Shown piece after piece: positions 1 to 64,000 of a DNA stretch of 64,000 nt. Every line of letters begins with the position of its first letter. Position 1 is the first letter of the stretch. The translations under genes and the position numbers were made by a program. Location of the stretch: the NCBI RefSeq assembly GCF_009496005.1, contig NZ_WIBF01000006.1, forward strand, positions 62,001 through 126,000. The letters run 5' to 3'. The notes under the pieces were generated by a model. It searched no databases, was not told the DNA's origin, and was given only the letters and a program-made list of their open reading frames with translations. Source of the stretch: Tritonibacter litoralis. Its GTDB lineage: Bacteria; Pseudomonadota; Alphaproteobacteria; Rhodobacterales; Rhodobacteraceae.

Positions 1-1
1 G

Positions 2-982
2 TCCGAGGACTGGCCGGACACCCTGCCCAAGGATCCTGCGCGCGCGGATCTGGACAGTCTGTATCACCACCTGCGACACAAGTTCTTTGAACGCTACGCG
101 CATCTTTATGCCGCCACCGACTTCGCCTGGATCGCGGCGCGGGTGCCGTCGCTGATGCAGTGGGATGACCATGATATCTGTGATGGCTGGGGATCCCTAC
201 AACGGTCGCGCACCTACTCGCCAGTGGGGCAGACGCTGTTCACCGTAGCGCGCGAAGCCTATTTGACCTTTCAGGCCGCCACGCGTGAGGGGGCTTTGCC
301 CGAACGGTTTGCCGATCCACGCGGCCATCATCTGGGCTGGCAGATCCAGACCCAAGGGTTGCGCATTCTGGCTCCGGACCTGCGAGGCCAGCGCACCCGC
401 CGCGATGTGATGGGGCCATCGGGCTGGGCGATGATGGAAGCTGCCGCAACGGCCGCCTTTTCGGGACGCACGCTGTTGATGTCCAGCGTGCCTTTGTTGG
501 GGCCGCGCCTGTCGATCCTTGAAGCCCTGCTGGTCGCGGTGCCTTCGATGCAGAAATATGAAGACGACCTGCGCGACCAATGGCAAAGCCGCGCCCATCG
601 CGACAGCTGGCGGCGGATGCTGAAACTGGTGCTGCGCATGGGCGAGGCACCGGATCAGGATCTGACGGTGCTGTCCGGCGAGATCCACCTGGCCACCCGC
701 GCCACATTGGATCTGACAGATGGCGGCGTCTTGCACCAGCTGGTGGCATCCGGCATTGCCCACCGTGCCCCGCCGGCGGCCTGGGCCCGCATCCTGGGCG
801 CGCTGTCCTGGCTGGGCGAAGACCCGTTGCCAGAACACCCCGTCCGCATTCGCCGCATTCCCGGACAATCCTATCGCTATGTGGCGGAACGCAATTACCT
901 GGTGTTGGAACGACAAGGTGTGGATTGGTCCGCACAGTGGGACATCGAATCTTCTGGCCGCTCCCCGGCGCTAGACCTTTAA
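2..982 (+). CDS. PhoD-like alkaline phosphatase D family protein, 5' part missing
   Basis: The open frame enters from the window edge and stops at TAA 980-982. It carries the metallophosphatase motif WDDHDICDGWGS, with the upstream context HKFFERYAHLYAATDFAWIAARVPSLMQ typical in pattern of PhoD-like hydrolases, where the two Asp and the His bind the active-site metals. Family members hydrolyse phosphate mono- or diesters and are often exported, but the N-terminus that would show a signal peptide is outside the window. The C-terminal 200 residues are less conserved. No downstream partner: the next gene starts 205 bases later with its own ribosome-binding site. Family assignment is fairly firm; substrate is unknown. 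Confidence 0.75.
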   Translation, partial: SEDWPDTLPKDPARADLDSLYHHLRHKFFERYAHLYAATDFAWIAARVPSLMQWDDHDICDGWGSLQRSRTYSPVGQTLFTVAREAYLTFQAATREGALPERFADPRGHHLGWQIQTQGLRILAPDLRGQRTRRDVMGPSGWAMMEAAATAAFSGRTLLMSSVPLLGPRLSILEALLVAVPSMQKYEDDLRDQWQSRAHRDSWRRMLKLVLRMGEAPDQDLTVLSGEIHLATRATLDLTDGGVLHQLVASGIAHRAPPAAWARILGALSWLGEDPLPEHPVRIRRIPGQSYRYVAERNYLVLERQGVDWSAQWDIESSGRSPALDL

Positions 983-1187
983 ATTTGCGGGAAAAGACCA
1001 GGTAATTTCCCCTGGCAAATTTTTCGGCCTGTGCGGTGACCACCCTGCAGAACCGGGAATCCGCGGCCTTTGGACCAAATGGTTAACAAATTCTTGATAT
1101 TTTCACGTTCGTCATCTTTCTGTCATGGCTTGCGTTGCATCTCCGCTGGGAAATTTTCTTTTCCCTTTTCCGACAGTGGAGAAACGT

Positions 1188-4100
1188 ATGTCCTTTGGTC
1201 GATTTGGCTTTTTTGGCCTGCAATTTCAGATTGGCAACAACCGCGACAACGTGCTGACCGGCACAGATCGCTCGGATATTGCCATCGGTCGCGGCGGCAA
1301 TGACCAGTTTTTTGGAGGTCGTGGCAACGACTTCTTCTTTGGTCAGCGCGGCTTTGACACCTCAATCTACACCGGCAGCATCAACGATTACAAAATCGTT
1401 CAGCGCAGCGCCATCTTTGGCAACGGTGCGGTTTATGTGACATCCATCAACGATGATGTTGCCGATGCAGGTCGTGACCGTCTGGTTGGCGTCGAAGCGC
1501 TGCATTTCCAGGCGGACGACTACACCCTGTTCCTTGACGGCACCAACAACGCAGTTCTGGCCGGCGATGACGCGGTGGACGCTGGCGAAAACGGTGTCAG
1601 CTTTGCAGCGTCTGATCTGTTGGCCAACGACCAGGAATTTGACGGCGACGCCATTTCTGTGACCGGCGTTGACGCCACCTCAGCGGCGGGCGCCAGCGTG
1701 TCCTTGTCCGGCGGCGTCGTGACCTACACGCCCGGCACCCTGTTTGACAGCCTGCAAGCGGGTGAAACCGCAACCGACACCTTCACCTATACCGTTGACG
1801 ACGGCAAAGGCGGCACCGACACCGCAACCGTGACCGTGACCATCCACGGTGAAAACGACGCGCCTCGCTTGGAACTGCCCGAGACCCTCACAGTGCTGGA
1901 AAACACCACCACTGTTGCAATCGTCTCTGCCACGGACGTGGACAGCTCGGATCTGACCTATGCGATCTCCGGCACGGACGCCGCGCTGTTTGACATCGAC
2001 GAAGACACCGGTGAGCTGACGTTCCGTGCAGCCCCCGATTTCGAAGCGCCTGACGATCAGGACACCAACAACAGCTATGAGATCACCGTCACCGTATCGG
2101 ATGAAGACGGCGGCGAAACCAGCCAAGACGTCTCCGTCGAGGTTCAGGACGTTGTTGAAATCCCACCGGTCACCGCCCGCATCAACGAGATCCACTATGA
2201 CAACGCCGGCACCGATGCAGGCGAATTTGTTGAGATCCGCGTCAACGCAGGCGACGATATCTCGCAAGTGACAGTCGAGCTGTACAATGGCTCCAACGGT
2301 GCAACCTATGCCACAACCGCGCTGGCAGATCTGGTGATGACCACCGATGGCACCTTTGACTACTACGTCTGGAACCGCCCAACCAATGGCATCCAGAACG
2401 GCGCTCCGGATGGCCTGGCGCTGTCCAACGGCGGCGAAGTGATCGAGTTCCTGTCTTACGAAGGCACTCTGACAGCCACCAATGGCACCGCAGCGGGTCA
2501 GACCTCAACAGACATCGGCGTATCTGAAACCAGCGGCACCGAAGTTGGCCACTCTCTGCAGCGTGAGCTGGACGGCACCTGGCGCGCCGAGGCTGAGACC
2601 AACACAGCCGGTGCGGCCAATGTTGCAGCCCCGATCGCCATCACCGATCTGCGCATCAACGAGATCCACTATGACAACGCTGGCAGCGACGAAGGCGAAT
2701 TTGTCGAGATCCGCGTCAACGCAGGCGCGGATGTGTCGGGCGTCACGCTGGAACTGCTGAACGGCTCTTCCTCTCAGCGCCGCGTCTACGCCACCTTCGA
2801 TCTGGCTGAGGCAACTGTCTCAAGCGACGACACTTTTGACTATTATGTTGTTGCAACCCCCGGCATCCAGAACGGCAGCCCGGATGGTCTGGCCCTGGGT
2901 CTGGATGGCGCGCTGGTTGAGTTCCTGTCGTATGAGGGCACATTCACGGCGGTTGACGGTCTGGCCGCAGGCGAAACCTCAACCGACATCGGCGTTGCCG
3001 AAAACAGCGGCACCGAGATCGGCCAGTCCCTGCAACGCGGTGCAGATGACGCATGGTTTGAACCCTTCAGCAACACCGCAGGCGAAGCCAACATCAGCGG
3101 CAACGCAGCGGTCACCGATCTGCGCATCAATGAATTCCACTATGACAATGACGGTGGCGACGTTGGTGAATTTGTCGAGATCCGCGTCAACGCAGGTGCG
3201 GATGTCTCGGGCCTTGCGCTGGAGCTGGTAAACGGCAACGGCGGCGGCGTTTATGACGACTTCACCGTTTCGGACTTCAATGTCACCACCGATGGCGAGT
3301 TCGATTACTATGTTGTCAATCTGCCCGCCAATGGCATCCAGAACGGTCCGGACGGCCTGGTTCTGGGTCTGGACGGCGAAGTGGTCGAATTCATCTCTTA
3401 CGAAGGTGAGATCACCGCAACCCAAGGCTTGGCCGCTGGTCAGACCTCAACCGACATCGGCGTGGCAGAAAGCTCCTCGACCGAGATCGGCCAGTCCCTG
3501 CAGCGTGACGCAGACGGCGTGTTCCAAGCGCCCGCCAATGACACCATGGGTGGCGCAAACGACGCTGACGGTGGTGACGGTGGTGACGGTGGTGATGGTG
3601 GTGATGGTGGCGACCTGCCAGACATCCAGCTGATCAGCGAGATCCAGGGCAGCGGCGCGGAAAGCGCCTTTGTGGGCGCGCAAACCCGCGTCTCGGCCGT
3701 TGTGACCCGCATCGAAAGCAATGGTTTCTGGCTGCAAGAAGAAGACAGCGACGCCGATGCGGATGCGCTGACCTCCGAAGGCATCTTTGTCTTTACCGGT
3801 GGCGGCTTTGCCGTGGCGCTGGGGGATCTGGTGGAAGTCACCGGCACCGTTGACGAGTTCTTTGGCCTGACCCAGATCGACACTGTGACCAACGTCAACG
3901 TTGTGAACGCAAATGCGCCAACCCCAACCGCGGCGCAAATCATTCTGGACCCAGAAACCGCGCAGAACTTTGAAGCCATCGAAGGCATGCTGGTCTCTGT
4001 TAGCTCGGGTACCGTTGATCCGCTGACCGTGATCACCAACTTTAACCTGGATCGCTTTGGCCAGATCGAAATCAGCGCCGGTGTGCAATACCAGCCAACC

Positions 4101-5585
4101 CAGCTGTTTGACGCACAAACCCAAGCTGAAGAAATCGAAGATCTGCGGGTGGCCAATGAAAACGCGCGCCTGCTGCTGGATGACGGGTCCAACCAGCAAA
4201 ACCCGGATGAATACGCCTATCTGCCGGGTGGCCCTGGCGACAATGGCAACGGTATCCTGGATGCCGGTGACTTCTTTGGCGAAGACGGCTCTACCCTGCG
4301 TCTGGGTTCCGAACTGACCGCCCCGGTCGAAGGTGTCCTGACCTTCTCCTTTGGCAACTATCAGGTCAATGTCAGCGAGCAGCTGCAAATTGACGAAGCC
4401 ACCAACTCTGGCGCACGCGAAGCCGCGCCGGCGGATGTGGGCGGAGACATTCAGGTCGCCTCCATCAACGTGCTGAACTACTTCACCACTCTGGATCAGG
4501 GCGGCAACGGCACCGGCCCCAGCGGCACGCTGGACCCGCGCGGTGCAGACAACGCCGAAGAGCTGGTCCGCCAGACCGACGCTTTGGTCGAGATGTTCCA
4601 GGGCACCGGCGCCGAAGCCTTTGCGATCCAAGAGATCGAAAACAACGGCTTTGGTGAAGACAGCGCAATTGCCACCCTGGTGGATGAGCTGAACAGCGCC
4701 GAAGGCTCCATCGGAACCTATGGTTTTGCCAACCCAACCGAAGGTCTGGACAGCGAATTCCTGGGCACCGACGCCATCACCACCGGCATCATCTATGACA
4801 CCGCAAAACTGCGTCTGGTCCACAGCGAGTTCATCGTGTTCGAGGAAGCCTCAGCCGCAACCACCTTTGCGCTGGCAGAGCCTCTGAACGCGGTTGCATC
4901 CTCCGATGACCAGCTGGGTGACTTCCAACGCAACCGCCCGTCTGTTGCCGCCACCTTTGAAGACATCGAGAGCGGTAAGACCTTCACCCTCGTCTCCTCG
5001 CACTTCAAATCCAAAGGCGACAGCAACCTGCAGGATGTTGTGGATGACGCACAGGCTGCGCTGGACGGTGGCAGCACCGCCATCACCCAGGCACAGATCG
5101 ACGCGCTGATCGCAGATCCGAACTTTGATCAAGGCGACGGTCAGGGCTTCTGGAACCAGGTCCGTGCCGATGCGGCAGCTGAACTGGCCGACTGGCTGGA
5201 GAACGACTACAACGGCGGCGGTACCACCAACTACCTGCTGCTGGGCGATCTGAATGCCTATGCGCAGGAAGATCCGGTTCAAACCTTGACCGATGACGCT
5301 GGTCTCACCGATCTGATCGATACGTTCATCGGTCAGGACGAAGCCTACAGCTTTGTCTTTGACGGTCAGCGCGGCGCATTGGATCACGGTCTGGCAGATG
5401 ATGCGCTGGCCAGCCTGGTGACCGGTGCAACCGAATGGCACATCAACGCAGATGAGCCTGACCTGTTGAACTATGACACCTCGTTCAAGAACCCAGGCTT
5501 CTTTGCCGGTGGCCCCTTCGCCGCATCCGACCATGATCCGCTGATCATCGGTCTGGATCTGGATGGCCCTGACGCAATCGTCTAA
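1188..5585 (+). CDS. large extracellular endonuclease/exonuclease (ExeM/NucH type) with RTX-like, cadherin and lamin-tail domains
   Basis: About 1465 residues from ATG 1188, which has GGAG six bases upstream; the frame also opens at 1125 but without such a site. Order: RTX-like glycine/aspartate motifs (GRGGNDQFFGGRGND, about residues 30-50), a VCBS/cadherin-like Ig segment (about 190-315, NDAP and DED motifs), three lamin-tail repeats each opening with RINE(I/F)HYDN (about 330, 487, 643), a Gly-Asp linker near 793-808, an OB-fold region (GFWLQEE), then an endonuclease/exonuclease/phosphatase domain from about 1083 (IQVASINVLNYF, QEIEN, SSHFKSKG, LLGDLNAY, SDHDP). The EEP domain is expected to cleave DNA outside the cell, releasing phosphate and nucleosides. 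No Sec signal is visible, so type I secretion is inferred from the RTX-like motifs. Acidic throughout, fitting seawater. Confidence 0.85.
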   Translation: MSFGRFGFFGLQFQIGNNRDNVLTGTDRSDIAIGRGGNDQFFGGRGNDFFFGQRGFDTSIYTGSINDYKIVQRSAIFGNGAVYVTSINDDVADAGRDRLVGVEALHFQADDYTLFLDGTNNAVLAGDDAVDAGENGVSFAASDLLANDQEFDGDAISVTGVDATSAAGASVSLSGGVVTYTPGTLFDSLQAGETATDTFTYTVDDGKGGTDTATVTVTIHGENDAPRLELPETLTVLENTTTVAIVSATDVDSSDLTYAISGTDAALFDIDEDTGELTFRAAPDFEAPDDQDTNNSYEITVTVSDEDGGETSQDVSVEVQDVVEIPPVTARINEIHYDNAGTDAGEFVEIRVNAGDDISQVTVELYNGSNGATYATTALADLVMTTDGTFDYYVWNRPTNGIQNGAPDGLALSNGGEVIEFLSYEGTLTATNGTAAGQTSTDIGVSETSGTEVGHSLQRELDGTWRAEAETNTAGAANVAAPIAITDLRINEIHYDNAGSDEGEFVEIRVNAGADVSGVTLELLNGSSSQRRVYATFDLAEATVSSDDTFDYYVVATPGIQNGSPDGLALGLDGALVEFLSYEGTFTAVDGLAAGETSTDIGVAENSGTEIGQSLQRGADDAWFEPFSNTAGEANISGNAAVTDLRINEFHYDNDGGDVGEFVEIRVNAGADVSGLALELVNGNGGGVYDDFTVSDFNVTTDGEFDYYVVNLPANGIQNGPDGLVLGLDGEVVEFISYEGEITATQGLAAGQTSTDIGVAESSSTEIGQSLQRDADGVFQAPANDTMGGANDADGGDGGDGGDGGDGGDLPDIQLISEIQGSGAESAFVGAQTRVSAVVTRIESNGFWLQEEDSDADADALTSEGIFVFTGGGFAVALGDLVEVTGTVDEFFGLTQIDTVTNVNVVNANAPTPTAAQIILDPETAQNFEAIEGMLVSVSSGTVDPLTVITNFNLDRFGQIEISAGVQYQPTQLFDAQTQAEEIEDLRVANENARLLLDDGSNQQNPDEYAYLPGGPGDNGNGILDAGDFFGEDGSTLRLGSELTAPVEGVLTFSFGNYQVNVSEQLQIDEATNSGAREAAPADVGGDIQVASINVLNYFTTLDQGGNGTGPSGTLDPRGADNAEELVRQTDALVEMFQGTGAEAFAIQEIENNGFGEDSAIATLVDELNSAEGSIGTYGFANPTEGLDSEFLGTDAITTGIIYDTAKLRLVHSEFIVFEEASAATTFALAEPLNAVASSDDQLGDFQRNRPSVAATFEDIESGKTFTLVSSHFKSKGDSNLQDVVDDAQAALDGGSTAITQAQIDALIADPNFDQGDGQGFWNQVRADAAAELADWLENDYNGGGTTNYLLLGDLNAYAQEDPVQTLTDDAGLTDLIDTFIGQDEAYSFVFDGQRGALDHGLADDALASLVTGATEWHINADEPDLLNYDTSFKNPGFFAGGPFAASDHDPLIIGLDLDGPDAIV
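2179..3560 (+). repeat. three tandem ~470-bp repeats encoding lamin-tail domains
   Basis: Three consecutive copies starting near 2179, 2650 and 3118 encode RINEIHYDN, RINEIHYDN and RINEFHYDN followed by EFVEIRVNAG, then YYV, GIQNG, DGL, EF(L/I)SYEG, TSTDIGV, and SLQR. Copies remain alike at the DNA level (for example gagatccgcgtcaacgcagg recurs), so they could recombine and change domain number. Confidence 0.8.
3568..3612 (+). repeat. GGTGAC microsatellite encoding a Gly-Gly-Asp linker
   Basis: Short tandem array of ggtgacggt/ggtgatggt units inside the nuclease gene, read as repeated Gly-Gly-Asp between the third lamin-tail repeat and the OB-fold region. Flexible acidic linker, possibly calcium binding; a likely site of length variation. 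Confidence 0.75.
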
Positions 5586-5623
5586 GCGACGCCCGCCATA
5601 CCGGGTGACCCCGGACGTTACAG

Positions 5624-5655
5624 CCAGCCGCACCTTTGGGTGCGGCTGGTTTGGT
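5624..5655 (+). terminator. rho-independent terminator after the nuclease gene
   Basis: Perfect 11-bp stem CCAGCCGCACC with loop TTTG and its exact complement, followed by a T-rich stretch (tttggttt), 38 bases after the nuclease stop codon. Confidence 0.8.
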
Positions 5656-5679
5656 TTCAGTGCCCCCGACCTTGACCCT

Positions 5680-5694
5680 TGTTACTCTGTAACA
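5680..5694. promoter_or_regulatory. candidate Zur operator upstream of the CobW-like GTPase
   Basis: TGTTAC-TCT-GTAACA is a perfect 6-bp inverted repeat with a 3-base spacer, 42 bases upstream of the start codon of a COG0523 GTPase. Alphaproteobacterial Zur boxes have the form TGTTAYnnnRTAACA, and COG0523 proteins are frequent Zur targets. The box is seen; its use by Zur is inferred. Confidence 0.6.
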
Positions 5695-5736
5695 TATGAG
5701 GCCAGAGGACTCTTCTTGCGCAGGAACAGGACTCCC

Positions 5737-6849
5737 ATGGCCGACAACCGCTTGCCTATCACGCTGCTCACCGGGTTTCTGGGGGCCGGAAAATCCACGC
5801 TTTTGAACCGGGTTCTGTCCACCACGGATGAAAAGATCGCCGTTGTCGTCAATGAATTTGGCGAAGTGGGGCTGGACCACGACCTGATCGAGACCTCGGA
5901 TGAAGAGGTGGTGCTCCTGTCCTCGGGCTGTATCTGCTGTTCCATCAGTGGCGAGCTGTCCCAGACCTTGATGGACCTGATCCGGCGGCGCGCCTATGGA
6001 GAGCTGGATTTCGACCGTGTGGTGATTGAAACCACAGGCCTGGCCGACCCGGCTCCAATCCGGCAGCTGATTCTGGGCGATCACTACCTGTCGCGGGTGG
6101 CGGTAATGGACGGGGTGGTGACGCTGGTGGATGCGGTCAACGGGCAAAAGACGCTCGATGACCAGTTCGAAGCTGTCTCACAGGCGGCAACCGCCGATCT
6201 GATCCTGATGACCAAAACCGATCTGGCCGCGCAGCCCGAGGTCGACGCCCTGCGCCAGCGGATCGAAGGGCTTAATCCCACCGCTCAGATTCTTGAGGTC
6301 AGCGCCGCCGTTGCCGACCCGACGGTGTTGTGGGGGCTCTCGGCGATCCGGCGGGGGGCGGATGCCGACACGGCGCTGGCTTGGATGACCCGTGCGCCCA
6401 GCCCAGCACCTGCGGCAGATCCATTTGCCAATCTCTCAGGCCTGACCAAATCCGCACCGGTCCAGCACGGGTTTTCCGCCCATGACGCGCGGATCGCCTC
6501 GGCCTCTATCACGTTGGACGCGCCGCTGGAGGATGCGGTGTTTGACCGCTGGCTGGAAACTTTGGTGGCCGTCAAAGGCCGCAACCTCTTGCGGGTCAAA
6601 GGCATTGTCTTCCTCAAAGGGATCGACACCCCCTTTGTATTCCACGGCGTCCAGCATCTGTTTGAACCACCTGTGCCGCTCAAGAACTGGCCCGAAGGCG
6701 ATACCACCACCCGCGTGGTGGTGATTGCCCGCGACATGACAGAGGCCCAGCTGGAACGCAGCCTCGACATGCTGCGGGCCGAGGCTGTGGAAAAATCCAA
6801 GCCCCTGTTTCCCGGCTGGAAAAAGACGGAAGGGGCCAATTGGGAGTGA
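5737..6849 (+). CDS. COG0523 (CobW/ZNG1-like) G3E GTPase, putative zinc metallochaperone
   Basis: 370 residues from ATG 5737. Visible G3E GTPase features: Walker A GFLGAGKST at 13-21, the metal-binding GCICC at 64-68 that defines COG0523, ETTGLADP switch region, TKTD base-recognition motif, and a C-terminal CobW_C region (RVKGIVFL, VFHGVQ, RVVVIARDM). Such proteins hydrolyse GTP to hand metal, usually zinc, to client enzymes. No cobalamin-synthesis gene is nearby, while a Zur-like palindrome sits directly upstream, so a low-zinc chaperone role (ZagA/ZigA type) is favoured over cobalamin CobW. The gene stands alone and converges on the next one. Confidence 0.85.
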   Translation: MADNRLPITLLTGFLGAGKSTLLNRVLSTTDEKIAVVVNEFGEVGLDHDLIETSDEEVVLLSSGCICCSISGELSQTLMDLIRRRAYGELDFDRVVIETTGLADPAPIRQLILGDHYLSRVAVMDGVVTLVDAVNGQKTLDDQFEAVSQAATADLILMTKTDLAAQPEVDALRQRIEGLNPTAQILEVSAAVADPTVLWGLSAIRRGADADTALAWMTRAPSPAPAADPFANLSGLTKSAPVQHGFSAHDARIASASITLDAPLEDAVFDRWLETLVAVKGRNLLRVKGIVFLKGIDTPFVFHGVQHLFEPPVPLKNWPEGDTTTRVVVIARDMTEAQLERSLDMLRAEAVEKSKPLFPGWKKTEGANWE

Positions 6850-6913
6850 TGCTCCCGTGATCGCCCCCTTGGCGCAGGGGTCGGGTTTTGGCGCCCAGGC
6901 CCGGTTGCGGCAC

Positions 6914-7813
6914 TTACCGGTTCTGAACCCGTCCGCTCCACAGCAACAAAAACCCAGCGCATAAGATCAGCGCCGAGCCCATCAACATGCTGGGTCGCAG
7001 GGCTTCGTCAAACCACAGAACCCCGATGCCAATGCCAATCAGCAGACGGGAGTATCGAAACGGCGTCACGGCCGAGACTTCGCCGGTGCGCATGGCCTTC
7101 ATCAGCGACACATAAGCCAGAGCCCCAACGGCCACTGTCATCGCCAAAATGCCAAGCGCCGCCGCATCGGGCCACAGCCAGGCCGCGCCGCTCCAAATCC
7201 CAAAAAGCAGACCCGCAACCATAATGGCCACATAGCCATAGACCCCCAGAACCGCCGGGCTCAGGCTCTTGGGCGCGGCGCGGCTTGCCAGATCCCGCCC
7301 GGCAAAGCCCAGCATGCCGCAAACTGCCAGAACCGCGCTCCACTGGAAACTGTCGGCTCCGGGTTGCAAAACCACCAGAACGCCCAGAAATCCAATGGCA
7401 ATGGCCGCAATGCGCCGCGGTCCCACCCGTTCGCCAAAGACCAGCGCGGCAGCAGCCACCACCACAACCGGCGTCGCCTGCAAGATTACCGTCGCCGCAG
7501 ACAGGGGCGCAACCGCCAGCGCCAGCACGTAAAACAGCCGGCCAAAGACCTCAAACCCCATCCGGATCTGCATCGGCCGCGCGCGGGTGTCCCTGCTGAA
7601 CACGCGGTCCCCGCGCAGCTGCGCAATGGCTGCAAAACCTGCGATACCCGCGAGCCCCACCAGAAACAGAACCTGCGCCACCGGCAGTTGGGTGGATGCA
7701 GCTTTGAACAGGGAATCCTCAATCGCGAACCCCAGCATCGCCAGCACCATCCACAGGCTGCCGATCAGATTGTCGCGCCGCAAGGCCGCAGCTGCGGTTG
7801 CGCTGGTCATCAT
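6914..7813 (-). CDS. DMT-superfamily (EamA) transporter
   Basis: 299 residues with about ten hydrophobic segments in two EamA halves; the second half carries the usual end-of-repeat pattern (ALAYVSLMKAMRTGEVSAVTPFRYSRLLIGIGIGVLWFDEAL). The start ATGATG at 7813 is preceded by GGGGGAGGA. Family members export or import small metabolites such as amino acids or purines across the inner membrane; the substrate cannot be read from the sequence. The gene converges on the GTPase gene with 64 bases between stops, and is followed by no partner on its own strand. Confidence 0.85.
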   Translation of the reverse strand: MMTSATAAAALRRDNLIGSLWMVLAMLGFAIEDSLFKAASTQLPVAQVLFLVGLAGIAGFAAIAQLRGDRVFSRDTRARPMQIRMGFEVFGRLFYVLALAVAPLSAATVILQATPVVVVAAAALVFGERVGPRRIAAIAIGFLGVLVVLQPGADSFQWSAVLAVCGMLGFAGRDLASRAAPKSLSPAVLGVYGYVAIMVAGLLFGIWSGAAWLWPDAAALGILAMTVAVGALAYVSLMKAMRTGEVSAVTPFRYSRLLIGIGIGVLWFDEALRPSMLMGSALILCAGFLLLWSGRVQNR

Positions 7814-7901
7814 AACTGTCCTCCCCCAGGGCGCATTTGCGCCACCCGGAGGTTGTGCAGCCCTTGGCGACAGAAGTCAAAACGCTTCTTCGGGCCAGAG
7901 G

Positions 7902-8543
7902 TCAGGTCCCGCGCAGCAACACCGCCAGCATCCCGGTCAGCGCCAAGGCGCCCAGCCCAAGCCCGCCCGCAAAATACCGCATACGCTGCTGCAAATCTCC
8001 GGTGGTTGTGCGCCACAGCCAAAGCGCCGCCAGAAAACCTTCGGCCACCACCATGGTGACCCCCACAACCCCAGCCAAAGGGGTTACGCTGCACATCCAA
8101 TCGCTTTGCGCACCGTTGTCCGCTTGGCCCAGAACCGCAATCACAGTGCCCAGCACCACGCCCTGACAAAACCCGGCCGCCATGGACCCCAGGCAAAACG
8201 CCGTGCCCCAGGCACCGCCCCAACGGGTCTGGCTCCAGCTGTGCAGCACCGCCCAGGTCCGCAAGGCCAAAGCCGCCGCCATGCCCAGAACCGGCAGCGC
8301 AAGGGCAGGCCAGATGTGCATGAATTGTTCGGACGCCAGCGCCCAGACCAACAGCGCCGCCGCACCCAGGATCAGGCTTGGCCCGCGCCAGCCCTGCGGA
8401 ACCGCCGCCAACATGCCCGCCCGGTCCCGCAGGCGTCGTGCAGTCGGCAACAACAGCCCGACCCCCAGATCAACGCCGCCCACCACAAGATGCCCAGTCA
8501 TCAGCAGGCCCACCACGACCGCCCATATCACCGGCATATCCAT
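7902..8543 (-). CDS. orphan, short CydB-like (cytochrome bd oxidase subunit II) membrane protein
   Basis: 213 residues, about six membrane helices. The N-terminus GGVDLGVGLLLP matches the CydB signature (GxDLGVGxLLP), and AAGFCQGVVLGTVI recalls the CydB core with its QG-LG motif. Typical CydB is 330-380 residues and pairs with CydA; here the protein is about 120 residues short and no cydA lies in the window. GAGGGTCTGGA precedes the ATG at 8543. It may be a shortened paralogue with another role, or a remnant that stays open. Homology is reasonable; function uncertain. Confidence 0.55.
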   Translation of the reverse strand: MDMPVIWAVVVGLLMTGHLVVGGVDLGVGLLLPTARRLRDRAGMLAAVPQGWRGPSLILGAAALLVWALASEQFMHIWPALALPVLGMAAALALRTWAVLHSWSQTRWGGAWGTAFCLGSMAAGFCQGVVLGTVIAVLGQADNGAQSDWMCSVTPLAGVVGVTMVVAEGFLAALWLWRTTTGDLQQRMRYFAGGLGLGALALTGMLAVLLRGT

Positions 8544-8714
8544 TCCAGACCCTCGCCATCACCACTTGTCCACCCATGCTCAGGGTCGCACGGGTCTGTG
8601 ACCAGGTTTATGTGGCAGCCCACCGCGCGACAGAATGCCCCGCGCAAAAAGAAACGGCCGCCGCAAAAACCGGCAGCCGCGTCATGTTGTTGATGTGGGC
8701 CCGTGCGGCAGGGC

Positions 8715-9482
8715 TTATTCGCCCCGTTGCAGGCTCATCCGATAAGAGAAGCGATCGATCGGGTAAAAATTGGCCGACCCCACCAGCATCTCACCGGATG
8801 AATTGGTGCAGCGCCGCAAGAATTTCACGGTCAACGCGCCCGGTTCCAGACCAACCGCAGAGGCCGCTTCCTGCGGCACCGGTGCCACGGTGATTTCCTG
8901 ATGCACCTCATGGACCTGATCAGCCACCGCTTCGCTCAGCAGGTGACACAGGTCGCTGCCCTCCGGTGCGGCTTCAACGATGTGGCGCAAAGAGGCGTCC
9001 AGGAACATCATCGAATGGCAAATCGCCTCGCCGGTTTTGGCATCGCTGCGCACCCCCGTGACCCGCAGCCACGTGCCGGCCTCCGACAGGTTCATAAACG
9101 GGCAGCTAAAATCCGCTGCATCCACTTCGGCGATCACCGATGCGGTAAACCGCGCTTCCTGAACTTCGCGTAGGATTTCGGTAAAGGAAGAGATCGAATG
9201 CACATATGAGGTCTCTTCGGTGCGGCTCAGCACCCGGCTTCCGGACCCCTGCCGCCGCGCGATCAACCCGGCGCCGATCAGCAACCGCAAAGCCTCGCGT
9301 ACGGTGTGGCGGCTGGTCGCAAACTCAAGACACAGCTCCGCCTCTGTTGGCAAGAAACTATCCAGCGGATAAAATCCGCTGCGAATGCGTTCCGTCAAGG
9401 TATCCGCCATCCGTACATACTGTGGCCGATTGATTGACGTTACGGCATCTGCTGTCCGTTTTATCGCTAACTGTCCGCCCAT
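8715..9482 (-). CDS. GntR-family transcriptional regulator, HutC/UTRA type
   Basis: 255 residues. The N-terminal winged helix-turn-helix shows the GntR pattern (LTERIRSGFYPLDSFLPTEAELCLEFATSRHTVREALRLL then GLIARRQGSGSRV), about residues 25-90. The C-terminal half is a UTRA ligand domain (FTEI, TGEAICHSMMFLDA, EVHQEI, EPGALTVKFLRR). UTRA proteins sense small ligands such as histidine-pathway intermediates, sugars or phosphonates. No obvious target operon adjoins it; the long AT-richer region upstream (9483-9821) may hold its own operator. Confidence 0.85.
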   Translation of the reverse strand: MGGQLAIKRTADAVTSINRPQYVRMADTLTERIRSGFYPLDSFLPTEAELCLEFATSRHTVREALRLLIGAGLIARRQGSGSRVLSRTEETSYVHSISSFTEILREVQEARFTASVIAEVDAADFSCPFMNLSEAGTWLRVTGVRSDAKTGEAICHSMMFLDASLRHIVEAAPEGSDLCHLLSEAVADQVHEVHQEITVAPVPQEAASAVGLEPGALTVKFLRRCTNSSGEMLVGSANFYPIDRFSYRMSLQRGE

Positions 9483-9821
9483 AAAACGGTCTCCCTGCCT
9501 ATTCCAGCATACGTTCTTTCAGTAACATCATAGACTCGAACCCAGAACACTTCAGCGTCCAACATATCATAGATGTGTTATCTCAGAACTCTTTACTTCC
9601 CATCGGCGAACTGTCGCCATACGAGTTTAGCGTAACTGGCAGTCAGTTCTTAATGGTCGCGCGAGATCATATGGTGTAGCCTATTGCGACACAAACCTTT
9701 TATGAAAACACTCTCCCTTTGCGAGAGTTAAATCCTCAAAACGCACGCCGCACAAGGGGCAAATTTTGCAAAATCTCCCCGTAGTTACCGCAGATTGCGC
9801 AAATTGCGAGCACCCGGTCCC
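9483..9821. promoter_or_regulatory. divergent intergenic region between the GntR gene and slyX
   Basis: About 340 bases, AT-richer than the neighbouring genes, with no convincing gene. At 9561-9579 lies an imperfect 19-base palindrome (AACATATCA-T-AGATGTGTT, seven of nine pairs) that could be a regulator site for the GntR gene starting at 9482. A GGGTTCGAGTCT-like string on the minus strand is not part of a tRNA. Confidence 0.35.
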
Positions 9822-10028
9822 ATGAATAAAAATATACAGCATCTTGAAGAGAAAATCGCCCATCTGACCCGTACCATCGATGACATGAGCGATATTCTGA
9901 CCCGGCAACAAGACGACATTGACCGCCTGAACCGACGGGTGCAAATGTTGATGGAACGCGAAGCCGGCCGCGAGGCGGACGGCGGCGGCGGCGTAGTCTT
10001 TGGAGACGAACGCCCGCCCCATTACTAA
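9822..10028 (+). CDS. slyX: SlyX family protein
   Basis: 68 residues from ATG 9822. Short coiled-coil protein with the SlyX layout: LEEKIAHLTRTIDDMSDILTRQQDDIDRLNRRVQMLMER, then a Gly-rich link and the conserved acidic-aromatic tail DERPPHY. SlyX proteins are cytosolic and of unknown biochemical role. The frame opens slightly earlier with TTG at 9795, but family length and sequence support 9822. Confidence 0.85.
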   Translation: MNKNIQHLEEKIAHLTRTIDDMSDILTRQQDDIDRLNRRVQMLMEREAGREADGGGGVVFGDERPPHY

Positions 10029-10178
10029 CCCGGCTGGCTCCATCCCTGTCACAAAACCGGGCACAGCGACAGCATCCGTCTATCGACCCTTGATCCCCAG
10101 ACCGCCCTTGCGGCAGACTCTCAGCAGCGTTTCTTTTGCGCGTGTTTGGTTAAAGAGTACAAGAAGGGAGGGGCCAGG

Positions 10179-10808
10179 ATGGCGCCGATAAATGATCCGA
10201 TGACACCGGTTGAAAACCAGCTGACCACCCTGCATCGGCAAGTTGAGTTCTACTACAAGAAGCTTTGGAAACGCATATCCGCCAGCGTGGCCCCGCTGTG
10301 CAGTTTCCTGAAAAACGTGATCTCAGCGGCCAAAAAATTGGCCCAGACCGTCGGCAAAGCCGCGGTGGACAGCCTGATCACCACGGGTCGCTTTGTGCTG
10401 AACCTGATCGACAACCTTGCCACCGGACTCAGGCAGCTCTGGACCATCGGCAAACACATTCTAACCGGTTTCAAGCGCAAGCTTGAGGCAGATCGCGCTA
10501 AACTCATCCGAGTTCTGAAAACCAAACTCCGCAATTTTGTGGTCCTCTTTCGCAAGATCTTTGCCTGGGTCAACCAACTATGGGACCAAATCGCGCCCCT
10601 CGACCGCGCCCTGGCCATCCTTGCCCAGTTCCGCGGCATCCTGAAGCTGGTCCTTGGATGGATCGCCGATGTCACCCAGGTGATGGGCGCGTTGAACAAG
10701 ATCAAACAGCTGATGCGTAAGATCTGGAAACCCATCAAACGCGAGGTGAAATCCGCCATCCAACTTGGCAAAGACATCGCCCGCATGCCGGTGCCCAAAA
10801 GCGCTTAG
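10179..10808 (+). CDS. hypothetical basic amphipathic-helical protein
   Basis: 209 residues from ATG 10179, preceded by GGAGGGG; the frame also opens with TTG at 10146. I do not recognise a family. The protein is strongly basic, rich in Lys, Arg, Leu, Ile and Trp, and reads as a chain of amphipathic helices without a signal peptide or clear membrane span (for example KKLWKRISASVAPL, LRQLWTIGKHILTGF, KQLMRKIWKPIKRE). The pattern is compatible with membrane-surface, nucleic-acid or polymer-granule association, none of which can be chosen. It sits between slyX and the end of dnaE. Confidence 0.6.
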   Translation: MAPINDPMTPVENQLTTLHRQVEFYYKKLWKRISASVAPLCSFLKNVISAAKKLAQTVGKAAVDSLITTGRFVLNLIDNLATGLRQLWTIGKHILTGFKRKLEADRAKLIRVLKTKLRNFVVLFRKIFAWVNQLWDQIAPLDRALAILAQFRGILKLVLGWIADVTQVMGALNKIKQLMRKIWKPIKREVKSAIQLGKDIARMPVPKSA

Positions 10809-10840
10809 AATTGCTCTGTGCGCCTTCCGGCCATTTTTTT

Positions 10841-10886
10841 GCGAGGCTCTGCCTCGCGCTCCGAAGTATTTTCAAAAAGATGAAAG
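10841..10886 (+). repeat. dispersed Roseobacter-type repeat, copy 1a
   Basis: GC-rich hairpin GCGAGGCTCTGCCTCGC followed by the conserved tail cgaagtatttt...aaaagatgaaag. Same family as 10906-10966, 15321-15380, 17461-17521 and 21151-21201. It faces copy 1b, making a large inverted repeat between two convergent genes. Confidence 0.8.
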
Positions 10887-10905
10887 GGCGCCGCGCCAAG
10901 GACGG

Positions 10906-10966
10906 CTTTCATCTTTTCCTAAATACTTTGGGGTGAATTGGCGCAGCCAAGAGGGGCAAAGCCCCT
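10906..10966 (-). repeat. dispersed repeat, copy 1b, ending in the dnaE terminator hairpin
   Basis: Starts ctttcatcttttcc-aaatactt and ends with the hairpin AGGGGC-AAA-GCCCCT at 10952-10966, which overlaps the dnaE stop codon (10965-10967). Inverted relative to copy 1a 20 bases away; the pair can form a long hairpin and probably ends transcription from both sides. Confidence 0.75.
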
Positions 10967-13900
10967 AGATCTCTTCGACATCCATCACCCCATCCAGTGA
11001 TTTGAGCGCACCTTTGATCTGGGGGTTGATGGGAAACATCTGACCCAATTCCAGCTCTACATCTCCGGGCAGGGTTGGATCCTGGAGATAGACATAGATC
11101 TCACCCGGGCTGGCGTTTCGGGCGGCTTTCTTGGCGTCTTCCAGCACGGTTGCCACCGTCTGTACGGCGCTTGCGCTGTCGAGGTACACCCGCAATGACG
11201 ACCGTCCCGCATCGGCAATGGCGCTGTCGACGGGGCCAACCGAGCGCACCAACAGCTTGAGCTGGTCGCTTTCCATCGTGGCTTCGGCCGTGATCACAAC
11301 CTTGGAGCCAGTGTCCAGAAACTCGCGGCTTTTCTCCAGAACCTCCGAAAACAGCGTGACTTCAAATGCGCCCGAGGGATCGGACAATTGCGCAAAGGCG
11401 AAACGGTTGCCGCGGGCGGATTTGCGTTCCTGGCGTCCCGCCACCACCCCAGCCATCTTTGCCATAAAGGGCCCGCGCTCGGCCTTGGCCGTGACCTCAT
11501 CCAGTGTCAGCACATCCTTGCGTTTCAGCGCGGGCATATAGTCATCCAGTGGATGGCCCGAGAGATAAAAGCCGATGGCGCGAAACTCTTCGGACAGACG
11601 TTCCGCAGGCAGCCAATCCGGCACCCCGGCCATGCGCGGTTCGGGCAGGTCGTCACCCGCCTCACCAAACAGCGACACCTGGTTTGAATTCTTCTGTTCC
11701 TGAATGGCGGCAGAGTAATTCACCAGCCCTTCCAAACTGTCAAACACCCGCCGACGGTTCTTGTCCAGCTGATCAAAAGCCCCCGCGCGCGCCAGCATTT
11801 CAAGCGGGCGTTTGCCGACCTTTTTCAGATCCACCCGGCGCGCCAGATCATAAAGCGTGGCAAAGGGTTTATCCCCCCTGCCCTCCACAATCAGGTTCAT
11901 CGCCTCAACGCCCACGTTTTTAAGTGCGCCCAGCGCATAGACCAGCTCACCCTTCACAACGTTAAACGTCGCCAGTGACCGGTTCACGCAAGGGGGCACA
12001 TAGGGCAGCCCCAGCCCCTTTTTGACCTCTTCAAAATAGATCGCCAGCTTTTCCGTCAGATGGATATCGCAGTTCATGACACCGGCCATAAACTCAACCG
12101 GGTGGTTCGCCTTCAGCCAGCCGGTCTGATAGCTGACCACCGCATAGGCGGCTGCGTGGGATTTGTTAAAGCCGTAGTTCGCGAATTTCTCCAGAAGGTC
12201 AAAGACCTCGGACGCTTTCTTGGCCGGAACTCCGTTTTCGGCCGCGCCTTTTTCGAACTTGGGCCGCTCGGCGTCCATCGCCTCTTTGATCTTCTTACCC
12301 ATCGCCCGACGCAGCAGGTCCGCGCCCCCCAGGGAATAGCCCGCCATCACCTGGGCAATCTGCATCACCTGTTCCTGATAGACGATGATGCCCTGGGTTT
12401 CCTCCAGAATATGGTCAATCAGCGGATGCACCGACTGGATCTTGCGCAGGCCGTTTTTAACCTCACAATAGACTGGAATGTTTTCCATCGGGCCCGGACG
12501 ATAGAGCGCCACCAGCGCCACGATGTCTTCGATACAGGTCGGCTTCATGCGCTTCAGCGCATCCATCATACCCGTGGATTCCACCTGGAACACAGCGACG
12601 GTTTTGGCAGCGGAATAAAGGTCATAGGTGACCTTGTCATCCAGCGGAATGGCGTTGATCTCATTCACCGCACCTTCGGGCGGATCATAAAGCTGGCGCC
12701 CATCGGCCGCCACATGCAGATCGCGCCCCGACTGGCGGATCAGGTTCACCGCGTTCTGAATGACAGTCAGGGTTTTCAGACCCAGAAAGTCAAACTTGAC
12801 CAGCCCCGCCTGTTCCACCCATTTCATATTGAACTGGGTCGCGGGCATATCGGATCGCGGGTCTTGGTACAGCGGCACCAGCGCATCCAGGGGCCTGTCA
12901 CCGATTACCACACCCGCCGCGTGGGTGGAGGCATTCCTGAGCAGCCCTTCGACCTGCTGGCCATAGGTCAGCAAGCGATCCACCACCGGTTCTGACCGCG
13001 CTTCTTCCTTCAGCCGCGGTTCATCCACCAGCGCCTTTTCGATGGAAACGGGTTTCACGCCCTCAACCGGGATCATCTTGGACAGGCGATCCACCTGGCC
13101 AAAGGGCATCTGCAACACCCGGCCAATGTCGCGCACCGCCGCCTTGGACAACAGCGCACCAAAGGTGATGATCTGCCCCACCTTGTCGCGGCCATATTTC
13201 TGCTGCACATAGCGGATCACCTCTTCCCGGCGATCCATGCAAAAGTCGATGTCAAAGTCCGGCATCGAGACCCGCTCCGGGTTCAAAAACCGTTCAAACA
13301 GCAGGGAATAACGCAGCGGATCCAAATCGGTGATCGTCAGCGCATAGGCCACCAGCGAGCCCGCACCAGACCCCCGGCCTGGCCCCACCGGAATACCCTG
13401 ATCCTTGCCCCATTGGATAAAATCCGCAACAATCAGGAAATAGCCAGGGAATCCCATGCTCTCAATAATACCCAGCTCGAAATCAAGCCGTTCCTGATAT
13501 TCTTCGACCGTGACCGCATGGGGGATCACCGCCAGTCGCTTCTGCAGGCCTTCATTGGCGATGCGGCGCAGCTCTGCCACCTCATCATCGGCAAATTTCG
13601 GCAGGATGGGATCACGGCGATAGGCCATGAACGCACAGCGCTGCGCAATTTCCACCGTGTTTTCAATCGCCTCGGGCAGATCCGCAAACAGCGTGATCAT
13701 CTCTTCGGGGCTTTTGAAATAATGCTGCGGCGTCAGGCGGCGACGCCCCTCCATCTGGTCGACATAGGCCCCTTCGGCGATGCAAATCAGCGCATCATGG
13801 GCCTCATACATCTCAGACTTTGGGAAATAGACGTCATTGGTCGCCACCAAGGGCAGCTCCATTGCATAGGCCATCTCGATCATCGGGCGTTCCGTCAGAC

Positions 13901-14462
13901 GCTCCGCCTCGGGCTGGCCGTCCTCGCCCGGATGGCGCTGCAACTCCACATAGAGGCGATCCGGGAACATCGCCTTCAGCCGCAGCATCAATGCCTCGGC
14001 CTCAGGCCGTTTGCCCTGTTGCAACAACATCCCCACCGGCCCCAAGGGTCCGCCGGTCAGACAGATCAGCCCCGGCGCATTGGCCTCCAGCTCCTCCAGC
14101 GTGACCTGCGGCAGCTGACCGTCCCCATCCACATACAGGCAGGAGGACAGCCGCATCAGCCCCTCATACCCTTCTTCGTTCTGGGCCAAAAGAACAACCG
14201 GCGCGGGCAGTTTGGGCTTACCGCCGGGCTCTGCGGCCTCAAACGTCAGATCCACCTGACAGCCCACAATGGGTTGAATGCCAGCGCCGGACAGGGTGAC
14301 GGAAAACTCTAACGCGGAAAACATCGCATTGGTATCCGTCACCGCAATGGCGGGCATATTGTTGGCTTTACACAGGTCGGGCAGCTTCTTCAGCCGCACA
14401 GCCCCTTCCAGCAGGGAGTATTCGGTATGGGTGCGCAGGTGAATGAATCGAGGAGCAGTCAT
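10965..14462 (-). CDS. dnaE: DNA polymerase III alpha subunit
   Basis: 1165 residues, the normal length for DnaE1. The N-terminal PHP domain begins FIHLRTHTEYSLLEGA (residues 5-20). The polymerase active site PDFDIDFCMDRR lies near 399-410, preceded by GPGRGSGAGSLVAY. The motif GAxLSKAAVRDIGR, the HhH region and the OB-fold (GVVAGRQERKSARGNRFAFAQLSD) follow in order, with an acidic tail. It is the catalytic subunit of the replicative holoenzyme. Transcribed alone; its 3' end runs into the facing repeats that likely terminate it. Confidence 0.97.
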   Translation of the reverse strand: MTAPRFIHLRTHTEYSLLEGAVRLKKLPDLCKANNMPAIAVTDTNAMFSALEFSVTLSGAGIQPIVGCQVDLTFEAAEPGGKPKLPAPVVLLAQNEEGYEGLMRLSSCLYVDGDGQLPQVTLEELEANAPGLICLTGGPLGPVGMLLQQGKRPEAEALMLRLKAMFPDRLYVELQRHPGEDGQPEAERLTERPMIEMAYAMELPLVATNDVYFPKSEMYEAHDALICIAEGAYVDQMEGRRRLTPQHYFKSPEEMITLFADLPEAIENTVEIAQRCAFMAYRRDPILPKFADDEVAELRRIANEGLQKRLAVIPHAVTVEEYQERLDFELGIIESMGFPGYFLIVADFIQWGKDQGIPVGPGRGSGAGSLVAYALTITDLDPLRYSLLFERFLNPERVSMPDFDIDFCMDRREEVIRYVQQKYGRDKVGQIITFGALLSKAAVRDIGRVLQMPFGQVDRLSKMIPVEGVKPVSIEKALVDEPRLKEEARSEPVVDRLLTYGQQVEGLLRNASTHAAGVVIGDRPLDALVPLYQDPRSDMPATQFNMKWVEQAGLVKFDFLGLKTLTVIQNAVNLIRQSGRDLHVAADGRQLYDPPEGAVNEINAIPLDDKVTYDLYSAAKTVAVFQVESTGMMDALKRMKPTCIEDIVALVALYRPGPMENIPVYCEVKNGLRKIQSVHPLIDHILEETQGIIVYQEQVMQIAQVMAGYSLGGADLLRRAMGKKIKEAMDAERPKFEKGAAENGVPAKKASEVFDLLEKFANYGFNKSHAAAYAVVSYQTGWLKANHPVEFMAGVMNCDIHLTEKLAIYFEEVKKGLGLPYVPPCVNRSLATFNVVKGELVYALGALKNVGVEAMNLIVEGRGDKPFATLYDLARRVDLKKVGKRPLEMLARAGAFDQLDKNRRRVFDSLEGLVNYSAAIQEQKNSNQVSLFGEAGDDLPEPRMAGVPDWLPAERLSEEFRAIGFYLSGHPLDDYMPALKRKDVLTLDEVTAKAERGPFMAKMAGVVAGRQERKSARGNRFAFAQLSDPSGAFEVTLFSEVLEKSREFLDTGSKVVITAEATMESDQLKLLVRSVGPVDSAIADAGRSSLRVYLDSASAVQTVATVLEDAKKAARNASPGEIYVYLQDPTLPGDVELELGQMFPINPQIKGALKSLDGVMDVEEI

Positions 14463-14833
14463 ACCCCAGACCTATCCCAACCCACCCCCGACAACCAAGC
14501 GGGTTTTCATCCACAGCCCTTTGCCGTAATGGTGAAAAATAAGGCATAATTATCAATTATTGTTTGAAAGTCTTAAACCCAGGCACCCCCGCAACCTCCT
14601 GCTTTAAAAGACGAACCCTTTGGCACCTGGGCATCTCCTGCCCGTTTCCACCTCACAGACTGGCCCAAAATGTGAAGTTTTTGTTGCCTCTTTGCGCCCC
14701 CTGTCCCTAGGCTAAGGCCAGCACGTTTTAAAACGCCCGCCACCTTCTACGTCGCATCGAAGGCCCGGCACGACCCCGCCGCATTTTCCACGGCAGGTCA
14801 GGGCACAAAGGGGTAAGGCGACGGGTAGACCAA
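14463..14833. other. divergent intergenic region between dnaE and xdhA
   Basis: About 370 bases without a convincing gene. The part nearest dnaE is AT-rich (ataaggcataattatcaattattg, 14549-14573) and a plausible promoter for dnaE. I see no regulator box I can name in front of xdhA, and the xdhA ATG at 14834 has only a weak ribosome-binding site. Confidence 0.5.
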
Positions 14834-16267
14834 ATGACGCTCACCTTTCTCTTGAACGGTGAAGAAATCCAGGTGGAGCCTCCCTCCTCCACCACCACTT
14901 TACTTGATTTCCTCCGCGAGACCCGCGGCCTCACCGGCACCAAAGAAGGCTGCAACGAAGGCGATTGCGGCGCCTGCACCGTGATGGTGCAGGATGGCAC
15001 CACCACCCAGGCGCTCAATGCCTGCATCCTTTTCCTGCCGCAACTTCATGGCAAATCCATCACCACCGTCGAAGGGCTCGCCGCCCCCGATGGCACGTTG
15101 CATCCGGTGCAACAGGCGATGATCACCCATCACGGCAGCCAATGTGGCTTCTGCACACCGGGCTTTGTCATGTCGATGGCCACCGCCCACACCAATGGCG
15201 ACACCGACCATGCGGACCAATTGGCGGGCAACCTCTGTCGCTGCACTGGCTACGCGCCAATCCTGCGCGCCGCCAAAGCCTGCGAAGACGCGCCTGTCCC
15301 GCCCCATCTCACCGCCACCCCTTTCATCTTTTCCGAAATACTTCGGGGGGAGGTCGAAGACCGGGGGGCAGCGCCCCCCTCAATCAAACCGGCGCCCTCG
15401 CTCAACCACCCAACCAGCGCCGATGACCTGGCTGCAGCCTATGCCAAACAGCCCGATGCCACGCTGATTGCCGGGGCCACCGATGTGGGGCTCTGGGTCA
15501 CCAAATCCCTGCGCGACCTGGACCCGGTGATCTTTCTGGAGGGCTGCGCCGATCTGAAACAGATTTCGGAAACAGACAGCGCATTCACCTTTGGGGCGAT
15601 GGTTGACCTGAACCGCACCCGCAAAGCCCTTGAGCCCCATTACCCCTCGCTTGGGGAAATGCTGCGCCGCTTTGCCAGCCAGCAGGTTAGGAATGCCGCC
15701 ACTTTGGGGGGCAATATCGCCAATGGCTCCCCTATCGGAGACAGCCCACCGCCGCTGATCGCCCTCGGCGCGACCCTTACCCTGCGCCACGGTGACCGGC
15801 GGCGTCAGATTCCGTTGCAGGATTTCTTCCTCGACTACGGCAAACAGGACCGCGCGCCCGGAGAATTTGTTGAAACCATCACGGTTCCCAAACAGGCTGA
15901 TTCCTTGCGCGTCTACAAACTGTCGAAACGGTTTGATCAGGATATCTCTGCCGTCTTGGGCGCCTTTAACATCACGGTGCAGGACCAGATAATCACCGAC
16001 GCGCGCATTGCCTTTGGCGGCATGGCGGGGATCCCCAAACGCGCCGCCCATGTGGAACAGGCCCTGATCGGACAGCCCTGGTCTCAGGCCAGTATCCAAG
16101 CGGCCAAACCCGCCTTTGCCCAGGATTTTGCGCCGCTCTCGGACATGCGCGCCTCATCTGAGTATCGTCTGGCCACGGCGCAAAACATGCTGGAGCGTGC
16201 TTTTGCGGATCTGTCGAACCCGCCAAAACCAGGTCACTCCACCTCGGTTCTGGAGGTGCACCCATGA
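14834..16267 (+). CDS. xdhA: xanthine dehydrogenase small subunit (2Fe-2S and FAD domains)
   Basis: 477 residues. Two [2Fe-2S] clusters are set by C40, C45, C48, C64 and by C104, C107, C135, C137 ([25 protein letters not shown]). The FAD domain begins about residue 190 ([34 protein letters not shown]). It passes electrons from the molybdenum centre to FAD and NAD in hypoxanthine/xanthine oxidation. Residues about 163-183, in the linker between the two domains, are encoded by a dispersed repeat (15321-15380) read in frame. The stop overlaps the xdhB start as ATGA, indicating translational coupling. Confidence 0.95.
15321..15380 (-). repeat. dispersed repeat, copy 2, inserted in frame in xdhA
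   Basis: Sixty bases: ctttcatcttttccgaaata, then cttcggggggaggtcgaaga, then the hairpin arms around ccggggggcagcgcccccc. Reverse-complement orientation of copy 3. It adds about 20 residues ([20 protein letters not shown]) to the linker between the iron-sulfur and FAD domains without breaking the frame. Confidence 0.85.
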
Positions 16268-18660
16268 GCGTTGCAAAACCTTTGCCCCACGATGCGGCGA
16301 AACTGCATGTGACGGGGGCTGCGCGCTATGTGGATGACATCCCCACCCCGCGCGATTGTTTGCATCTGGCCTTTGGCCTGTCCACCGTAGCCCATGGGGA
16401 CATCACCGCGCTGGACCTGGACCCGGTGCGGGCCGCCCCCGACGTTGTGGCGGTGCTTGAAGCCTGTGACCTCCCCTTCGCCAATGACGTAAGCCCCTCG
16501 GCTCATGACGAACCTTTGCTGGCCACGGGATCCGTGCATTATCTGGGCCAGCCGCTGTTTCTGGTGGTCGCCACCTCCCACCGTGCCGCACGGGTGGCGG
16601 CGCGCCTTGCGCAGGTTGCCTATGCGGAAAAGCCTGCCCTGTTGACGGTTGAGGCGGCGCTGGCGGCCAACAGCCGTTTTGAGGATGGCCCCCGGATCTG
16701 GTCCCGTGGGGATGCGGACATGGCACTGGCCAAGGCCCCGCGCCGCCTGACCGGCACGTTTGACATTGGCGGGCAGGAGCATTTCTATCTGGAAGGTCAG
16801 GCCGCATTGGCGCTGCCCCAGGAAGATGGCGGCATGCATGTGCATTCCTCCACCCAGCACCCGACCGAGATCCAGCACAAAGTGGCCGAGGCCATTGGTT
16901 TGCCGATGCACAGCGTTCGGGTTAAAACCCGCCGTATGGGCGGTGGTTTTGGCGGCAAGGAAAGCCAGGGCAATGCGCTGGCGGTGGCCTGCGCGGTGGC
17001 GGCGGGGCTGACGGGACGCGCCTGCAAGATGCGGTATGACCGCGATGATGACATGGTGATCACCGGCAAACGCCATGCGTTTTCGGTGACTTATGATGTG
17101 GGATTTGATGACAGCGGCCGGGTGATGGCGGTGGATTTCACTCATCTGGTCAATTGCGGCTGGGCGATGGATCTGTCGCTGCCGGTGGCGGATCGCGCCA
17201 TGCTGCACAGTGACAATGCCTATTGGCTGGAACATTTCCGCGTCACCTCGCACCGGTTGAAAACCAACCTGCAAAGCGCCACCGCCTATCGCGGCTTTGG
17301 CGGCCCACAGGGCATGTTGGCCATTGAGCGGGTGATGGATCATGTGGCGCATGATCTGGGTCTGGATCCGGTGATTTTGCGCCGCAGGAATTATTATCTG
17401 GACCCCGATAGCGGCGCGGACATGGAAACCGAGAAGGCGGGTGCTGCCTCAGATTCGATGGAGGGGGGCTCTGCCCCCCGGCCTGCGGCCTCCCCCCGGA
17501 GTATTTCGGAAAAGATGAAAGGCCGGCTCACGCCCTATGGGATGGAGGTGCGGGATTTTGAGCTGAACGGGATCACCGAGCGTTTGTTGACCTCGGCCGA
17601 TTATGGGCGGCGCAGGGCCGAGATTGCGGACTGGAATGCGGGGCAATCCCATCTGCGGCGCGGGCTTGGCTTTTCACCGGTGAAATTTGGCATTTCCTTC
17701 ACGCTCACGCATCTGAATCAGGCGGGCGCTTTGGTGCATGTCTATCAGGATGGGTCGATCCATCTGAACCATGGTGGCACCGAAATGGGCCAGGGGCTGT
17801 TTCAGAAGGTGGCGCAGGTGGCCGCGCATCGTTTTGGCGTGCCCTTGGACGCGATCAAGATCACCGCAACCGACACCGGCAAAGTGCCCAATACATCCGC
17901 CACTGCGGCCTCTTCCGGGTCGGATCTGAATGGCATGGCGGTCAAGGCCGCCTGTGACAGCATTCGCGACCGTATGGCCGCACATCTGGCGGCCGAACAT
18001 CAGGTGAGCGCTGCGACAGTGGTGTTTGAGGGCGGGCATGTGCAGGTCGCAGGCGAGGAGATGAGCTTTGCTGAGGCGGCCATGCGCTGTTACACCGCAC
18101 GCGTCAGCCTGTCGGCCACTGGGTTTTATAAAACGCCCAGTTTGGAATGGGACCGGATCAAAGGCGAGGGACGGCCGTTTTTCTATTTTGCCTATGGCGC
18201 GGCGCTGAGTGAGGTGGTGGTGGATCGCCTGACCGGCGAATACCGGATCCTGCGGGCGGACATTTTGCATGATGCCGGGGCGTCGCTTAATCCGGCGTTG
18301 GACATCGGTCAGGTGGAGGGCGGATACGTGCAGGGTGCGGGCTGGCTCACGACCGAGGAACTGGTCTGGGATGACAGGGGCCGTCTGCGCACCCATGCGC
18401 CATCGACCTATAAGATCCCCGCCGCATCTGATGCACCTGAGGTGTTTAATGTGGCGCTTTGGGATGGGCAGAACCGCGAAGATACCATTTACCGCTCCAA
18501 AGCGGTGGGGGAGCCGCCGTTTATGCTGGGGATCTCAGCCTATCTGGGCTTGAGCGATGCGGTGGCGGCCTTTGGCGATGGGCGCTATCCGGCACTGGAT
18601 GCGCCGGCCACGCCCGAAGAGGTCTGGCGCGCCATCACCCGTGTGACAGGTGCGGTATGA
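16264..18660 (+). CDS. xdhB: xanthine dehydrogenase large subunit (molybdopterin-binding)
   Basis: 798 residues. Shows the XDH molybdenum-subunit landmarks: YVDDIPTP near the start, [20 protein letters not shown], the substrate-side Arg in [25 protein letters not shown], the [14 protein letters not shown] region, and the catalytic Glu in [13 protein letters not shown] near the C-terminus. It hydroxylates hypoxanthine and xanthine toward uric acid. Residues about 400-420 come from an in-frame dispersed repeat (17461-17521) placed just before the conserved TPYGMEV segment. ATGA overlaps join it to both xdhA and xdhC. Confidence 0.95.
17461..17521 (+). repeat. dispersed repeat, copy 3, inserted in frame in xdhB
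   Basis: Hairpin gaggggggctctgccccccg, a second GC-rich palindrome, then ggagtatttcggaaaagatg-aaag. Read in frame as [20 protein letters not shown]. Nearly identical to the reverse complement of copy 2 in xdhA. Confidence 0.85.
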
Positions 18661-19622
18661 GTTTTGATCTGGATGCATTGCGTCGGGCGGTGGCGGACCA
18701 TGGGCGCGTGACGCGCGTGGTGATTGCTGCGATCCGGGGCTCTTCCCCGCGCGAGGTAGGCGCGGCGATGCTGGTTTGGGAGACGGGGCAATCCGGCACC
18801 ATTGGCGGCGGCGCATTGGAATATGAACTGGCCGCGTCCGCCCGCAAGCAGCGCGCCCCAACCGCGGTGATCCGCCGGGCCCTGGGACCGGATCTGGGGC
18901 AATGCTGCGGTGGCGCGTTGACCCTGGTGAGCGAGGTCTATGATGCGGCGCGGCTGGCGGCGTTGGACACAGAGGTCATCGCCCGCCCGGTTGAAGCACC
19001 CGGCGATATGCCCCTGCGTGTGAGCCGTCTGCTGGCAGATGCACGGGGACAGGGGGAACGTCCTGCGGCCCAGCTGGTTGACGGCTGGCTGGTGGAGCCT
19101 GTTTTGCGCCCTGAAACCCCAGTCTGGATCTGGGGCGCAGGTCATGTGGGGCGCGCCATGGTAGATGTGATGCAGCCGCTGCCCGATCTGGACATCACCT
19201 GGGTGGACACAGCCGCGAACCGGTTCCCGGCCAAGATCCCCGAGCGTGTCACCGCGGTGCCCACCGCAGATCCGCTGGTGTTGGTGCCCCATGCGCCGCA
19301 AAATGCCCAACACCTGGTCCTGACCTATTCCCATGCGCTGGATCTGGCGCTATGCAACGCTTTGCTTGCACATGGGTTTGCCTTTGCAGGGGTGATCGGA
19401 TCGGCCACCAAATGGGCGCGCTTCCGCCGCCGTCTGGCAGAGATGGGGCACAGCGCCGCCCGTATCGACCGGCTCACCTGCCCCATTGGCGACCCAGGCC
19501 TGGGCAAGCATCCGCAGATGATCGCCATTGGCGTCACGGCTGACATGCTGCGCCGGGCGGCGCAGGACCAACAAAGACCGGATCACATCCGGCAGGGGAA
19601 CAGAGAGGACAGACGCGCGTGA
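18657..19622 (+). CDS. xdhC: xanthine dehydrogenase accessory protein
   Basis: 321 residues; the ATG at 18657 overlaps the xdhB stop as ATGA. XdhC family layout: N-terminal RVVIAAIRGSSPREVGAAMLV and the QCCGGALTLVSE motif, then a Rossmann-like half with WIWGAGHVGRAM, DTAANRF and GVIGSATKWARFRRRL followed by CPIGDPGLGKHP. XdhC binds the molybdenum cofactor, promotes its sulfuration and delivers it to the large subunit. Its stop overlaps the GTG start of the downstream ABC ATPase, placing maturation, enzyme and transport in one operon. Confidence 0.93.
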   Translation: MSFDLDALRRAVADHGRVTRVVIAAIRGSSPREVGAAMLVWETGQSGTIGGGALEYELAASARKQRAPTAVIRRALGPDLGQCCGGALTLVSEVYDAARLAALDTEVIARPVEAPGDMPLRVSRLLADARGQGERPAAQLVDGWLVEPVLRPETPVWIWGAGHVGRAMVDVMQPLPDLDITWVDTAANRFPAKIPERVTAVPTADPLVLVPHAPQNAQHLVLTYSHALDLALCNALLAHGFAFAGVIGSATKWARFRRRLAEMGHSAARIDRLTCPIGDPGLGKHPQMIAIGVTADMLRRAAQDQQRPDHIRQGNREDRRA

Positions 19623-21136
19623 GTGACGTATTGCTGAGCCTGAAGGGCCTGACCAAGGCCTATCCCGGAGTGGTGGCCAATGATCAGGTCTCCTTTGATA
19701 TTGGCGTGGGCGAGGTCCATGCCTTGTTGGGGGAAAACGGCGCGGGGAAATCGACGCTGGTCAAGATGATCTATGGTCTGGTGAAGCCCGACAGCGGTGA
19801 GATGGTGCTGAACGGCACGCCCTATGCGCCGGCTGAGCCGCGCGCCGCACGGGCCGATGGGATTGCCATGGTGTTTCAGCATTTCTCCCTGTTTGATGCG
19901 TTGAATGTTGCGGAAAACATTGCGCTTGGGATGGAAAACCCGCCACCGATGCGCGATCTGGCGGCCCGCATTCGCGCGGTCTCGGAAACCTATGGCCTGC
20001 CGCTGGATCCCTATCGCACCGTGGGTGGCCTGTCGGCGGGGGAACGCCAACGGGTTGAAATCATTCGCTGTCTTTTGCAGGATCCCAAGCTGTTGATCAT
20101 GGACGAGCCCACATCCGTGCTGACGCCCCAAGAGGTTGAGATCCTGTTTGAGACCCTGCGCAAGCTGAAGTCCGAGGGGACATCGATCCTTTATATCTCG
20201 CACAAGCTGGAAGAGATCCGTGCCTTATGTGATCACGCAACCATCCTGCGGCTGGGCAAGAATGTGGGCGAATGTGTGCCCCGCGACACCTCGGCACGTG
20301 ACATGGCGGAGATGATGGTGGGCACCGCGCTGAAAACCCCGGAACGATCGGGGCGCGCGCTGGGGCCTGTGGCGCTGTCGATCAAAGGGCTGTCGGTTGC
20401 TGCGCCCTCGGCCTTTGGAACCGCGCTGAAAGATGTGACCCTGACCGTGCATCAGGGCGAGATCCTGGGCATTGGTGGTGTGGCGGGCAATGGGCAGGAT
20501 GAGCTGTTGTCGGTTCTCTCTGGCGAAGTGCTGTGCGCCCCGGGTGAGGTGCTGTTACATGGGGAGGCCATTGGCCATCTGAACCCAATCAGACGCCGCA
20601 AGCTGGGGGTGCTGGCTGCGCCCGAAGAGCGGTTGGGCCATGCGGCGGCACCAGATATGAGCCTGACGGAAAACGCGCTGTTGACCGGCTCGGTTCGCGA
20701 AGGTCTGGCGCAGGGGGGCATGATCAACTGGGGCGCCACGCGGCGCTTTGCCCAACAGGTGATTGAGGCCTTTGACGTGCGCACCCCCGGCACGGAAAAC
20801 GCCGCACGGTCGCTTTCGGGTGGCAATCTGCAGAAATTTGTCATTGGCCGCGAGGTGTTACAGGACCCGGATGTGCTGGTGGTGAACCAGCCGACCTGGG
20901 GTGTGGATGCCGCTGCGGCCGCCGCGATCCGGCAGGCGCTGCTGGATCTGGCCGCCAAAGGGGCTGCGGTGATCTGTATCAGTCAGGATCTGGATGAGCT
21001 GATGGAGATCTCGGATAATTTTGCGGCCCTGAACGAAGGGCGGTTGAGCGCGCCGCGCAGTGCCGAAGGCCTGAGTGTGGATGAGATCGGCCTAATGATG
21101 GGCGGGGCGCATGGGATGGAGGTTGCGCATGTGTAA
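19619..21136 (+). CDS. BMP-family ABC transporter ATP-binding protein (two ABC domains), likely purine/nucleoside uptake
   Basis: 505 residues from GTG 19619, overlapping the xdhC stop by four bases. Two ABC domains: the first has Walker A GENGAGKS, a LSAGERQRVEI signature and LLIMDEPTSVL; the second is the usual degenerate partner (GVAGNGQDELL, SLSGGNLQKFVIGREV, VLVVNQPTWGVDA). This is the architecture of the nucleoside (NupA/BmpB-like) and ribose-type importers. With xdhABC upstream and a BMP binding protein downstream it probably powers uptake of purine bases or nucleosides. Substrate is inferred from context. Confidence 0.88.
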   Translation: MSDVLLSLKGLTKAYPGVVANDQVSFDIGVGEVHALLGENGAGKSTLVKMIYGLVKPDSGEMVLNGTPYAPAEPRAARADGIAMVFQHFSLFDALNVAENIALGMENPPPMRDLAARIRAVSETYGLPLDPYRTVGGLSAGERQRVEIIRCLLQDPKLLIMDEPTSVLTPQEVEILFETLRKLKSEGTSILYISHKLEEIRALCDHATILRLGKNVGECVPRDTSARDMAEMMVGTALKTPERSGRALGPVALSIKGLSVAAPSAFGTALKDVTLTVHQGEILGIGGVAGNGQDELLSVLSGEVLCAPGEVLLHGEAIGHLNPIRRRKLGVLAAPEERLGHAAAPDMSLTENALLTGSVREGLAQGGMINWGATRRFAQQVIEAFDVRTPGTENAARSLSGGNLQKFVIGREVLQDPDVLVVNQPTWGVDAAAAAAIRQALLDLAAKGAAVICISQDLDELMEISDNFAALNEGRLSAPRSAEGLSVDEIGLMMGGAHGMEVAHV

Positions 21137-21150
21137 CCTCTGTTGGCGCC

Positions 21151-21201
21151 AAGAGGCGGCTTTGGGGAGCCTCCGGCGGAAGTATTTGGGAAAAGATGAA
21201 A
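21151..21201 (+). repeat. dispersed repeat, copy 4, between ATPase and permease genes
   Basis: Reads aagaggcggctttggggagc, then ctccggcggaagtatttggg and aaaagatgaaag. Same tail as copies 1-3 but a weaker 5' hairpin. It lies in the 105-base gap between the ATPase stop and the first permease start, inside the operon. Confidence 0.8.
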
Positions 21202-21241
21202 GCGCGCCCGGACCAGAGGCGCAGATGTTGGGAGCGGCGTG

Positions 21242-22324
21242 ATGGTGAGACTTGAGAAACGCGCCGAACCGTCGCGCGCCTGGTCGATGGCCACGCCGGT
21301 GGTGGCGGTCTTGGCCACGATGATAGCCGGGGGCTTGTTGTTTGCAGCCCTTGGCAAAGACCCGGTGGAGGCGATCCGCACCATTTTCTGGGAGCCGCTG
21401 TTTGGCGAGTTTTCCTTTTATTACCGCCCGCAGCTGGTGGTGAAAGGCGCGCCTTTGGTTCTGATCGCGATTGGCCTGTCCTTGGGGTTCAAGGCGGGGA
21501 TCTGGAACATTGGCGCCGAAGGGCAGTATATTATTGGCGCGCTCACGGGTGCGGGCGTGGGGCTTGCGTTTTATCCGATGGAGAGCGTCGTGATCTTCCC
21601 GCTGATGGTTCTGGCCGGGGCTTTGGGAGGCTGGGCCTGGGCGATGATCCCGGCGGTGTTGAAGACGCGGTTTGGCACAAATGAGATTCTGGTGTCCTTG
21701 ATGCTGGTCTATGTGGCGGAACAGCTGTTGGCGTCGATGTCCTTGGGATTGTTGAAAAACCCCGAAGGATACGGGTTTCCGGGCAGCCGCAACCTGCAGC
21801 AATATGCCAGCGCCCATAATGGCGATCTGATCGCGGGATCGGGTCTGCATTGGGGGGCTGCGGCGGCGCTGATTGCGGTGATCTTTGCCTATGTGCTGCT
21901 CAACCGTCATATGACCGGGTTTCACATCCGTCTGACGGGGGATGCGCCGCGTGCGGCCCGGTTTGCCGGGGTGTCGCCAACCCGGTTGGTGCTGTTCTGC
22001 ATGGGGGTTTCGGGCGCTTTGGCTGGCCTTGCCGGCCTGTTTGAGGTGTCAGGCCCTGCCGGTGTGGTCAGCATTGATTTCAACGTAGGCTATGGGTTTA
22101 CCGCGATCATCGTGGCGTTCCTCGGCCGGTTGCATCCCGTCGGAATTCTGCTCGCCGGCGCGTTGATGGCGCTGACTTACATTGGCGGCGATATCGCCCA
22201 GTCCAATCTGGGGCTTCCGTCCGCCGCAATCCAAGTGTTTCAAGGCATGTTGTTGTTCTTCCTTCTGGCCTTTGACGTATTGACCAATTTCCGCATCCGT
22301 CTGGGTGCCAGCGAGGTGGCGTGA
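21242..22324 (+). CDS. BMP-family ABC transporter permease 1
   Basis: 360 residues from ATG 21242, with GGAG seven bases upstream; a GTG at 21239 is an alternative. About nine membrane helices, with the family motifs LGFKAGIWNIGAEGQYIIGAL and GYGFTAIIVAFLGRLHPVGILLAGALMA. The first resembles NupB/YufP-type permeases of nucleoside importers. The stop overlaps the start of the second permease gene (TGATG). The two permeases form the membrane channel for the substrate delivered by the binding protein encoded two genes on. Confidence 0.9.
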   Translation: MVRLEKRAEPSRAWSMATPVVAVLATMIAGGLLFAALGKDPVEAIRTIFWEPLFGEFSFYYRPQLVVKGAPLVLIAIGLSLGFKAGIWNIGAEGQYIIGALTGAGVGLAFYPMESVVIFPLMVLAGALGGWAWAMIPAVLKTRFGTNEILVSLMLVYVAEQLLASMSLGLLKNPEGYGFPGSRNLQQYASAHNGDLIAGSGLHWGAAAALIAVIFAYVLLNRHMTGFHIRLTGDAPRAARFAGVSPTRLVLFCMGVSGALAGLAGLFEVSGPAGVVSIDFNVGYGFTAIIVAFLGRLHPVGILLAGALMALTYIGGDIAQSNLGLPSAAIQVFQGMLLFFLLAFDVLTNFRIRLGASEVA

Positions 22325-23244
22325 TGGATCTTTCTGCAATCAACCCGGTCCAGTTGATCGCCTTTTTGATGGTGGCTGCAACGCCGGTTCTGCTGGCGGC
22401 CATTGGCGAATTGGTGGTGGAAAAATCGGGCGTTTTGAACCTGGGTGTTGAGGGCATGATGATCACCGGCGCCATTGCCGGCTTTGCCGCCACGGTGGAA
22501 AGCGGATCACCTGCGGTGGGGTTTGTCGCGGCGGCTTTTGCGGGCGCGCTTTTGTCCTGTCTGTTTGTGGTGCTGACGCAGTTTGCCCTGGCCAATCAGG
22601 TGGCCTCGGGGCTGGCGCTGACGTTGTTTGGGCTTGGGCTTTCGGCTTTGATGGGGCAGACCTATGTGGGCGTAAAACCCCCGGCGACGGGTAAGGTCGA
22701 CATCCCGGTGTTGTCTGATCTGCCGGTGGTGGGTCCAATCCTGTTTAACCATGATCTGATGGTCTATTTCGGAATTGCGTTGGTGGCCGCGACCTGGGCG
22801 GTTTTGAAGTACACCCGCGCCGGGTTGATCCTGCGGGCGGTGGGGGAAAACCATGATGCGGCCCATGCTTTGGGGTACAAAGTGGTGCGCATCCGCATTC
22901 TGGCGATCCTCTTTGGGGGGGCCTGTGCGGGTCTGGGCGGGGCCTATATCAGCCTCATTCGCGTGCCCCAATGGACCGAAGGCATGACCGCGGGCGTGGG
23001 CTGGATTGCGCTGGCGCTGGTGGTCTTTGCCAGCTGGAAACCCTGGCGGGCCTTGCTGGGTGCCTATCTTTTTGGCGGTGTCACCGTGGTGCAGCTTAAT
23101 CTGCAGGCAGCTGGCGTTGCCATCCCGGTCGAGTATCTGGCAATGTCACCCTATCTGATCACCATCGTGGTGCTTGTCATTCTGTCTGCGGACAAAAGCA
23201 GCGCGCCTGCTGCGCTTGGCCGTATCTTTCACGCGTCACGGTAA
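22324..23244 (+). CDS. BMP-family ABC transporter permease 2
   Basis: 306 residues from ATG 22324, overlapping the preceding stop. Hydrophobic throughout, with the NupC/YufQ-type motif EKSGVLNLGVEGMMITGAIAGF near residue 35 and GVGWIALALVVFASWKPWRALLGAYLFGG near 220. Partner of the upstream permease. An 82-base gap with no terminator separates it from the binding-protein gene. Confidence 0.9.
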   Translation: MDLSAINPVQLIAFLMVAATPVLLAAIGELVVEKSGVLNLGVEGMMITGAIAGFAATVESGSPAVGFVAAAFAGALLSCLFVVLTQFALANQVASGLALTLFGLGLSALMGQTYVGVKPPATGKVDIPVLSDLPVVGPILFNHDLMVYFGIALVAATWAVLKYTRAGLILRAVGENHDAAHALGYKVVRIRILAILFGGACAGLGGAYISLIRVPQWTEGMTAGVGWIALALVVFASWKPWRALLGAYLFGGVTVVQLNLQAAGVAIPVEYLAMSPYLITIVVLVILSADKSSAPAALGRIFHASR

Positions 23245-23326
23245 AAGAGCCGCGGCGTGGACCTAACGCCTGGACCGGGTCAAATCCTGGCTGGGCCTCA
23301 TAAAACCAACATGGGGGAACCCTTTG

Positions 23327-24400
23327 ATGAAAATTACTGCACTTCTGGCAAGCGCTGCCATGGCGCTGGGACTGGCCTCTGCCGCGGTGGCAGACGACAA
23401 GACCAAGGTCGGCTTTGTCTATGTGGGCCCGGTGGGCGATGGCGGCTGGACCTATGAGCACGACCAGGGCCGCCTGGCGGTTGAGGAAGCTTTTGGTGAC
23501 AAGGTTGAAACCGTCTATGTCGAGAGTGTTGCCGAAGGTCCAGACAGTGAGCGCGTGATGACGCAGATGGCGCTGGAGGGTGCGGATCTGATCTTTACCA
23601 CCTCGTTTGGGTATATGGATCCGACCATCAATGTGGCAAAGAAATTCCCCAATGTGAAATTCGAGCACGCCACCGGCTATAAGCGCGCGGACAACGTGTC
23701 GACCTATTCCGCACGTTTCTATGAAGGGCGCGCAGTGCAGGGCACCATCGCGGGTCATATGACCAAATCCAACGTGATCGGCTATATCGGGTCCTTCCCG
23801 ATCCCGGAAGTGATCCGTGGCATCAACGCCGCCTATATCCACGCCAAGAAAGTGAACCCGGATGTGGAGTTCAAGATCGTCTGGGCCTTTACCTGGTTTG
23901 ATCCGGCAAAAGAGGCCGATGCGGCCAAGGTGCTGATCGAACAGGGTGCAGATGTGATCCTGCAGCACACCGATTCCACCGCGCCTCAGGCCGCGGCGCA
24001 AGCAGCGGGCAATGTTGTGACCTTTGGTCAGGCGTCTGATATGGCGGAATACGGCCCTTTCCCGCGGGTGTCCTCGATCATCGACAACTGGGCGCCTTAT
24101 TACATTGCACGCACCAAAGCTGTGATGGATGGCACTTGGACCAGTGTTGACACTTGGGACGGGATTGCGCCGGGCATGGTTGGCATCGGTGAGATCTCCG
24201 ATGCGGTTCCAGCAGAGGTGAAAGCCGAAGCGCTGGCGCTCAAGGAGGCGATCGCTTCCGGCGAATACCACCCGTTCACCGGTCCGCTGAAAAAGCAGGA
24301 CGGCAGCGACTGGCTGGCAGCGGGCGCTGTGGCCGATGATGGGACGCTGGCTGGCATGAACTTCTTTGTTGAAGGTCTGACCGGCGACATCCCGCAATAA
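23327..24400 (+). CDS. BMP-family substrate-binding lipoprotein-like periplasmic protein
   Basis: 357 residues from ATG 23327. A Sec signal peptide is clear (MKITALLASAAMALGLASAAVA, then DD); there is no lipobox Cys, so it is expected free in the periplasm. The mature part has the BMP/PnrA-like fold signature VGFVYVGPVGDGGWTYEHDQGR, ADLIFTTSFGYMD, FYEGRAVQGTIAGHMTKSNVIGYIGSFPIPEVIRGINA. BMP proteins of this branch bind nucleosides or purine bases. It closes the operon: a strong terminator follows. Strong expression from its own site is plausible given GGGGGAA upstream. Confidence 0.9.
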   Translation: MKITALLASAAMALGLASAAVADDKTKVGFVYVGPVGDGGWTYEHDQGRLAVEEAFGDKVETVYVESVAEGPDSERVMTQMALEGADLIFTTSFGYMDPTINVAKKFPNVKFEHATGYKRADNVSTYSARFYEGRAVQGTIAGHMTKSNVIGYIGSFPIPEVIRGINAAYIHAKKVNPDVEFKIVWAFTWFDPAKEADAAKVLIEQGADVILQHTDSTAPQAAAQAAGNVVTFGQASDMAEYGPFPRVSSIIDNWAPYYIARTKAVMDGTWTSVDTWDGIAPGMVGIGEISDAVPAEVKAEALALKEAIASGEYHPFTGPLKKQDGSDWLAAGAVADDGTLAGMNFFVEGLTGDIPQ

Positions 24401-24425
24401 GCTGGATGTGACCTGAAGTAGTGTG

Positions 24426-24455
24426 AAAAGCCCGCCGGTTTCGGTGGGCTTTTTG
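24426..24455 (+). terminator. rho-independent terminator of the xdh-transport operon
   Basis: Stem AAAAGCCCGCCG, loop GTTT, complementary CGGTGGGCTTTT (one G-T pair), ending in a T run, 26 bases after the binding-protein stop. Confidence 0.85.
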
Positions 24456-24491
24456 CTGCGCGTGACGTCGCCAAGGATCCCGCAACACGCG

Positions 24492-24631
24492 AAGCCCTCC
24501 CGCCCGTCGCCCGATCCGCCACAGGCGCATCGGCTCCCGTTGGGCCAGGCTCGGCGCATGCGCCGAGCCTGGCCCAAGGCCGACATGGGGTCTTGCCACA
24601 GGCAAGGCATCTTGCGGGCGCGGGAGGGCTT
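24492..24631. repeat. 140-bp nested inverted-repeat element with a perfect 38-bp palindrome
   Basis: Outer arms AAGCCCTCCCGCCCG (24492-24506) and its complement with a two-base insertion (24615-24631). At the centre, 24540-24577 is a perfect 38-bp palindrome with half-site TTGGGCCAGGCTCGGCGCA and no loop. No protein frame is convincing here. It could form a large cruciform or RNA hairpin; it follows the operon terminator and precedes the methyltransferase gene. Confidence 0.75.
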
Positions 24632-24793
24632 GTTTGCGGTGGATACAACCACCGGGAACATATGCGTCGGCCGGGTGATGCCAAGCACCGGACTGTGATG
24701 ACGCCCCCCTTTGCCCGCGCCACACATCATGAGAGAGTACCCTCACCTCAGAACCAAATGCGCCCCATTGCCCAACACAAGGAGGGTTCCCAT

Positions 24794-25465
24794 ATGCCCC
24801 TACGCAGCGTTCCAGGCTCTGCCTCTATTGCCGAAACCGATGCCGTTGGCCGCCTGTTTGCCCCCAGTGCCGCCCGCAATCAGGAAGCGCTGCTGGCGCA
24901 GCTTGTGCGGCTGGCCCCCCAGAGCGGGCGGGCGTTGGAGTTGGCCAGCGGCACCGGGCAGCATATCATTGCCTTTGCCGCCGCCCTGCCCGGCCTTCAG
25001 TGGCAGCCAAGCGACGTGGACCCCAGCCGCATTGCCAGCATCGATGCCTATATCGACGCTGATGGCACCGACAATATCCTGCCTGCCGCTCAGATCGACG
25101 CCACCACAGCGGGTTGGGCCGCTGAGCTGGACCCGCAGGATATGATCGTTCTGGTCAACCTTCTGCATCTGATCAGCGACCAAGAGGCCGAGACGTTGAT
25201 CCGCGAGGCCTCCTCCTGTCTGGCACCCGGTGGGCGGATGGTGATCTACGGGCCATTTCGCCGTCAGGGGCGGCTGACCAGTGATGGGGACCAGCGGTTT
25301 GACGCCGGTCTGCGCGCCCATGATCCCGAGATTGGCTATAAGGATGACAGGGCCATTTGGGCTCTGTTTGAGCGCCTTGGCCTCTCTGTCATGGAACCCA
25401 TCGAGATGCCTGCAAACAACCTTTTGCTGGTGGCGGAAATCTCGGCAGATGACGCAGGGTCATGA
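24794..25465 (+). CDS. DUF938 family SAM-dependent methyltransferase-like protein
   Basis: 223 residues from ATG 24794, preceded by AAGGAGGG. The class I methyltransferase core is visible: ALELASGTGQHIIAFAAALPGLQWQPSDVD (motif I and the acidic end of strand 2), MIVLVNLLHLISDQEAETLIREASSCLAPGGRMVIYGPFRR. This fits DUF938, a widespread family of unknown substrate. The frame remains open upstream to 24593 inside the palindromic element, but start signal and family length favour 24794. No partner gene is evident. Confidence 0.85.
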   Translation: MPLRSVPGSASIAETDAVGRLFAPSAARNQEALLAQLVRLAPQSGRALELASGTGQHIIAFAAALPGLQWQPSDVDPSRIASIDAYIDADGTDNILPAAQIDATTAGWAAELDPQDMIVLVNLLHLISDQEAETLIREASSCLAPGGRMVIYGPFRRQGRLTSDGDQRFDAGLRAHDPEIGYKDDRAIWALFERLGLSVMEPIEMPANNLLLVAEISADDAGS

Positions 25466-25470
25466 CCCAG

Positions 25471-25487
25471 TGATCTGACCCAGATCA
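25471..25487. promoter_or_regulatory. palindrome TGATCTG-ACC-CAGATCA, possible FnrL-type box
   Basis: Perfect 7-bp inverted repeat with a 3-base spacer, 65-80 bases upstream of the GTG start at 25552. The overlapping string CTGACCCAGATCAA also matches FNR consensus TTGAYnnnnRTCAA except at the first base. Either reading makes it a candidate operator. Confidence 0.35.
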
Positions 25488-25551
25488 AAGATGCGACCTC
25501 CGGAAGATGTTCACGTTATTTTTACTAAAAAGCGAATGACAGGAGGTTGCT

Positions 25552-25905
25552 GTGACAGATGACAAGCGCCCCACCGGTCCGCATCTGCGGTTGGTGGATG
25601 GCACCCCGACCGTGGCCGGAGAGCCCATCCCGCAAGCAACAACACCGCAGGATCGAGCCCCGCCGCCCCCCCACGGCATTGGCCCCTATGAGCAAGCGCT
25701 GACGATGCTGGCGGTTGCGGTGACCATTGGTGCGCGGGCGCAGTATGACACGCAGCTGCGGGTTCTGCAGTATTGCGGGTTTTCCCGAGATCAGCTGCAA
25801 GAGATGCTGGATCTGGTCGCAGGCCTCACCGGTTCTGAAACCAAAACGGCCACCGCCGAGGTGATCGCACGGTATGATGTGATATTGACCGAGACCAGGC
25901 GATAG
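25552..25905 (+). CDS. hypothetical protein, 117 residues
   Basis: Starts at GTG 25552 with AGGAGG upstream. Not recognised. The first 45 residues are Pro-rich and probably disordered (HLRLVDGTPTVAGEPIP...PPPPHGIGPYEQ), the rest is predicted helical (EQALTMLAVAVTIGARAQYDTQLRVLQYCGFSRDQLQEMLDLVAGLTGSETKTATAEVIARYD). No signal peptide and no membrane span. A palindrome upstream and a bidirectional terminator downstream suggest an independently controlled single gene. Confidence 0.65.
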   Translation: MTDDKRPTGPHLRLVDGTPTVAGEPIPQATTPQDRAPPPPHGIGPYEQALTMLAVAVTIGARAQYDTQLRVLQYCGFSRDQLQEMLDLVAGLTGSETKTATAEVIARYDVILTETRR

Positions 25906-25921
25906 CCCCGACCGAGAATTG

Positions 25922-25954
25922 AAAAAGCCCCCGACAGCGATGTCGAGGGCTTTC
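25922..25954. terminator. bidirectional terminator between convergent genes
   Basis: AAAAAGCCCCCGACA, loop GCGA, TGTCGAGGGCTTTCTT; A-rich on the left and T-rich on the right so it can act on both strands between the hypothetical gene and the dehydrogenase gene. Confidence 0.75.
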
Positions 25955-25964
25955 TTCTGTGCGA

Positions 25965-28472
25965 TCAACCGTTCTGTCGGATGGTTTCGTTTTTCGGGTC
26001 ATAGGGGCTGTCGCAGGTGACAACCGCGTCCCAGAGTTTGTCCTGGATTTTGACCTTCAACTTGGTGCCTTCGACCGCATCTTGGGGGCGGACGTAGCCC
26101 ATGCCGATGGATTTCTCAAACGCCACCGAATAGCCGCCCGAGGTCAGACGACCAACGCGGGTGCCGTCGAGGGCATAAAGCGCCTCGCGACCCCAGGGGT
26201 CGGCATCGTCGGGACCGTCGATCAACAGGGTGCAGCATTTGAAACGCACGCCTTTTTCGACCATCGCCTCTTTGCCGTGGAAGTCTTTTTCCAGGTCGAT
26301 AAAGCGCGGCAGATCGGCCTCTTGCGGGGTCGCGTCGCGGCCCAGTTCGGTGCCGAACGCACGGTAGGATTTCTCCTGACGCAGCCAGTTTTGCGCACGC
26401 GCGCCGACCAGCTTCATCCCGTGTTTCTCACCAGCTTTTTCCAAGAGGTCGAACAGGTAGTTCTGCATCTCGATCGGGTGGTGCAACTCCCAGCCCAATT
26501 CCCCGGTATAGGCCACGCGGATCGCATTCACAGGACACATGCCCAGTTCGATCTGACGCGCCGAGAGCCATGGGAAGCGTTTGTTTGACAGGGCGGTTTC
26601 GGGATCGGCATCCACGATCACCTCTTTCAGCACGTCGCGGGATTTGGGTCCGGCGATGGCAAAGACGCCCCATTGGGTGGTGACATCCTGGATCTCGATA
26701 TAGCCGAATTCCTCCATCTTGTCCTCGGCCGCTTTGCGCAGGTAGTCCGCGTCATATTCGGTCCAGGCCCCGGCAGAGACGAGGTAATAATTGTTCTCGC
26801 CATTGCGGACGATGGTGTATTCGGTGCGGGTGGTGCCCGCCGAGGTCAGCGCATAGGTCAGGTTGATGCGGCCGACCTTGGGCAGTTTGTTGCAGGTGAA
26901 CCAGTCGAGGAACTGGGTCGCACCGGGCCCTTTGACCACATGTTTGGTGAAGGCCGTGGCGTCGATCAGACCAACACCGTTGCGGATCGCCTTGGCCTCA
27001 TCCACCGCGTGTTGCCACCAGCCGCCACGACGGAACGAACGGCTTTCTTCGTCAAAGTTTTCCGGCGCATCCAGCGGGCCGAAATAGTTCGGACGTTCCC
27101 AGCCGTTGACCCAGCCAAATTGCGCGCCGCGCGCTTTTTGACGGTCATAGGCAGGTGAGGTGCGCAAGGGACGCGCTGCTGGGCGCTCTTCGTCCGGGTG
27201 GTGAAGGATGTAGACGTGTTCGTAGCACTCTTCGTTTTTGCGGGCTGCGAACTCGGTGGTCATCCAGTTGGAGGAATAGCGTTTCGGGTCCAGCGACGCC
27301 ATGTCGATTTCGGCTTCGCCCTCGACCATCATCTGCGCGAGGTAATAGCCGGTGCCGCCTGCGGCGGTGATCCCGAACGAGAAGCCCTCGGCCAGCCACA
27401 TGTTGCGCAGACCCGGTGCGGGGCCCACCAGCGGGTTGCCGTCCGGCGTATAGCAGATCGGGCCGTTGAAATCATCCTTGAGACCGGATTCGGCACAGGA
27501 CGGCACGCGTTCGGTCATCGCCATATACTGTTCGGCGATCCGGTCCAGATCCAGCGGGAAGAGATCGGCGCGGAAGCTGTCGGGCACGCCATGTTCAAAG
27601 CGGGCCGGTGCGCCTTTTTCGTAGATGCCCAGGATCCAGCCGCCGCTTTCTTCGCGGGCATAGGATTCCTTATCCGCGTCGCGCACAACCGGGTGTTCTG
27701 GGTTACCAGCGGCGCGCCATTCGACCAATGCGGGGTCTTTGTCCATGACGATGAACGTGTGTTCCACCGGGATCGCAGGCATTTTGATGCCCAGCATTTT
27801 GGCGGTACGCTGTGCGTGGTTGCCCGAGGCGGTCACAACATGTTCAGCGGTGATGACGATCTGCTCGTCTGACGGCACCAGGTTGCCGCCTTTTTCGACC
27901 ATTTTGGTGCAGGTGACTTCCCAATGGGTGCCGGTCCAATGGAAGGCGTCGGCCTGCAGTTTGCGGACGATGTCCACACCGCGTTGGCGCGCGCCTTTGG
28001 CCATCGCCTGGGTCACGTCGGCGGGGTTAATATAACCGTCTTCGGTGTGATACAGCGCACCTTTGAGGTCGGATGTTTCGATCAGCGGCCAGCGCTCCTT
28101 GATCTGATCCGGGGTCAGCCATTCATAGGCGACATCGCAGGTTTCTGCGGTGGAGGCATAGAGCATGAACTCATCCATACGCTCCTGCGTCTGCGCCATG
28201 CGCAGGTTGCCCACAACCGCAAAACCTGCGTTCAGGCCGGTCTCTTCCTCAAGCGTCTTGTAGAAATCAACCGAGTATTTGTGGATATGGGTCGTCGCAT
28301 AAGACATGTTGAACAGCGGCAGTAGGCCAGCTGCGTGCCAGGTGGAACCGGACGTCAGCTCGTCCCGTTCAATCAGCATAACATCGTCCCAGCCTGCTTT
28401 GGCTAGGTGATAGGCGATCGAGGTGCCAATGGCTCCACCGCCAACGACCAGGGCTTTGACTTGCGTCTTCAT
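25965..28472 (-). CDS. dimethylglycine/sarcosine dehydrogenase-like FAD protein with GcvT domain
   Basis: 835 residues from ATG 28472; an in-frame GTG lies five codons earlier. The N-terminal half is a DAO-type FAD oxidoreductase (ALVVGGGAIGTSIAYHLAKAGWDDVMLIERDELTSGSTWHAAG, residues 5-50). The His in STWHAAG matches the site of covalent flavin attachment in this family. After a central FAO_M region comes a GcvT-type aminomethyltransferase domain (about 440-835: GVGLIDATAFTKHVVKGPGA, AGPKSRDVLKEV, AYTGELGWELHHP, GRLTSGGYSVAFEKSIGMGYV), which takes the methyl as methylene-tetrahydrofolate. Such enzymes demethylate dimethylglycine or sarcosine from betaine breakdown. Exact substrate is not readable; no betaine transporter adjoins. 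Confidence 0.85.
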   Translation of the reverse strand: MKTQVKALVVGGGAIGTSIAYHLAKAGWDDVMLIERDELTSGSTWHAAGLLPLFNMSYATTHIHKYSVDFYKTLEEETGLNAGFAVVGNLRMAQTQERMDEFMLYASTAETCDVAYEWLTPDQIKERWPLIETSDLKGALYHTEDGYINPADVTQAMAKGARQRGVDIVRKLQADAFHWTGTHWEVTCTKMVEKGGNLVPSDEQIVITAEHVVTASGNHAQRTAKMLGIKMPAIPVEHTFIVMDKDPALVEWRAAGNPEHPVVRDADKESYAREESGGWILGIYEKGAPARFEHGVPDSFRADLFPLDLDRIAEQYMAMTERVPSCAESGLKDDFNGPICYTPDGNPLVGPAPGLRNMWLAEGFSFGITAAGGTGYYLAQMMVEGEAEIDMASLDPKRYSSNWMTTEFAARKNEECYEHVYILHHPDEERPAARPLRTSPAYDRQKARGAQFGWVNGWERPNYFGPLDAPENFDEESRSFRRGGWWQHAVDEAKAIRNGVGLIDATAFTKHVVKGPGATQFLDWFTCNKLPKVGRINLTYALTSAGTTRTEYTIVRNGENNYYLVSAGAWTEYDADYLRKAAEDKMEEFGYIEIQDVTTQWGVFAIAGPKSRDVLKEVIVDADPETALSNKRFPWLSARQIELGMCPVNAIRVAYTGELGWELHHPIEMQNYLFDLLEKAGEKHGMKLVGARAQNWLRQEKSYRAFGTELGRDATPQEADLPRFIDLEKDFHGKEAMVEKGVRFKCCTLLIDGPDDADPWGREALYALDGTRVGRLTSGGYSVAFEKSIGMGYVRPQDAVEGTKLKVKIQDKLWDAVVTCDSPYDPKNETIRQNG

Positions 28473-28609
28473 TCTGCCGCACTCCACGAAAAATCAGAAT
28501 CCATTGGACCTGTTTATGCCCAAACCACGGCCTGCCCCGCCCGGTGGCTCCGACGCAAAAAACGCTAAAACCGACCAAATGCGGTGACGTTTTCTGGTGC
28601 TCTCAGGGC

Positions 28610-29314
28610 TTAGCCCGCGCTGAGGCTGATGTCGGCGAAAAATCCATCGCTGCGGCTGCCGGTGTTGTCACTGTCACAGAAAAACCCAAACACGTCGAGC
28701 GTTGGGCTGCCGGTGCCGCCGATGTCGCGGTAAACTTGGCGCAGATCAACGCGGTTGTCCTGCCAAGTGTTCAGCGGCGCGTCGTGGCCTGTGGCCACCA
28801 GGTGATAGAACCCATCGATGATTTTGTAGTCGCCTGCTGCGTAGCTTTTGTTGCTCCAGATGATTTCAGTTCCGGTTTCGGTGCCAGTTTCATTGATAAA
28901 GCGCAGATAGAAGCGCAGCGCGTGATCATCGCCGTCGCGGGTGGTCTCGTCGATGTCACTGTCAATCGGCTGGGTGAGCTTCCAGGACCAGGACAGGATC
29001 GGCAGCGCCGCCAGCGCGATGTCCGTATCCCGCGCCAGGATCGAGGCCGCGTTGTCGGTGGTGCAGCGCAGCGCGGTCCGGTCATCTTCCTGTGTCAGCT
29101 GGTAGGTGGTTGGGGTGATGCGAAAGAACCGCCGTTCCTTCCAACCATCCGACGGCGCATCGGGGTCGAGGTCCGCCAGCAGATCCACCGGACCCGTGCG
29201 CGCCACCAAAGGCGTCGCTGTGTCCCAGACAGACGGTCGCGTCAGCAGATAGGCGGAGCCGCCTGCCATCACCACGGCCAGCGCCGCGATTAGTTTTACA
29301 TATTTCTTTTGCAT
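28610..29314 (-). CDS. DUF3047 family exported protein
   Basis: 234 residues from ATG 29314; ATG 29344 in the same frame is an alternative ten codons longer. An N-terminal hydrophobic segment (KLIAALAVVMAGGSAYLL) is a signal anchor or signal peptide. The remainder matches DUF3047: LPILSWSWKLTQPID, DDHALRFYLRFI, IIWSNKSYAAGDYKI, WQDNRVDLRQVYRDIGG and DVFGFFCDSDNTGSRSDGFFADI. Family function is unknown; it looks like a beta-rich extracytoplasmic binding domain. It stands alone between a dehydrogenase gene and a long non-coding stretch. Confidence 0.7.
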   Translation of the reverse strand: MQKKYVKLIAALAVVMAGGSAYLLTRPSVWDTATPLVARTGPVDLLADLDPDAPSDGWKERRFFRITPTTYQLTQEDDRTALRCTTDNAASILARDTDIALAALPILSWSWKLTQPIDSDIDETTRDGDDHALRFYLRFINETGTETGTEIIWSNKSYAAGDYKIIDGFYHLVATGHDAPLNTWQDNRVDLRQVYRDIGGTGSPTLDVFGFFCDSDNTGSRSDGFFADISLSAG

Positions 29315-29344
29315 CAATGCACCGGGGTCTGAAAATGGGGTCAT

Positions 29345-29850
29345 GGGATCCAAACGGATCTCCTCTCCCTTTACACCCGGACCGGATCCCGAACGACACA
29401 CACTCCTGTTATCGCATCCGCCTGCGCCAAAAGCCCCAAGGGCGTGGATGCCGATGAGGGGAGGTTTGATGTCTGCGCGTCCTTTGGGGTTCGGGGTGGA
29501 ATTGCCAAAGGTGACGTTAAAGGTGGGCGGGCCCGCACACAGGCGGAGGTGGACAGGGTTTCCCCTGCGCGTGAAGTCATCCAGTGCGGCCCGGCTGCCA
29601 AACCGGGCTCCTGTTCCTTGTGTGGCGGGGGTGTCAGTCCCGTCACGGATCGCGATCGGGTCCAAGCATCGCAGATTGCAGTAAACTCATCGTGATCCAT
29701 GCGTGCGCTGGGTCAGCAACGGGCTGCACAATTCATTGGCAGAGGAGCCCTAAAACATTCAATTCTCTGCACAAATAAAACCTGTATTTCCCTTGCGTTT
29801 TCACAGGGTTAGTTGTGACTCTTGGCCACATATTTTACTGCGAATTAGAA
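29345..29850. other. long intergenic stretch, no convincing gene
   Basis: About 500 bases between the DUF3047 gene and the cytochrome c peroxidase promoter. Short frames exist on both strands but none has a ribosome-binding site plus recognisable sequence. The last 150 bases are AT-rich and presumably promoter DNA for the peroxidase gene. Confidence 0.5.
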
Positions 29851-29864
29851 TTGATCTAAGTCAA
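29851..29864. promoter_or_regulatory. FnrL/FNR box upstream of cytochrome c peroxidase
   Basis: TTGAT-CTAA-GTCAA differs from the FNR consensus TTGATnnnnATCAA at one base. It lies 64-77 bases upstream of the peroxidase start codon. Bacterial diheme peroxidases are often activated under low oxygen by FNR-type regulators. Confidence 0.75.
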
Positions 29865-29927
29865 AGGAGGCCCTAGCGGCGCTTGGTAGCGCGGGATCAG
29901 ACGCGTGAGCCCTTAGGAGAATTTGAA

Positions 29928-30971
29928 ATGGCTAAACATCTGACACTTGCCTGTGCAGCCTTGGCCCTGAGCGCAGGCAGCGCCTGGGCGGATCTGCGGG
30001 ACGACGCGCTGGAGACCTTCCGCGCGCTGCCCTCGACCGTGCCCGCCGTCAAGGACAACCCCATCACCCCCGCCAAGATCGAGCTGGGCAAAGCGCTGTT
30101 CTTTGATCCGCGCATGTCGGCTTCGGGTGTGTTTTCCTGTAACTCCTGCCACAATCTGGCAACCGGCGGGGATGACAACCTTGAGACCTCGATCGGGCAC
30201 GGCTGGCAGGCTGGGCCGCGCAACGCGCCCACCGCGCTGAACTCAGTCTTTAACGAAGCGCAATTCTGGGATGGCCGCGCCGCCGATCTGGCAGAACAGG
30301 CCAAAGGCCCGGTGCAGGCCAGTGTTGAAATGGCCAATACGCCGGAAAACGTGGTGCAAGCGCTGAATTCGATGCCGCAATATGTGACCTGGTTCGGCGA
30401 AGCCTTTGAGGGCGAAGCAGACCCTGTAAGTTTCGACAATTTCGCCAAGGCGATTGAGGCTTTTGAAGCCACGCTGATCACCCCTGCCCCGTTTGATGCC
30501 TGGCTGAACGGTGATGACGCGGCGCTGAGCGAGATGGAACTGGCGGGTCTGGAACAGTTTATGGAGCTGGGCTGCTCGTCCTGCCATTCGGGCGTCAACG
30601 TGGGCGGCCACGGCTATTATCCCTTTGGCCTGATTGAAAAACCCGGCGCTGAGGTTCTGCCGGTCGGGGACAAGGGGCGGTTTGCCGTGACCCAGACCGT
30701 GGATGACGAATATGTGTTCCGCGCAGCCCCTTTGCGCAATATCGCGCTGACTGCGCCTTACTTCCACTCAGGCAAGGTCTGGGATCTGAAGGTGGCCGTG
30801 CAGATCATGGCGGAATCGCAGCTGGGTGAGGAAATCTCGGACGAGACCGCAGATCAGCTGGTGGCGTTCCTGGGCGCGCTGACGGGTGAGCTGCCAGAGG
30901 TGACCTATCCGGTGTTGCCTGCAGAAACCCGCGCCACGCCGCGTCCAGACAACAGCTTTGTCGGGCAATAA
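29928..30971 (+). CDS. diheme cytochrome c peroxidase (CcpA/MauG family)
   Basis: 347 residues from ATG 29928 with AGGAGA upstream. Sec signal peptide MAKHLTLACAALALSAGSAWA. Two c-type haem sites: CNSCH at 71-75 (peroxidatic haem side) and CSSCH at 216-220 (electron-transfer haem). Further family motifs: GKALFFDPRMSASG, RNAPTALNSVFNEAQFWDGRA, LRNIALTAPYFHSGKVWDL. It reduces hydrogen peroxide in the periplasm using electrons from cytochrome c. Regulation by an FNR-type factor is suggested by the box upstream. No mauG-type partner operon is present, so simple peroxidase function is preferred. Confidence 0.93.
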   Translation: MAKHLTLACAALALSAGSAWADLRDDALETFRALPSTVPAVKDNPITPAKIELGKALFFDPRMSASGVFSCNSCHNLATGGDDNLETSIGHGWQAGPRNAPTALNSVFNEAQFWDGRAADLAEQAKGPVQASVEMANTPENVVQALNSMPQYVTWFGEAFEGEADPVSFDNFAKAIEAFEATLITPAPFDAWLNGDDAALSEMELAGLEQFMELGCSSCHSGVNVGGHGYYPFGLIEKPGAEVLPVGDKGRFAVTQTVDDEYVFRAAPLRNIALTAPYFHSGKVWDLKVAVQIMAESQLGEEISDETADQLVAFLGALTGELPEVTYPVLPAETRATPRPDNSFVGQ

Positions 30972-30987
30972 GGGTCTGACAAAACGT

Positions 30988-31020
30988 AAAAAAGGGGCAT
31001 TTGCAGATGCAAATGCCCCC
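30988..31020. terminator. strong terminator hairpin between convergent genes
   Basis: GGGGCATTTGC, loop AGAT, exact complement. On the minus strand it is followed by a run of T, so it is a canonical terminator for the Cache-like gene ending at 31148; it lies 23 bases past the peroxidase stop on the plus strand and may serve both. Confidence 0.85.
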
Positions 31021-31147
31021 AGTTTGGACGGCGCCTACCGAAAGGTGAGGGACGTGCGCCGACCCTTGAGCTGTTTCAGAAGGACCGGCTGGGATACGGA
31101 AACACGACAGCTCCGACGGGCCGTCCGAGGGATTAACGTGCCAGAAA

Positions 31148-31735
31148 TTACATCAATGCGTCGGCATTGACGCCAACTGTCATGGCGCCGATCGCCTGAC
31201 CGGTGGCCGGATCCGAAATAGTCAGCGAAATTTGACCCTGATACTCGCCAGAGCTCTCGTCGAGCTCAATGTCACCCAAGTGGTACGCATCTGCACCAAC
31301 CCCGTAGGTTTTGGAGAATTTCGCTTCATCGCCCTGCCAGTAATCCGAGGTGATGCCAGAGGCTGCCACGTTCAGACCATGGGCGTCCATAATGAACACT
31401 TCGGTGATGACACCGTCGAGTTGGTCAACCTGACCACGCAGGAAACCTGCGGCATCGTTGTCCAGAACCGGGGTGATCGTTGGGGTGCTGTCGGTGCCAA
31501 CCTCAGCACGCCACTGGGTGTCCAGCTGATCGATCATGGACTGATCGTAGCCGCCGGTTGCGACGTTCTGTGCATTGATGGCCGCAACAATCACATCGGA
31601 CTGCGCCCAGCTGCGGATTTGGGATTCAAGGAAATTTTCCATTGCAGGGGCGTATTCATTGGCGTGCGCCGGTCCGGTGAGGGCTGTACCGGCAAGGGCA
31701 ATGGCTGCTGTGGAGGCGAAGAAGAAAGGTTTCAT
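31148..31735 (-). CDS. periplasmic Cache/PDC-sensor-like single-domain protein
   Basis: 195 residues from ATG 31735. Signal peptide MKPFFFASTAAIALAGTALTGPAHA. The mature part is one alpha-beta domain with a PDC/Cache-like core: long N-terminal helix (ENFLESQIRSWAQSDVIVAAINAQN), then ITEVFIMDAHGLNVAASGITSDYWQGDEAKFSKTYG and a closing AIGAMTVGVNADAL strand pair. Cache domains normally sit outside kinases or chemoreceptors; here the domain is free, so it may bind a small ligand and act with a separate membrane partner, which is not in the window. Family assignment is moderate. Confidence 0.6.
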   Translation of the reverse strand: MKPFFFASTAAIALAGTALTGPAHANEYAPAMENFLESQIRSWAQSDVIVAAINAQNVATGGYDQSMIDQLDTQWRAEVGTDSTPTITPVLDNDAAGFLRGQVDQLDGVITEVFIMDAHGLNVAASGITSDYWQGDEAKFSKTYGVGADAYHLGDIELDESSGEYQGQISLTISDPATGQAIGAMTVGVNADALM

Positions 31736-31939
31736 GTCACACTCGTCATAGATGGCTGTTGCTAAACTTACCCCCTGAACCTTCGCCAAAATGGTTGGTT
31801 GAATATTAAAACAGTTGAAAAAAACAATTCTAAGGCGTTCAAAATTATCTATTTCATTCAATAGGTTGAACACCCCAGGCAAGATAGATCCAACCTCCAC
31901 TCACCCTTAGATTTCAGACCGTGTTTTAGATGACGCGGA

Positions 31940-33343
31940 TCAATCCTGGATTATTTTTCCGGGATTCATGATGTTATCCGGGTCCAGCGCCGACTTGATC
32001 GCGGACATAAAGCGTGTGGTTTCGCCCAGCTCGCGCTGGACATAGACGCGTTTGCCCTGCCCAACCCCATGTTCGCCAGTGCAGGTGCCTTCCATGGAGA
32101 TTGCCGTGTCTGCCAGCCAGTTGAGGAACGAATCGGCCAGCGCCTGTTCATCGCGATTGCCTGGTTCGAGCAGAAGAAGCGCATGGAAGTTGCCGTCGCC
32201 TACGTGGCCAACCATCGGTGCCATCAGCCCCAGTTCTTCGGCCTTGGCGCGGGCCAGACCCACACATTCCGCCAGACGGGAGATCGGCACGCAGACATCT
32301 GTGGACAGGCCCTGACATCCCGGCCGCAAGGAAAGACCAGCCCAATAAGCGTCATGGCGCGCCTGCCAGAGTTTGTTGCGCTCTTCCGCTGTGGAGGTGG
32401 CGGTAAAGTCGCTGCCTTCGAATTCCTCTGCAATGCCGCCAAACACATCGGCCTGTTCCAACACCCCGGCCTCTGACCCGTGGAATTCGAGCAAAAGCAG
32501 TGGTGTTTCCGGCAGAGCGAGTTTGGAATACCCGTTGACGGCACGCACGCTCAGCGCGTCCAAAAGCTCGATCCGGGCGACGGGGATGCCATATTGAATG
32601 GTCATCATGACGGCCTGGCACGCGGCTTCGACGGTCGGAAAAGAACAGCGGGCCGAGCGGGTCGCCTCGGGGATGCCTTGCAGGCGCAGGGTCAGTTCGG
32701 TGATCACGCCCAGCGTGCCTTCGGATCCGATCAACAGCCGTGCCATGTCGTAGCCGGCCGATGATTTCTTGGCCCGCGCACCGGTGCGAATGATGGTGCC
32801 ATCGGCCATCACGGCTTCAAGGCTGAGGATATTGTCTTTCATCGTGCCATAGCGCACCGCATTGGTGCCCGAGGCCCGCGTGGCCGCCATGCCACCCAAA
32901 GACGCGTTGGCACCGGGATCAATGGGAAAGAACAGACCCTGATCGCGCAGGTGTGTATTGAGCTGTTCGCGGGTGACGCCGGGCTGGACCACCACGTCCA
33001 GATCCTCCGCATGGACCGCCTTGATCTGGTCCATTTGGCTGAGGTCCAGCGAAATGCCACCGGCGGGCGCGTTCAGATGCCCCTCGAGCGAGGAACCGGT
33101 GCCAAAGGGGATCACCGGCACCTTGTGCTGGGCGCAAAGTTTGACAACCGCTGAAACCTCTTCGGTGCTGCGGGCAAAGACCACGGCATCGGGGATCTGG
33201 TTTTCTAGCCATGTGGTGGTGTGGCCATGTTGTTCGCGAATGGACTGGCCGGTTTGCAGGCGATCCTGGAACAGGTCCCCCAGGGCAGAGATGACCGCTG
33301 CAATGCCCACCTCGTTGCGCGGTAATGTGGTGATGTCGGCCAT
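31940..33343 (-). CDS. FAD-linked oxidase, D-lactate dehydrogenase (cytochrome)/GlcD type
   Basis: 467 residues. FAD-binding PCMH domain in the first half (PVIPFGTGSSLEGHLNAPAGGISLDLSQMD, VQPGVTREQLN, GGMAATRASGTNAVRYGTMKDNILSLEAVMADGTI, GSEGTLGVITELTLRL), then the FAD-oxidase C domain with VGHVGDGNFHALLLL (metal/substrate His pair) and CTGEHGVGQGKR. It oxidises a 2-hydroxy acid such as D-lactate or glycolate and passes electrons to the respiratory chain. No GlcE/GlcF partners follow, so a D-lactate dehydrogenase of the single-subunit type is more likely than glycolate oxidase. Confidence 0.88.
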   Translation of the reverse strand: MADITTLPRNEVGIAAVISALGDLFQDRLQTGQSIREQHGHTTTWLENQIPDAVVFARSTEEVSAVVKLCAQHKVPVIPFGTGSSLEGHLNAPAGGISLDLSQMDQIKAVHAEDLDVVVQPGVTREQLNTHLRDQGLFFPIDPGANASLGGMAATRASGTNAVRYGTMKDNILSLEAVMADGTIIRTGARAKKSSAGYDMARLLIGSEGTLGVITELTLRLQGIPEATRSARCSFPTVEAACQAVMMTIQYGIPVARIELLDALSVRAVNGYSKLALPETPLLLLEFHGSEAGVLEQADVFGGIAEEFEGSDFTATSTAEERNKLWQARHDAYWAGLSLRPGCQGLSTDVCVPISRLAECVGLARAKAEELGLMAPMVGHVGDGNFHALLLLEPGNRDEQALADSFLNWLADTAISMEGTCTGEHGVGQGKRVYVQRELGETTRFMSAIKSALDPDNIMNPGKIIQD

Positions 33344-33424
33344 GTGGATCTCCCCGGGTCTTAAACGTCCGGGAAAGATCGCATGTTAAGTATCCATGTC
33401 AATGGGGGCTGATGTCGCTTTTGA

Positions 33425-35209
33425 TTATTCCCCCAAGGCGATGCCTTCTCGGCGGGGATCGGCGGCCCCTTTGAGCGTCTGCCCCACCTCAATCGCGTGC
33501 AGACCCGAGTTCAGGCTGCGGGCGCTGACCTCAAACCCTTGCGCTTCCAAGGCCGGGTCCAGCGCGGTGGCTGCGGTGCCCTCTTCCACGTCATAGGTGC
33601 CAAAACGGTTGACCAGATGCGGCAAGGCCAGCGCCTGTTGCAGGGGCATGTCCCAATCGGCCCAGGCAATGATGGATTTCACCACATAGCCGATGATGCG
33701 GCTGCCGCCAGGAGAGCCGATGACCAGCGCAGGTTTGCCGTCCTGCATCACAATGGTCGGCGCCATGGACGAGCGCGGGCGTTTGCCGGGTTCCAGCCGG
33801 TTTGCAATTGCCACACCGTCGCGGTGGCTGCGGAAGGAGAAATCCGTCAGCTCATTGTTCAACAGAAAGCCGCCAACCATCAGGCGCGAGCCAAAGGCAT
33901 TTTCGATGGTGGTGGTCATCGACAGGGCGTTGCCATAGGCATCAACGATGGAGATATGAGAGGTCGAGGGGAACTCGATCGCGTCATCATCCGCCCAGTT
34001 CAGCGCGTGGTCGAATGTCGGTTGGCCCGGCGCGACCTCGGGCAGCGCATCGTCACCTGCCAGCAGTTTGGCGCGATCTGCCAGATAGGCGGGGTCGACC
34101 AGCCCCTCTGTCGGCATAGGCACAAAATCACTGTCGGCCATATAACGCCCCCGGTCGGCAAATGCGAGGCGCGAGGCGTCGCCGATCAGCCGCCAGCTTT
34201 CGGGGTTTTCAGCCCCAAGTGCCGCGAGATCATATTGGCCAAGCATGCCGAGTATCTGCCCAACGGTCAGCGCGCCCGACGACGGCGGACCCATGCCGCA
34301 GACCTCGAAAGCGCGGTAGGTGGCGCAAACGGGCGCGCGTTCTTTGACCGTGTAAATCGCCAGATCCGTCGCCGACAGCACACCGGGGTTACCGGGGGCG
34401 GTTGTCACGGTTTCGACGATTTGCGCCGCGAGGGGGCCGGTATAGAACGCATCCGCCCCGCCACTGGCCAGCATCTGCAGCGTGGCGGCGTAATCGGGGT
34501 TCTTCAAGGTTGTGCCTGCGGTGATCGGGGCGCCACCGGGCAGGAAGTAGTCCGCGGTTGCGGGGAAACGCGCCAGACGTTCCGCGCCGCCCTCCACCAG
34601 CTGTGCCAAACGGGGAGAGACGGTGAAGCCCTCGGTCGCCAGATCTGTGGCCGCGTCAAACAAAGAGGGCCAATTGGCGCGTCCCCAGCGGCGGTGCGCC
34701 TCTTCCAACAGCGCAGGCGTGCCGGGTGTGCCTACCGAACGCCCCCCCACCACGGCATCAAAGAATTGCAACGGCTCGCCCGCCTCATCCTGAAACAGGC
34801 GCGGCGTGGCGGCCAAAGGCGCTGTTTCGCGGGCATCAAGCGTGGTGAGCGACCCTGTGGCCGCATCATACCAGACCAGAAACGCCCCCCCGCCCAGGCC
34901 TGAGGATTGCGGTTCAACCAGCCCCAAAACGGTCTGAACCGCCACCATCGCATCCGCCGCCGTGCCACCTGCGCGCAGAACATCCGCGCCGGCCTCAACC
35001 GCCAAGGGGTTGGCAGCAGCGATCATCCAATTGTCAGAGGTGACCTCCTGGCCCGCCTCCTTGGTCGCAAGCGCGGCCTGTACGGCAGGTGATGTGCTGG
35101 CAAAGGCCCCGGCGGTGGCGGCTTCGGGGGCCACCGTATCAGCGGCCTCTTGTGCCCAAACAGGGGCGGCCAGAAGGCAGGCAACAACGCTGAGAGATAG
35201 ACGGCGCAT
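33425..35209 (-). CDS. ggt: gamma-glutamyltransferase
   Basis: 594 residues from ATG 35209, preceded by AGGAGA. Sec signal peptide MRRLSLSVVACLLAAPVWA. Gamma-glutamyltranspeptidase landmarks: GGTAADAMVAVQTVLGLVEPQSSGLGGGAFLVWYDA, LDARETAP, GPPSSGALTVGQIL, and the autoprocessing site with the nucleophile Thr near residue 416 in STSHISIVDAYGNALSMTTTIENAFGS, followed by GKRPRSSMAPTIV and GSPGGSRII. The precursor splits at that Thr into two chains and cleaves glutathione and other gamma-glutamyl compounds in the periplasm. Single gene. Confidence 0.93.
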   Translation of the reverse strand: MRRLSLSVVACLLAAPVWAQEAADTVAPEAATAGAFASTSPAVQAALATKEAGQEVTSDNWMIAAANPLAVEAGADVLRAGGTAADAMVAVQTVLGLVEPQSSGLGGGAFLVWYDAATGSLTTLDARETAPLAATPRLFQDEAGEPLQFFDAVVGGRSVGTPGTPALLEEAHRRWGRANWPSLFDAATDLATEGFTVSPRLAQLVEGGAERLARFPATADYFLPGGAPITAGTTLKNPDYAATLQMLASGGADAFYTGPLAAQIVETVTTAPGNPGVLSATDLAIYTVKERAPVCATYRAFEVCGMGPPSSGALTVGQILGMLGQYDLAALGAENPESWRLIGDASRLAFADRGRYMADSDFVPMPTEGLVDPAYLADRAKLLAGDDALPEVAPGQPTFDHALNWADDDAIEFPSTSHISIVDAYGNALSMTTTIENAFGSRLMVGGFLLNNELTDFSFRSHRDGVAIANRLEPGKRPRSSMAPTIVMQDGKPALVIGSPGGSRIIGYVVKSIIAWADWDMPLQQALALPHLVNRFGTYDVEEGTAATALDPALEAQGFEVSARSLNSGLHAIEVGQTLKGAADPRREGIALGE

Positions 35210-35396
35210 GGGAGTTCTCCTCTGTCGGGCAATCCACGCCATGAGACCGCGTTTAGGGAGAATTGTCACGAGGGATTTGTGGGGACGTTGTTGACCAGGG
35301 TTAATTTATTAACCGCCCGCCGTGTGGGGCAAAGCGCCATTCTGCATTGGCTGTTTCATGGTTTGCTTAAGGTTTGGCAATACGTGCGCAGCCCTT

Positions 35397-36176
35397 TCAA
35401 TCCGCTAGTCTTTCGCGGGCTGCAAAAATTGCGGTCAGCCATGCTGTCGATAGGGCGCGATTACCAGAATGGTCACCGTTCGGCACGACGATCAGTTCGT
35501 TGGATATGCCCAAACTGTCCAGATGTTCAGCATAGTTTTGACTAAGTAGAGTTGGCGTGATCGCATCTTGGTTGCCAGAAATCAGAGTGACATGAGCCGC
35601 AGTAGATGGGCTGAAATCTTTGGGTGAAACAGACCGAACAATCGTATCCTCCGGCCACTGAGGGTTCAGTTCTTGCCACACGTCAAGGTCACACGGACAA
35701 GCCACTAAGATCACCTCGTCGGCAATGTCGTTTCCGAAAGAAAGCGCAAGCGCCAACTGCGCCGCGCCTCCGGAATGCCCGATCGCCACAACAGGTCCAT
35801 TTTGGCCAATCCGCTCGAGGTTCTTCGCGATCATTTTAGCGTTCTCAATGGTATACTGGTCGCGGCGTCCGAAATTTTCGCCAGGACTTTGCCGCCCCCA
35901 TGGATCCCGATATCCAGGACGGAGTAACATATGCACAGTGGCTTCGGGAATGCGGCGCGCGATATCCGCACCAAAAGCGAAATAACTCAATGGGTCGCCG
36001 CCATTGCCTTCGTCGCCATGCAACATAACAATCGACAATTCAGAGCCATTCCCAATCTGTAGCCCGTCCAAAGTGTCTTGCGATATGGCCGGCGTGCCAA
36101 ACGCCACCAAAAAAGCGAGTATCAGATGCTTCAAAGCGAATGCTGGTTTCACGTTTCCAAGCGCAGCGGGTTTCAT
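35397..36176 (-). CDS. secreted alpha/beta hydrolase
   Basis: 259 residues from ATG 36176; earlier in-frame starts reach 36263, but 36176 gives a proper signal peptide (LKHLILAFLVAFGTPAISQ). Alpha/beta-hydrolase features: SIVMLHGDEGNGGD (oxyanion-side HG), the nucleophile elbow GHSGGAAQLAL with Ser, Asp in SGNQDAITP, and His in VVPNGDHSGN. Esterase or peptidase activity in the periplasm is likely; the substrate is unknown. Base composition is lower in GC than upstream genes, and the gene lies at the edge of the accessory region flanked by direct repeats. Confidence 0.75.
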   Translation of the reverse strand: MKPAALGNVKPAFALKHLILAFLVAFGTPAISQDTLDGLQIGNGSELSIVMLHGDEGNGGDPLSYFAFGADIARRIPEATVHMLLRPGYRDPWGRQSPGENFGRRDQYTIENAKMIAKNLERIGQNGPVVAIGHSGGAAQLALALSFGNDIADEVILVACPCDLDVWQELNPQWPEDTIVRSVSPKDFSPSTAAHVTLISGNQDAITPTLLSQNYAEHLDSLGISNELIVVPNGDHSGNRALSTAWLTAIFAARERLAD

Positions 36177-36631
36177 AAGCGATAGGCTTTCCAGTTTCTT
36201 TCTTCGCATACAGACATTCGCAGCAGCGCAGAAAAACTGCAACATTGGGCTCGCTGCACCCATTCGCCGACCAACTGCAGAACCTCTCCTTTGATGGACC
36301 CCTCACCCTATGCGGACAAACAGATTTTGATCAACTGGCGACGCACGGCGGACTAAGGGTGAATTCGCTGCGCGAGCGCCGAGGTCTGCTTTCAAAAAGC
36401 ACCCTGCCAAAAACGGTCGTTTGTGACCAATGACGCGCGCTCAATCCACGCGCGAGCGTGAGCTGTAGTTGGAGCACCTGTCGGCCAAGACGTCCGGGTT
36501 TGCTTTGTGGACACTCGTCGAAGCGGAGTGACCGTGAAAATCGGACACTGGGGAGCAACCGAAAACAGTTTCCTGGCACTTGTCACAGCCAATGTGCTGA
36601 TGGAACTACAACCGCACTCAGATGACAGAAC
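36177..36631. other. non-coding left margin of the accessory island
   Basis: About 450 bases holding direct repeat A (36244-36357) and GC-rich relic-like sequence with no intact frame I can name. Includes aaaaacggtcgttt at 36411, a string that also occurs near repeat B at 38542. Confidence 0.5.
36244..36357 (+). repeat. direct repeat A bounding the accessory island
   Basis: About 114 bases alignable to 38693-38806 in the same orientation. The last 78 bases, starting gaacctctcctttgatggac, differ at about five positions; the first part is more diverged. Not a coding frame in either place. Separation of the two copies is about 2.45 kb. Confidence 0.8.
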
Positions 36632-37804
36632 TTAGTTTCGCAAGGATTCGCTCGGCATATAGAACCCTCCATACAGCTCGCCGAACCCATGCTTCTCGAT
36701 CGAGTTCGAAAATTGACTACGGAGCTTCTCAACATAAGAAAATACTTCATTTTTTGGTGGGTTCATTTGTATCTCATTTAAGTGCGGATTCTTTCTTTCA
36801 AATTCGCATATTACCGCTATTGCATTGTCGAGGGGAAAGTCGAATCTACACGATTCAACCAGTGGTTTAAGCGCGTCTATTTCGCTCCACGAATAAAATT
36901 TGCCCCCAATGTGAGCGCCTCCGTGGCCACGAAGATGTAAGAAAATGACCTCCATGATATATTGATATCTTGCAATTGTGCGAGAAATTATTTTCTCCGA
37001 TGCTCCACTCAACATACTAAAGTTGGATTCGAAAACGAGTTCACGTAGCGCATCCATAGATAGTAATGATTGCATCACGTGCCCGATTGTTACCTCGAAC
37101 TGCTCGAATATATTATCATTGAGAGGATCGTATGGGCGCCAGTGCGTCTGCAGAAAGGTTGCCGCAATAGAAACCCCCGCAAAATCTGCATCAACCTCTT
37201 CATCAGAAATGCCAATGGCGTTGTTATATCGATTACGCCGAACGCGATCTGCCCTCTCCACATCGTAAGGGAACAGACTTCCTGGACAGTTTCCAACTAA
37301 GTGGCCTATCTCATGGCATATGATAGTTGATCGAGCAGATTCCATTGTAGATTCGTGAGAGTCATATCGATACTGCCTATTTATAGGCATAGGCTCGCCG
37401 CGAAATTTAGAAAGGCTGGATATAATTGAACAGTAGTAATTCATGAGTTCACTACTCCAATGGAACCGACCGTAACTTAGAGCTGTTTCGCAAACGGACA
37501 AAATTGCCTTTCCAGTTGCGACTTCGCGCTGTCGGAAGTATCGGCATTGCAATGCGTAAGATACTGCATCCAGAACGCGGAGTTCGTCATGAATAATCAG
37601 TCGGTCTTCTGGCACGCAGTACGCACGACGTGTTATGTCAAACCGCACCTCTAGCTCTATGTCGGATATCTCTTCGGCCCAGTCCAATTTCTTGTTGTAT
37701 CTTAAATGGCTCAGCCAATCCCTAAGATCAGCTACGCAATGGGCGCTATGCTCGAAAGAAGCACTTTGGCACGTGCGTTTTTCGCAAGCCTGCCTTAGGT
37801 ACAT
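36632..37804 (-). CDS. uncharacterised HEIGH zinc-metalloprotease-like protein
   Basis: 390 residues from ATG 37804, one base after the stop of the upstream small gene. Residues 164-168 are HEIGH within STIICHEIGHLVGN, a zincin motif; 35 residues on, E203-V-D-A-D207 in DEEVDADFAG fits the third-ligand motif of gluzincins such as M48 or ImmA/IrrE-type peptidases. The rest does not match a family I know; no signal peptide or membrane span is evident, and the C-terminal third is helical. Base composition is clearly AT-richer than the flanking genes, indicating transfer. Coupling to the small gene suggests a two-component accessory function such as defence, toxin control or stress signalling; this is inference. 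Confidence 0.7.
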   Translation of the reverse strand: MYLRQACEKRTCQSASFEHSAHCVADLRDWLSHLRYNKKLDWAEEISDIELEVRFDITRRAYCVPEDRLIIHDELRVLDAVSYALQCRYFRQREVATGKAILSVCETALSYGRFHWSSELMNYYCSIISSLSKFRGEPMPINRQYRYDSHESTMESARSTIICHEIGHLVGNCPGSLFPYDVERADRVRRNRYNNAIGISDEEVDADFAGVSIAATFLQTHWRPYDPLNDNIFEQFEVTIGHVMQSLLSMDALRELVFESNFSMLSGASEKIISRTIARYQYIMEVIFLHLRGHGGAHIGGKFYSWSEIDALKPLVESCRFDFPLDNAIAVICEFERKNPHLNEIQMNPPKNEVFSYVEKLRSQFSNSIEKHGFGELYGGFYMPSESLRN

Positions 37805-37805
37805 C

Positions 37806-38084
37806 TCAATTCAGAACGTTTTTTATGTACTTTGCAATGTCCTTGATTGATGCGACTTTTATATGAATGCCGTCATTGTCAATCGTGAGTATCTTTCCCT
37901 TTGCGAGCCAGTAACCAAGTGTGACGTAGATGAATGGATCCTTGTTATCGACAACAAATCTTACTAAATCAGTCCCATCGAAACCATGTTCCTTCGTTTC
38001 TCGTAGGATTGGGATCTCTACTTGGTGGACTGTCATAATTCCGCGAAATTCGTCGCTATCACTTTGCTTGATTAGTATTTCCAT
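37806..38084 (-). CDS. small hypothetical protein coupled to the metalloprotease-like gene
   Basis: 92 residues, ATG at 38084. Mixed alpha-beta, mildly acidic, no signal peptide (MEILIKQSDSDEFRG... TLGYWLAKGKILTIDN... VASIKDIAKYIKNVLN). I recognise no family. Its stop (37806-37808) is separated by one base from the ATG of the 390-residue protease-like gene, and that ATG lacks a good ribosome-binding site, so the pair is translationally coupled with the small protein made first. A regulator, inhibitor or substrate of the protease are possible roles. Confidence 0.6.
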   Translation of the reverse strand: MEILIKQSDSDEFRGIMTVHQVEIPILRETKEHGFDGTDLVRFVVDNKDPFIYVTLGYWLAKGKILTIDNDGIHIKVASIKDIAKYIKNVLN

Positions 38085-38864
38085 AATGCTATCCTTATAT
38101 ATTCTAGCCTGTTGCTGAATCAGTCAGTCCTTGGGTGGCGGCATTCATTTATCGTCTAGCATACTTATTGGTGCTTGTAAGGAGCGAGTATCGCTCGGTG
38201 TTTCTGAGCGCGATAAGGACATAAGGAAGCGCATTGGGACGTCGAAGGTGGGCTGATCAGGCAAACCAAGCGACACTGAGGCTCGTACGCGGTCAAGCCT
38301 TCATGAAAGCGGCTGGGAGGCTATGCTGATGACAGTGTCGGCGTGGTCTCCTTCGCGAATCGGTCCTTCAAACCTCAATTATTGTCAGATCAAAGTGCAT
38401 TGGCGAGCTTTGAGAGGCCTTGAGAGTTGTCCTTGAGGACGGCGCCAGTTGCAGGAACGTCCGGGATGGAGCTTCATCCTGACTTTCGGTTCATTGGAGG
38501 CTTTTCAATCTGGAGATGATCCCGACTCTGCCGTCCGGGGCAAAAACGGTCGTTTTTGTCACAGCCGTTGCGGACGCCGGAATCGTTGAAAAATCTTGTG
38601 CCACAAACCCTTGGCAAAACTGCCTTTGATTTTGTCACGTTTTTGGCCGCCCTTGAAATGCGGTCATTGGTGCAAGCTGCAGCATCAGGTAAATTGGGCT
38701 CTCAGCCTCCATTCGCCGCGCCTAGTACGAACCTCTCCTTTGATGGACCCCTCAGCCTATACGGACATACAGATTTTGATCAACTGGTGACGCACGGCGG
38801 ACAAAGCCGCCGTCACTAATGAAGTGTTTAATGACTGCATTCTCCCGAAAGGAACGCTCGATGT
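38085..38864. other. non-coding right margin of the accessory island
   Basis: About 780 bases. No intact gene is convincing on either strand; the sequence resembles decayed DNA. Contains direct repeat B (38693-38806) and aaaaacggtcgttt at 38542. The part next to the small gene is AT-rich (ccttatatattct, 38090-38105) and may carry its promoter. Confidence 0.5.
38693..38806 (+). repeat. direct repeat B bounding the accessory island
   Basis: Copy of repeat A (36244-36357) in the same orientation, ending about 60 bases before the 3' end of fmdB. The core beginning gaacctctcctttgatggac is best conserved. Confidence 0.8.
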
Positions 38865-39194
38865 CTAATGAGAGATCATCCACGGGCGTTTGGTGGGAAA
38901 GCTTTTGGCTCCGTTTGCGTGATGAAGTGTTTTGCTTGGTTTTTTGGTTCCTCCGCCACAACATCCACAACCTGGTCCATGGTTACTGCGTTTTGGGCTA
39001 TCTGCGGAACGTTCGTTCGTTTCGTGAGCGTGACGCACGCGGCCAGATACCGCGGAAAGACGCGGCACGGTTATCATAACTCGGCGCGCCTCGATGCCAC
39101 ATTCAGGGCAAGGACAGGGGTCCTTGAAACGACTCATTGGTCGCATTTCTTCGAAAACGCCGCAGTCGTCACATTCATATTCATAGACCGGCAT
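38865..39194 (-). CDS. fmdB: FmdB family zinc-ribbon protein of the formamidase operon
   Basis: 109 residues from ATG 39194. An N-terminal zinc ribbon with two Cys pairs (YECDDCG, CPCPECG), followed by the family core (RRVMITVPRLSAVSGRVRHAHETNERS), a Cys-rich GCGCCGGG patch and the conserved C-terminus RPWMISH. FmdB proteins are small putative regulators found next to formamidase; their mechanism is not established. It is the last gene of the amide operon, 61 bases after fmdA. Confidence 0.88.
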   Translation of the reverse strand: MPVYEYECDDCGVFEEMRPMSRFKDPCPCPECGIEARRVMITVPRLSAVSGRVRHAHETNERSADSPKRSNHGPGCGCCGGGTKKPSKTLHHANGAKSFPTKRPWMISH

Positions 39195-39255
39195 GATTTG
39201 CCTCCTACTGTGTTAGAAAAACCGCCCCCAGATTGACTGGGAGCGTCGGTCTCAT

Positions 39256-40485
39256 TTACAGATCAGGTGCGAGAGGTACGTCGACGGAACCGTCCAGATA
39301 CTTGGTTGGCCCTTCCGCATTCGGCATCATGTCCCATTCAAAAATATCGTTTGGCAACCACAGCGTCGCACAAGCGTTTGGTATGTCCACGACGCCTGAG
39401 ATGTGGCCTTGGACCGGCGCCGTCCCCAAAATAGCGTATGCCTGTGCGCCGGTATAACCGAACTTTTTCAGATATTCGATCGCGTTCAAACAGGCCTGGC
39501 GATAGGCTACATGAACATCAAGGTAGTGTTGTTCGCCATATTCATCTACGCTGATGCCTTCAAAGATAAGGTAGTCGTTATATGACGGCGTGATCGGCGA
39601 TGGTTTGAAGATCGGGTTTTTGACACCGTATTTCGAGACGCCCTCTTTGATCAAAGACACTTTCAGGTGCAGCCAACCCGCCATCTCGATCGCACCACAA
39701 AAGGTGATTTCGCCATCACCCTGACTGAAGTGTAGGTCGCCCATGGAAAGCCCTGCGCCGTCCACGTAGACTGGGAAGTAGATCTTTGAACCACGACTAA
39801 GGTCTTTGATGTCACAGTTCCCGCCATGTTCACGGGGTGGAACAGTCCGCGCAGCTTCTGCTGCTGCCGCGTCGCGCTCTTCGCCTTTCATCGCGCCCAT
39901 ATGAGCGCTCTGCGTGTTTGGCAGGGCAGCCAATGGAGGTGTGCGATTTGGGTCTGAGTTAAACAACTCAGTTTCGCGAGAGTTCCACATATCCAGCATC
40001 TTACGATCTGGCAAACAACCAATTAGACCCGGATGAATCAATCCGGCATATTTCACACCGGGCACGTGGCGCGACTTCGTGAACATCCCGTCGATATCCC
40101 AGATCGACTTTTGCGCTTCGGGGAAATGCTCTGTCAGGAAGCCGCCACCATTTTGCTTTGAAAAGAATCCGTTAAAGCCCCAAAGCATGTCTTCTTTGGC
40201 ACCGATATCCAAGATTTCTACGACCAAAAGGTCACCCGGTTCAGCGCCTTTCACACCAATAGGGCCCGATAGGTAGTGAACCTGTTCCAGCTCGACATCG
40301 CGGACATCGCTCGCGTCGTCGTTGTTCTTGATCTGGCCGCCGGTCCAGTCATAGGTTTCGATTTTGAAATCATCGCCGGGCTCAACCCAGACATTAATCG
40401 GGATATCTGGATGCCAACGGTTGTGAATGTTCTCGTTTGTATGTGGGCTTTCACTAAGGTCCACAGAGATGAGCGTATCGGCCAT
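39256..40485 (-). CDS. fmdA: formamidase
   Basis: 409 residues, the usual length. FmdA/AmdA family features: HNRWHPDIP, VEPGDDFKIETYDWTGGQI, LSGPIGVKGAEPGDLLVVEILDIG, PGVKYAGLIHPGLIGCLP, PPREHGGNCDIKDLSRGSKIYFPVYVDGAGLSMGDLHFSQGDGEITFCGAIEMAG. It hydrolyses formamide to formate and ammonia in the cytoplasm. The short gap to the upstream transporter ATPase gene (26 bases) places it in one transcript with the amide/urea importer, and FmdB follows. Role in nitrogen supply is consistent with that context. Confidence 0.95.
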   Translation of the reverse strand: MADTLISVDLSESPHTNENIHNRWHPDIPINVWVEPGDDFKIETYDWTGGQIKNNDDASDVRDVELEQVHYLSGPIGVKGAEPGDLLVVEILDIGAKEDMLWGFNGFFSKQNGGGFLTEHFPEAQKSIWDIDGMFTKSRHVPGVKYAGLIHPGLIGCLPDRKMLDMWNSRETELFNSDPNRTPPLAALPNTQSAHMGAMKGEERDAAAAEAARTVPPREHGGNCDIKDLSRGSKIYFPVYVDGAGLSMGDLHFSQGDGEITFCGAIEMAGWLHLKVSLIKEGVSKYGVKNPIFKPSPITPSYNDYLIFEGISVDEYGEQHYLDVHVAYRQACLNAIEYLKKFGYTGAQAYAILGTAPVQGHISGVVDIPNACATLWLPNDIFEWDMMPNAEGPTKYLDGSVDVPLAPDL

Positions 40486-40511
40486 AACGCAATCCTTTCT
40501 TTTGACTTCCG

Positions 40512-41201
40512 TTAAACTGAGAGAAATTTTGAGACCTTGGCCTCATCCACCCCATCGCGGGGGCTGTCGTGCACGAAGGTGCCATTTTCGATGACCATCA
40601 CACGATCGGCGACGTCCAAAGCAAAGCTCAGAACCTGTTCTGACACGATGATGGTGAGGCCCTTCTGGTCGCGAATTTTGCGCAGGGTGCGTGCCATTTC
40701 GCGGATGATCGACGGCTGAATGCCCTCGGTGGGCTCATCCAGCAGCAACACCTTGGGGTTGGATGCCAACGCGCGGGCAATGGCGAGCTGCTGTTGTTGC
40801 CCACCAGAGAGATTTCCACCGCGCCGGTCTTTCATTTCCAAAAGAACCGGGAACAGCTCATAAATATCTTCGGGCACCTTTTTTTGTCCGGTGACGGTCA
40901 GACCTGTTTCAACGTTTTCTTGCACCGTCATGGAAGAAAATATCATCCGCCCCTGCGGCACATAGGCGATGCCATTGGCCACACGTTGGTGGGACTTCAT
41001 GCCTGTGACGGCTTTGTCGCCAACCACGACATCGCCACCCTTTTCAGGCACGATGCCCATCAGAGTTTTCATCAATGTGGTTTTGCCCATGCCATTGCGG
41101 CCCATGATGGCGACGATCTCACCTGGTTTGACCTTCAGGTCGAGGCTGTGCAGGATTTCACTTTCGCCATAGGAGGCGCGCAGGGATTCTACGTTCAACA
41201 T
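40512..41201 (-). CDS. urtE: amide/urea ABC transporter ATP-binding protein, UrtE type
   Basis: 229 residues. Single ABC domain: Walker A GRNGMGKTT, Q-loop region YVPQGRMIF, signature NLSGGQQQQLAI, Walker B VLLLDEPTEGIQP. The LivF/UrtE branch is marked by LNVESLRASYGESEILHSLDLKV at the start and the GIQP ending of Walker B. One of two ATPases of a hydrophobic-amino-acid-type importer whose formamidase partner gene follows directly. In Methylophilus the analogous genes are named fmd; the urt symbol marks family, not proven substrate. Confidence 0.85.
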   Translation of the reverse strand: MLNVESLRASYGESEILHSLDLKVKPGEIVAIMGRNGMGKTTLMKTLMGIVPEKGGDVVVGDKAVTGMKSHQRVANGIAYVPQGRMIFSSMTVQENVETGLTVTGQKKVPEDIYELFPVLLEMKDRRGGNLSGGQQQQLAIARALASNPKVLLLDEPTEGIQPSIIREMARTLRKIRDQKGLTIIVSEQVLSFALDVADRVMVIENGTFVHDSPRDGVDEAKVSKFLSV

Positions 41202-41216
41202 TTGGAATGCCCTTTC

Positions 41217-41957
41217 TTAATGGCCGAGGTAGACTTCAACGACTTTGGGATCGTTCTGGACGTGATCCATGGAGCCTTCGCTGAGCATCTCTCCGCGATG
41301 CAGAACCGTGACACGTGTGGCGATGTCCGCCACAAAACCCATGTCGTGTTCGATCACGATCACAGAGCGGTCCTGGATGATGCGGTTGAGCAGCTCAGCG
41401 GTTTTCTTGCGTTCTGCGACGGACATGCCCGCAACAGGCTCATCCAGCATCAAAAGCTCGGGATCTTGGATCAGTAACATTCCGATCTCTAACCATTGTT
41501 TCTGGCCATGACTGAGATAGGCGGCTTTTTCATCCAGCTGATCAGCGAGGAAAATGGTCTCGGCAATCTCCTGAATACGGTCTTGGACAACCTGATCCTG
41601 ATTGAAAAAGATCGCGCCAAACACGCCGTGACCTTTCGGATAGCTCAGCTCCAAGTTTTCAAAGACCGAAAGGTCTTCGTAAACGCTTGGGGTTTGAAAT
41701 TTCCGCCCGACACCCGCATGCACAATCTGGTCTTCGCGCATATCAAGGAGGTTCATTCCCTTGAACTTTACGGTTCCGCCTGTGGCTTTGGTGCGTCCGC
41801 AGATCAGGTCAAGGACCGTGGTCTTGCCGGCCCCGTTTGGCCCAATGATCACCCGGCATTCGTTTGGTTCGACATAAAAGCTGAGGTGGTCGACCGCCTT
41901 GAAGCCATCAAAGGAGACAGTCAGGTCTTCGACACTGAGAATAAAACGTTCTGGCAT
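41217..41957 (-). CDS. urtD: amide/urea ABC transporter ATP-binding protein, UrtD type
   Basis: 246 residues. Walker A GPNGAGKTT, the LivG-type extension (GRTKATGGTVKFKGMNLLDMREDQIVHAGVGRKFQTPSVYEDLSVFENLELS), and the signature region LSHGQKQWLEIGMLL, which carries SHGQKQ in place of SGGQ as is usual for UrtD. Walker B LLMLDEPVAGMS. Forms the second ATPase of the transporter; 15 bases separate its stop from the urtE start. Confidence 0.87.
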   Translation of the reverse strand: MPERFILSVEDLTVSFDGFKAVDHLSFYVEPNECRVIIGPNGAGKTTVLDLICGRTKATGGTVKFKGMNLLDMREDQIVHAGVGRKFQTPSVYEDLSVFENLELSYPKGHGVFGAIFFNQDQVVQDRIQEIAETIFLADQLDEKAAYLSHGQKQWLEIGMLLIQDPELLMLDEPVAGMSVAERKKTAELLNRIIQDRSVIVIEHDMGFVADIATRVTVLHRGEMLSEGSMDHVQNDPKVVEVYLGH

Positions 41958-41966
41958 GGTTCGCTC

Positions 41967-43094
41967 CTATTCCGCGGGTGCTTTGTTGGGGTTAGCCGCC
42001 TCTGCGGATTGGGTTTTGCTGATCAAGCGGTTGAGCAAGGGCTCGACTTTTTCAGACCACAGACCGGCCAGACCGTTGGGGAAGGCCATCACAACCGCGA
42101 TGAACAATCCGCCGAGACCCAGCAGCCAGAGTTCTGGGAAACCTTCGGAAAACGTGGTCTTGGCCAGGTTCACCAAGAGCGCGCCATAAACCGCGCCCAG
42201 GATGGACAACCGTCCGCCAACGGCGCAGAAGATCACCATCTCGATCGAGGGCACGATGCCGACAAGGGTTGGCGACATAAATCCAACCTGCAGGGTGAAC
42301 ATAGCGCCGCCCACGCCAGCAAAAGCCGCGCCAAGGCAGAAGATAAAGATCTTGAAATTCGCGACGTTATAGCCCGAAAACCGCACCCGGTCCTCTTGGT
42401 CGCGCATGGCGATCAACAGACGTCCAAGTTTTGATTTCCGCACAAACTGCGCAATCAGCAGCACCACAAACAAGAGCGCGCCATTGACAAAGTAGAGAAT
42501 ATTCTTGGCTTCATCCGTGCGGATGTCCCAGCCCAGCAGCGTGCGCAGGTCAGTGATCCCGTTTACCCCGCCAGTGTAACCTTGCTGACCAATGATCAGG
42601 ATCGTCAGGATCGCCGCGAAGGCCTGTGTGATGATGGCAAAGTAGACGCCACCCACACGACGGGTGAACATCGCAAACCCGATGATAAAAGCAAAGACAA
42701 CCGGCACCATTACCACGGCAAGCATGGTGAACGCGAGGCTATGGAACGGCTGCCACCAGATCGGCAATGCGGTCAGTTGGTTCCAGTCCATAAAGTCTGG
42801 AATGCCAGGGGTGGATTGGATCGCGGTGTTCTCTGGCGTTGAGGCCTCAAGTTTGAGAAACATCGCCATGCAGTACCCGCCAAGCCCGAAAAAGATGCCC
42901 TGGCCAAGGCTCAAAATACCGCCCGCCCCCCAGCATAGGGCCAGGCCAATCGCAACGAAGGCATAGGTCAGATATTTACCAAAGAGGTTCAGGCGGAAGG
43001 TGTCGAGTGCGAGGGGAAGAACGATGAAAATCACCGCCGCAAGGATCAAGAACCCCAGTAACTCTTTTCGATTCATATAGTTGGTGAGTGTCAT
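41967..43094 (-). CDS. urtC: amide/urea ABC transporter permease, UrtC type
   Basis: 375 residues, about ten membrane helices. LivM/UrtC features: LGKYLTYAFVAIGLALCWGAGGILSLGQGIFFGLGGYCMAMFLKLE and GRLLIAMRDQEDRVRFSGYNVANFKIFIFCLGAAFAGVGGAMFTLQVGFMSP. The conserved EAA-like loop for ATPase contact is the RDQEDRVRFSGY segment. It follows the UrtB gene by 12 bases and precedes UrtD by 9. Confidence 0.88.
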   Translation of the reverse strand: MTLTNYMNRKELLGFLILAAVIFIVLPLALDTFRLNLFGKYLTYAFVAIGLALCWGAGGILSLGQGIFFGLGGYCMAMFLKLEASTPENTAIQSTPGIPDFMDWNQLTALPIWWQPFHSLAFTMLAVVMVPVVFAFIIGFAMFTRRVGGVYFAIITQAFAAILTILIIGQQGYTGGVNGITDLRTLLGWDIRTDEAKNILYFVNGALLFVVLLIAQFVRKSKLGRLLIAMRDQEDRVRFSGYNVANFKIFIFCLGAAFAGVGGAMFTLQVGFMSPTLVGIVPSIEMVIFCAVGGRLSILGAVYGALLVNLAKTTFSEGFPELWLLGLGGLFIAVVMAFPNGLAGLWSEKVEPLLNRLISKTQSAEAANPNKAPAE

Positions 43095-43106
43095 TCCCAG
43101 GGTTCC

Positions 43107-44033
43107 TTATTTGCGGAGTTTCAGGGCAAAGAGACCTTGTGGGCGGATCATGAGGATGCCGACGACCACAAGCAGGGTGATGACCTTGGCCATCGAACCG
43201 GAGAGGAAGAACTCCATGATCGACTGCGCCTGAGAGATCGAGAATGCACTGGCAATGGTCCCCAACAGAGACGCCGCACCGCCAAAGACAACCACCAAAA
43301 AGGTGTCCACAATGTAGAGCTGCCCTGCGGTTGGACCGGTGGAGCCGATCATCGTAAAGGCTGACCCGGCGACGCCTGCAACACCACATCCGATGCCAAA
43401 GGTCAGCCGGTCGGTCCATTCGGTGTTGATCCCAACCGCACCCGCCATCACCCGATTTTGGTTGATCGCACGGACCTGGCGGCCCCAAGTGGAGCGGAAC
43501 ATCATGATGTAAACGGCTAGTGAGATGCTGACGGCCAGGACCATCACAAAAATACCGTTGATCGGAATTTCAATCAGATCGGTCAGCGGCAATGAGCCCA
43601 TCATCCAATCCGGAATAGACACACCCACTTCGCGCGCGCCGAACACGCTGCGGTAGATCTGTTGCAGAATGAGGCTGAGGCCCCAAGTGGCCAACAGGGT
43701 ATCCAGCGGCCGCTTGTAAAGGTGCCGGATCATCGCCCACTCGATAAAAAGCCCCAACGCACCAGAGGCAATAAAAGCGAGAAACATTGCAATGAAGAAG
43801 TAGATCCCAAACAGCGAAGGGAGATAGGCGGCAAATATGTTCGAGACGATATAGGTCACATAAGCGCCAAGGATCATGAATTCTCCATGCGCCATGTTGA
43901 TTACACCCATCTGTCCAAAGATGATCGCCAGGCCGAGAGCCATCAGGACAAAGACGGAAAAGAGAATTAGGCCTGCAAAGCCTTGCATGGCGAAAATAGC
44001 GCCAAGCTCGGCCATAGAGTAGTCAGCAAACAT
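43107..44033 (-). CDS. urtB: amide/urea ABC transporter permease, UrtB type
   Basis: 308 residues, about eight membrane helices. LivH/UrtB features: ALGLAIIFGQMGVINMAHGEFMILGAYVTY near the start and RAINQNRVMAGAVGINTEWTDRLTFGIGCGVAGVAGSAFTMIGSTGP in the cytoplasmic-loop region that contacts the ATPase. Partner of UrtC in forming the translocation path. An 80-base gap with a strong hairpin separates it from the binding-protein gene upstream. Confidence 0.88.
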   Translation of the reverse strand: MFADYSMAELGAIFAMQGFAGLILFSVFVLMALGLAIIFGQMGVINMAHGEFMILGAYVTYIVSNIFAAYLPSLFGIYFFIAMFLAFIASGALGLFIEWAMIRHLYKRPLDTLLATWGLSLILQQIYRSVFGAREVGVSIPDWMMGSLPLTDLIEIPINGIFVMVLAVSISLAVYIMMFRSTWGRQVRAINQNRVMAGAVGINTEWTDRLTFGIGCGVAGVAGSAFTMIGSTGPTAGQLYIVDTFLVVVFGGAASLLGTIASAFSISQAQSIMEFFLSGSMAKVITLLVVVGILMIRPQGLFALKLRK

Positions 44034-44062
44034 GCCAGCCTCCGGTCAGGGACAACGTGGGG

Positions 44063-44092
44063 AGCCAGCCCGGGGGAATGCGCGGGCTGGCT
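44063..44092 (-). promoter_or_regulatory. intercistronic stem-loop between urtA and urtB
   Basis: Ten-base perfect stem AGCCAGCCCG / CGGGCTGGCT with a ten-base loop, just after the binding-protein stop and without a T run. Such hairpins usually protect the upstream message and lower read-through, giving more binding protein than membrane parts. Confidence 0.65.
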
Positions 44093-44113
44093 TGGGGAAG
44101 TTCCAAGAGGGGT

Positions 44114-45385
44114 TTATTGGTACCCTTCTGGGAACGGATCAGGTTCCACGAGGTCCGCTGTCTCAAAGACAACTTCGTATTGACCATCAGCCAACGCCTT
44201 GCCGACGCGCGTTTTGGACCACAGGTGATGGTTTTCGTGGACCTTCACATACCCTTCCGGTGCTGTTGGAAGTTCGATCCCAACCTGGGCTTCGCGGACC
44301 TTATCGACGTCAAAGCTACCGGCTTTTTCAACAGCAGCTTTCCAGAGCCACGGGCCAAGATAGGCGGCCTGGGTCACGTCTCCGATCACAATGTCATCGC
44401 CCCACATCTCTTTGAACGATTTGACGAATTCCAGATTGTTTTCGTTCTCCAGAGACTGGAAGTACTTCATACAGGCGTAAGAACCCGCAATGTTTTCACC
44501 ACCGATGCCGCGAATTTCGTCTTCGGTCACGGAAATGGTCAGGACCAGCGGCTTTTCTGCTGCTGGGTCGATACCGGCCGCCGTCAGCTGTTTATAGAAG
44601 GCGACGTTGGAGCCACCCACAACGATCGCATAGATCACGTCAGGCTTTTTCAGGCGGATTTTATTGATGACAGAGTTAAACTGGGTATGACCCAGCGGGT
44701 AGTACTCTTCCCCAACAACCTTACAGCCTTCCATAAAGTTCTCGATGTGCTTGCGTGCGATTTTGTTGGAGGTGCGCGGCCAGATGTAGTCAGACCCCAA
44801 GAGATAGAAGGACTTGGCGCCTTTCTCTTTGTTGACCCAATCCAATCCCGCAATAATCTGCTGGGTGGCTTCTTGGCCGGTGTAGATGACGTTGGGGCTT
44901 TCTTCCAAACCTTCATAGAACGTCGGATAGTAAAGGAAGCCGTTGTACTGCTCAAAGACTGGCAGAACAGCTTTGCGGCTTGCGGACGTCCAGCAGCCCA
45001 TAACGCTTGCCACTTTATCGTTCACCAGAAGCTTCTTGGCCTTTTCCGCAAAGGTGGGCCAATCGGATGCGCCGTCTTCCTGAACATATTCGATTTTGCG
45101 ACCCAAGATTCCGCCTTGTGCGTTGATCTGTTCAATCGCCAGCTTTTCGGCCTGTACCGAGCCGGTTTCAGAGATCGCCATTGTGCCGGTGATCGAGTGC
45201 AAGATCCCGACGGTGACCGTATCATCCGTCACGGCAAGACCGGTCGTGTTCACCTCGGAAGTTGGGTAGTCGGCAGCCTTCAACCCCTTTGGTGTAAACA
45301 GGGAGGCGGTTAAAGCCGCGCTGCCCGCGAGCATGGCGCGACGGCTCATACCCAGTGAATCAGTGGATTTTCCCTTGTCAGACAT
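44114..45385 (-). CDS. urtA: amide/urea ABC transporter substrate-binding protein, Tat-type signal
   Basis: 423 residues. The N-terminus MSRRAMLAGSAALTASLF within the first 40 residues is a twin-arginine-like export signal. Mature protein is a type I periplasmic binding protein of the UrtA/FmdD branch: TVTVGILHSITGTMAISETGSVQAEKLAIEQINAQGGILGRKIEYVQEDGASDWPTFAEKAKKLL, MGCWTSASRKAVLP, LLGSDYIWPRTSNK, TISVTEDEIRGIGGENIAGSYACMKYFQS. First gene of the operon and divergent from the sensor kinase gene; substrate is a short amide or urea, supported by formamidase downstream. Confidence 0.9.
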   Translation of the reverse strand: MSDKGKSTDSLGMSRRAMLAGSAALTASLFTPKGLKAADYPTSEVNTTGLAVTDDTVTVGILHSITGTMAISETGSVQAEKLAIEQINAQGGILGRKIEYVQEDGASDWPTFAEKAKKLLVNDKVASVMGCWTSASRKAVLPVFEQYNGFLYYPTFYEGLEESPNVIYTGQEATQQIIAGLDWVNKEKGAKSFYLLGSDYIWPRTSNKIARKHIENFMEGCKVVGEEYYPLGHTQFNSVINKIRLKKPDVIYAIVVGGSNVAFYKQLTAAGIDPAAEKPLVLTISVTEDEIRGIGGENIAGSYACMKYFQSLENENNLEFVKSFKEMWGDDIVIGDVTQAAYLGPWLWKAAVEKAGSFDVDKVREAQVGIELPTAPEGYVKVHENHHLWSKTRVGKALADGQYEVVFETADLVEPDPFPEGYQ

Positions 45386-45592
45386 ATCGCTTCCTTCTCA
45401 GTGCGCTTAAAAAGCGGGCGATTCAGGCTCACCCGTCCGACAAGAAGGTTCGTTGGGAATGCTGCACTGCAGTATACGTCAAATGACGTATACCCCTGCG
45501 CGTTTTGAGCAGTAACCTACTTTTCAATGACAGAAATATAGGCGGGTGGTGGAACCGCATTTGACGACAGGACCCTTGGCACCCCTGTTGCG
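45386..45592. promoter_or_regulatory. divergent promoter region of the amide operon and kinase gene
   Basis: About 207 bases, AT-richer in the middle, carrying a perfect palindrome at 45472-45493. This is the only space where both transcripts can start. Confidence 0.6.
45472..45493. promoter_or_regulatory. perfect 22-base inverted repeat, candidate operator of the LuxR-type regulator
   Basis: Half-site GTATACGTCA, spacer AA, then its exact complement. It lies 87-108 bases upstream of urtA and 100-121 upstream of the kinase start. Dyad size suits a dimeric LuxR/NarL-type helix-turn-helix protein such as the regulator encoded at 48940-49833. Assignment is inference. Confidence 0.6.
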
Positions 45593-48500
45593 ATGCGATG
45601 TGGGTACGGGGGTAGCCAATTGGTCACGACATTTGGCGCAACGCGCGAAAAACGGAAATACAATCGTTGGGTTGCCAACGAAACAATGGAAGATTTTGCA
45701 CTGCGTTTTACCGCCCGCCGCGCACGGCGGTGGAGCTATGCGCGCGTCGCAAATACAGCCTTGGGCTCAATCTCATTTCTTGCGCTGGAAGCAATTGGGG
45801 CCGCCATAACGCTGACATATGGCTTCGATATCGCGATATTTGCAATTATGGTGGTTGGAGCGATCCTGTTCCTCACGGGTATGCCCATCTCATATTATGC
45901 GGCCCGCTATGGTCTTGATATCGATCTGCTCACACGTGGGGCAGGCTTTGGATACATCGGCTCAACCATCACATCTCTGATCTACGCATCGTTTACCTTC
46001 ATATTCTTCGCGCTGGAGGCCGCGATATTGGCGCTTGCTTTGGAGTTCTGTCTCAGAATTCCTCTGTTTGTTGGCTACGTCATGAGCTCCTTGATCGTTA
46101 TCCCCCTGGTGGTCCATGGCTTCTCAAAGATTTCAACTTTTCAAACCTGGACGCAGCCATTTTGGGTCCTGTTACACGTTATGCCTTTCGTGTGTTTGGC
46201 ATTTGTTGGCTATGACATTGACACGTGGACGCGCTTCACCGGCTCTTCTGACGTTCCGGACGGTTCGCGTTTGTTGATGATCGGTGCGGCATCAGGCGTC
46301 ATCTTTTCGCTTGTCGCGCAAATCGGCGAACAGGTTGACTTCTTACGCTTTCTCCCAGAACCCAAATCGCCAGAAGAACGCAGGAAGTGGTGGGCTGCCT
46401 TGATCGCTGCGGGACCGGGGTGGTCGATTTTGGGTGTTCTGAAAATGCTCGCAGGCTCATATCTCGTCACCCTGGCGGTTCGCGAAGGTGTTGCCATAGA
46501 GGCGGCAACCGACCCAACTCGAATGTATTATGTGGCGTTCGAACAATTCATTGAGTCACCCTTGGTGGTTTTGACTCTGACCGGTGTTTTTGTTTGCTTG
46601 TCGCAGCTCAAGATCAATGTGACCAATGCATATGCGGGCTCGATCGCTTGGTCGAATTTCTTTTCACGGCTGACCAAGACCCATCCTGGGCGCGTTGTCT
46701 GGCTCGTCTTTAATGTCTGCATCGCCTTGATGCTGATGGAGCTTGGCGTCTTTACCGGTCTGGAGCATGTCCTGAGCGTTTATTCCCACGTGGCCGTGGC
46801 ATGGATCGGCGCACTGGTGGCGGATTTGGTGATCAACAAACCGCTGGGCCTGAGCCCGAAGGGGATCGAATTTCGCCGCGCGCATCTTTATGACATCAAC
46901 CCGGTCGGGATCGGTTCGATGTTTGCCGCCTGCCTCTTGTCTTTTATGGCCTATGGCGGGCTGCTTGGCACCCTGCTTCAAGCGCTTTCCTCCTTTGTGG
47001 CGCTGGGGGCGTCTTTTGTCCTGGCACCGGTGATCGCTTATGTGACCAAAGGTAAATATTATCTGGTGCGCGAGACGGTGCCTGACCTTAAGGGCATGCA
47101 GACATGTAATGTCTGCGAATACCACTTTGACGCGGAGGACATGACACATTGCCCTTTTCATTCTGGGCCGATTTGTTCGCTCTGCTGCACCTTGGAGACG
47201 TCCTGCCACGATGAGTGCCGAACACAGGCCGGGTTGAAAGAAAACATCCAAAGGTGGTTGTTCACGTATCTACCCGACCAAGTCGCACACATGTTGATGA
47301 CGCGACTGGCGCAGTTCTTGTTGGCGACCCTGGGGATTTCGGTGTCGGTGGGCACGCTGTTGCTGGTGATCCGCAATTTCGAAGGCGAGGCCAATTTCGA
47401 TGCGGTGCTGACAATTCTATATGGCTCAGCAATTATTGTGATTGGCATATGCGTTTGGATGTTCCTGCTGATTGGGGAAAGCCGCAAGAAGGCCACCGAA
47501 GAGGCAGAGCGACAGACCGATCGGTTGCTCAAAGAGATCCGCGCCCATGAACGCACAGACCGCGCGCTGCAAAAGGCCAAGGAAAAAGCAGAAGCCGCCA
47601 ACAGCGCAAAGACCCGTTATATGTCAGGCCTCAGCCACGAACTGCGCACCCCGCTCAACGCCATCTACGGCTTTGCGCAACTTCTTGAGAAAGACAATGC
47701 GCTGACGCCTTGGCGGTCGTCGCTGTCCAGTATTCGCCGCTCTAGCGAACATTTGGCCGGTTTGATTGATGGTCTGCTGGACATATCTCGGATCGAGGCC
47801 GGGCGTTTGGAGATCATGAAAGACCGCATCAACTTGGTGGTTTTCCTCAATCAGGTGGCGTCGATATTTGAGGAAGAGGCGCGCAATAAAGGCATTTCGT
47901 TTGAGCTAAAAACCAAAGGCAATCTGCCTGCTTTCGTCAAATCGGACGAAAAACGCTTGCGCCAGATCATCATCAACCTGCTGTCAAACGCCATTCGTTA
48001 CACCAATACTGGCTCTGTGTGTCTGAACTTTTCTTACCGCAATGAGGTGGCCATTATCGAGGTGGTCGATACTGGCGTTGGGATCGCCCCGGCGCATTTG
48101 GACAGCATCTGGAGACCGTTTGAGCGCGGCGAACGGCGTGGCGGTCAAGGTTCGGGACTTGGCCTCACCATCACCCGGCTGCTTGTTGAGGTTCTGGGTG
48201 GGGATATTGACGTTGAAAGCACGCGTGGAAAAGGGAGCACTTTCACCGTGCGTCTCATGTTGCCATCGGTGACCCCAAGCGCGTTTGAACCACAAGCCAG
48301 CGAGGCCGACAGCAGCTCTCTTCCGGTCACGGGGTATGAAGGGCCACGCAAAACGGTGCTTGTCGTGGACGATGACTTTAACCACTTGGCGCTGATAGAC
48401 AATTTCCTCAGCAAGTTTGGGTTTGTGGTTCTGAGCGCCTCCACCGTCCTAATGGCCGAAACCTTGCTTGCGGATGCCAATGCAGACATCATCCTGCTTG

Positions 48501-48943
48501 ATATCGACATGCCCGGCCGCGACGGATGGAGCTTTGCACGTGAGCTTCGCTCGGGCGAGCATGCCAACACTCCCATCGTCATGATCTCAGGCCACGCCCA
48601 TGAAGAGGGGCTGCACCGGTCAGAAATTGGTCTGCATGATGCGTTCTTGGCCAAGCCTTACAATTTGGATGACTTGCTGTTGCAGATCGCAGAGCTGCTC
48701 AAAATCAAATTGGTATTCAAAGAGGTGCAGGCCTCTGAAATCCTGCGTTTACTGACGGATGAAGATGCGGACCGCCTGGTTGAATTCGCCCAAATTGGTC
48801 ACGTCAGTGCCCTGCGAACTCTGCTTTTGGAACTCAAGATCGCGCGGACCGGACCTGACGCGCTGATGACTGCAATCAATGGCAAGCTTGAATCCTTTGA
48901 TATGGCAGGGCTGGTCGAAACTGTTAGGGAGCGTAAACCATGA
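45593..48943 (+). CDS. NCS1-transporter-coupled hybrid histidine kinase
   Basis: 1116 residues from ATG 45593; start uncertain because no good ribosome-binding site is seen (TTG 45620 and ATG 45686 are alternatives, but RKYNRWVANE before 45686 looks conserved). Residues 40-490 form about twelve helices of an NCS1-type (cytosine/purine/hydantoin permease) transporter. Residues about 503-545 form a Cys/His cluster (CNVCEYHFDAED, HCPF, CSLCC, CHDEC). A helix pair and coiled coil lead to HisKA with the phospho-His at 682 (SHELRTPLNAIYGF), HATPase (NLLSNAIRY, DTGVGIAP, GSGLGLTI), and a receiver (DDDFNH, Asp about 970 in LLDIDMPG). A transporter-like module senses a small N compound and controls phosphotransfer. 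Overlaps the regulator gene by ATGA. Confidence 0.88.
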   Translation: MRCGYGGSQLVTTFGATREKRKYNRWVANETMEDFALRFTARRARRWSYARVANTALGSISFLALEAIGAAITLTYGFDIAIFAIMVVGAILFLTGMPISYYAARYGLDIDLLTRGAGFGYIGSTITSLIYASFTFIFFALEAAILALALEFCLRIPLFVGYVMSSLIVIPLVVHGFSKISTFQTWTQPFWVLLHVMPFVCLAFVGYDIDTWTRFTGSSDVPDGSRLLMIGAASGVIFSLVAQIGEQVDFLRFLPEPKSPEERRKWWAALIAAGPGWSILGVLKMLAGSYLVTLAVREGVAIEAATDPTRMYYVAFEQFIESPLVVLTLTGVFVCLSQLKINVTNAYAGSIAWSNFFSRLTKTHPGRVVWLVFNVCIALMLMELGVFTGLEHVLSVYSHVAVAWIGALVADLVINKPLGLSPKGIEFRRAHLYDINPVGIGSMFAACLLSFMAYGGLLGTLLQALSSFVALGASFVLAPVIAYVTKGKYYLVRETVPDLKGMQTCNVCEYHFDAEDMTHCPFHSGPICSLCCTLETSCHDECRTQAGLKENIQRWLFTYLPDQVAHMLMTRLAQFLLATLGISVSVGTLLLVIRNFEGEANFDAVLTILYGSAIIVIGICVWMFLLIGESRKKATEEAERQTDRLLKEIRAHERTDRALQKAKEKAEAANSAKTRYMSGLSHELRTPLNAIYGFAQLLEKDNALTPWRSSLSSIRRSSEHLAGLIDGLLDISRIEAGRLEIMKDRINLVVFLNQVASIFEEEARNKGISFELKTKGNLPAFVKSDEKRLRQIIINLLSNAIRYTNTGSVCLNFSYRNEVAIIEVVDTGVGIAPAHLDSIWRPFERGERRGGQGSGLGLTITRLLVEVLGGDIDVESTRGKGSTFTVRLMLPSVTPSAFEPQASEADSSSLPVTGYEGPRKTVLVVDDDFNHLALIDNFLSKFGFVVLSASTVLMAETLLADANADIILLDIDMPGRDGWSFARELRSGEHANTPIVMISGHAHEEGLHRSEIGLHDAFLAKPYNLDDLLLQIAELLKIKLVFKEVQASEILRLLTDEDADRLVEFAQIGHVSALRTLLLELKIARTGPDALMTAINGKLESFDMAGLVETVRERKP

Positions 48944-49833
48944 TTGACTTTGGATCGCAAAGCATCGCGTTGGTGGTGGATGATAACCCTGAGTCCTTGG
49001 GAATGGTTTCTGCAGCCTTGGAAAAACAGGGATTGACCGTTCTGGTCGCGCGGGACGGTAAAGCTGCGATCCAACTGACCGAACGCGTACAGCCCGATGT
49101 GATCCTGATGGACGCTGTGATGCCCGAATTGGACGGGTTCGAAACATGTCGTATCCTCAAGACCGGCCCCAACCCAACACTTGCACCCATCATCTTTATG
49201 ACTGGCCTCAGCGACCATGAACATGTGGTCAAAGGGCTAAACGCAGGCGGTGTCGACTATATCACCAAACCGGTTGTCATCGAAGAACTGCTCGCCCGTA
49301 TGACCACCCATATTCTGAATTCACGTCTTCTTCAAAGCGCCCGTCAGGCCATTGATGTATCGGATCGCCTTGTCCTGGCATTCGATAATCAAGGCGTATT
49401 AAAATGGGGATCACAAAAAGCGATTGAGGAAACTGAAACCGGCGCAGTTGATGTTAATGCCGCATCCTTCAAAGCGTGGTTGCGCAGCTGTATTGCGCAG
49501 CCGGTGTCATCGGTGGAGCCGTTTGAAAACGCCGATTTTGCGATGCAGTTCATCGGTCATTCCGACGCGCAGGAAATATTGGTCAAACTTGTTGTTCAAC
49601 GCTCCGGAACAAAAGAAGATTTACTCCAAAGAGCCTTTGGCCTCACGGCGCGAGAAGCAGAAGTTCTGTATTGGCTCACGCTTGGGAAAACCAACCGCGA
49701 CATCAGTGCCATCCTGTCTCTCAGTGCCCGAACCGTGAATAAGCACCTCGAACAAGTGTTCCAAAAAATGGGTGTCGACAACCGAACCTCAGCTGCGGTC
49801 TTAGCAGACAGGCAATTGCACGTGGGAAATTGA
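48940..49833 (+). CDS. LuxR/NarL-type response regulator
   Basis: 297 residues; ATG 48940 overlaps the kinase stop. Receiver domain residues 8-125 with acidic pair D14-D15, phospho-acceptor D58 (ILMDAVMPELDGF), T in FMTGLS and K in YITKP. A 90-residue middle segment resembles a degenerate PAS-like spacer (VLAFDNQGVLKWGSQKAIEE). The C-terminal LuxR HTH is at about 228-290 (FGLTAREAEVLYWLTLGKTNRDISAILSLSARTVNKHLEQVFQKMGVDNRTSAA). It should be phosphorylated by the adjacent hybrid kinase and bind the divergent promoter region of the amide operon. Confidence 0.92.
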   Translation: MIDFGSQSIALVVDDNPESLGMVSAALEKQGLTVLVARDGKAAIQLTERVQPDVILMDAVMPELDGFETCRILKTGPNPTLAPIIFMTGLSDHEHVVKGLNAGGVDYITKPVVIEELLARMTTHILNSRLLQSARQAIDVSDRLVLAFDNQGVLKWGSQKAIEETETGAVDVNAASFKAWLRSCIAQPVSSVEPFENADFAMQFIGHSDAQEILVKLVVQRSGTKEDLLQRAFGLTAREAEVLYWLTLGKTNRDISAILSLSARTVNKHLEQVFQKMGVDNRTSAAVLADRQLHVGN

Positions 49834-50080
49834 ATTGCGCAAAGTCCCAGGTCTATTGGACGAGAAGCAAAACTTGCGTGGGACAAATATTGGTCAAATA
49901 AGCTGCAACACGCATAACCACTCAGGCTTTGAACCTGACCATAATTGATGTTTCGGCGAAAAAACCTACCGCGCCCGCACTTTGCGCGCCCAATTGCATC
50001 TGTAAGCGTTTATCGGCCGTTCTCGCAAAGCGCAGAGAGTGCAATTCTGAGCGCGCAGCAGTCATTCGATCCAGCGCGCC

Positions 50081-51067
50081 TCACAACATCGCGGGCACCA
50101 CCAGGTCTGGTGGGCGGTGGCCGTCCTCAAATGTTTTGATGTTCAACAGCACCTTCTCTCCCATCTCGATCCGGCCTTCGCGGGTGGCGGAGCCCATGTG
50201 GGGGAGGAGGACGACGTTTGAGAGCTCGCGCAAGCGGGGATTTACCTCGTGACCGTTTTCATAAACATCAAGGCCCGCGCCTGCGATCTCGGACGCGCGC
50301 AGCATGCGAGTCAGGGCGTTTTCGTCGATGACCTCCCCGCGCGAGGTGTTCACGATCACCGCGTCGGGTTTCATCAGCTTGAGGCGGCGCGCATTCATCA
50401 GGTGGTAGGTCGATGGTGTCGCCGGGCAATTGACGGAAATCACATCCATGCGGGCGATCATCTGGTCGAGGCTTTCCCAATAGGTGGCCTCTAACCGGTC
50501 TTCTATGTCGGCGTGCAGGCGGCGGCGGTTGTGATAGTGGATCTGCATGCCAAAGGCCGAGGCGCGTTTGGCGACGGCCTGACCCACGCCCCCCATGCCA
50601 AGGATGCCAATCCGGCGCCCGGCCAGACGTCCGCCGAGCATCGCAGTGGGGGCCCAACCTTCCCAGCCGCCCTGTTGCATCAGCGCCAGACCTTCGGGGA
50701 TCCGGCGTACCACGGCCATGATCAGCGCCATGGCCATATCAGCGGTGTCATCGGTCAGAACACCGGGTGTGTTTGACACCAGAATGCCGCGCTGGCGGGC
50801 GGTGGCCACATCGATGTGATCCACCCCTGCCCCATAATTGGCAATCAGCTTCAGCTGCTCTCCAGCCTGACCCAAGAGGGCGGCATCCACCGTGTCAGTG
50901 ACTGTGGGCACCAGGATATCCGCCGTTTTAACCGCCTCCAGCAGTTCAGAGCGGGACATGGGCGTATCGTCGCTGCGCAAAGAGACGTCAAACAGTTCAC
51001 TCAGACGGGTTTCCACAGGCTCGGGCAACCGTCGCGTAACAACAACACTCAGTCGTTCTCTGGGCAC
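50081..51067 (-). CDS. D-2-hydroxyacid dehydrogenase (glyoxylate/hydroxypyruvate reductase type)
   Basis: 328 residues from GTG 51067 with GAGGAGAG upstream. NAD(P)-dependent 2-hydroxyacid dehydrogenase: LKLIANYGAGVDHIDVATARQRGILVSNTPGVLTDDTADMAMALI, Rossmann GRRIGILGMGGVGQAVAKRASAFGM, the catalytic Arg in VNTSRGEVID, Glu in GLDVYENG, and His in LLPHMGSATREGR. It reduces glyoxylate or hydroxypyruvate, or acts on a related acid. Divergent from the SH3 gene; single gene. Confidence 0.9.
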   Translation of the reverse strand: MPRERLSVVVTRRLPEPVETRLSELFDVSLRSDDTPMSRSELLEAVKTADILVPTVTDTVDAALLGQAGEQLKLIANYGAGVDHIDVATARQRGILVSNTPGVLTDDTADMAMALIMAVVRRIPEGLALMQQGGWEGWAPTAMLGGRLAGRRIGILGMGGVGQAVAKRASAFGMQIHYHNRRRLHADIEDRLEATYWESLDQMIARMDVISVNCPATPSTYHLMNARRLKLMKPDAVIVNTSRGEVIDENALTRMLRASEIAGAGLDVYENGHEVNPRLRELSNVVLLPHMGSATREGRIEMGEKVLLNIKTFEDGHRPPDLVVPAML

Positions 51068-51251
51068 TTTGCGCTCTCCTCAGCTTTTCTCAGTCAGGCC
51101 TCATGTGGCATGGTGACCGAGGACGCAGGCAGGCACAAGAACCCAAGTCATTATTGGTTGCAGCTTTTACAGAAAATCCCGTAAGGAGCTGGTGAAAGAG
51201 ACCAGAAATGGCCAAAAGGGTCCGCCCCGATTCTGCGCCAATACAGGTCCG

Positions 51252-51818
51252 ATGCACCATATCAAAACGAGTGAGCAGGCAGTGACACGATCGACAATTC
51301 AATGTCTCGCGGGGATGCGCGGGGTGCTTGTGGTTTTTGCATGTTTTATTGGGTGTTTTCTGTGTTTGGCCGCGCCGGTGGCGGCGATGGAGCGGGGTCC
51401 GGTGACCAATTTGCCCTTGCCGCGCTTTGTCTCGATGAAAGCCTCCGAAGGCAATGTGCGGCGTGGACCGTCGCTGACCCATCGCATCGACTGGGTGTTC
51501 AAGCGGCGCGGCATGCCTTTGGAGATCACGGCAGAGTACGGCCACTGGCGGCGGGTGCGGGACCGCGATGGTGCAGGCGGCTGGGTGCATTATGCGCTGT
51601 TGTCCGGTGCGCGCACCGTGTTGATCGAACAGGATATGACCCAAGTATACGCCCGCCCCGATCAGCGCGCGCAGGTGACGGCGGCGTTTGAACTGGGCGT
51701 GATTGCGCGGCTGGGGGAATGTAATCTGGACTGGTGCCAGGTCACCGCCGGTGGCTATCGGGGGTGGGCGCTCAAAGCACAGCTGTGGGGGGTCGCCCCC
51801 GAAGAGCTGCGCGAATAA
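51252..51818 (+). CDS. exported SH3-domain protein
   Basis: About 188 residues if started at ATG 51252; ATG 51315 (MRGVLVVFACF) would give a more normal signal peptide, and GTG 51192 is also in frame, so the start is uncertain. The hydrophobic segment GVLVVFACFIGCFLCLAAPVAA ends in a signal-peptidase-like site. The mature region holds bacterial SH3-like repeats: FVSMKASEGNVRRGPSLTHRIDWVFKRRGMPLEITAEYGHWRRVRDRDGAGGWVHYALLSG and a second near LGECNLDWCQVTAGGYRGWALKAQLWGV. Such proteins bind cell-wall or protein ligands in the periplasm. It ends nine bases from the convergent alcohol dehydrogenase gene. Confidence 0.75.
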   Translation: MHHIKTSEQAVTRSTIQCLAGMRGVLVVFACFIGCFLCLAAPVAAMERGPVTNLPLPRFVSMKASEGNVRRGPSLTHRIDWVFKRRGMPLEITAEYGHWRRVRDRDGAGGWVHYALLSGARTVLIEQDMTQVYARPDQRAQVTAAFELGVIARLGECNLDWCQVTAGGYRGWALKAQLWGVAPEELRE

Positions 51819-51827
51819 AACCCAGCG

Positions 51828-53024
51828 TTATAGCGCGGCGTGATAAATCCGCTGCGCATCCTCAAAGGTCACAGGACGTGGGTTGTTCACCAACAGGCGG
51901 GTTTGCCGCATAGCATCCTGTGCCAGACGGCCAATATCCGCAGCAGAGATACCCACGCTTTTGAGCCCCGACTTCATGCGCAGCGAATGGATCAGGCTGG
52001 AGAGGCGGTCGATCAGTTCAGCGGTGGTGGTTTCCGCATGCTGGCTGGGCGTGATGTTTGGGAAGATATGGGGCGCAAGGACTGCATATTCCGTGGCGCA
52101 GGTGGGGGTGTTAAACCGCATAACCTCGGCCAGAACCAAGGCGTTGCTGAGGCCATGGGGCACGTGAAACTGGCTGCTGACGGGATAGGCCAGCGCATTG
52201 ACCGCCGCCACCGGCGCATTGGCAAAGGCCTGACCGGCCAGCATCGACCCCAACAGCATATTGGCCCGCGCGGGCTTGTCTGTGCCGTCAAAAACGGCTG
52301 TGTGGATATTGGCGGCCAGCAGATCCAGCGCCTGCAGCGCCAGTTTCTTGCTGATCGGATTGGCATTTGGGCTGCGTGAGGTATAGGCCTCGATCGCGTG
52401 GACCATGGCGTCCACACCGGTGGCTGCGGTCACCTCTGGCGGCAGGCCCAGGGTCAGGTCCGCGTCCAGCACGGCCAGATCCGGCAAGAGGATTGGCGAG
52501 GATATTCCGCGCTTTTCCGCAGTGCCCGAGTGATGCCCTGTAGTCAGCACCGCAATCGGCGTCACCTCGGACCCGGTTCCAGCCGTTGTGGGCACCAGAA
52601 CCAACGGCAGCCGCATGCCCCGCGCCGCATTCACGCCAAACATCTGCGCCAAAGGCTGGTCGCTGCCCAGACAAAGCGCCACGGCCTTGGCCACATCCAT
52701 GGGGCTGCCGCCGCCAAACCCCACCACGGCGCGCGCGCGGGCTTTGCGGGCCAGGTCGGCCACATCTTCGACGGTTTCGACTTTGGGGTCGGGTTCCACC
52801 TGATCAAACAGCGTCACTGAAAACCCAGAGGCGCGCAAACTGTCGATGGCAGGCTGTGCCAATCCCAGTTTCATCAATCCCGGATCGGTCACAAACAAAA
52901 CAGAAGCGCCCGTGGCGACGCGCCCTGTTGCCGTCAGCAGATCTCCCAATCTGCGGCTGCTGCCGGTGGCGCAATGAATCGACGGGGTGGTGCTGAATGT
53001 GAACTCAACAGCGGTCTCTGGCAT
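51828..53024 (-). CDS. iron-containing alcohol dehydrogenase
   Basis: 398 residues from ATG 53024, preceded by AGGAGG. Group III Fe-ADH: FVTDPGLMKLG, GFGGGSPMDVAKAVA (nucleotide binding), VPTTAGTGSEVTPIAVL, metal ligands around PDLAVLDADLTLGLP, TGVDAMVHAIEAYTS and NALAYPVSSQFHVPHGLSNALVL. It oxidises alcohols or reduces aldehydes with NAD; substrate cannot be told from sequence. The neighbouring GST and MarR genes lie on the same strand and may be co-regulated, with a 105-base gap. Confidence 0.92.
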   Translation of the reverse strand: MPETAVEFTFSTTPSIHCATGSSRRLGDLLTATGRVATGASVLFVTDPGLMKLGLAQPAIDSLRASGFSVTLFDQVEPDPKVETVEDVADLARKARARAVVGFGGGSPMDVAKAVALCLGSDQPLAQMFGVNAARGMRLPLVLVPTTAGTGSEVTPIAVLTTGHHSGTAEKRGISSPILLPDLAVLDADLTLGLPPEVTAATGVDAMVHAIEAYTSRSPNANPISKKLALQALDLLAANIHTAVFDGTDKPARANMLLGSMLAGQAFANAPVAAVNALAYPVSSQFHVPHGLSNALVLAEVMRFNTPTCATEYAVLAPHIFPNITPSQHAETTTAELIDRLSSLIHSLRMKSGLKSVGISAADIGRLAQDAMRQTRLLVNNPRPVTFEDAQRIYHAAL

Positions 53025-53129
53025 CTTGGGCCCCTCCTGTTCCCAAACAGTATCAGGAGGGCGCATGGGGCAGACAACCCTGCGTTGACGTCAACTGGCA
53101 TCAGAGCCCAAGATTTTACGCCGGTTTTG

Positions 53130-53744
53130 CTATGGCGCGTGGAGGTCCGGATGGGCGTCCCGAATGGCGGGGATCTGTTCTATGTGCGCCAGAACGCGTC
53201 TGGTTTTGGGATAGGGCGTCAGGTCCACCTCCCAGCGGCGCGCGTTATAGGCCTGCGGCACCAGACAAAGATCCGCCAGCGAAAGGCGGGCGCCGAAACA
53301 GAAATCACCCTCTGCGATCATCGCTTCAAATGCGGCAAGCCCGGGTGGGATGAAATGCTTCATCCAATCTGCCATGGACAGGTTTGGATTTTGCGCGGTG
53401 CCAAAACGCGCCACGCGCAGGTTGCAGACCGGGTGCAGATCCATGGCAATTGCATGGGCCAAGGCGCGCACATGGGCGCGATCAGCTGCGTTTTCCGGCA
53501 ACAGGCCAAGGGCGCGGGTTTCATCCAGATATTCGACAATGGCCAGGGATTGAGTCAGCTGTAACCCGTCGATCTGCAGCACCGGCACCAGCCCTTGCGG
53601 GTTGCGCGCCAGGTGATCGGGGGCGGTCTGGTCACCTTGGACCAGGTCCACCAATGTGCTGGTCCAGGACAGCCCACACAGCCCCAGCGCGATCCGCACC
53701 CGGTAGCTGGCAGAGGATCGCCAGTAGTCAAAAAGATGGATCAT
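53130..53744 (-). CDS. maiA: maleylacetoacetate isomerase-like glutathione S-transferase (zeta class)
   Basis: 204 residues. Zeta-GST signature SSASYRVRIALGLCGL near the start (Ser-Ser for glutathione activation), NPQGLVPVL and QSLAIVEYLDET in the thioredoxin-like half, then the helical half with FCFGARLSLADLCLVPQAYNARRWEVDLTPYP. It isomerises maleylacetoacetate to fumarylacetoacetate in tyrosine or homogentisate breakdown. No homogentisate dioxygenase or hydrolase is nearby, so another glutathione-dependent isomerisation is possible. Four bases separate it from the MarR stop. Confidence 0.82.
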   Translation of the reverse strand: MIHLFDYWRSSASYRVRIALGLCGLSWTSTLVDLVQGDQTAPDHLARNPQGLVPVLQIDGLQLTQSLAIVEYLDETRALGLLPENAADRAHVRALAHAIAMDLHPVCNLRVARFGTAQNPNLSMADWMKHFIPPGLAAFEAMIAEGDFCFGARLSLADLCLVPQAYNARRWEVDLTPYPKTRRVLAHIEQIPAIRDAHPDLHAP

Positions 53745-53747
53745 TTC

Positions 53748-54203
53748 CTATTCCTTGAGCAGCCTGTCCAGACCTGCCTCAAACCCTTCCCGCGTCTCTC
53801 CCAATTGTTCCAGGATCTGATCCTGAAAGGCTTCGGCCAAGGGGAGAAGATCCACCATCATCGCCCGGCCTTTGTCCGTCAGCGCCAGATGCACCAGCCG
53901 CCGGTCACCAGGATTGACGGTTTTGACAACCAGCCCTGCCTCTTCCAACCGGGTGGCGGCGCGGCTGACTTTGGACTTCTCCATCGCCACCCGCGCTTCG
54001 ATGTCACGGATCGAGACCCCGTCAGATTGGGTCAGATGCACCAGCACCCGCCAGTCCGGGATCGAAATGCCAAAATGGCTGCGGTATTGCCGCGCCAGCA
54101 GTTCCGACAGCTTCTGAGCCGCCACCGCAAGGCGGTAGGGGGTAAAGTTCTCCAGATCAAAATCTTCAAGGATCTGGGTCGGATCAACGGGAGTGTTAGT
54201 CAT
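53748..54203 (-). CDS. MarR-family transcriptional regulator
   Basis: 151 residues from ATG 54203; longer in-frame starts at 54302 and 54359 are less likely for family length, though no start has a strong ribosome-binding site. Winged helix-turn-helix: DWRVLVHLTQSDGVSIRDIEARVAMEKSKVSRAATRLEEAGLVVKTVNPGDRRLVHLALTDKGRAMM. MarR proteins sense aromatic or oxidising compounds and repress nearby genes. Position directly before the GST gene suggests that GST is its target, with the Fe-ADH gene possibly included. Confidence 0.87.
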   Translation of the reverse strand: MTNTPVDPTQILEDFDLENFTPYRLAVAAQKLSELLARQYRSHFGISIPDWRVLVHLTQSDGVSIRDIEARVAMEKSKVSRAATRLEEAGLVVKTVNPGDRRLVHLALTDKGRAMMVDLLPLAEAFQDQILEQLGETREGFEAGLDRLLKE

Positions 54204-54493
54204 AAAGGGGTCGAGCCTGGCATTGGAGTAAGGGAACAGATTGATTTCACCCGCGGCCGGGCTGGGTTGCAAGTCCTCATTAACAGGTTTCAAAATATTC
54301 ATTGCATGCGCAACAAATAACTTATCCCCATTGCAATTGCAATAATCATCAAAGCCCATCCAAACCAGCGCAGAATTGGCCTGTTGAGGTGAATTGGCGA
54401 TTGCAGGAGCGGGAGGCGTAGCGCAGAACAGATGCCAGTCTGTGTCCCTGGCCTGGGTGGCCCCTGCGGCCCGTTAATTGATCGGAGGTTTCC

Positions 54494-56137
54494 TTGAACA
54501 TCCTGTTTGTCATGTATGATCAGCTGCGGTTCGACTACCTCAGCTGCGCAGGTCATCCCACATTGCAGACCCCTCATTTTGACCGTGTGGCTAAAATGGG
54601 CGTGCGATTTACCAAGGCCTATGTGCAATCTCCGATCTGTGGCGCGTCACGGATGAGCTATTACACCGGGCGCTATGTTTCCTCGCACGGGGCGCAGTGG
54701 AACGGGTTTCCGTTGCGTGTGGGAGAGATCACGCTGGGGGATCACCTGCGCCAAGCGGGCATGGCCTGTTGGTTGCTGGGCAAGACCCATATGAAAGCCG
54801 ATGCCAAAGGGATGGCGCGGCTGGGATTGTCGCCCGACAGCGTGATTGGCGCGCGCCAAGCGGAATGTGGATTTGACGCCTGGGCGCGCGATGACGGGCT
54901 GTGGGGACAAGGGCCGGATGGGTTTTATGACGCAAAACGCTCGCCCTATAATGAATATCTGAAATCCAAAGGCTATGACGGCGAAAACCCTTGGGCAGAT
55001 TACGCCAATGCCGGTGTCGAGGGCGATCAGATGGCAAGCGGCTGGATGTTTGAAAACGCCGACAAACCCGCCAATATCCGCGAAGAAGACAGTGAGACCC
55101 CCTGGCTGACATCGCAGGCGATCGACTTTATCAACCAGGCCAAAGGTCCGTGGTGTGCGCATGTGTCATTTATCAAACCGCACTGGCCTTATATTGTGCC
55201 TGCCCCCTATCACGCGATGTATGGCACCGAGGACATCCAACCGGTGCAGCGGGACGACCGGGAATTGGAAAACCCGCATCCCGTTCTGGCCGCCTATCAC
55301 GACATCAAAGTGGCCGATGCCTTTCGCAAACAAGAGGTGCGCGACAAGGTGATCCCGGCCTATATGGGGCTGATCAAACAATGTGACGATCAGCTGGGCC
55401 GTCTGCTGGACCACCTTGAGGCCACGGATCGGATGAAGGACACGATGATTGTCCTGACCTCGGATCATGGGGATTACCTGGGCGACCACTGGCTGGGAGA
55501 GAAGGATTTCTTCCATGAGGCCTCGGTCAAGGTGCCCATGATCATCTATGATCCGCGCGCCGAGGCCGACGCCACCCGCGGCAGCACCTGTGACGCGCTG
55601 GTCGAAGCCATTGATGTGGCGGCAACCTGTGTGGATGCCGCCGGCGGCGATGTCGCCGATCACATATTGGAAGGGCGGTCGCTGCTGCCCTGGCTGCATG
55701 GCAAATGCCCAAAAAACTGGCGTCAGGTGGTGATCAGCGAATATGATTATTCCGCGACCCCAAGGGCGGCAGCCCTGGGTGTATGCCCGCGGGACGCGCG
55801 GATGTTCATGGTGTTTGACGGGCGCTGGAAGCTGATCCATTTCGAGGGGGGCTTCCGCCCGATGTTGTTTGATCTGCAATGCGATCCGGATGAGTTTGTG
55901 GATCTGGGCGATGACCCCGCCTATGCAGGCGAAATTGCCGTTATGTATGAACATCTTGCGGCCTGGGGGCGGCGGATGTCGCAGCGGGTGACCATGTCGG
56001 ATGCGGATATTGACGCCAATCGCGGCCGGTCGGCGCGCAAGGGGATCCTGCCGTTTCTGGTGGATGGCAGCGAAGTTCCGGACGCGCTGACCGAGAAATA
56101 TCGGGGTCCAGTCCGGCAGGATTACACCCCGGATTGA
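54494..56137 (+). CDS. sulfatase/alkaline-phosphatase-superfamily hydrolase
   Basis: 547 residues from TTG 54494; CGGAGG sits five bases upstream, so the rare start is supported. Type I sulfatase fold: metal-binding YDQLRFDYLSCAGHP, the CxxxR active-site motif CGASRMSYYTGR in which Cys would become formylglycine, GKTHM, DDQLGRLLDHLE and LTSDHGDYLGDHWLGEKDFFHEASVKVP. The active site has Ala where classical sulfatases have Pro (CxPxR). It may cleave a sulfate or phosphonate ester; it is cytoplasmic, since no signal peptide is visible. The aldehyde dehydrogenase and sulfite-exporter-type genes downstream suit sulfur-ester use. Confidence 0.85.
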   Translation: MNILFVMYDQLRFDYLSCAGHPTLQTPHFDRVAKMGVRFTKAYVQSPICGASRMSYYTGRYVSSHGAQWNGFPLRVGEITLGDHLRQAGMACWLLGKTHMKADAKGMARLGLSPDSVIGARQAECGFDAWARDDGLWGQGPDGFYDAKRSPYNEYLKSKGYDGENPWADYANAGVEGDQMASGWMFENADKPANIREEDSETPWLTSQAIDFINQAKGPWCAHVSFIKPHWPYIVPAPYHAMYGTEDIQPVQRDDRELENPHPVLAAYHDIKVADAFRKQEVRDKVIPAYMGLIKQCDDQLGRLLDHLEATDRMKDTMIVLTSDHGDYLGDHWLGEKDFFHEASVKVPMIIYDPRAEADATRGSTCDALVEAIDVAATCVDAAGGDVADHILEGRSLLPWLHGKCPKNWRQVVISEYDYSATPRAAALGVCPRDARMFMVFDGRWKLIHFEGGFRPMLFDLQCDPDEFVDLGDDPAYAGEIAVMYEHLAAWGRRMSQRVTMSDADIDANRGRSARKGILPFLVDGSEVPDALTEKYRGPVRQDYTPD

Positions 56138-56246
56138 TGGGGCTCGCGTCCAGTTTGGATCTATTTTCTGGGTGCATTGGCCCTACTCTGTCCGGGCGAT
56201 GCGTTCATATGAAGGAGCAAATCTGAACAAGAAGCGAGTCCCTCCT

Positions 56247-57743
56247 ATGGCACAGCCCAACGCCCCTTTGTCTTTTGCCACCGCCGATGATGTGATCACC
56301 GCCTATACCCAGGTGAACCTGGTCGGTGGGGCCCGCGTGGCCAGTGCCGCAGCGCTGGATGTGAAAAACCCGGCCACCGGCGCAGTTCTGGGTAAAGCTG
56401 CCGCCAGCAACGCCGAAGAAACCGAAGCCGCCGTCGCCACCGCCAAAGCGGCTCAGGCCGGTTGGGCTGCGATTCCCGCCCGCACCCGCGGCAAGATGGT
56501 CGCCGAAGCCGCCCGCGCTGTGGCCGCACAATCCGAGATGATCGCCCAGGTTCTGGCGCGTGAGACCGGCAAGGCGATCCGCACCGAATGCCGGGGGGAG
56601 ATCACTGTAGCCGCGGATATCCTGGAATTCTACGGCGCGCTTGGTTCCGAGCTGAAGGGGCAGACCGTACCGTTTAACCCACGCATGATGACCACCACCA
56701 CGCTGGAGCCGCTGGGTGTTGTCGCCGCGATCCTGCCGTGGAACGTGCCGCTGGTTCTGGGGGCGCTGAAAATCGGCCCGGCGCTGGTTGCGGGCAATAC
56801 TGTTGTGGTCAAAGCCTCGGAAGAAGCGCCTTTTGCCACCTTCCTGATGGCCGAGATCATGACCCAATACCTGCCTGCGGGCGTGTTGAACGTCATCAAT
56901 GGTGACGGCAAGACCTGCGGCACTGCGCTGACCCACCACGAGGATGTGGCCAAGATCACCTTTACCGGGTCGGAAGCCGTGGGCGAGGCGATTTATAAGG
57001 TGGCCGCCAGCCGCATTATCCCGGCCTCGCTGGAACTGGGTGGCAAATCGCCGATGATCATCTGCGCCGATGCGGATCTGGACAAGGCGGTGGCCGGCGC
57101 GATTTCCGGCATGCGGTTCACCCGTCAGGGCCAAAGCTGCACCGCGGCCAGCCGGATCTATGTGCATGATGATCTGTTTGACAGCTTTATGGAGAAACTG
57201 GGCACCGAACTGGAGAAGCTGGTGATTGGTGATCCGCTGGATGAGTCCACCGATGTGGGCACCGTGATCAACCAGAAACAGATGGATGTGATCCAGGGCT
57301 TTGTGGCTCAGGCCGAAGCCACCGAAGGGGCTGATATCCGCCGCTTTGGCGCGCTGCCCGAAGGTGGTGATCTGGCGCCGGATCTGTTCATGCAGCCGAC
57401 CCTCTTGCTGGGTCTGCCTGAGGATCACCCCTGCGTCACCCAAGAGATCTTTGGCCCTGTGGCCGCAATCCAGCGCTGGTCCGATTATGAGGACGTTATT
57501 GCCCGCGCCAATGGCACCCATTATGGGCTGGCGGCCTCGGTCTGGACCAAGGATCTGTCGACCGCGCTGGACAGCACGTCACGCCTGAATGCAGGCTATG
57601 TGCAGGTGAACCAGAACCTGACCATCCAGCCCAACGTCTCTTACGGCGGATTTGGCCGGTCTGGCTTGGGCAAGGAAGCCTCGCTTGAGGCGATGGTGGA
57701 GCATTTCACCCGCTCCAAGACCATTGTGATCAACTTCGATTAA
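56247..57743 (+). CDS. NAD-dependent aldehyde dehydrogenase
   Basis: 498 residues if started at ATG 56247 (frame also opens at 56172 and 56199). ALDH superfamily: PWNVPLVLGALKIGPALVAGNTVVVKASEEAP, FTGSEAVGEAIYKVAA, LELGGKSPMIICADADLDKAV with catalytic Glu, FTRQGQSCTAASRIYVHDD with catalytic Cys, EIFGPVAAIQRW. Oxidises an aldehyde to the acid. Position between a sulfatase and a TauE/SafE-type exporter suggests a sulfonate or sulfate-ester-derived aldehyde, but this is context only. Confidence 0.92.
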   Translation: MAQPNAPLSFATADDVITAYTQVNLVGGARVASAAALDVKNPATGAVLGKAAASNAEETEAAVATAKAAQAGWAAIPARTRGKMVAEAARAVAAQSEMIAQVLARETGKAIRTECRGEITVAADILEFYGALGSELKGQTVPFNPRMMTTTTLEPLGVVAAILPWNVPLVLGALKIGPALVAGNTVVVKASEEAPFATFLMAEIMTQYLPAGVLNVINGDGKTCGTALTHHEDVAKITFTGSEAVGEAIYKVAASRIIPASLELGGKSPMIICADADLDKAVAGAISGMRFTRQGQSCTAASRIYVHDDLFDSFMEKLGTELEKLVIGDPLDESTDVGTVINQKQMDVIQGFVAQAEATEGADIRRFGALPEGGDLAPDLFMQPTLLLGLPEDHPCVTQEIFGPVAAIQRWSDYEDVIARANGTHYGLAASVWTKDLSTALDSTSRLNAGYVQVNQNLTIQPNVSYGGFGRSGLGKEASLEAMVEHFTRSKTIVINFD

Positions 57744-57752
57744 GGCCCAGAT

Positions 57753-58484
57753 ATGGATCATGTGATTTTATTGTCCGCAGCGAGTTTCGCTGCGGGCTTT
57801 TTGCGTGGGGTGACCGGATTTGGTTTTGCCCTTGCGGCCGTGCCGATCTACAGCCTGATCGTCTCGCCGATATATGCGGTGCTGATGGCGCAGATCCTGC
57901 AGGTGGCAGCAGCGCCCGTGGATCTGGTGCAGAACCGCCGTCACATTGATCGTCAGGCGCTGGGGCGGCTGGTGATCGGCTCGGTTCCCGGTGTTGTCAT
58001 TGGCGCGCTGATCGCCACCCAGCTGTCGCCGGATCTGTTGCGTCTGGTGATTGCGGCGCTTGTGTTGTTAGGGCTATTTGCGCTGATGGCCAAGGTCACC
58101 CTGCCGGACGGGCGTGGACCTGCGCTGATTGCCGGGAGCTGTTCCGGGCTATTGGCCGGGCTTGCGGCGATGCCGGGGCCACCTGCGGTGGCCTATTTCC
58201 TGGGACGCGGGGCCGACAAACAGGTGAGCCGGGCGTCCTTGCTGATCTTCTTTGCCTTTACGGCCACAGTCGCCCTTGGGTTTGTGGCGGCGACATCGGA
58301 TGTGTTGAGCTGGAACATCGGCCTGAGCGCGGCGCTGTCTTTTCCTGCGATGATGGCAGGCAGCTGGGGCGGAACTTGGGTGTTTCAGCGCTTGGGCGAT
58401 GGCTCCTATCGCAAGGCGGCCTTGGGCGTGTTGCTGCTGTCGGCGCTGATGACCGGTGGCAAAGGGCTGATGGGCCTGTTGTAA
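57753..58484 (+). CDS. TSUP (TauE/SafE) family anion exporter
   Basis: 243 residues, ATG 57753, nine bases after the ALDH stop. About seven membrane helices; the family opening FAAGFLRGVTGFGFALAAVPIYSLI and the repeat GSVPGVVIGALIATQLSPDLLRLVIAALVLLGLFAL. TSUP proteins export sulfite, sulfoacetate or related anions made during sulfonate breakdown. Its tight spacing to the ALDH gene and the sulfatase before it make sulfite release the most natural idea. A perfect terminator follows. Confidence 0.87.
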   Translation: MDHVILLSAASFAAGFLRGVTGFGFALAAVPIYSLIVSPIYAVLMAQILQVAAAPVDLVQNRRHIDRQALGRLVIGSVPGVVIGALIATQLSPDLLRLVIAALVLLGLFALMAKVTLPDGRGPALIAGSCSGLLAGLAAMPGPPAVAYFLGRGADKQVSRASLLIFFAFTATVALGFVAATSDVLSWNIGLSAALSFPAMMAGSWGGTWVFQRLGDGSYRKAALGVLLLSALMTGGKGLMGLL

Positions 58485-58506
58485 GTCATCTCTGTTGTTA
58501 AATGGA

Positions 58507-58532
58507 AAAGGGTCGGCATTTGCCGACCCTTT
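58507..58532 (+). terminator. rho-independent terminator after the TSUP gene
   Basis: AAAGGGTCGGCA, two-base loop, TGCCGACCCTTT; 22 bases after the TSUP stop. Likely acts also on the opposing tauC transcript, as the A-rich left arm reads as T on the minus strand. Confidence 0.85.
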
Positions 58533-58590
58533 ACAGTTTGAGGAAGGGGCTGAGGCGCCCCTTCCCGGTTGGGATATGCCGCACTCAGGG

Positions 58591-58679
58591 GCGACCTTGT
58601 TCTTGTTGGAGGTTGGAAAGGTCAGGAGCGACCTTTTCCTGTTTGGGGGTTGGAAAGGTCAGGAACGACCTTTCCAAGG
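58591..58679. repeat. 37-bp tandem repeat overlapping the 3' end of tauC
   Basis: Two full units (58591-58627 and 58628-58664) starting gcgacctt and ending ggttggaaaggtcagga, then a partial third. The second unit's end and the partial copy encode the last residues and stop of the permease gene on the minus strand; the ggaaaggtc / gacctttcc elements also pair as hairpins. Confidence 0.75.
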
Positions 58680-59921
58680 AACCAAGATGGTTTCAGCCCG
58701 GCGCATCAGAATGTCGATGCCAAAGCCGATGAGACCGATGATCACAATACCCATGATCACAATGTCGGTGGCCTGGAACTTGGAGGCGGCTACGATCATC
58801 TTGCCTGCACCTTTCTCAGCCGCAACCAGTTCGGCGGCAACCACGGTACCCCAGCAGACGCCCATGGCGACACGGGCACCGGTGAAGATTTCCGGCAGCG
58901 AGTTCGGCACGATCACATGGCGCAGCACTTGCCATTTGGAGGCCCCGAGGGAATAGGCGGCCTGCACTTTGGTGATGTTGACACCAGAGACACCCGCGCG
59001 CGCGGCGATGATCATCACCCAGAGCGCAGCCAGGAACAAAAGCACCACTTTGCCGTTTTCGCCAATGCCGAACCAGATGATGACCAGCGGGATCAGCGCC
59101 AGAGGCGGCACCGGGCGCATGAATTCCACGATGGGATCAAACCAGCCGCGGGCCCAGCCCGAAAGCCCCATGGCATAGCCCAGGGGAACCCCGATCAGCG
59201 TGCCCAGGACAAAGCCTGCAAAGACGCGCCAGAGGGACCAGCCGACGTGTTCGAACAGGGCGGCGTTCTGGTAGCCGTTTGAGGCGATCTCAACCAATCG
59301 AGAAACCACATCTTCTGGGGGCGGCATCCAGATCGGCTCCATCTGGAGACCGGGATTGGGGGAGAAGTTCAGCGAGCCTTTGGCGGTCATGGTGACGCTG
59401 CCGTTTGGCACTTTGACCGTTTCACCGGGCGCAATGGCCTGACCTTCGACAGCGGTGGTTTTGGCCCCATCACCATCGTTTCGATGGGCGCGGATCAGAA
59501 CCGAGCGCCAAGCGGCCACGGTTGCCGCATCACCTTGCGCAAAGCCTGTGGCGGCGGGCGCATCCGGCGTGTCGACCTTGGCACCGGTTTCATGCACCAG
59601 CACGTTCACGGTGGCATCAGATGTTTGCCCCGCGTCATTGGTCGAGGTGTAGGTGAAGGAGGTATACCCCACAAACGGTCCCGGCACATGGACCGGCACC
59701 AGTTTTGAGCCCGTGAAGGCTCCCCAGACCAGAAAGACCACCACAAGTGAGACCACCGACGCGGCTCGGTCGGCGCGCACCGCGCTTTCGTCGCCGAAGG
59801 TCACGGTTTTCAGCGAGTTAAAATCGGCCGCTGGCTGCATCGCTGCGCGCACCGTGCGAATGGCAAAATAGGTGCCCGCAAAAAGCGCCACGTAGATAAA
59901 GAGAATGAGTAGACCCGTCAT
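58659..59921 (-). CDS. tauC: taurine-type ABC transporter permease with long periplasmic insert
   Basis: 420 residues, about 140 longer than usual TauC/SsuC. The C-terminal part is a standard permease (about 215-415: VGWSLWRVFAGFVLGTLIGVPLGYAMGLS, FDPIVEFMRPVPPLALIPLVIIWFGIGENGKVVLLFLAALWVMI, AAYSLGASKWQVLRHVIVPNSLPEIFTGARVAMG). The first 200 residues hold two helices and a hydrophilic stretch (VPVHVPGPFVGYTSF through GSVTMTAKGSLNF) likely on the periplasmic side. Its ATG at 59921 directly follows the TauB stop, so the two are coupled. Imports taurine or a like sulfonate. Confidence 0.88.
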   Translation of the reverse strand: MTGLLILFIYVALFAGTYFAIRTVRAAMQPAADFNSLKTVTFGDESAVRADRAASVVSLVVVFLVWGAFTGSKLVPVHVPGPFVGYTSFTYTSTNDAGQTSDATVNVLVHETGAKVDTPDAPAATGFAQGDAATVAAWRSVLIRAHRNDGDGAKTTAVEGQAIAPGETVKVPNGSVTMTAKGSLNFSPNPGLQMEPIWMPPPEDVVSRLVEIASNGYQNAALFEHVGWSLWRVFAGFVLGTLIGVPLGYAMGLSGWARGWFDPIVEFMRPVPPLALIPLVIIWFGIGENGKVVLLFLAALWVMIIAARAGVSGVNITKVQAAYSLGASKWQVLRHVIVPNSLPEIFTGARVAMGVCWGTVVAAELVAAEKGAGKMIVAASKFQATDIVIMGIVIIGLIGFGIDILMRRAETILVPWKGRS

Positions 59922-60722
59922 TTAGCTCTCTGATGCTCCCATGATTTCTTCTTCCATTTCCCAGATCATCTCGAGGATCTCTTTCTTGGTCTCGCCAAAC
60001 AGCGGATCCTCTTTAACGGCGCGCAGATCTGCCCCCACGGCACGGTCTGCAAAGGGAAGGCGGTATTCTTTGAAAATCCGCCCCGGACGAGGGGCCATGA
60101 CCAGAAGCCGTTCACCCAACAAAAGCGCCTCGTCCACCGAGTGCGTGATCAAAATGATGGTCTTGCCCGTCTTCTTCCACAGATCGAGCACAAGGCCCTG
60201 CATCTTTTCCCGTGTCAGCGCATCCAGCGCGCCAAGGGGTTCATCCATCAGGATCACATCGGGATCATTGGCCAGACAGCGCGCCAAAGCCACACGTTGC
60301 TGCATGCCGCCCGAGAGTTCATAGACCGCCTTGTCCTTGAACGCGCGCAGACCCACGGTGTCGAGGAGGTTCTCCACGATGGTGTTGCGCTCAACCTCGG
60401 GCATGCCCTTCATACGGGGGCCAAATTCCACATTGTGGCGCACGCTCATCCACTCAAACAACGCGCCTTTTTGAAACACCATGCCGCGTTCGGCACTGGG
60501 GCCTGTCACCGTATTGCCATTCAGCGATACCTGTCCGGCGGTTGGGGCCAAAAAACCGGCCAAAATATTCAACAGTGTGGATTTCCCGCAACCTGATGGT
60601 CCCAGAACAGACAGGAGTTCACCCTGCTTCAGTTCCAGCCCCACATCCTGGAGGGCTTGCACATGCGATCCATCCGGAAGATCAAACCGCATGGAGACAT
60701 CATTGATACTCAAGGCTCCCAT
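59922..60722 (-). CDS. tauB: taurine-type ABC transporter ATP-binding protein
   Basis: 266 residues from ATG 60722. ABC ATPase: Walker A GPSGCGKSTLL, Q-loop GMVFQKGALFEWMSVRHNVEFGPRMKG, signature ELSGGMQQRVALARCL, Walker B DVILMDEPLGALD, and switch His in ILITHSVDEALLLGERLLVM. Family is the nitrate/sulfonate/taurine group. The stop TAA touches the permease ATG. A hairpin separates it from tauA, and the N-terminus MGALSINDVSMRF fits family length better than the longer frame upstream. Confidence 0.9.
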   Translation of the reverse strand: MGALSINDVSMRFDLPDGSHVQALQDVGLELKQGELLSVLGPSGCGKSTLLNILAGFLAPTAGQVSLNGNTVTGPSAERGMVFQKGALFEWMSVRHNVEFGPRMKGMPEVERNTIVENLLDTVGLRAFKDKAVYELSGGMQQRVALARCLANDPDVILMDEPLGALDALTREKMQGLVLDLWKKTGKTIILITHSVDEALLLGERLLVMAPRPGRIFKEYRLPFADRAVGADLRAVKEDPLFGETKKEILEMIWEMEEEIMGASES

Positions 60723-60760
60723 ATTCGGTGGCCCCCTTTCCCCAACTTCTAATATGACGA

Positions 60761-60784
60761 ACCCGCAGACAGGAGCCTGCGGGT
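60761..60784 (-). promoter_or_regulatory. intercistronic stem-loop between tauA and tauB
   Basis: ACCCGCAG / CTGCGGGT, eight-base loop, lying 18 bases after the tauA stop on the minus strand. Placement just behind a binding-protein gene matches the hairpin after urtA and probably sets unequal expression. Confidence 0.6.
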
Positions 60785-60802
60785 CCATAGGTTTAAATGT
60801 AC

Positions 60803-61786
60803 TTACTTGGCGGCGGTCAAAGGACCTGCGTTGACCGCGTCCACATAGCTTTCGAGCGCGCCATCGATGGAGCCTGCGGTCACAAAGACGTCGGCGACAC
60901 CTTTCATGAAGGTTTGCGCGTTGCCACCCAGCCATTTCTCGGACAGTTGCTCATCCACGGATGGGAAGGAGAAGGTCGAGATGGACGCTTTGGCCGCCTC
61001 GATGTCCATACCGGCTTCGCGGGCGATTTTATCCAGCATCTCGTCTGAATGGCTTTCGTTCCATGTGGCGTTGGCTTCTGCGGTTACGGCCAGGAACTTG
61101 GACACAAGCTCTTCGTTTTCGACAACAAAGTCGGCCGGTGAAGAGGAGACGTCAAAGACCAGGATGCCCAGCTCTTCTTTTTCGGCACCGGTCAGCAGAA
61201 CATTGCCGTGTTCTTTCATGCGAGCCAGACCGCCGCCGAAGCCACAGGCAAAATCAACCGCGCCCTGGGCCAGGGCCGCAGCGCCATCGGTTGGGGCCAT
61301 GTCAACAATATCCAACGAAGCGACATCGACGCCAAAGTGGTCCATCTGGCGCAGGAAACCATAGTGTGCGGCGGTCCCGATCGGAACGGCGACCTTTTTA
61401 CCGGCCAGCTCATCCGCGCTGTCTTTGTCGATCTCAAGCTCGGCCGCCACAACGCAGTTGTCGTTTTCCGAGTAGCTGACAGCCACATCGATGACCTGCA
61501 ATGGCTGCCCGGCAGAGGCCGCAACCACAAATGGCGGCACGCCTTGGGAGATGGAAATCTGCACATCGCCCGATGCCATTGCGGCGGACATGGCGGTGCC
61601 GGTTTCAAAGGCAACCCAGTTGACTTTTACACCCAGAGCTTCGTCATAGGCGCCATCTGCTTTGGCAGCCAGGAACGGCATCGGCCATTCCAGGAAATAG
61701 CCAACAGTCAGCTCCTCGGCGGCTGCGGCATATTGTGCGCTAAGGGCCAGGGCTGTGCCTGCCAGCAGCTTGGTGAATACTTTCAT
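60803..61786 (-). CDS. tauA: taurine-type ABC transporter substrate-binding protein
   Basis: 327 residues. Sec signal peptide MKVFTKLLAGTALALSAQYAAA. NMT1/TauA-type periplasmic binding protein: LTVGYFLEWPMPFLAAKADGAYDEALGVKVNWVAFETGTAMSAAMASGDVQISISQGVPPFVVAASAGQPLQVIDVAVSYSENDNCVVAA, then GKKVAVPIGTAAHYGFLRQMDHFGV. This matches the TauA form I recall from Roseobacter taurine operons. First gene of tauABC, with TauR divergently placed upstream; taurine is the likely substrate, a related sulfonate cannot be excluded. Confidence 0.87.
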   Translation of the reverse strand: MKVFTKLLAGTALALSAQYAAAAEELTVGYFLEWPMPFLAAKADGAYDEALGVKVNWVAFETGTAMSAAMASGDVQISISQGVPPFVVAASAGQPLQVIDVAVSYSENDNCVVAAELEIDKDSADELAGKKVAVPIGTAAHYGFLRQMDHFGVDVASLDIVDMAPTDGAAALAQGAVDFACGFGGGLARMKEHGNVLLTGAEKEELGILVFDVSSSPADFVVENEELVSKFLAVTAEANATWNESHSDEMLDKIAREAGMDIEAAKASISTFSFPSVDEQLSEKWLGGNAQTFMKGVADVFVTAGSIDGALESYVDAVNAGPLTAAK

Positions 61787-62100
61787 CTTACTCTCCTTGT
61801 CTGGACATCTACGGGACTAACCCGCGCTCGGGGCCTTGAGGAGCCCACTTTTTTGTGATTCAGCCACAGGGGCGAACGTGTGGTCAATAAGGCGTGCTCT
61901 GATGGGTGGGGACAACAAAAGAGCCACGTTGGATTCATCTCTGGTGGTATTTTGGATCTAAGAAATATCGCAAATGCCTAGTTTTTCATCAGTTTCGAAG
62001 CTGGCTTTACCACAATTACGGGCGTTGCCTGGGCTGGCTTGTCTCTGGTCACCAGCATTGGTAGCTTTAGCGCCAAACCGTCAGTGAGATAGATCCAATC
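61787..62100. promoter_or_regulatory. divergent tauA-tauR promoter region with repeated TTGGATCTA-like elements
   Basis: 314 bases, no gene. TTGGATCTAA at 61952-61961 recurs in inverted form at 62089-62098, touching the tauR start codon, and a weaker direct copy TTGGATTCAT lies at 61929-61938. CTGGACATCT at 61801-61810 resembles the CTGGACTTAA element reported for TauR in Rhodobacter. Which, if any, TauR uses is not decided here. Confidence 0.45.
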
Positions 62101-63567
62101 ATGGCCATCCCCCCCGAAATTTTCCTGCTTCCCCCTGGCGGCGAAGGGACATTACAGCAGAAAATTCAACAGGTTGTATCAGAATCCATTGTGTCCGGGC
62201 GCTGCGTGGTCGGGGAACGGATGCCCTCCACACGGCGGCTGGCAGAGCATCTGAATGTGGCCCGGATTACCGTGACGTTGGCCTATAATGAACTGGTGGC
62301 CAACGAGTATCTGACCTCCCGCGGGCGGTCGGGCTATTATGTGGCGGACACGGCCCCCAAACGGCCAACCTTTGATCCTTTGGCCACAGAGGCCCAGGAA
62401 AAGGTGCAATGGGGGAAGAAGTTCAATCAGAAATTCTCGGCCCATTTCGAAATCTCGCGCCCGCCCAATTGGCGCGATTATCGTTACCCCTTTATCTATG
62501 GGCAGTCGGATGCGGATCTGTTTGACCACCGCAACTGGCGCGCCTGTGCCCTGCGCGCTGTGGGGCGGCGGGATTTTGATACGCTGGCCACCGATCATTA
62601 TCAGCGCGACGATCCGATGTTGGTGGAGTTCATCCTGCGTCAGATCCTGCCCCGGCGCGGGATTGCGGCGCAGCCGCAGGAAATCCTGATCACGATGGGG
62701 TCACAAAACGCCCTGTGGCTGGTGGTCGAATTGCTGCTGAACCGGCGCCGCAAGGCCGTGATCGAAAATCCAGGTTATCCGGGCCTGCGGCAGATCCTGG
62801 CCCCCAAACGCTGCGCGGTTGAGGCGATTGATGTGGATCACGACGGCCTGCCGCCCGATCTGATCCCCCAGGACGCCGATCTGGTCTTTACCACGCCCAG
62901 CCATCACTGCCCGACCAATGTGACCATGTCGCTTGCACGCCGGCAGGCCCTGTTGGACCGCGCGGCGCGGGATGACTTTGTGATTGTCGAAGATGACTAT
63001 GAGTTTGAGCTGTCGTTTCTCAAATCCCCTTCCCCCGCGCTCAAGTCGTTGGATCAGGCGGGGGCTGTGATCTATGTCGGCTCCTTCTCGAAATCGGTCT
63101 TCCCCGGATTGCGCCTGGGCTACATGGTGGCCCCAGAAGAGGTGATCGACGAGGCGCGCGCCCTGCGCAGTGCGGTATTGCGCCACCCGCCCAGCCATGT
63201 GCAGCGCACCGCCGCCTATTTCCTGTCGCTTGGCCATTTTGACGCGCAGTTGGCACGCCAGTCCCGCAGTTTCAGCCGACGCCGCACGGTGATGGAGGCT
63301 TGCCTACGCAAACATGGGCTGCTGAACAGCCAGCGCGGCGATTTTGGCGGCTCGTCCTTTTGGCTACGCGCGCCGGATGGGGTGGATACCTCACAACTGG
63401 CCTATGACCTGCGCAAAGACAGCGTGCTGATCGAGCCGGGTGCTGCGTTTTTTGCCCCCGAAAAGCCCGACCGGCGGCATTACCGGCTGGCCTATTCCTC
63501 GATCCCTTCGGGGCGGATCGAGGCGGGGATTGATCTGATGGCGGAACGGATGGCTGCCACGCTTTAG
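62101..63567 (+). CDS. tauR: MocR-type GntR/aminotransferase regulator of taurine use
   Basis: 488 residues. N-terminal GntR winged helix (LQQKIQQVVSESIVSGRCVVGERMPSTRRLAEHLNVARITVTLAYNELVANEYLTSRGRSGYYVAD), a linker of about 50 residues, and a class I aminotransferase-like domain with the PLP lysine in SFSKSVFPGLRLGYM, plus VIENPGYPGLRQILAPKR and IVEDDYEFELSF. MocR proteins use PLP to sense an amine; TauR activates taurine genes when taurine is present. Divergence from tauABC supports this identity. It converges on the reductase gene with 14 bases between stops. Confidence 0.87.
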   Translation: MAIPPEIFLLPPGGEGTLQQKIQQVVSESIVSGRCVVGERMPSTRRLAEHLNVARITVTLAYNELVANEYLTSRGRSGYYVADTAPKRPTFDPLATEAQEKVQWGKKFNQKFSAHFEISRPPNWRDYRYPFIYGQSDADLFDHRNWRACALRAVGRRDFDTLATDHYQRDDPMLVEFILRQILPRRGIAAQPQEILITMGSQNALWLVVELLLNRRRKAVIENPGYPGLRQILAPKRCAVEAIDVDHDGLPPDLIPQDADLVFTTPSHHCPTNVTMSLARRQALLDRAARDDFVIVEDDYEFELSFLKSPSPALKSLDQAGAVIYVGSFSKSVFPGLRLGYMVAPEEVIDEARALRSAVLRHPPSHVQRTAAYFLSLGHFDAQLARQSRSFSRRRTVMEACLRKHGLLNSQRGDFGGSSFWLRAPDGVDTSQLAYDLRKDSVLIEPGAAFFAPEKPDRRHYRLAYSSIPSGRIEAGIDLMAERMAATL

Positions 63568-63581
63568 CGCAACGCGGGTCA

Positions 63582-64000
63582 TCAATACCCGCGCGCCTGC
63601 CTGTCATCGGTGTGGGTTCCGGCCGCCACCCGTGCAAGGCTGTCGCGAATCGAGAGCACAACCGCACGCGAATCCGGTGCGCTGGCGGTATGAGGAGTCA
63701 CCAGAACCCTTGGGTGGACCCAAAAGGGATGTCCCTGCGGCAAAGGTTCCGTCACAAAGGCATCCAACGACGCGCCAGAGATCTGACCCGTTTCAAGTGC
63801 GGCCAACAGGGCCGTTTCGTCCAGATGTTCCCCCCGACCAATGTTGATCACGGCGGCCCCTTTAGGCAGCGCCGCGAACAGCTCAGCGTTCATAATGTTG
63901 CGCGTTGCTTCGGTCAGCGGCAGGACGTTGATCAGAATATCCGTGCGGGCCAGGAATGCAGCGCGGTCATCGTCCAGAAAATGGGTGACCCCTTGGACCA
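63582..64000 (-). CDS. ghrA: glyoxylate/hydroxypyruvate reductase A-like 2-hydroxyacid dehydrogenase, 5' part missing
   Basis: The frame runs off the right window edge; 139 residues of the C-terminal half are present. Motifs: DILINVLPLTEATRNIMNAELFAALPKGAAVINIGRGEHLDETALLAAL with the catalytic Arg in GRG, Glu in FVTEPLPQGHPFW, and His in VLVTPHTASAPDSRA. The INIGRGEHLDE form is typical of the GhrA branch. It reduces glyoxylate or hydroxypyruvate with NADPH. Distinct from the 2-hydroxyacid dehydrogenase at 50081-51067, which belongs to another branch. Confidence 0.85.
   Translation of the reverse strand, partial: VQGVTHFLDDDRAAFLARTDILINVLPLTEATRNIMNAELFAALPKGAAVINIGRGEHLDETALLAALETGQISGASLDAFVTEPLPQGHPFWVHPRVLVTPHTASAPDSRAVVLSIRDSLARVAAGTHTDDRQARGY

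Follow-up and report, generated by a model that had tools for sequence, protein, structure and literature searches.

In-frame copies of a dispersed, terminator-like palindromic repeat in xanthine dehydrogenase and Nnr/YjeF of Rhodobacterales

The repeat found within both subunits of xanthine dehydrogenase (XDH) in the window, a stretch of 64,000 nucleotides from Tritonibacter litoralis, belongs to a dispersed, terminator-like palindromic family of Rhodobacterales, a large, mainly marine group. The reading that we prefer, with a probability of roughly 0.7, is that members of this terminator-like family stand rarely in frame in XdhA, XdhB and Nnr and that these sites have been refilled by copying. 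A stronger version, to which we would give even odds, holds that fixed codon sites in the three proteins serve as lasting docking places, whose segments are overwritten in step with a mostly non-coding repeat.

Copies in the window and their terminator-like build

The two XDH genes and the element copies of the window are listed below.

14834..16267, + strand: xdhA, xanthine dehydrogenase small subunit (ORF; PDB 2w3r_A, E 4e-169; 1jro_A, E 8e-169)
16264..18660, + strand: xdhB, xanthine dehydrogenase large subunit (ORF; PDB 1jro_B, E 0)
15320..15381, + strand: element copy read in frame within xdhA, in orientation 1 (XdhA residues 163-183)
17460..17522, - strand: element copy read in frame within xdhB, in orientation 2 with respect to the sense strand (XdhB residues ~400-420)
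10841..10886, - strand: intergenic copy that has the GC hairpin gcgaggctctgcctcgc and runs opposite to its neighbour; the flanking genes, a + strand ORF and dnaE, are convergent
10906..10968, + strand: intergenic copy with a two-hairpin module, its end adjoining the dnaE stop (sequence matches)
21168..21202, - strand: intergenic copy with the short module gcctccggcgg, with an ABC-transporter ATPase ORF on one side and a permease ORF on the other (sequence matches)

The original prediction described the copies in xdhA and xdhB as near-exact reverse complements read in frame in opposite orientations, and the analysis bears this out, the xdhA copy and the reverse-complemented xdhB copy agreeing at 62 of 69 aligned bases. 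The intergenic relatives it pointed to were likewise recovered, 10841-10966 as two opposed copies and 21151-21201 as one. In XdhA the insert occupies the linker that joins the iron-sulfur domain to the FAD domain, and in XdhB the loop directly ahead of TPYGMEV. Both XDH inserts are placed in predicted disordered stretches by the structural models, in which XdhA residues 167-187 and XdhB residues 384-419 are coil with pLDDT <50; as disordered linker sequence is what is encoded, the inserts are probably tolerated. The peptide SISEKMK of the XdhB insert is partly conserved within the XdhB site and frame, and the solved XdhB of R. capsulatus (1jro_B) apparently carries a peptide remnant of the element.

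Allowing up to three mismatches, TTTCATCTTTTCCNAAATACTTC has five matches in the window, at 10863-10885 (-), 10907-10929 (+), 15322-15344 (+), 17498-17520 (-) and 21179-21201 (-), and none in 100 shuffles; the T. litoralis genome itself (99.8 percent complete) holds 67 copies of the family, the control none. The copies have in common a two-sided core, YTTCNTNNNNNC-NN-AAATAYYYC, after which there is usually a GC-hairpin module drawn from a small set; the whole element measures ~45-70 bp. The palindromic middles are kept despite letter changes, with a mean stem of 4.1 (29 copies, 15 distinct) vs 2.0 on shuffling, and of 3.7 in a second set (43 copies, 24 distinct), again vs 2.0. Copies within genes share long near-identity with the intergenic ones, which are non-coding, and at 13 of the 80 named loci a copy lies at about the same distance from xdhB as that at 21168..21202. 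Rfam returned nothing at the gathering score across the window, nor at E up to 1 between 15200 and 17650, and a known Rfam RNA family is ruled out as its identity by this lack of a covariance-model match in the window. Phage records gave no match to the element, and among the open-licence papers listed, judged by titles and the beginnings of abstracts, none describes the repeat.

In the T. litoralis genome most copies lie near the 3' ends of genes, above all between convergent ones, and in placement and build the intergenic copies resemble bidirectional terminators, so that they may act in termination. Among the 56 copies outside called genes, a rough gene caller puts 26 between convergent genes, 28 between tandem genes and one between divergent genes, with one left undetermined. 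Of the 22 best places in plasmid records, 21 fall where no feature is annotated, in annotation that is itself incomplete (one of two records inspected lists only three features), and the remaining one overlaps by a single base the end of a gene between convergent genes. By eye, a hairpin precedes TTTCATCTTTTC in many copies of the T. litoralis genome. A consensus terminator scan picked out two of the window copies, on their upstream-hairpin side only (21223-21203 and 17536-17519), and nothing on the GC-module side; RNA folding gives six stretches an ordinary stability (z from -2.2 to +0.4), and the element tails look weak in the spellings of some genomes.

Occupancy of the in-gene sites across genomes

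The xdhA site is occupied in 25 of 80 scored genomes and the xdhB site in 47, three of these by the hairpin alone; 27 genomes have the element at neither site. A tree of 80 rows, comprising 76 of the scored genomes and four outgroup rows, requires no fewer than 13 changes of occupancy for xdhA and 19 for xdhB. Occupied sites occur in genomes under 23 genus names, as counted by eye from record titles. Insertions common to many genera are therefore not a local invasion, nor is the element peculiar to the T. litoralis genome, as the same two xdh sites are filled in many genera across Rhodobacterales. Rows of other families are without the insert, so that the same residues are not found in distant families, and an assembly artefact is ruled out because independent genomes have the same inserts.

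A search for copies within coding genes, in the T. litoralis genome and in its relatives, had been proposed with the original prediction; it led to xdhA, xdhB and a third host, nnr/yjeF, in several frames and both orientations. In Nnr/YjeF the element occupies one site, the loop before CGPGNNGGDGF, in two reading frames that give the peptides PKYLGKDE or DISEKMK. By eye, it is present in 13 of the 19 same-family loci in which the region is present, seven in one frame and six in another, and in none of the eight loci of other families.

For the census in the T. litoralis genome, ORFs spanning copies were listed and ten of the candidates were sent to Pfam, where only nnr (L002) has a domain spanning the repeat; in two (L001 and L046) the domains all lie downstream of the repeat, and seven, with no Pfam family, were taken as spurious frames. 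By this ORF and Pfam count, 3 of the 67 copies lie in genes, a figure that could be low; it was adopted in place of the 11 of 67 called 'inside' a gene by the rough gene caller because several of those calls are probably over-long ORFs.

Spelling of the copies and competing explanations

Dominant core spellings vary from genome to genome, and the in-gene copies tend to follow their own. For 21 in-gene copies in 15 genomes, with xdh copies left out of the genome spellings, the summed distance between in-gene and own-genome spelling is 43, vs a permuted mean of 90.2 (sd 8.3; 0 of 20,000 permutations), a figure that is not a probability corrected for descent, as the genomes are related. No other genome is nearer for 16 of the 21 copies; the own genome alone is nearest for eight, and the further eight are ties because several spellings are common to multiple genomes. 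The five copies nearer another genome are L152 A and B, L165 B, L137 B and L119 B. When xdh copies and one singleton are admitted, the sum becomes 40 and 17 of the 21 copies have no nearer genome.

For the xdh sites the best reading is refilling or overwriting, not inheritance alone. It may be argued instead that each site received one ancient insertion that has since descended vertically, under DNA- or RNA-level selection because a protein or RNA acting in trans binds the element and co-evolves with all its sites in a genome. We consider this unlikely, although it fits with the many genera occupied, with an apparent degraded relic of three mismatches in a lineage without a clear copy (L104), with the differences between genomes in dominant core spelling and with an element identity above that of fourfold sites in 41 of 41 comparisons. 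This last result also favours refilling; against refilling, second codon positions are surpassed in no more than 16 of the 41, from printed figures. However, a single genome can hold several subfamilies, and among related Ruegeria the xdhA site is filled by different ones, three in number, all of which are present in the genome of R. pomeroyi. Moreover, both module type and reading frame of the nnr element vary among congeners, and the frame at the xdhA site differs between the sister rows L146 and L159. Because point-wise co-evolution would swap neither module nor frame, these differences speak against the ancient insertion, and the finding of different subfamilies or modules, and of different frames in xdhA and nnr, at one site in related species suggests that copies were overwritten or re-inserted. 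At the free NN of the core, the second base is G in 75 of 88 in-gene copies vs 14 of 119 others, a bias that counts against fresh copying, since unselected fresh copies would not show it, and that, being frame-dependent, suggests a filter at the level of the protein.

Considering that the xdhA and xdhB copies are reverse-complementary, with a predicted pairing energy of -115 kcal/mol in the window, they could also be seen as a pair that forms a long-range duplex in the xdhAB mRNA and regulates or processes the transcript. Across 22 genomes, complementarity is indeed higher within a genome (0.855) than between genomes (0.767; 0 of 20,000 permutations), but a spelling shared within the genome accounts for this similarity, and the own pairing ranks 22nd (L094) and 21st (L125) of 22 in two genomes. 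Further, 34 of the 53 genomes with either xdh copy have one copy only, so the pair is not needed; we rejected the idea that a duplex explains the pair and regard it as highly improbable. Even less credible is a chance likeness between ordinary Gly/Ala/Pro-rich linkers of low complexity in a GC-rich genome. Such an origin would suit the low-confidence, probably disordered stretches in which both sites lie and the unrelated linkers that many orthologues have there, but not the usual agreement of the spelling with that of the own genome, and the long near-identity to non-coding intergenic copies, together with zero matches in shuffles and control, effectively rules it out.

In the preferred reading of a terminator-like family whose in-gene sites are refilled, each strand between convergent genes would read a hairpin and then a U-containing tail. 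Rare copies stand in frame inside proteins, as is shown at three sites (the XdhA inter-domain linker, the XdhB loop and the Nnr/YjeF loop); with five of six reading frames open through the core, a copy can readily enter in frame. The sites at xdhA, xdhB and nnr would have been filled repeatedly over evolution, the in-gene copy usually taking the spelling current in its genome through overwriting or re-insertion by a copying process, possibly gene conversion or templated re-insertion, after which a protein-level filter would keep acceptable residues at the two free bases. If the sites are indeed overwritten, coding sequence changes in concert with an intergenic repeat family; if they are also lasting docking places, a stretch of a conserved enzyme would evolve in concert with intergenic DNA, with swaps of module and frame and a light protein filter. 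Whether the inserts are tolerated, useful or selfish is directly testable, since XDH can be assayed, and its structure solved, with or without the insert.

Relation to known repeat systems

In their position at gene 3' ends the copies resemble SPRITE of pneumococcus, a name expanded in the review text available as 'rho-independent terminator-like element' (PMC10969869), and REPs, which can act in transcription termination according to the accessible part of a Bradyrhizobium study (PMC5082802). They differ in the in-frame copies at fixed sites across genera, which the available portions of these sources do not mention for SPRITE or REP (PMC10969869, PMC5082802). A REP/RAYT system was rejected for the T. 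litoralis genome, which has no match to the Y1/RAYT transposase (PF01797), a control search matching in 5 of 14 genomes.

Short non-autonomous repeats, such as QMITE of Coxiella and intragenic ERIC, can add in-frame peptides, as the consulted parts of two sources describe (PMC5896051, PMC10969869), and in this respect the element resembles a MITE. As far as the text seen of PMC5896051 goes, QMITE1 (300-400 bp) and QMITE2 (150-190 bp) both have direct repeats, whereas none was recognised by eye in the aligned copies here; terminal inverted repeats and target duplications were likewise not recognised by eye in the aligned copies of the T. litoralis genome. This result and the lack of a transposase match tell against the copying that we prefer as an explanation. 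The MITE review, in the part available, holds it conceivable that proteins of other prokaryotes evolve by such a route as well (PMC10969869).

The likeness to Rickettsia palindromic elements (RPEs) that the original prediction drew holds in kind, both being dispersed alphaproteobacterial palindromes that are found between genes, here for the most part, and in frame in unrelated proteins (here xdhA, xdhB and nnr), though membership among the RPEs is not supported. The comparison had not foreseen the wide spread over genera, the terminator-like intergenic copies, nnr/yjeF in two frames or the own-genome spelling. By the RPE description in the review portion at hand (PMC10969869), RPEs are ~150 bp, lie nearly half in ORFs and were each found to encode a conserved peptide, which sets them apart from an element of ~45-70 bp with 3 of 67 copies in genes, a peptide that depends on frame and orientation, and intergenic copies that are terminator-like. 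In-frame palindromic elements, described for Rickettsia, are thus now seen in Rhodobacterales, in identified enzymes and at the same sites under 23 genus names.

The repeat and its copies in the window genome

Across Rhodobacterales the repeat forms a real, terminator-like family, some copies of which sit in frame at fixed sites in enzymes. Pattern search of the window detected five copies of a 23-base core, and none in 100 shuffles.

Core copies in the window (pattern search)
10863-10885, minus strand, core copy
10907-10929, plus strand, core copy
15322-15344, plus strand, core copy in xdhA
17498-17520, minus strand, core copy in xdhB
21179-21201, minus strand, core copy

The original prediction, that the xdhA and xdhB copies are near-exact reverse complements and both in frame, was borne out: in the alignment of the xdhA copy with the reverse complement of the xdhB copy 62 of 69 bases are identical, and both genes read through (XdhA residues 163-183, XdhB residues about 400-420). 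Across the core, only one of the xdhA element's six frames is closed, by an internal TGA (orientation 2, frame 2); of the five open ones, one has a stop as its first codon, which lies beyond the core at the trimmed element's outer end.

The genome as a whole holds 67 copies of TTTCATCTTTTCNNAAATAC at up to two mismatches (reversed control, 0), three of which lie within genes by ORF and Pfam evidence from 10 scanned candidate ORFs. The third gene, beside xdhA and xdhB, encodes Nnr/YjeF, with its copy ahead of CGPGNNGGDGF.

In-frame copy outside the window (same genome, G000)
Contig C1, 69884-71575, Nnr/YjeF gene with in-frame copy (locus L002; PF03853, PF01256)

Aligned copies share a two-part core, YTTCNTNNNNNC, then two free bases and AAATAYYYC. 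The majority continue into one of a few modules, namely CGCCGGAGGC, GGGGG with a short spacer and a G-rich hairpin, or GGGGG with a variable hairpin and GGGGGCAGMGCCCCC; some copies in the window's genome have none (e.g. loci L003, L006 and L007). The letters of the variable hairpin change from copy to copy with self-complementarity mostly retained, and many copies in this genome show, by eye, a gene-specific GC hairpin directly ahead of TTTCATCTTTTC. Outside xdh (L001-L056 and the window), 43 of 65 copies have AA or CC as their free bases, although the surrounding bases are nearly invariant; AA would extend the U-run of the reverse-strand tail. At L046 (G000:C23, about 257739-257758), the GATGAA end of a copy contains what is probably the start codon of QueG, epoxyqueuosine reductase.

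Placement of the intergenic copies

Gene context was taken from a simple GC-position gene caller, which called 11 copies inside a gene. The other 56 comprise 26 between convergent genes, 17 and 11 in the two tandem settings, one divergent and one undetermined; against an assumed 25 percent, the divergent class is scarce (1/55, p 5e-6) and the convergent class enriched (26/55, p 4e-4). Among 22 matching plasmid records the best place is free of annotated features in 21, which says little because PLSDB annotation is incomplete (one matching record has only 3 features in all); the remaining place, between convergent genes in Paracoccus ferrooxidans, shares a single base with the end of the ureidoglycine aminohydrolase gene. 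Placement of the intergenic copies is terminator-like. RNA folding of six stretches is ordinary, with z-scores of -2.2 to +0.4; a consensus terminator scan flags just one side of two window copies.

The copy at window 21168-21202 is flanked by two ABC-transporter ORFs of the same direction. Certain intergenic positions likewise look old and preserved, since 13 of 80 named loci (L087, L088, L089, L092, L100, L105, L106, L108, L126, L128, L130, L133 and L139) have a copy at about equal distance downstream of xdhB, near 8780-8913.

In-frame copies at enzyme sites

XdhA and XdhB orthologues were drawn from 40 relatives and from named records, where the best 80 of 433 confirmed loci were used, a choice biased toward relatives of the window's protein; 80 genomes were scored, the window and 79 others (L161, with xdhA missing, was dropped). 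With a core at up to two mismatches counted, or in three xdhB rows a hairpin or module without a core (at least one of them, L112, seems spurious), 25 of the 80 genomes carry the element at xdhA and 47 at xdhB (both 19, xdhA only 6, xdhB only 28, neither 27). It is absent from all four outgroup rows of the tree, three from other families (L081, L084, L085) and one distant same-family copy (L080). This quick tree, built on XDH proteins minus inserts, has 80 rows, 76 scored genomes (all but L108, L114, L149 and L151) and the outgroups, and 18 of its 77 inner branches are open. It requires no fewer than 13 changes of occupancy at xdhA and 19 at xdhB. All 54 distinct xdhB copies share one reading frame, and so do 31 of 34 at xdhA, with two (L116, L146) in a second frame and one (L152) in a third; the sister rows L146 and L159 (SH-aLRT 100) differ in frame at xdhA.

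The solved structure of R. capsulatus XdhB carries GGLSAPPSPPEPIATKK at the insertion site, which, at the peptide level only, looks like a translated relic of the element. In AlphaFold2 models, the two inserts fall in stretches where pLDDT is under 50, residues 167-187 of XdhA and 384-419 of XdhB, the latter model being weaker (mean pLDDT 75.7, ten other low stretches). The last module (GCAGAGCCCCC) is tandemly expanded inside XdhA of R. pomeroyi (L123) and Tritonibacter aquimaris (L089), resulting in repeated AEPP peptides.

By eye, the nnr element is present in 13 of 19 same-family loci with the region, 12 of the 13 from the window's genus, and missing in the other six and in eight other-family loci. 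Seven copies use the ...PKYLGKDE... frame and six the ...RDISEKMK... frame, with differing modules (by eye); both frames occur within the genus, and the copy at L228 is degraded.

Of 88 in-gene xdh copies, 75 have G as the second free base, vs 14 of the 119 others; AA occurs in 3 of 88 vs 41 of 119, p-values being inflated by relatedness of the sequences. In nnr, by eye, the second base is G in 5 of 6 ISEK-frame and 0 of 7 YLGK-frame copies, five of the seven having CC; the preference varies with reading frame. With G the ISEK frame encodes Ser, where AA or CC would yield Phe or Trp, and in the YLGK frame AA would create a stop. This bias suggests selection on the amino acid encoded, which would mean that the inserts are translated and filtered.

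Spellings, proposed overwriting and known systems

At least one copy was found in 115 of 246 family genomes (up to two mismatches from the own-genome spelling; control 0 or 1 per strand), and all 17 further genomes hold 4 to 81 copies each under a looser pattern (all controls 0). For 14 of these 17 the matched letters were compared, wholly or in part; among the matches listed, the dominant spelling varies by genome and some are common to several, with CTTCTTCTGGCC..AAATATCCC in Marinovum, Leisingera and Actibacterium, CTTCATCTGGCC..AAATACCTC in Roseovarius and CTTCTTTGGGTC..AAATATCCC in Phaeobacter sp. 22II1-1F12B. Among all 79 copies of R. pomeroyi there are at least three spellings, CTTCATTTCGCC..ACTCC, YTTCCTCTTGCC..ATCCC and YTTCTTCTGTTC..ACCTC. 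Two or three core subfamilies coexist in R. pomeroyi (G281), Leisingera aquaemixtae (G282) and the same Phaeobacter strain (G293), and in R. pomeroyi the same downstream modules follow different core spellings, as if core and module were swapped independently.

For 21 in-gene xdh cores from 15 genomes with readable spellings (three further genomes left out), the summed distance to own-genome spellings, those seen at least twice with xdh copies excluded, is 43, vs a genome-permuted mean of 90.2 (sd 8.3); none of 20,000 permutations reaches 43, relatedness being uncorrected. The own genome is nearest or tied for 16 cores, untied for eight; those nearer another genome's spelling are L152 (xdhA and xdhB) and the xdhB copies of L165, L137 and L119. 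At the xdhA site, R. pomeroyi carries CTTCATTTCGCC, Ruegeria HKCCD8929 CTTCCTCTTGCC and HKCCA6707 CTTCTTCTGTTC, the same three subfamilies that are present in the R. pomeroyi genome. Across 26 hand-picked genome pairs, with the element on both sides in 21 xdhA and 20 xdhB comparisons, element identity, somewhat raised because elements were picked by a core pattern, was 0.76-0.95 (xdhA) and 0.67-0.94 (xdhB), and that of fourfold sites 0.44-0.85 and 0.50-0.86; it exceeded fourfold sites in all 41 comparisons but second codon positions in only 16 (tallied from the printed figures). Among copies with the two-hairpin module, palindromic middles are retained while their letters vary, with mean stems of 4.1 in xdhA (29 copies, 15 distinct) and 3.7 in xdhB (43 copies, 24 distinct), each vs 2.0 when shuffled. 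We read the in-gene copies as repeatedly replaced or re-inserted from other copies, a process inferred from these comparisons; they appear to have been overwritten in concert with the spellings of each genome.

No description of this Rhodobacterales repeat, a terminator-like family with in-frame copies at enzyme sites, turned up in the literature searched, which lay mostly outside subscription journals. The nearest kinds in the sources consulted are Rickettsia palindromic elements (RPEs), QMITEs and REPs. The transposase of the REP system is absent from the window's genome. The likeness to RPEs that had been proposed holds in part: two tested RPE features, length and a conserved peptide, have no counterpart here, but the element works like RPEs.
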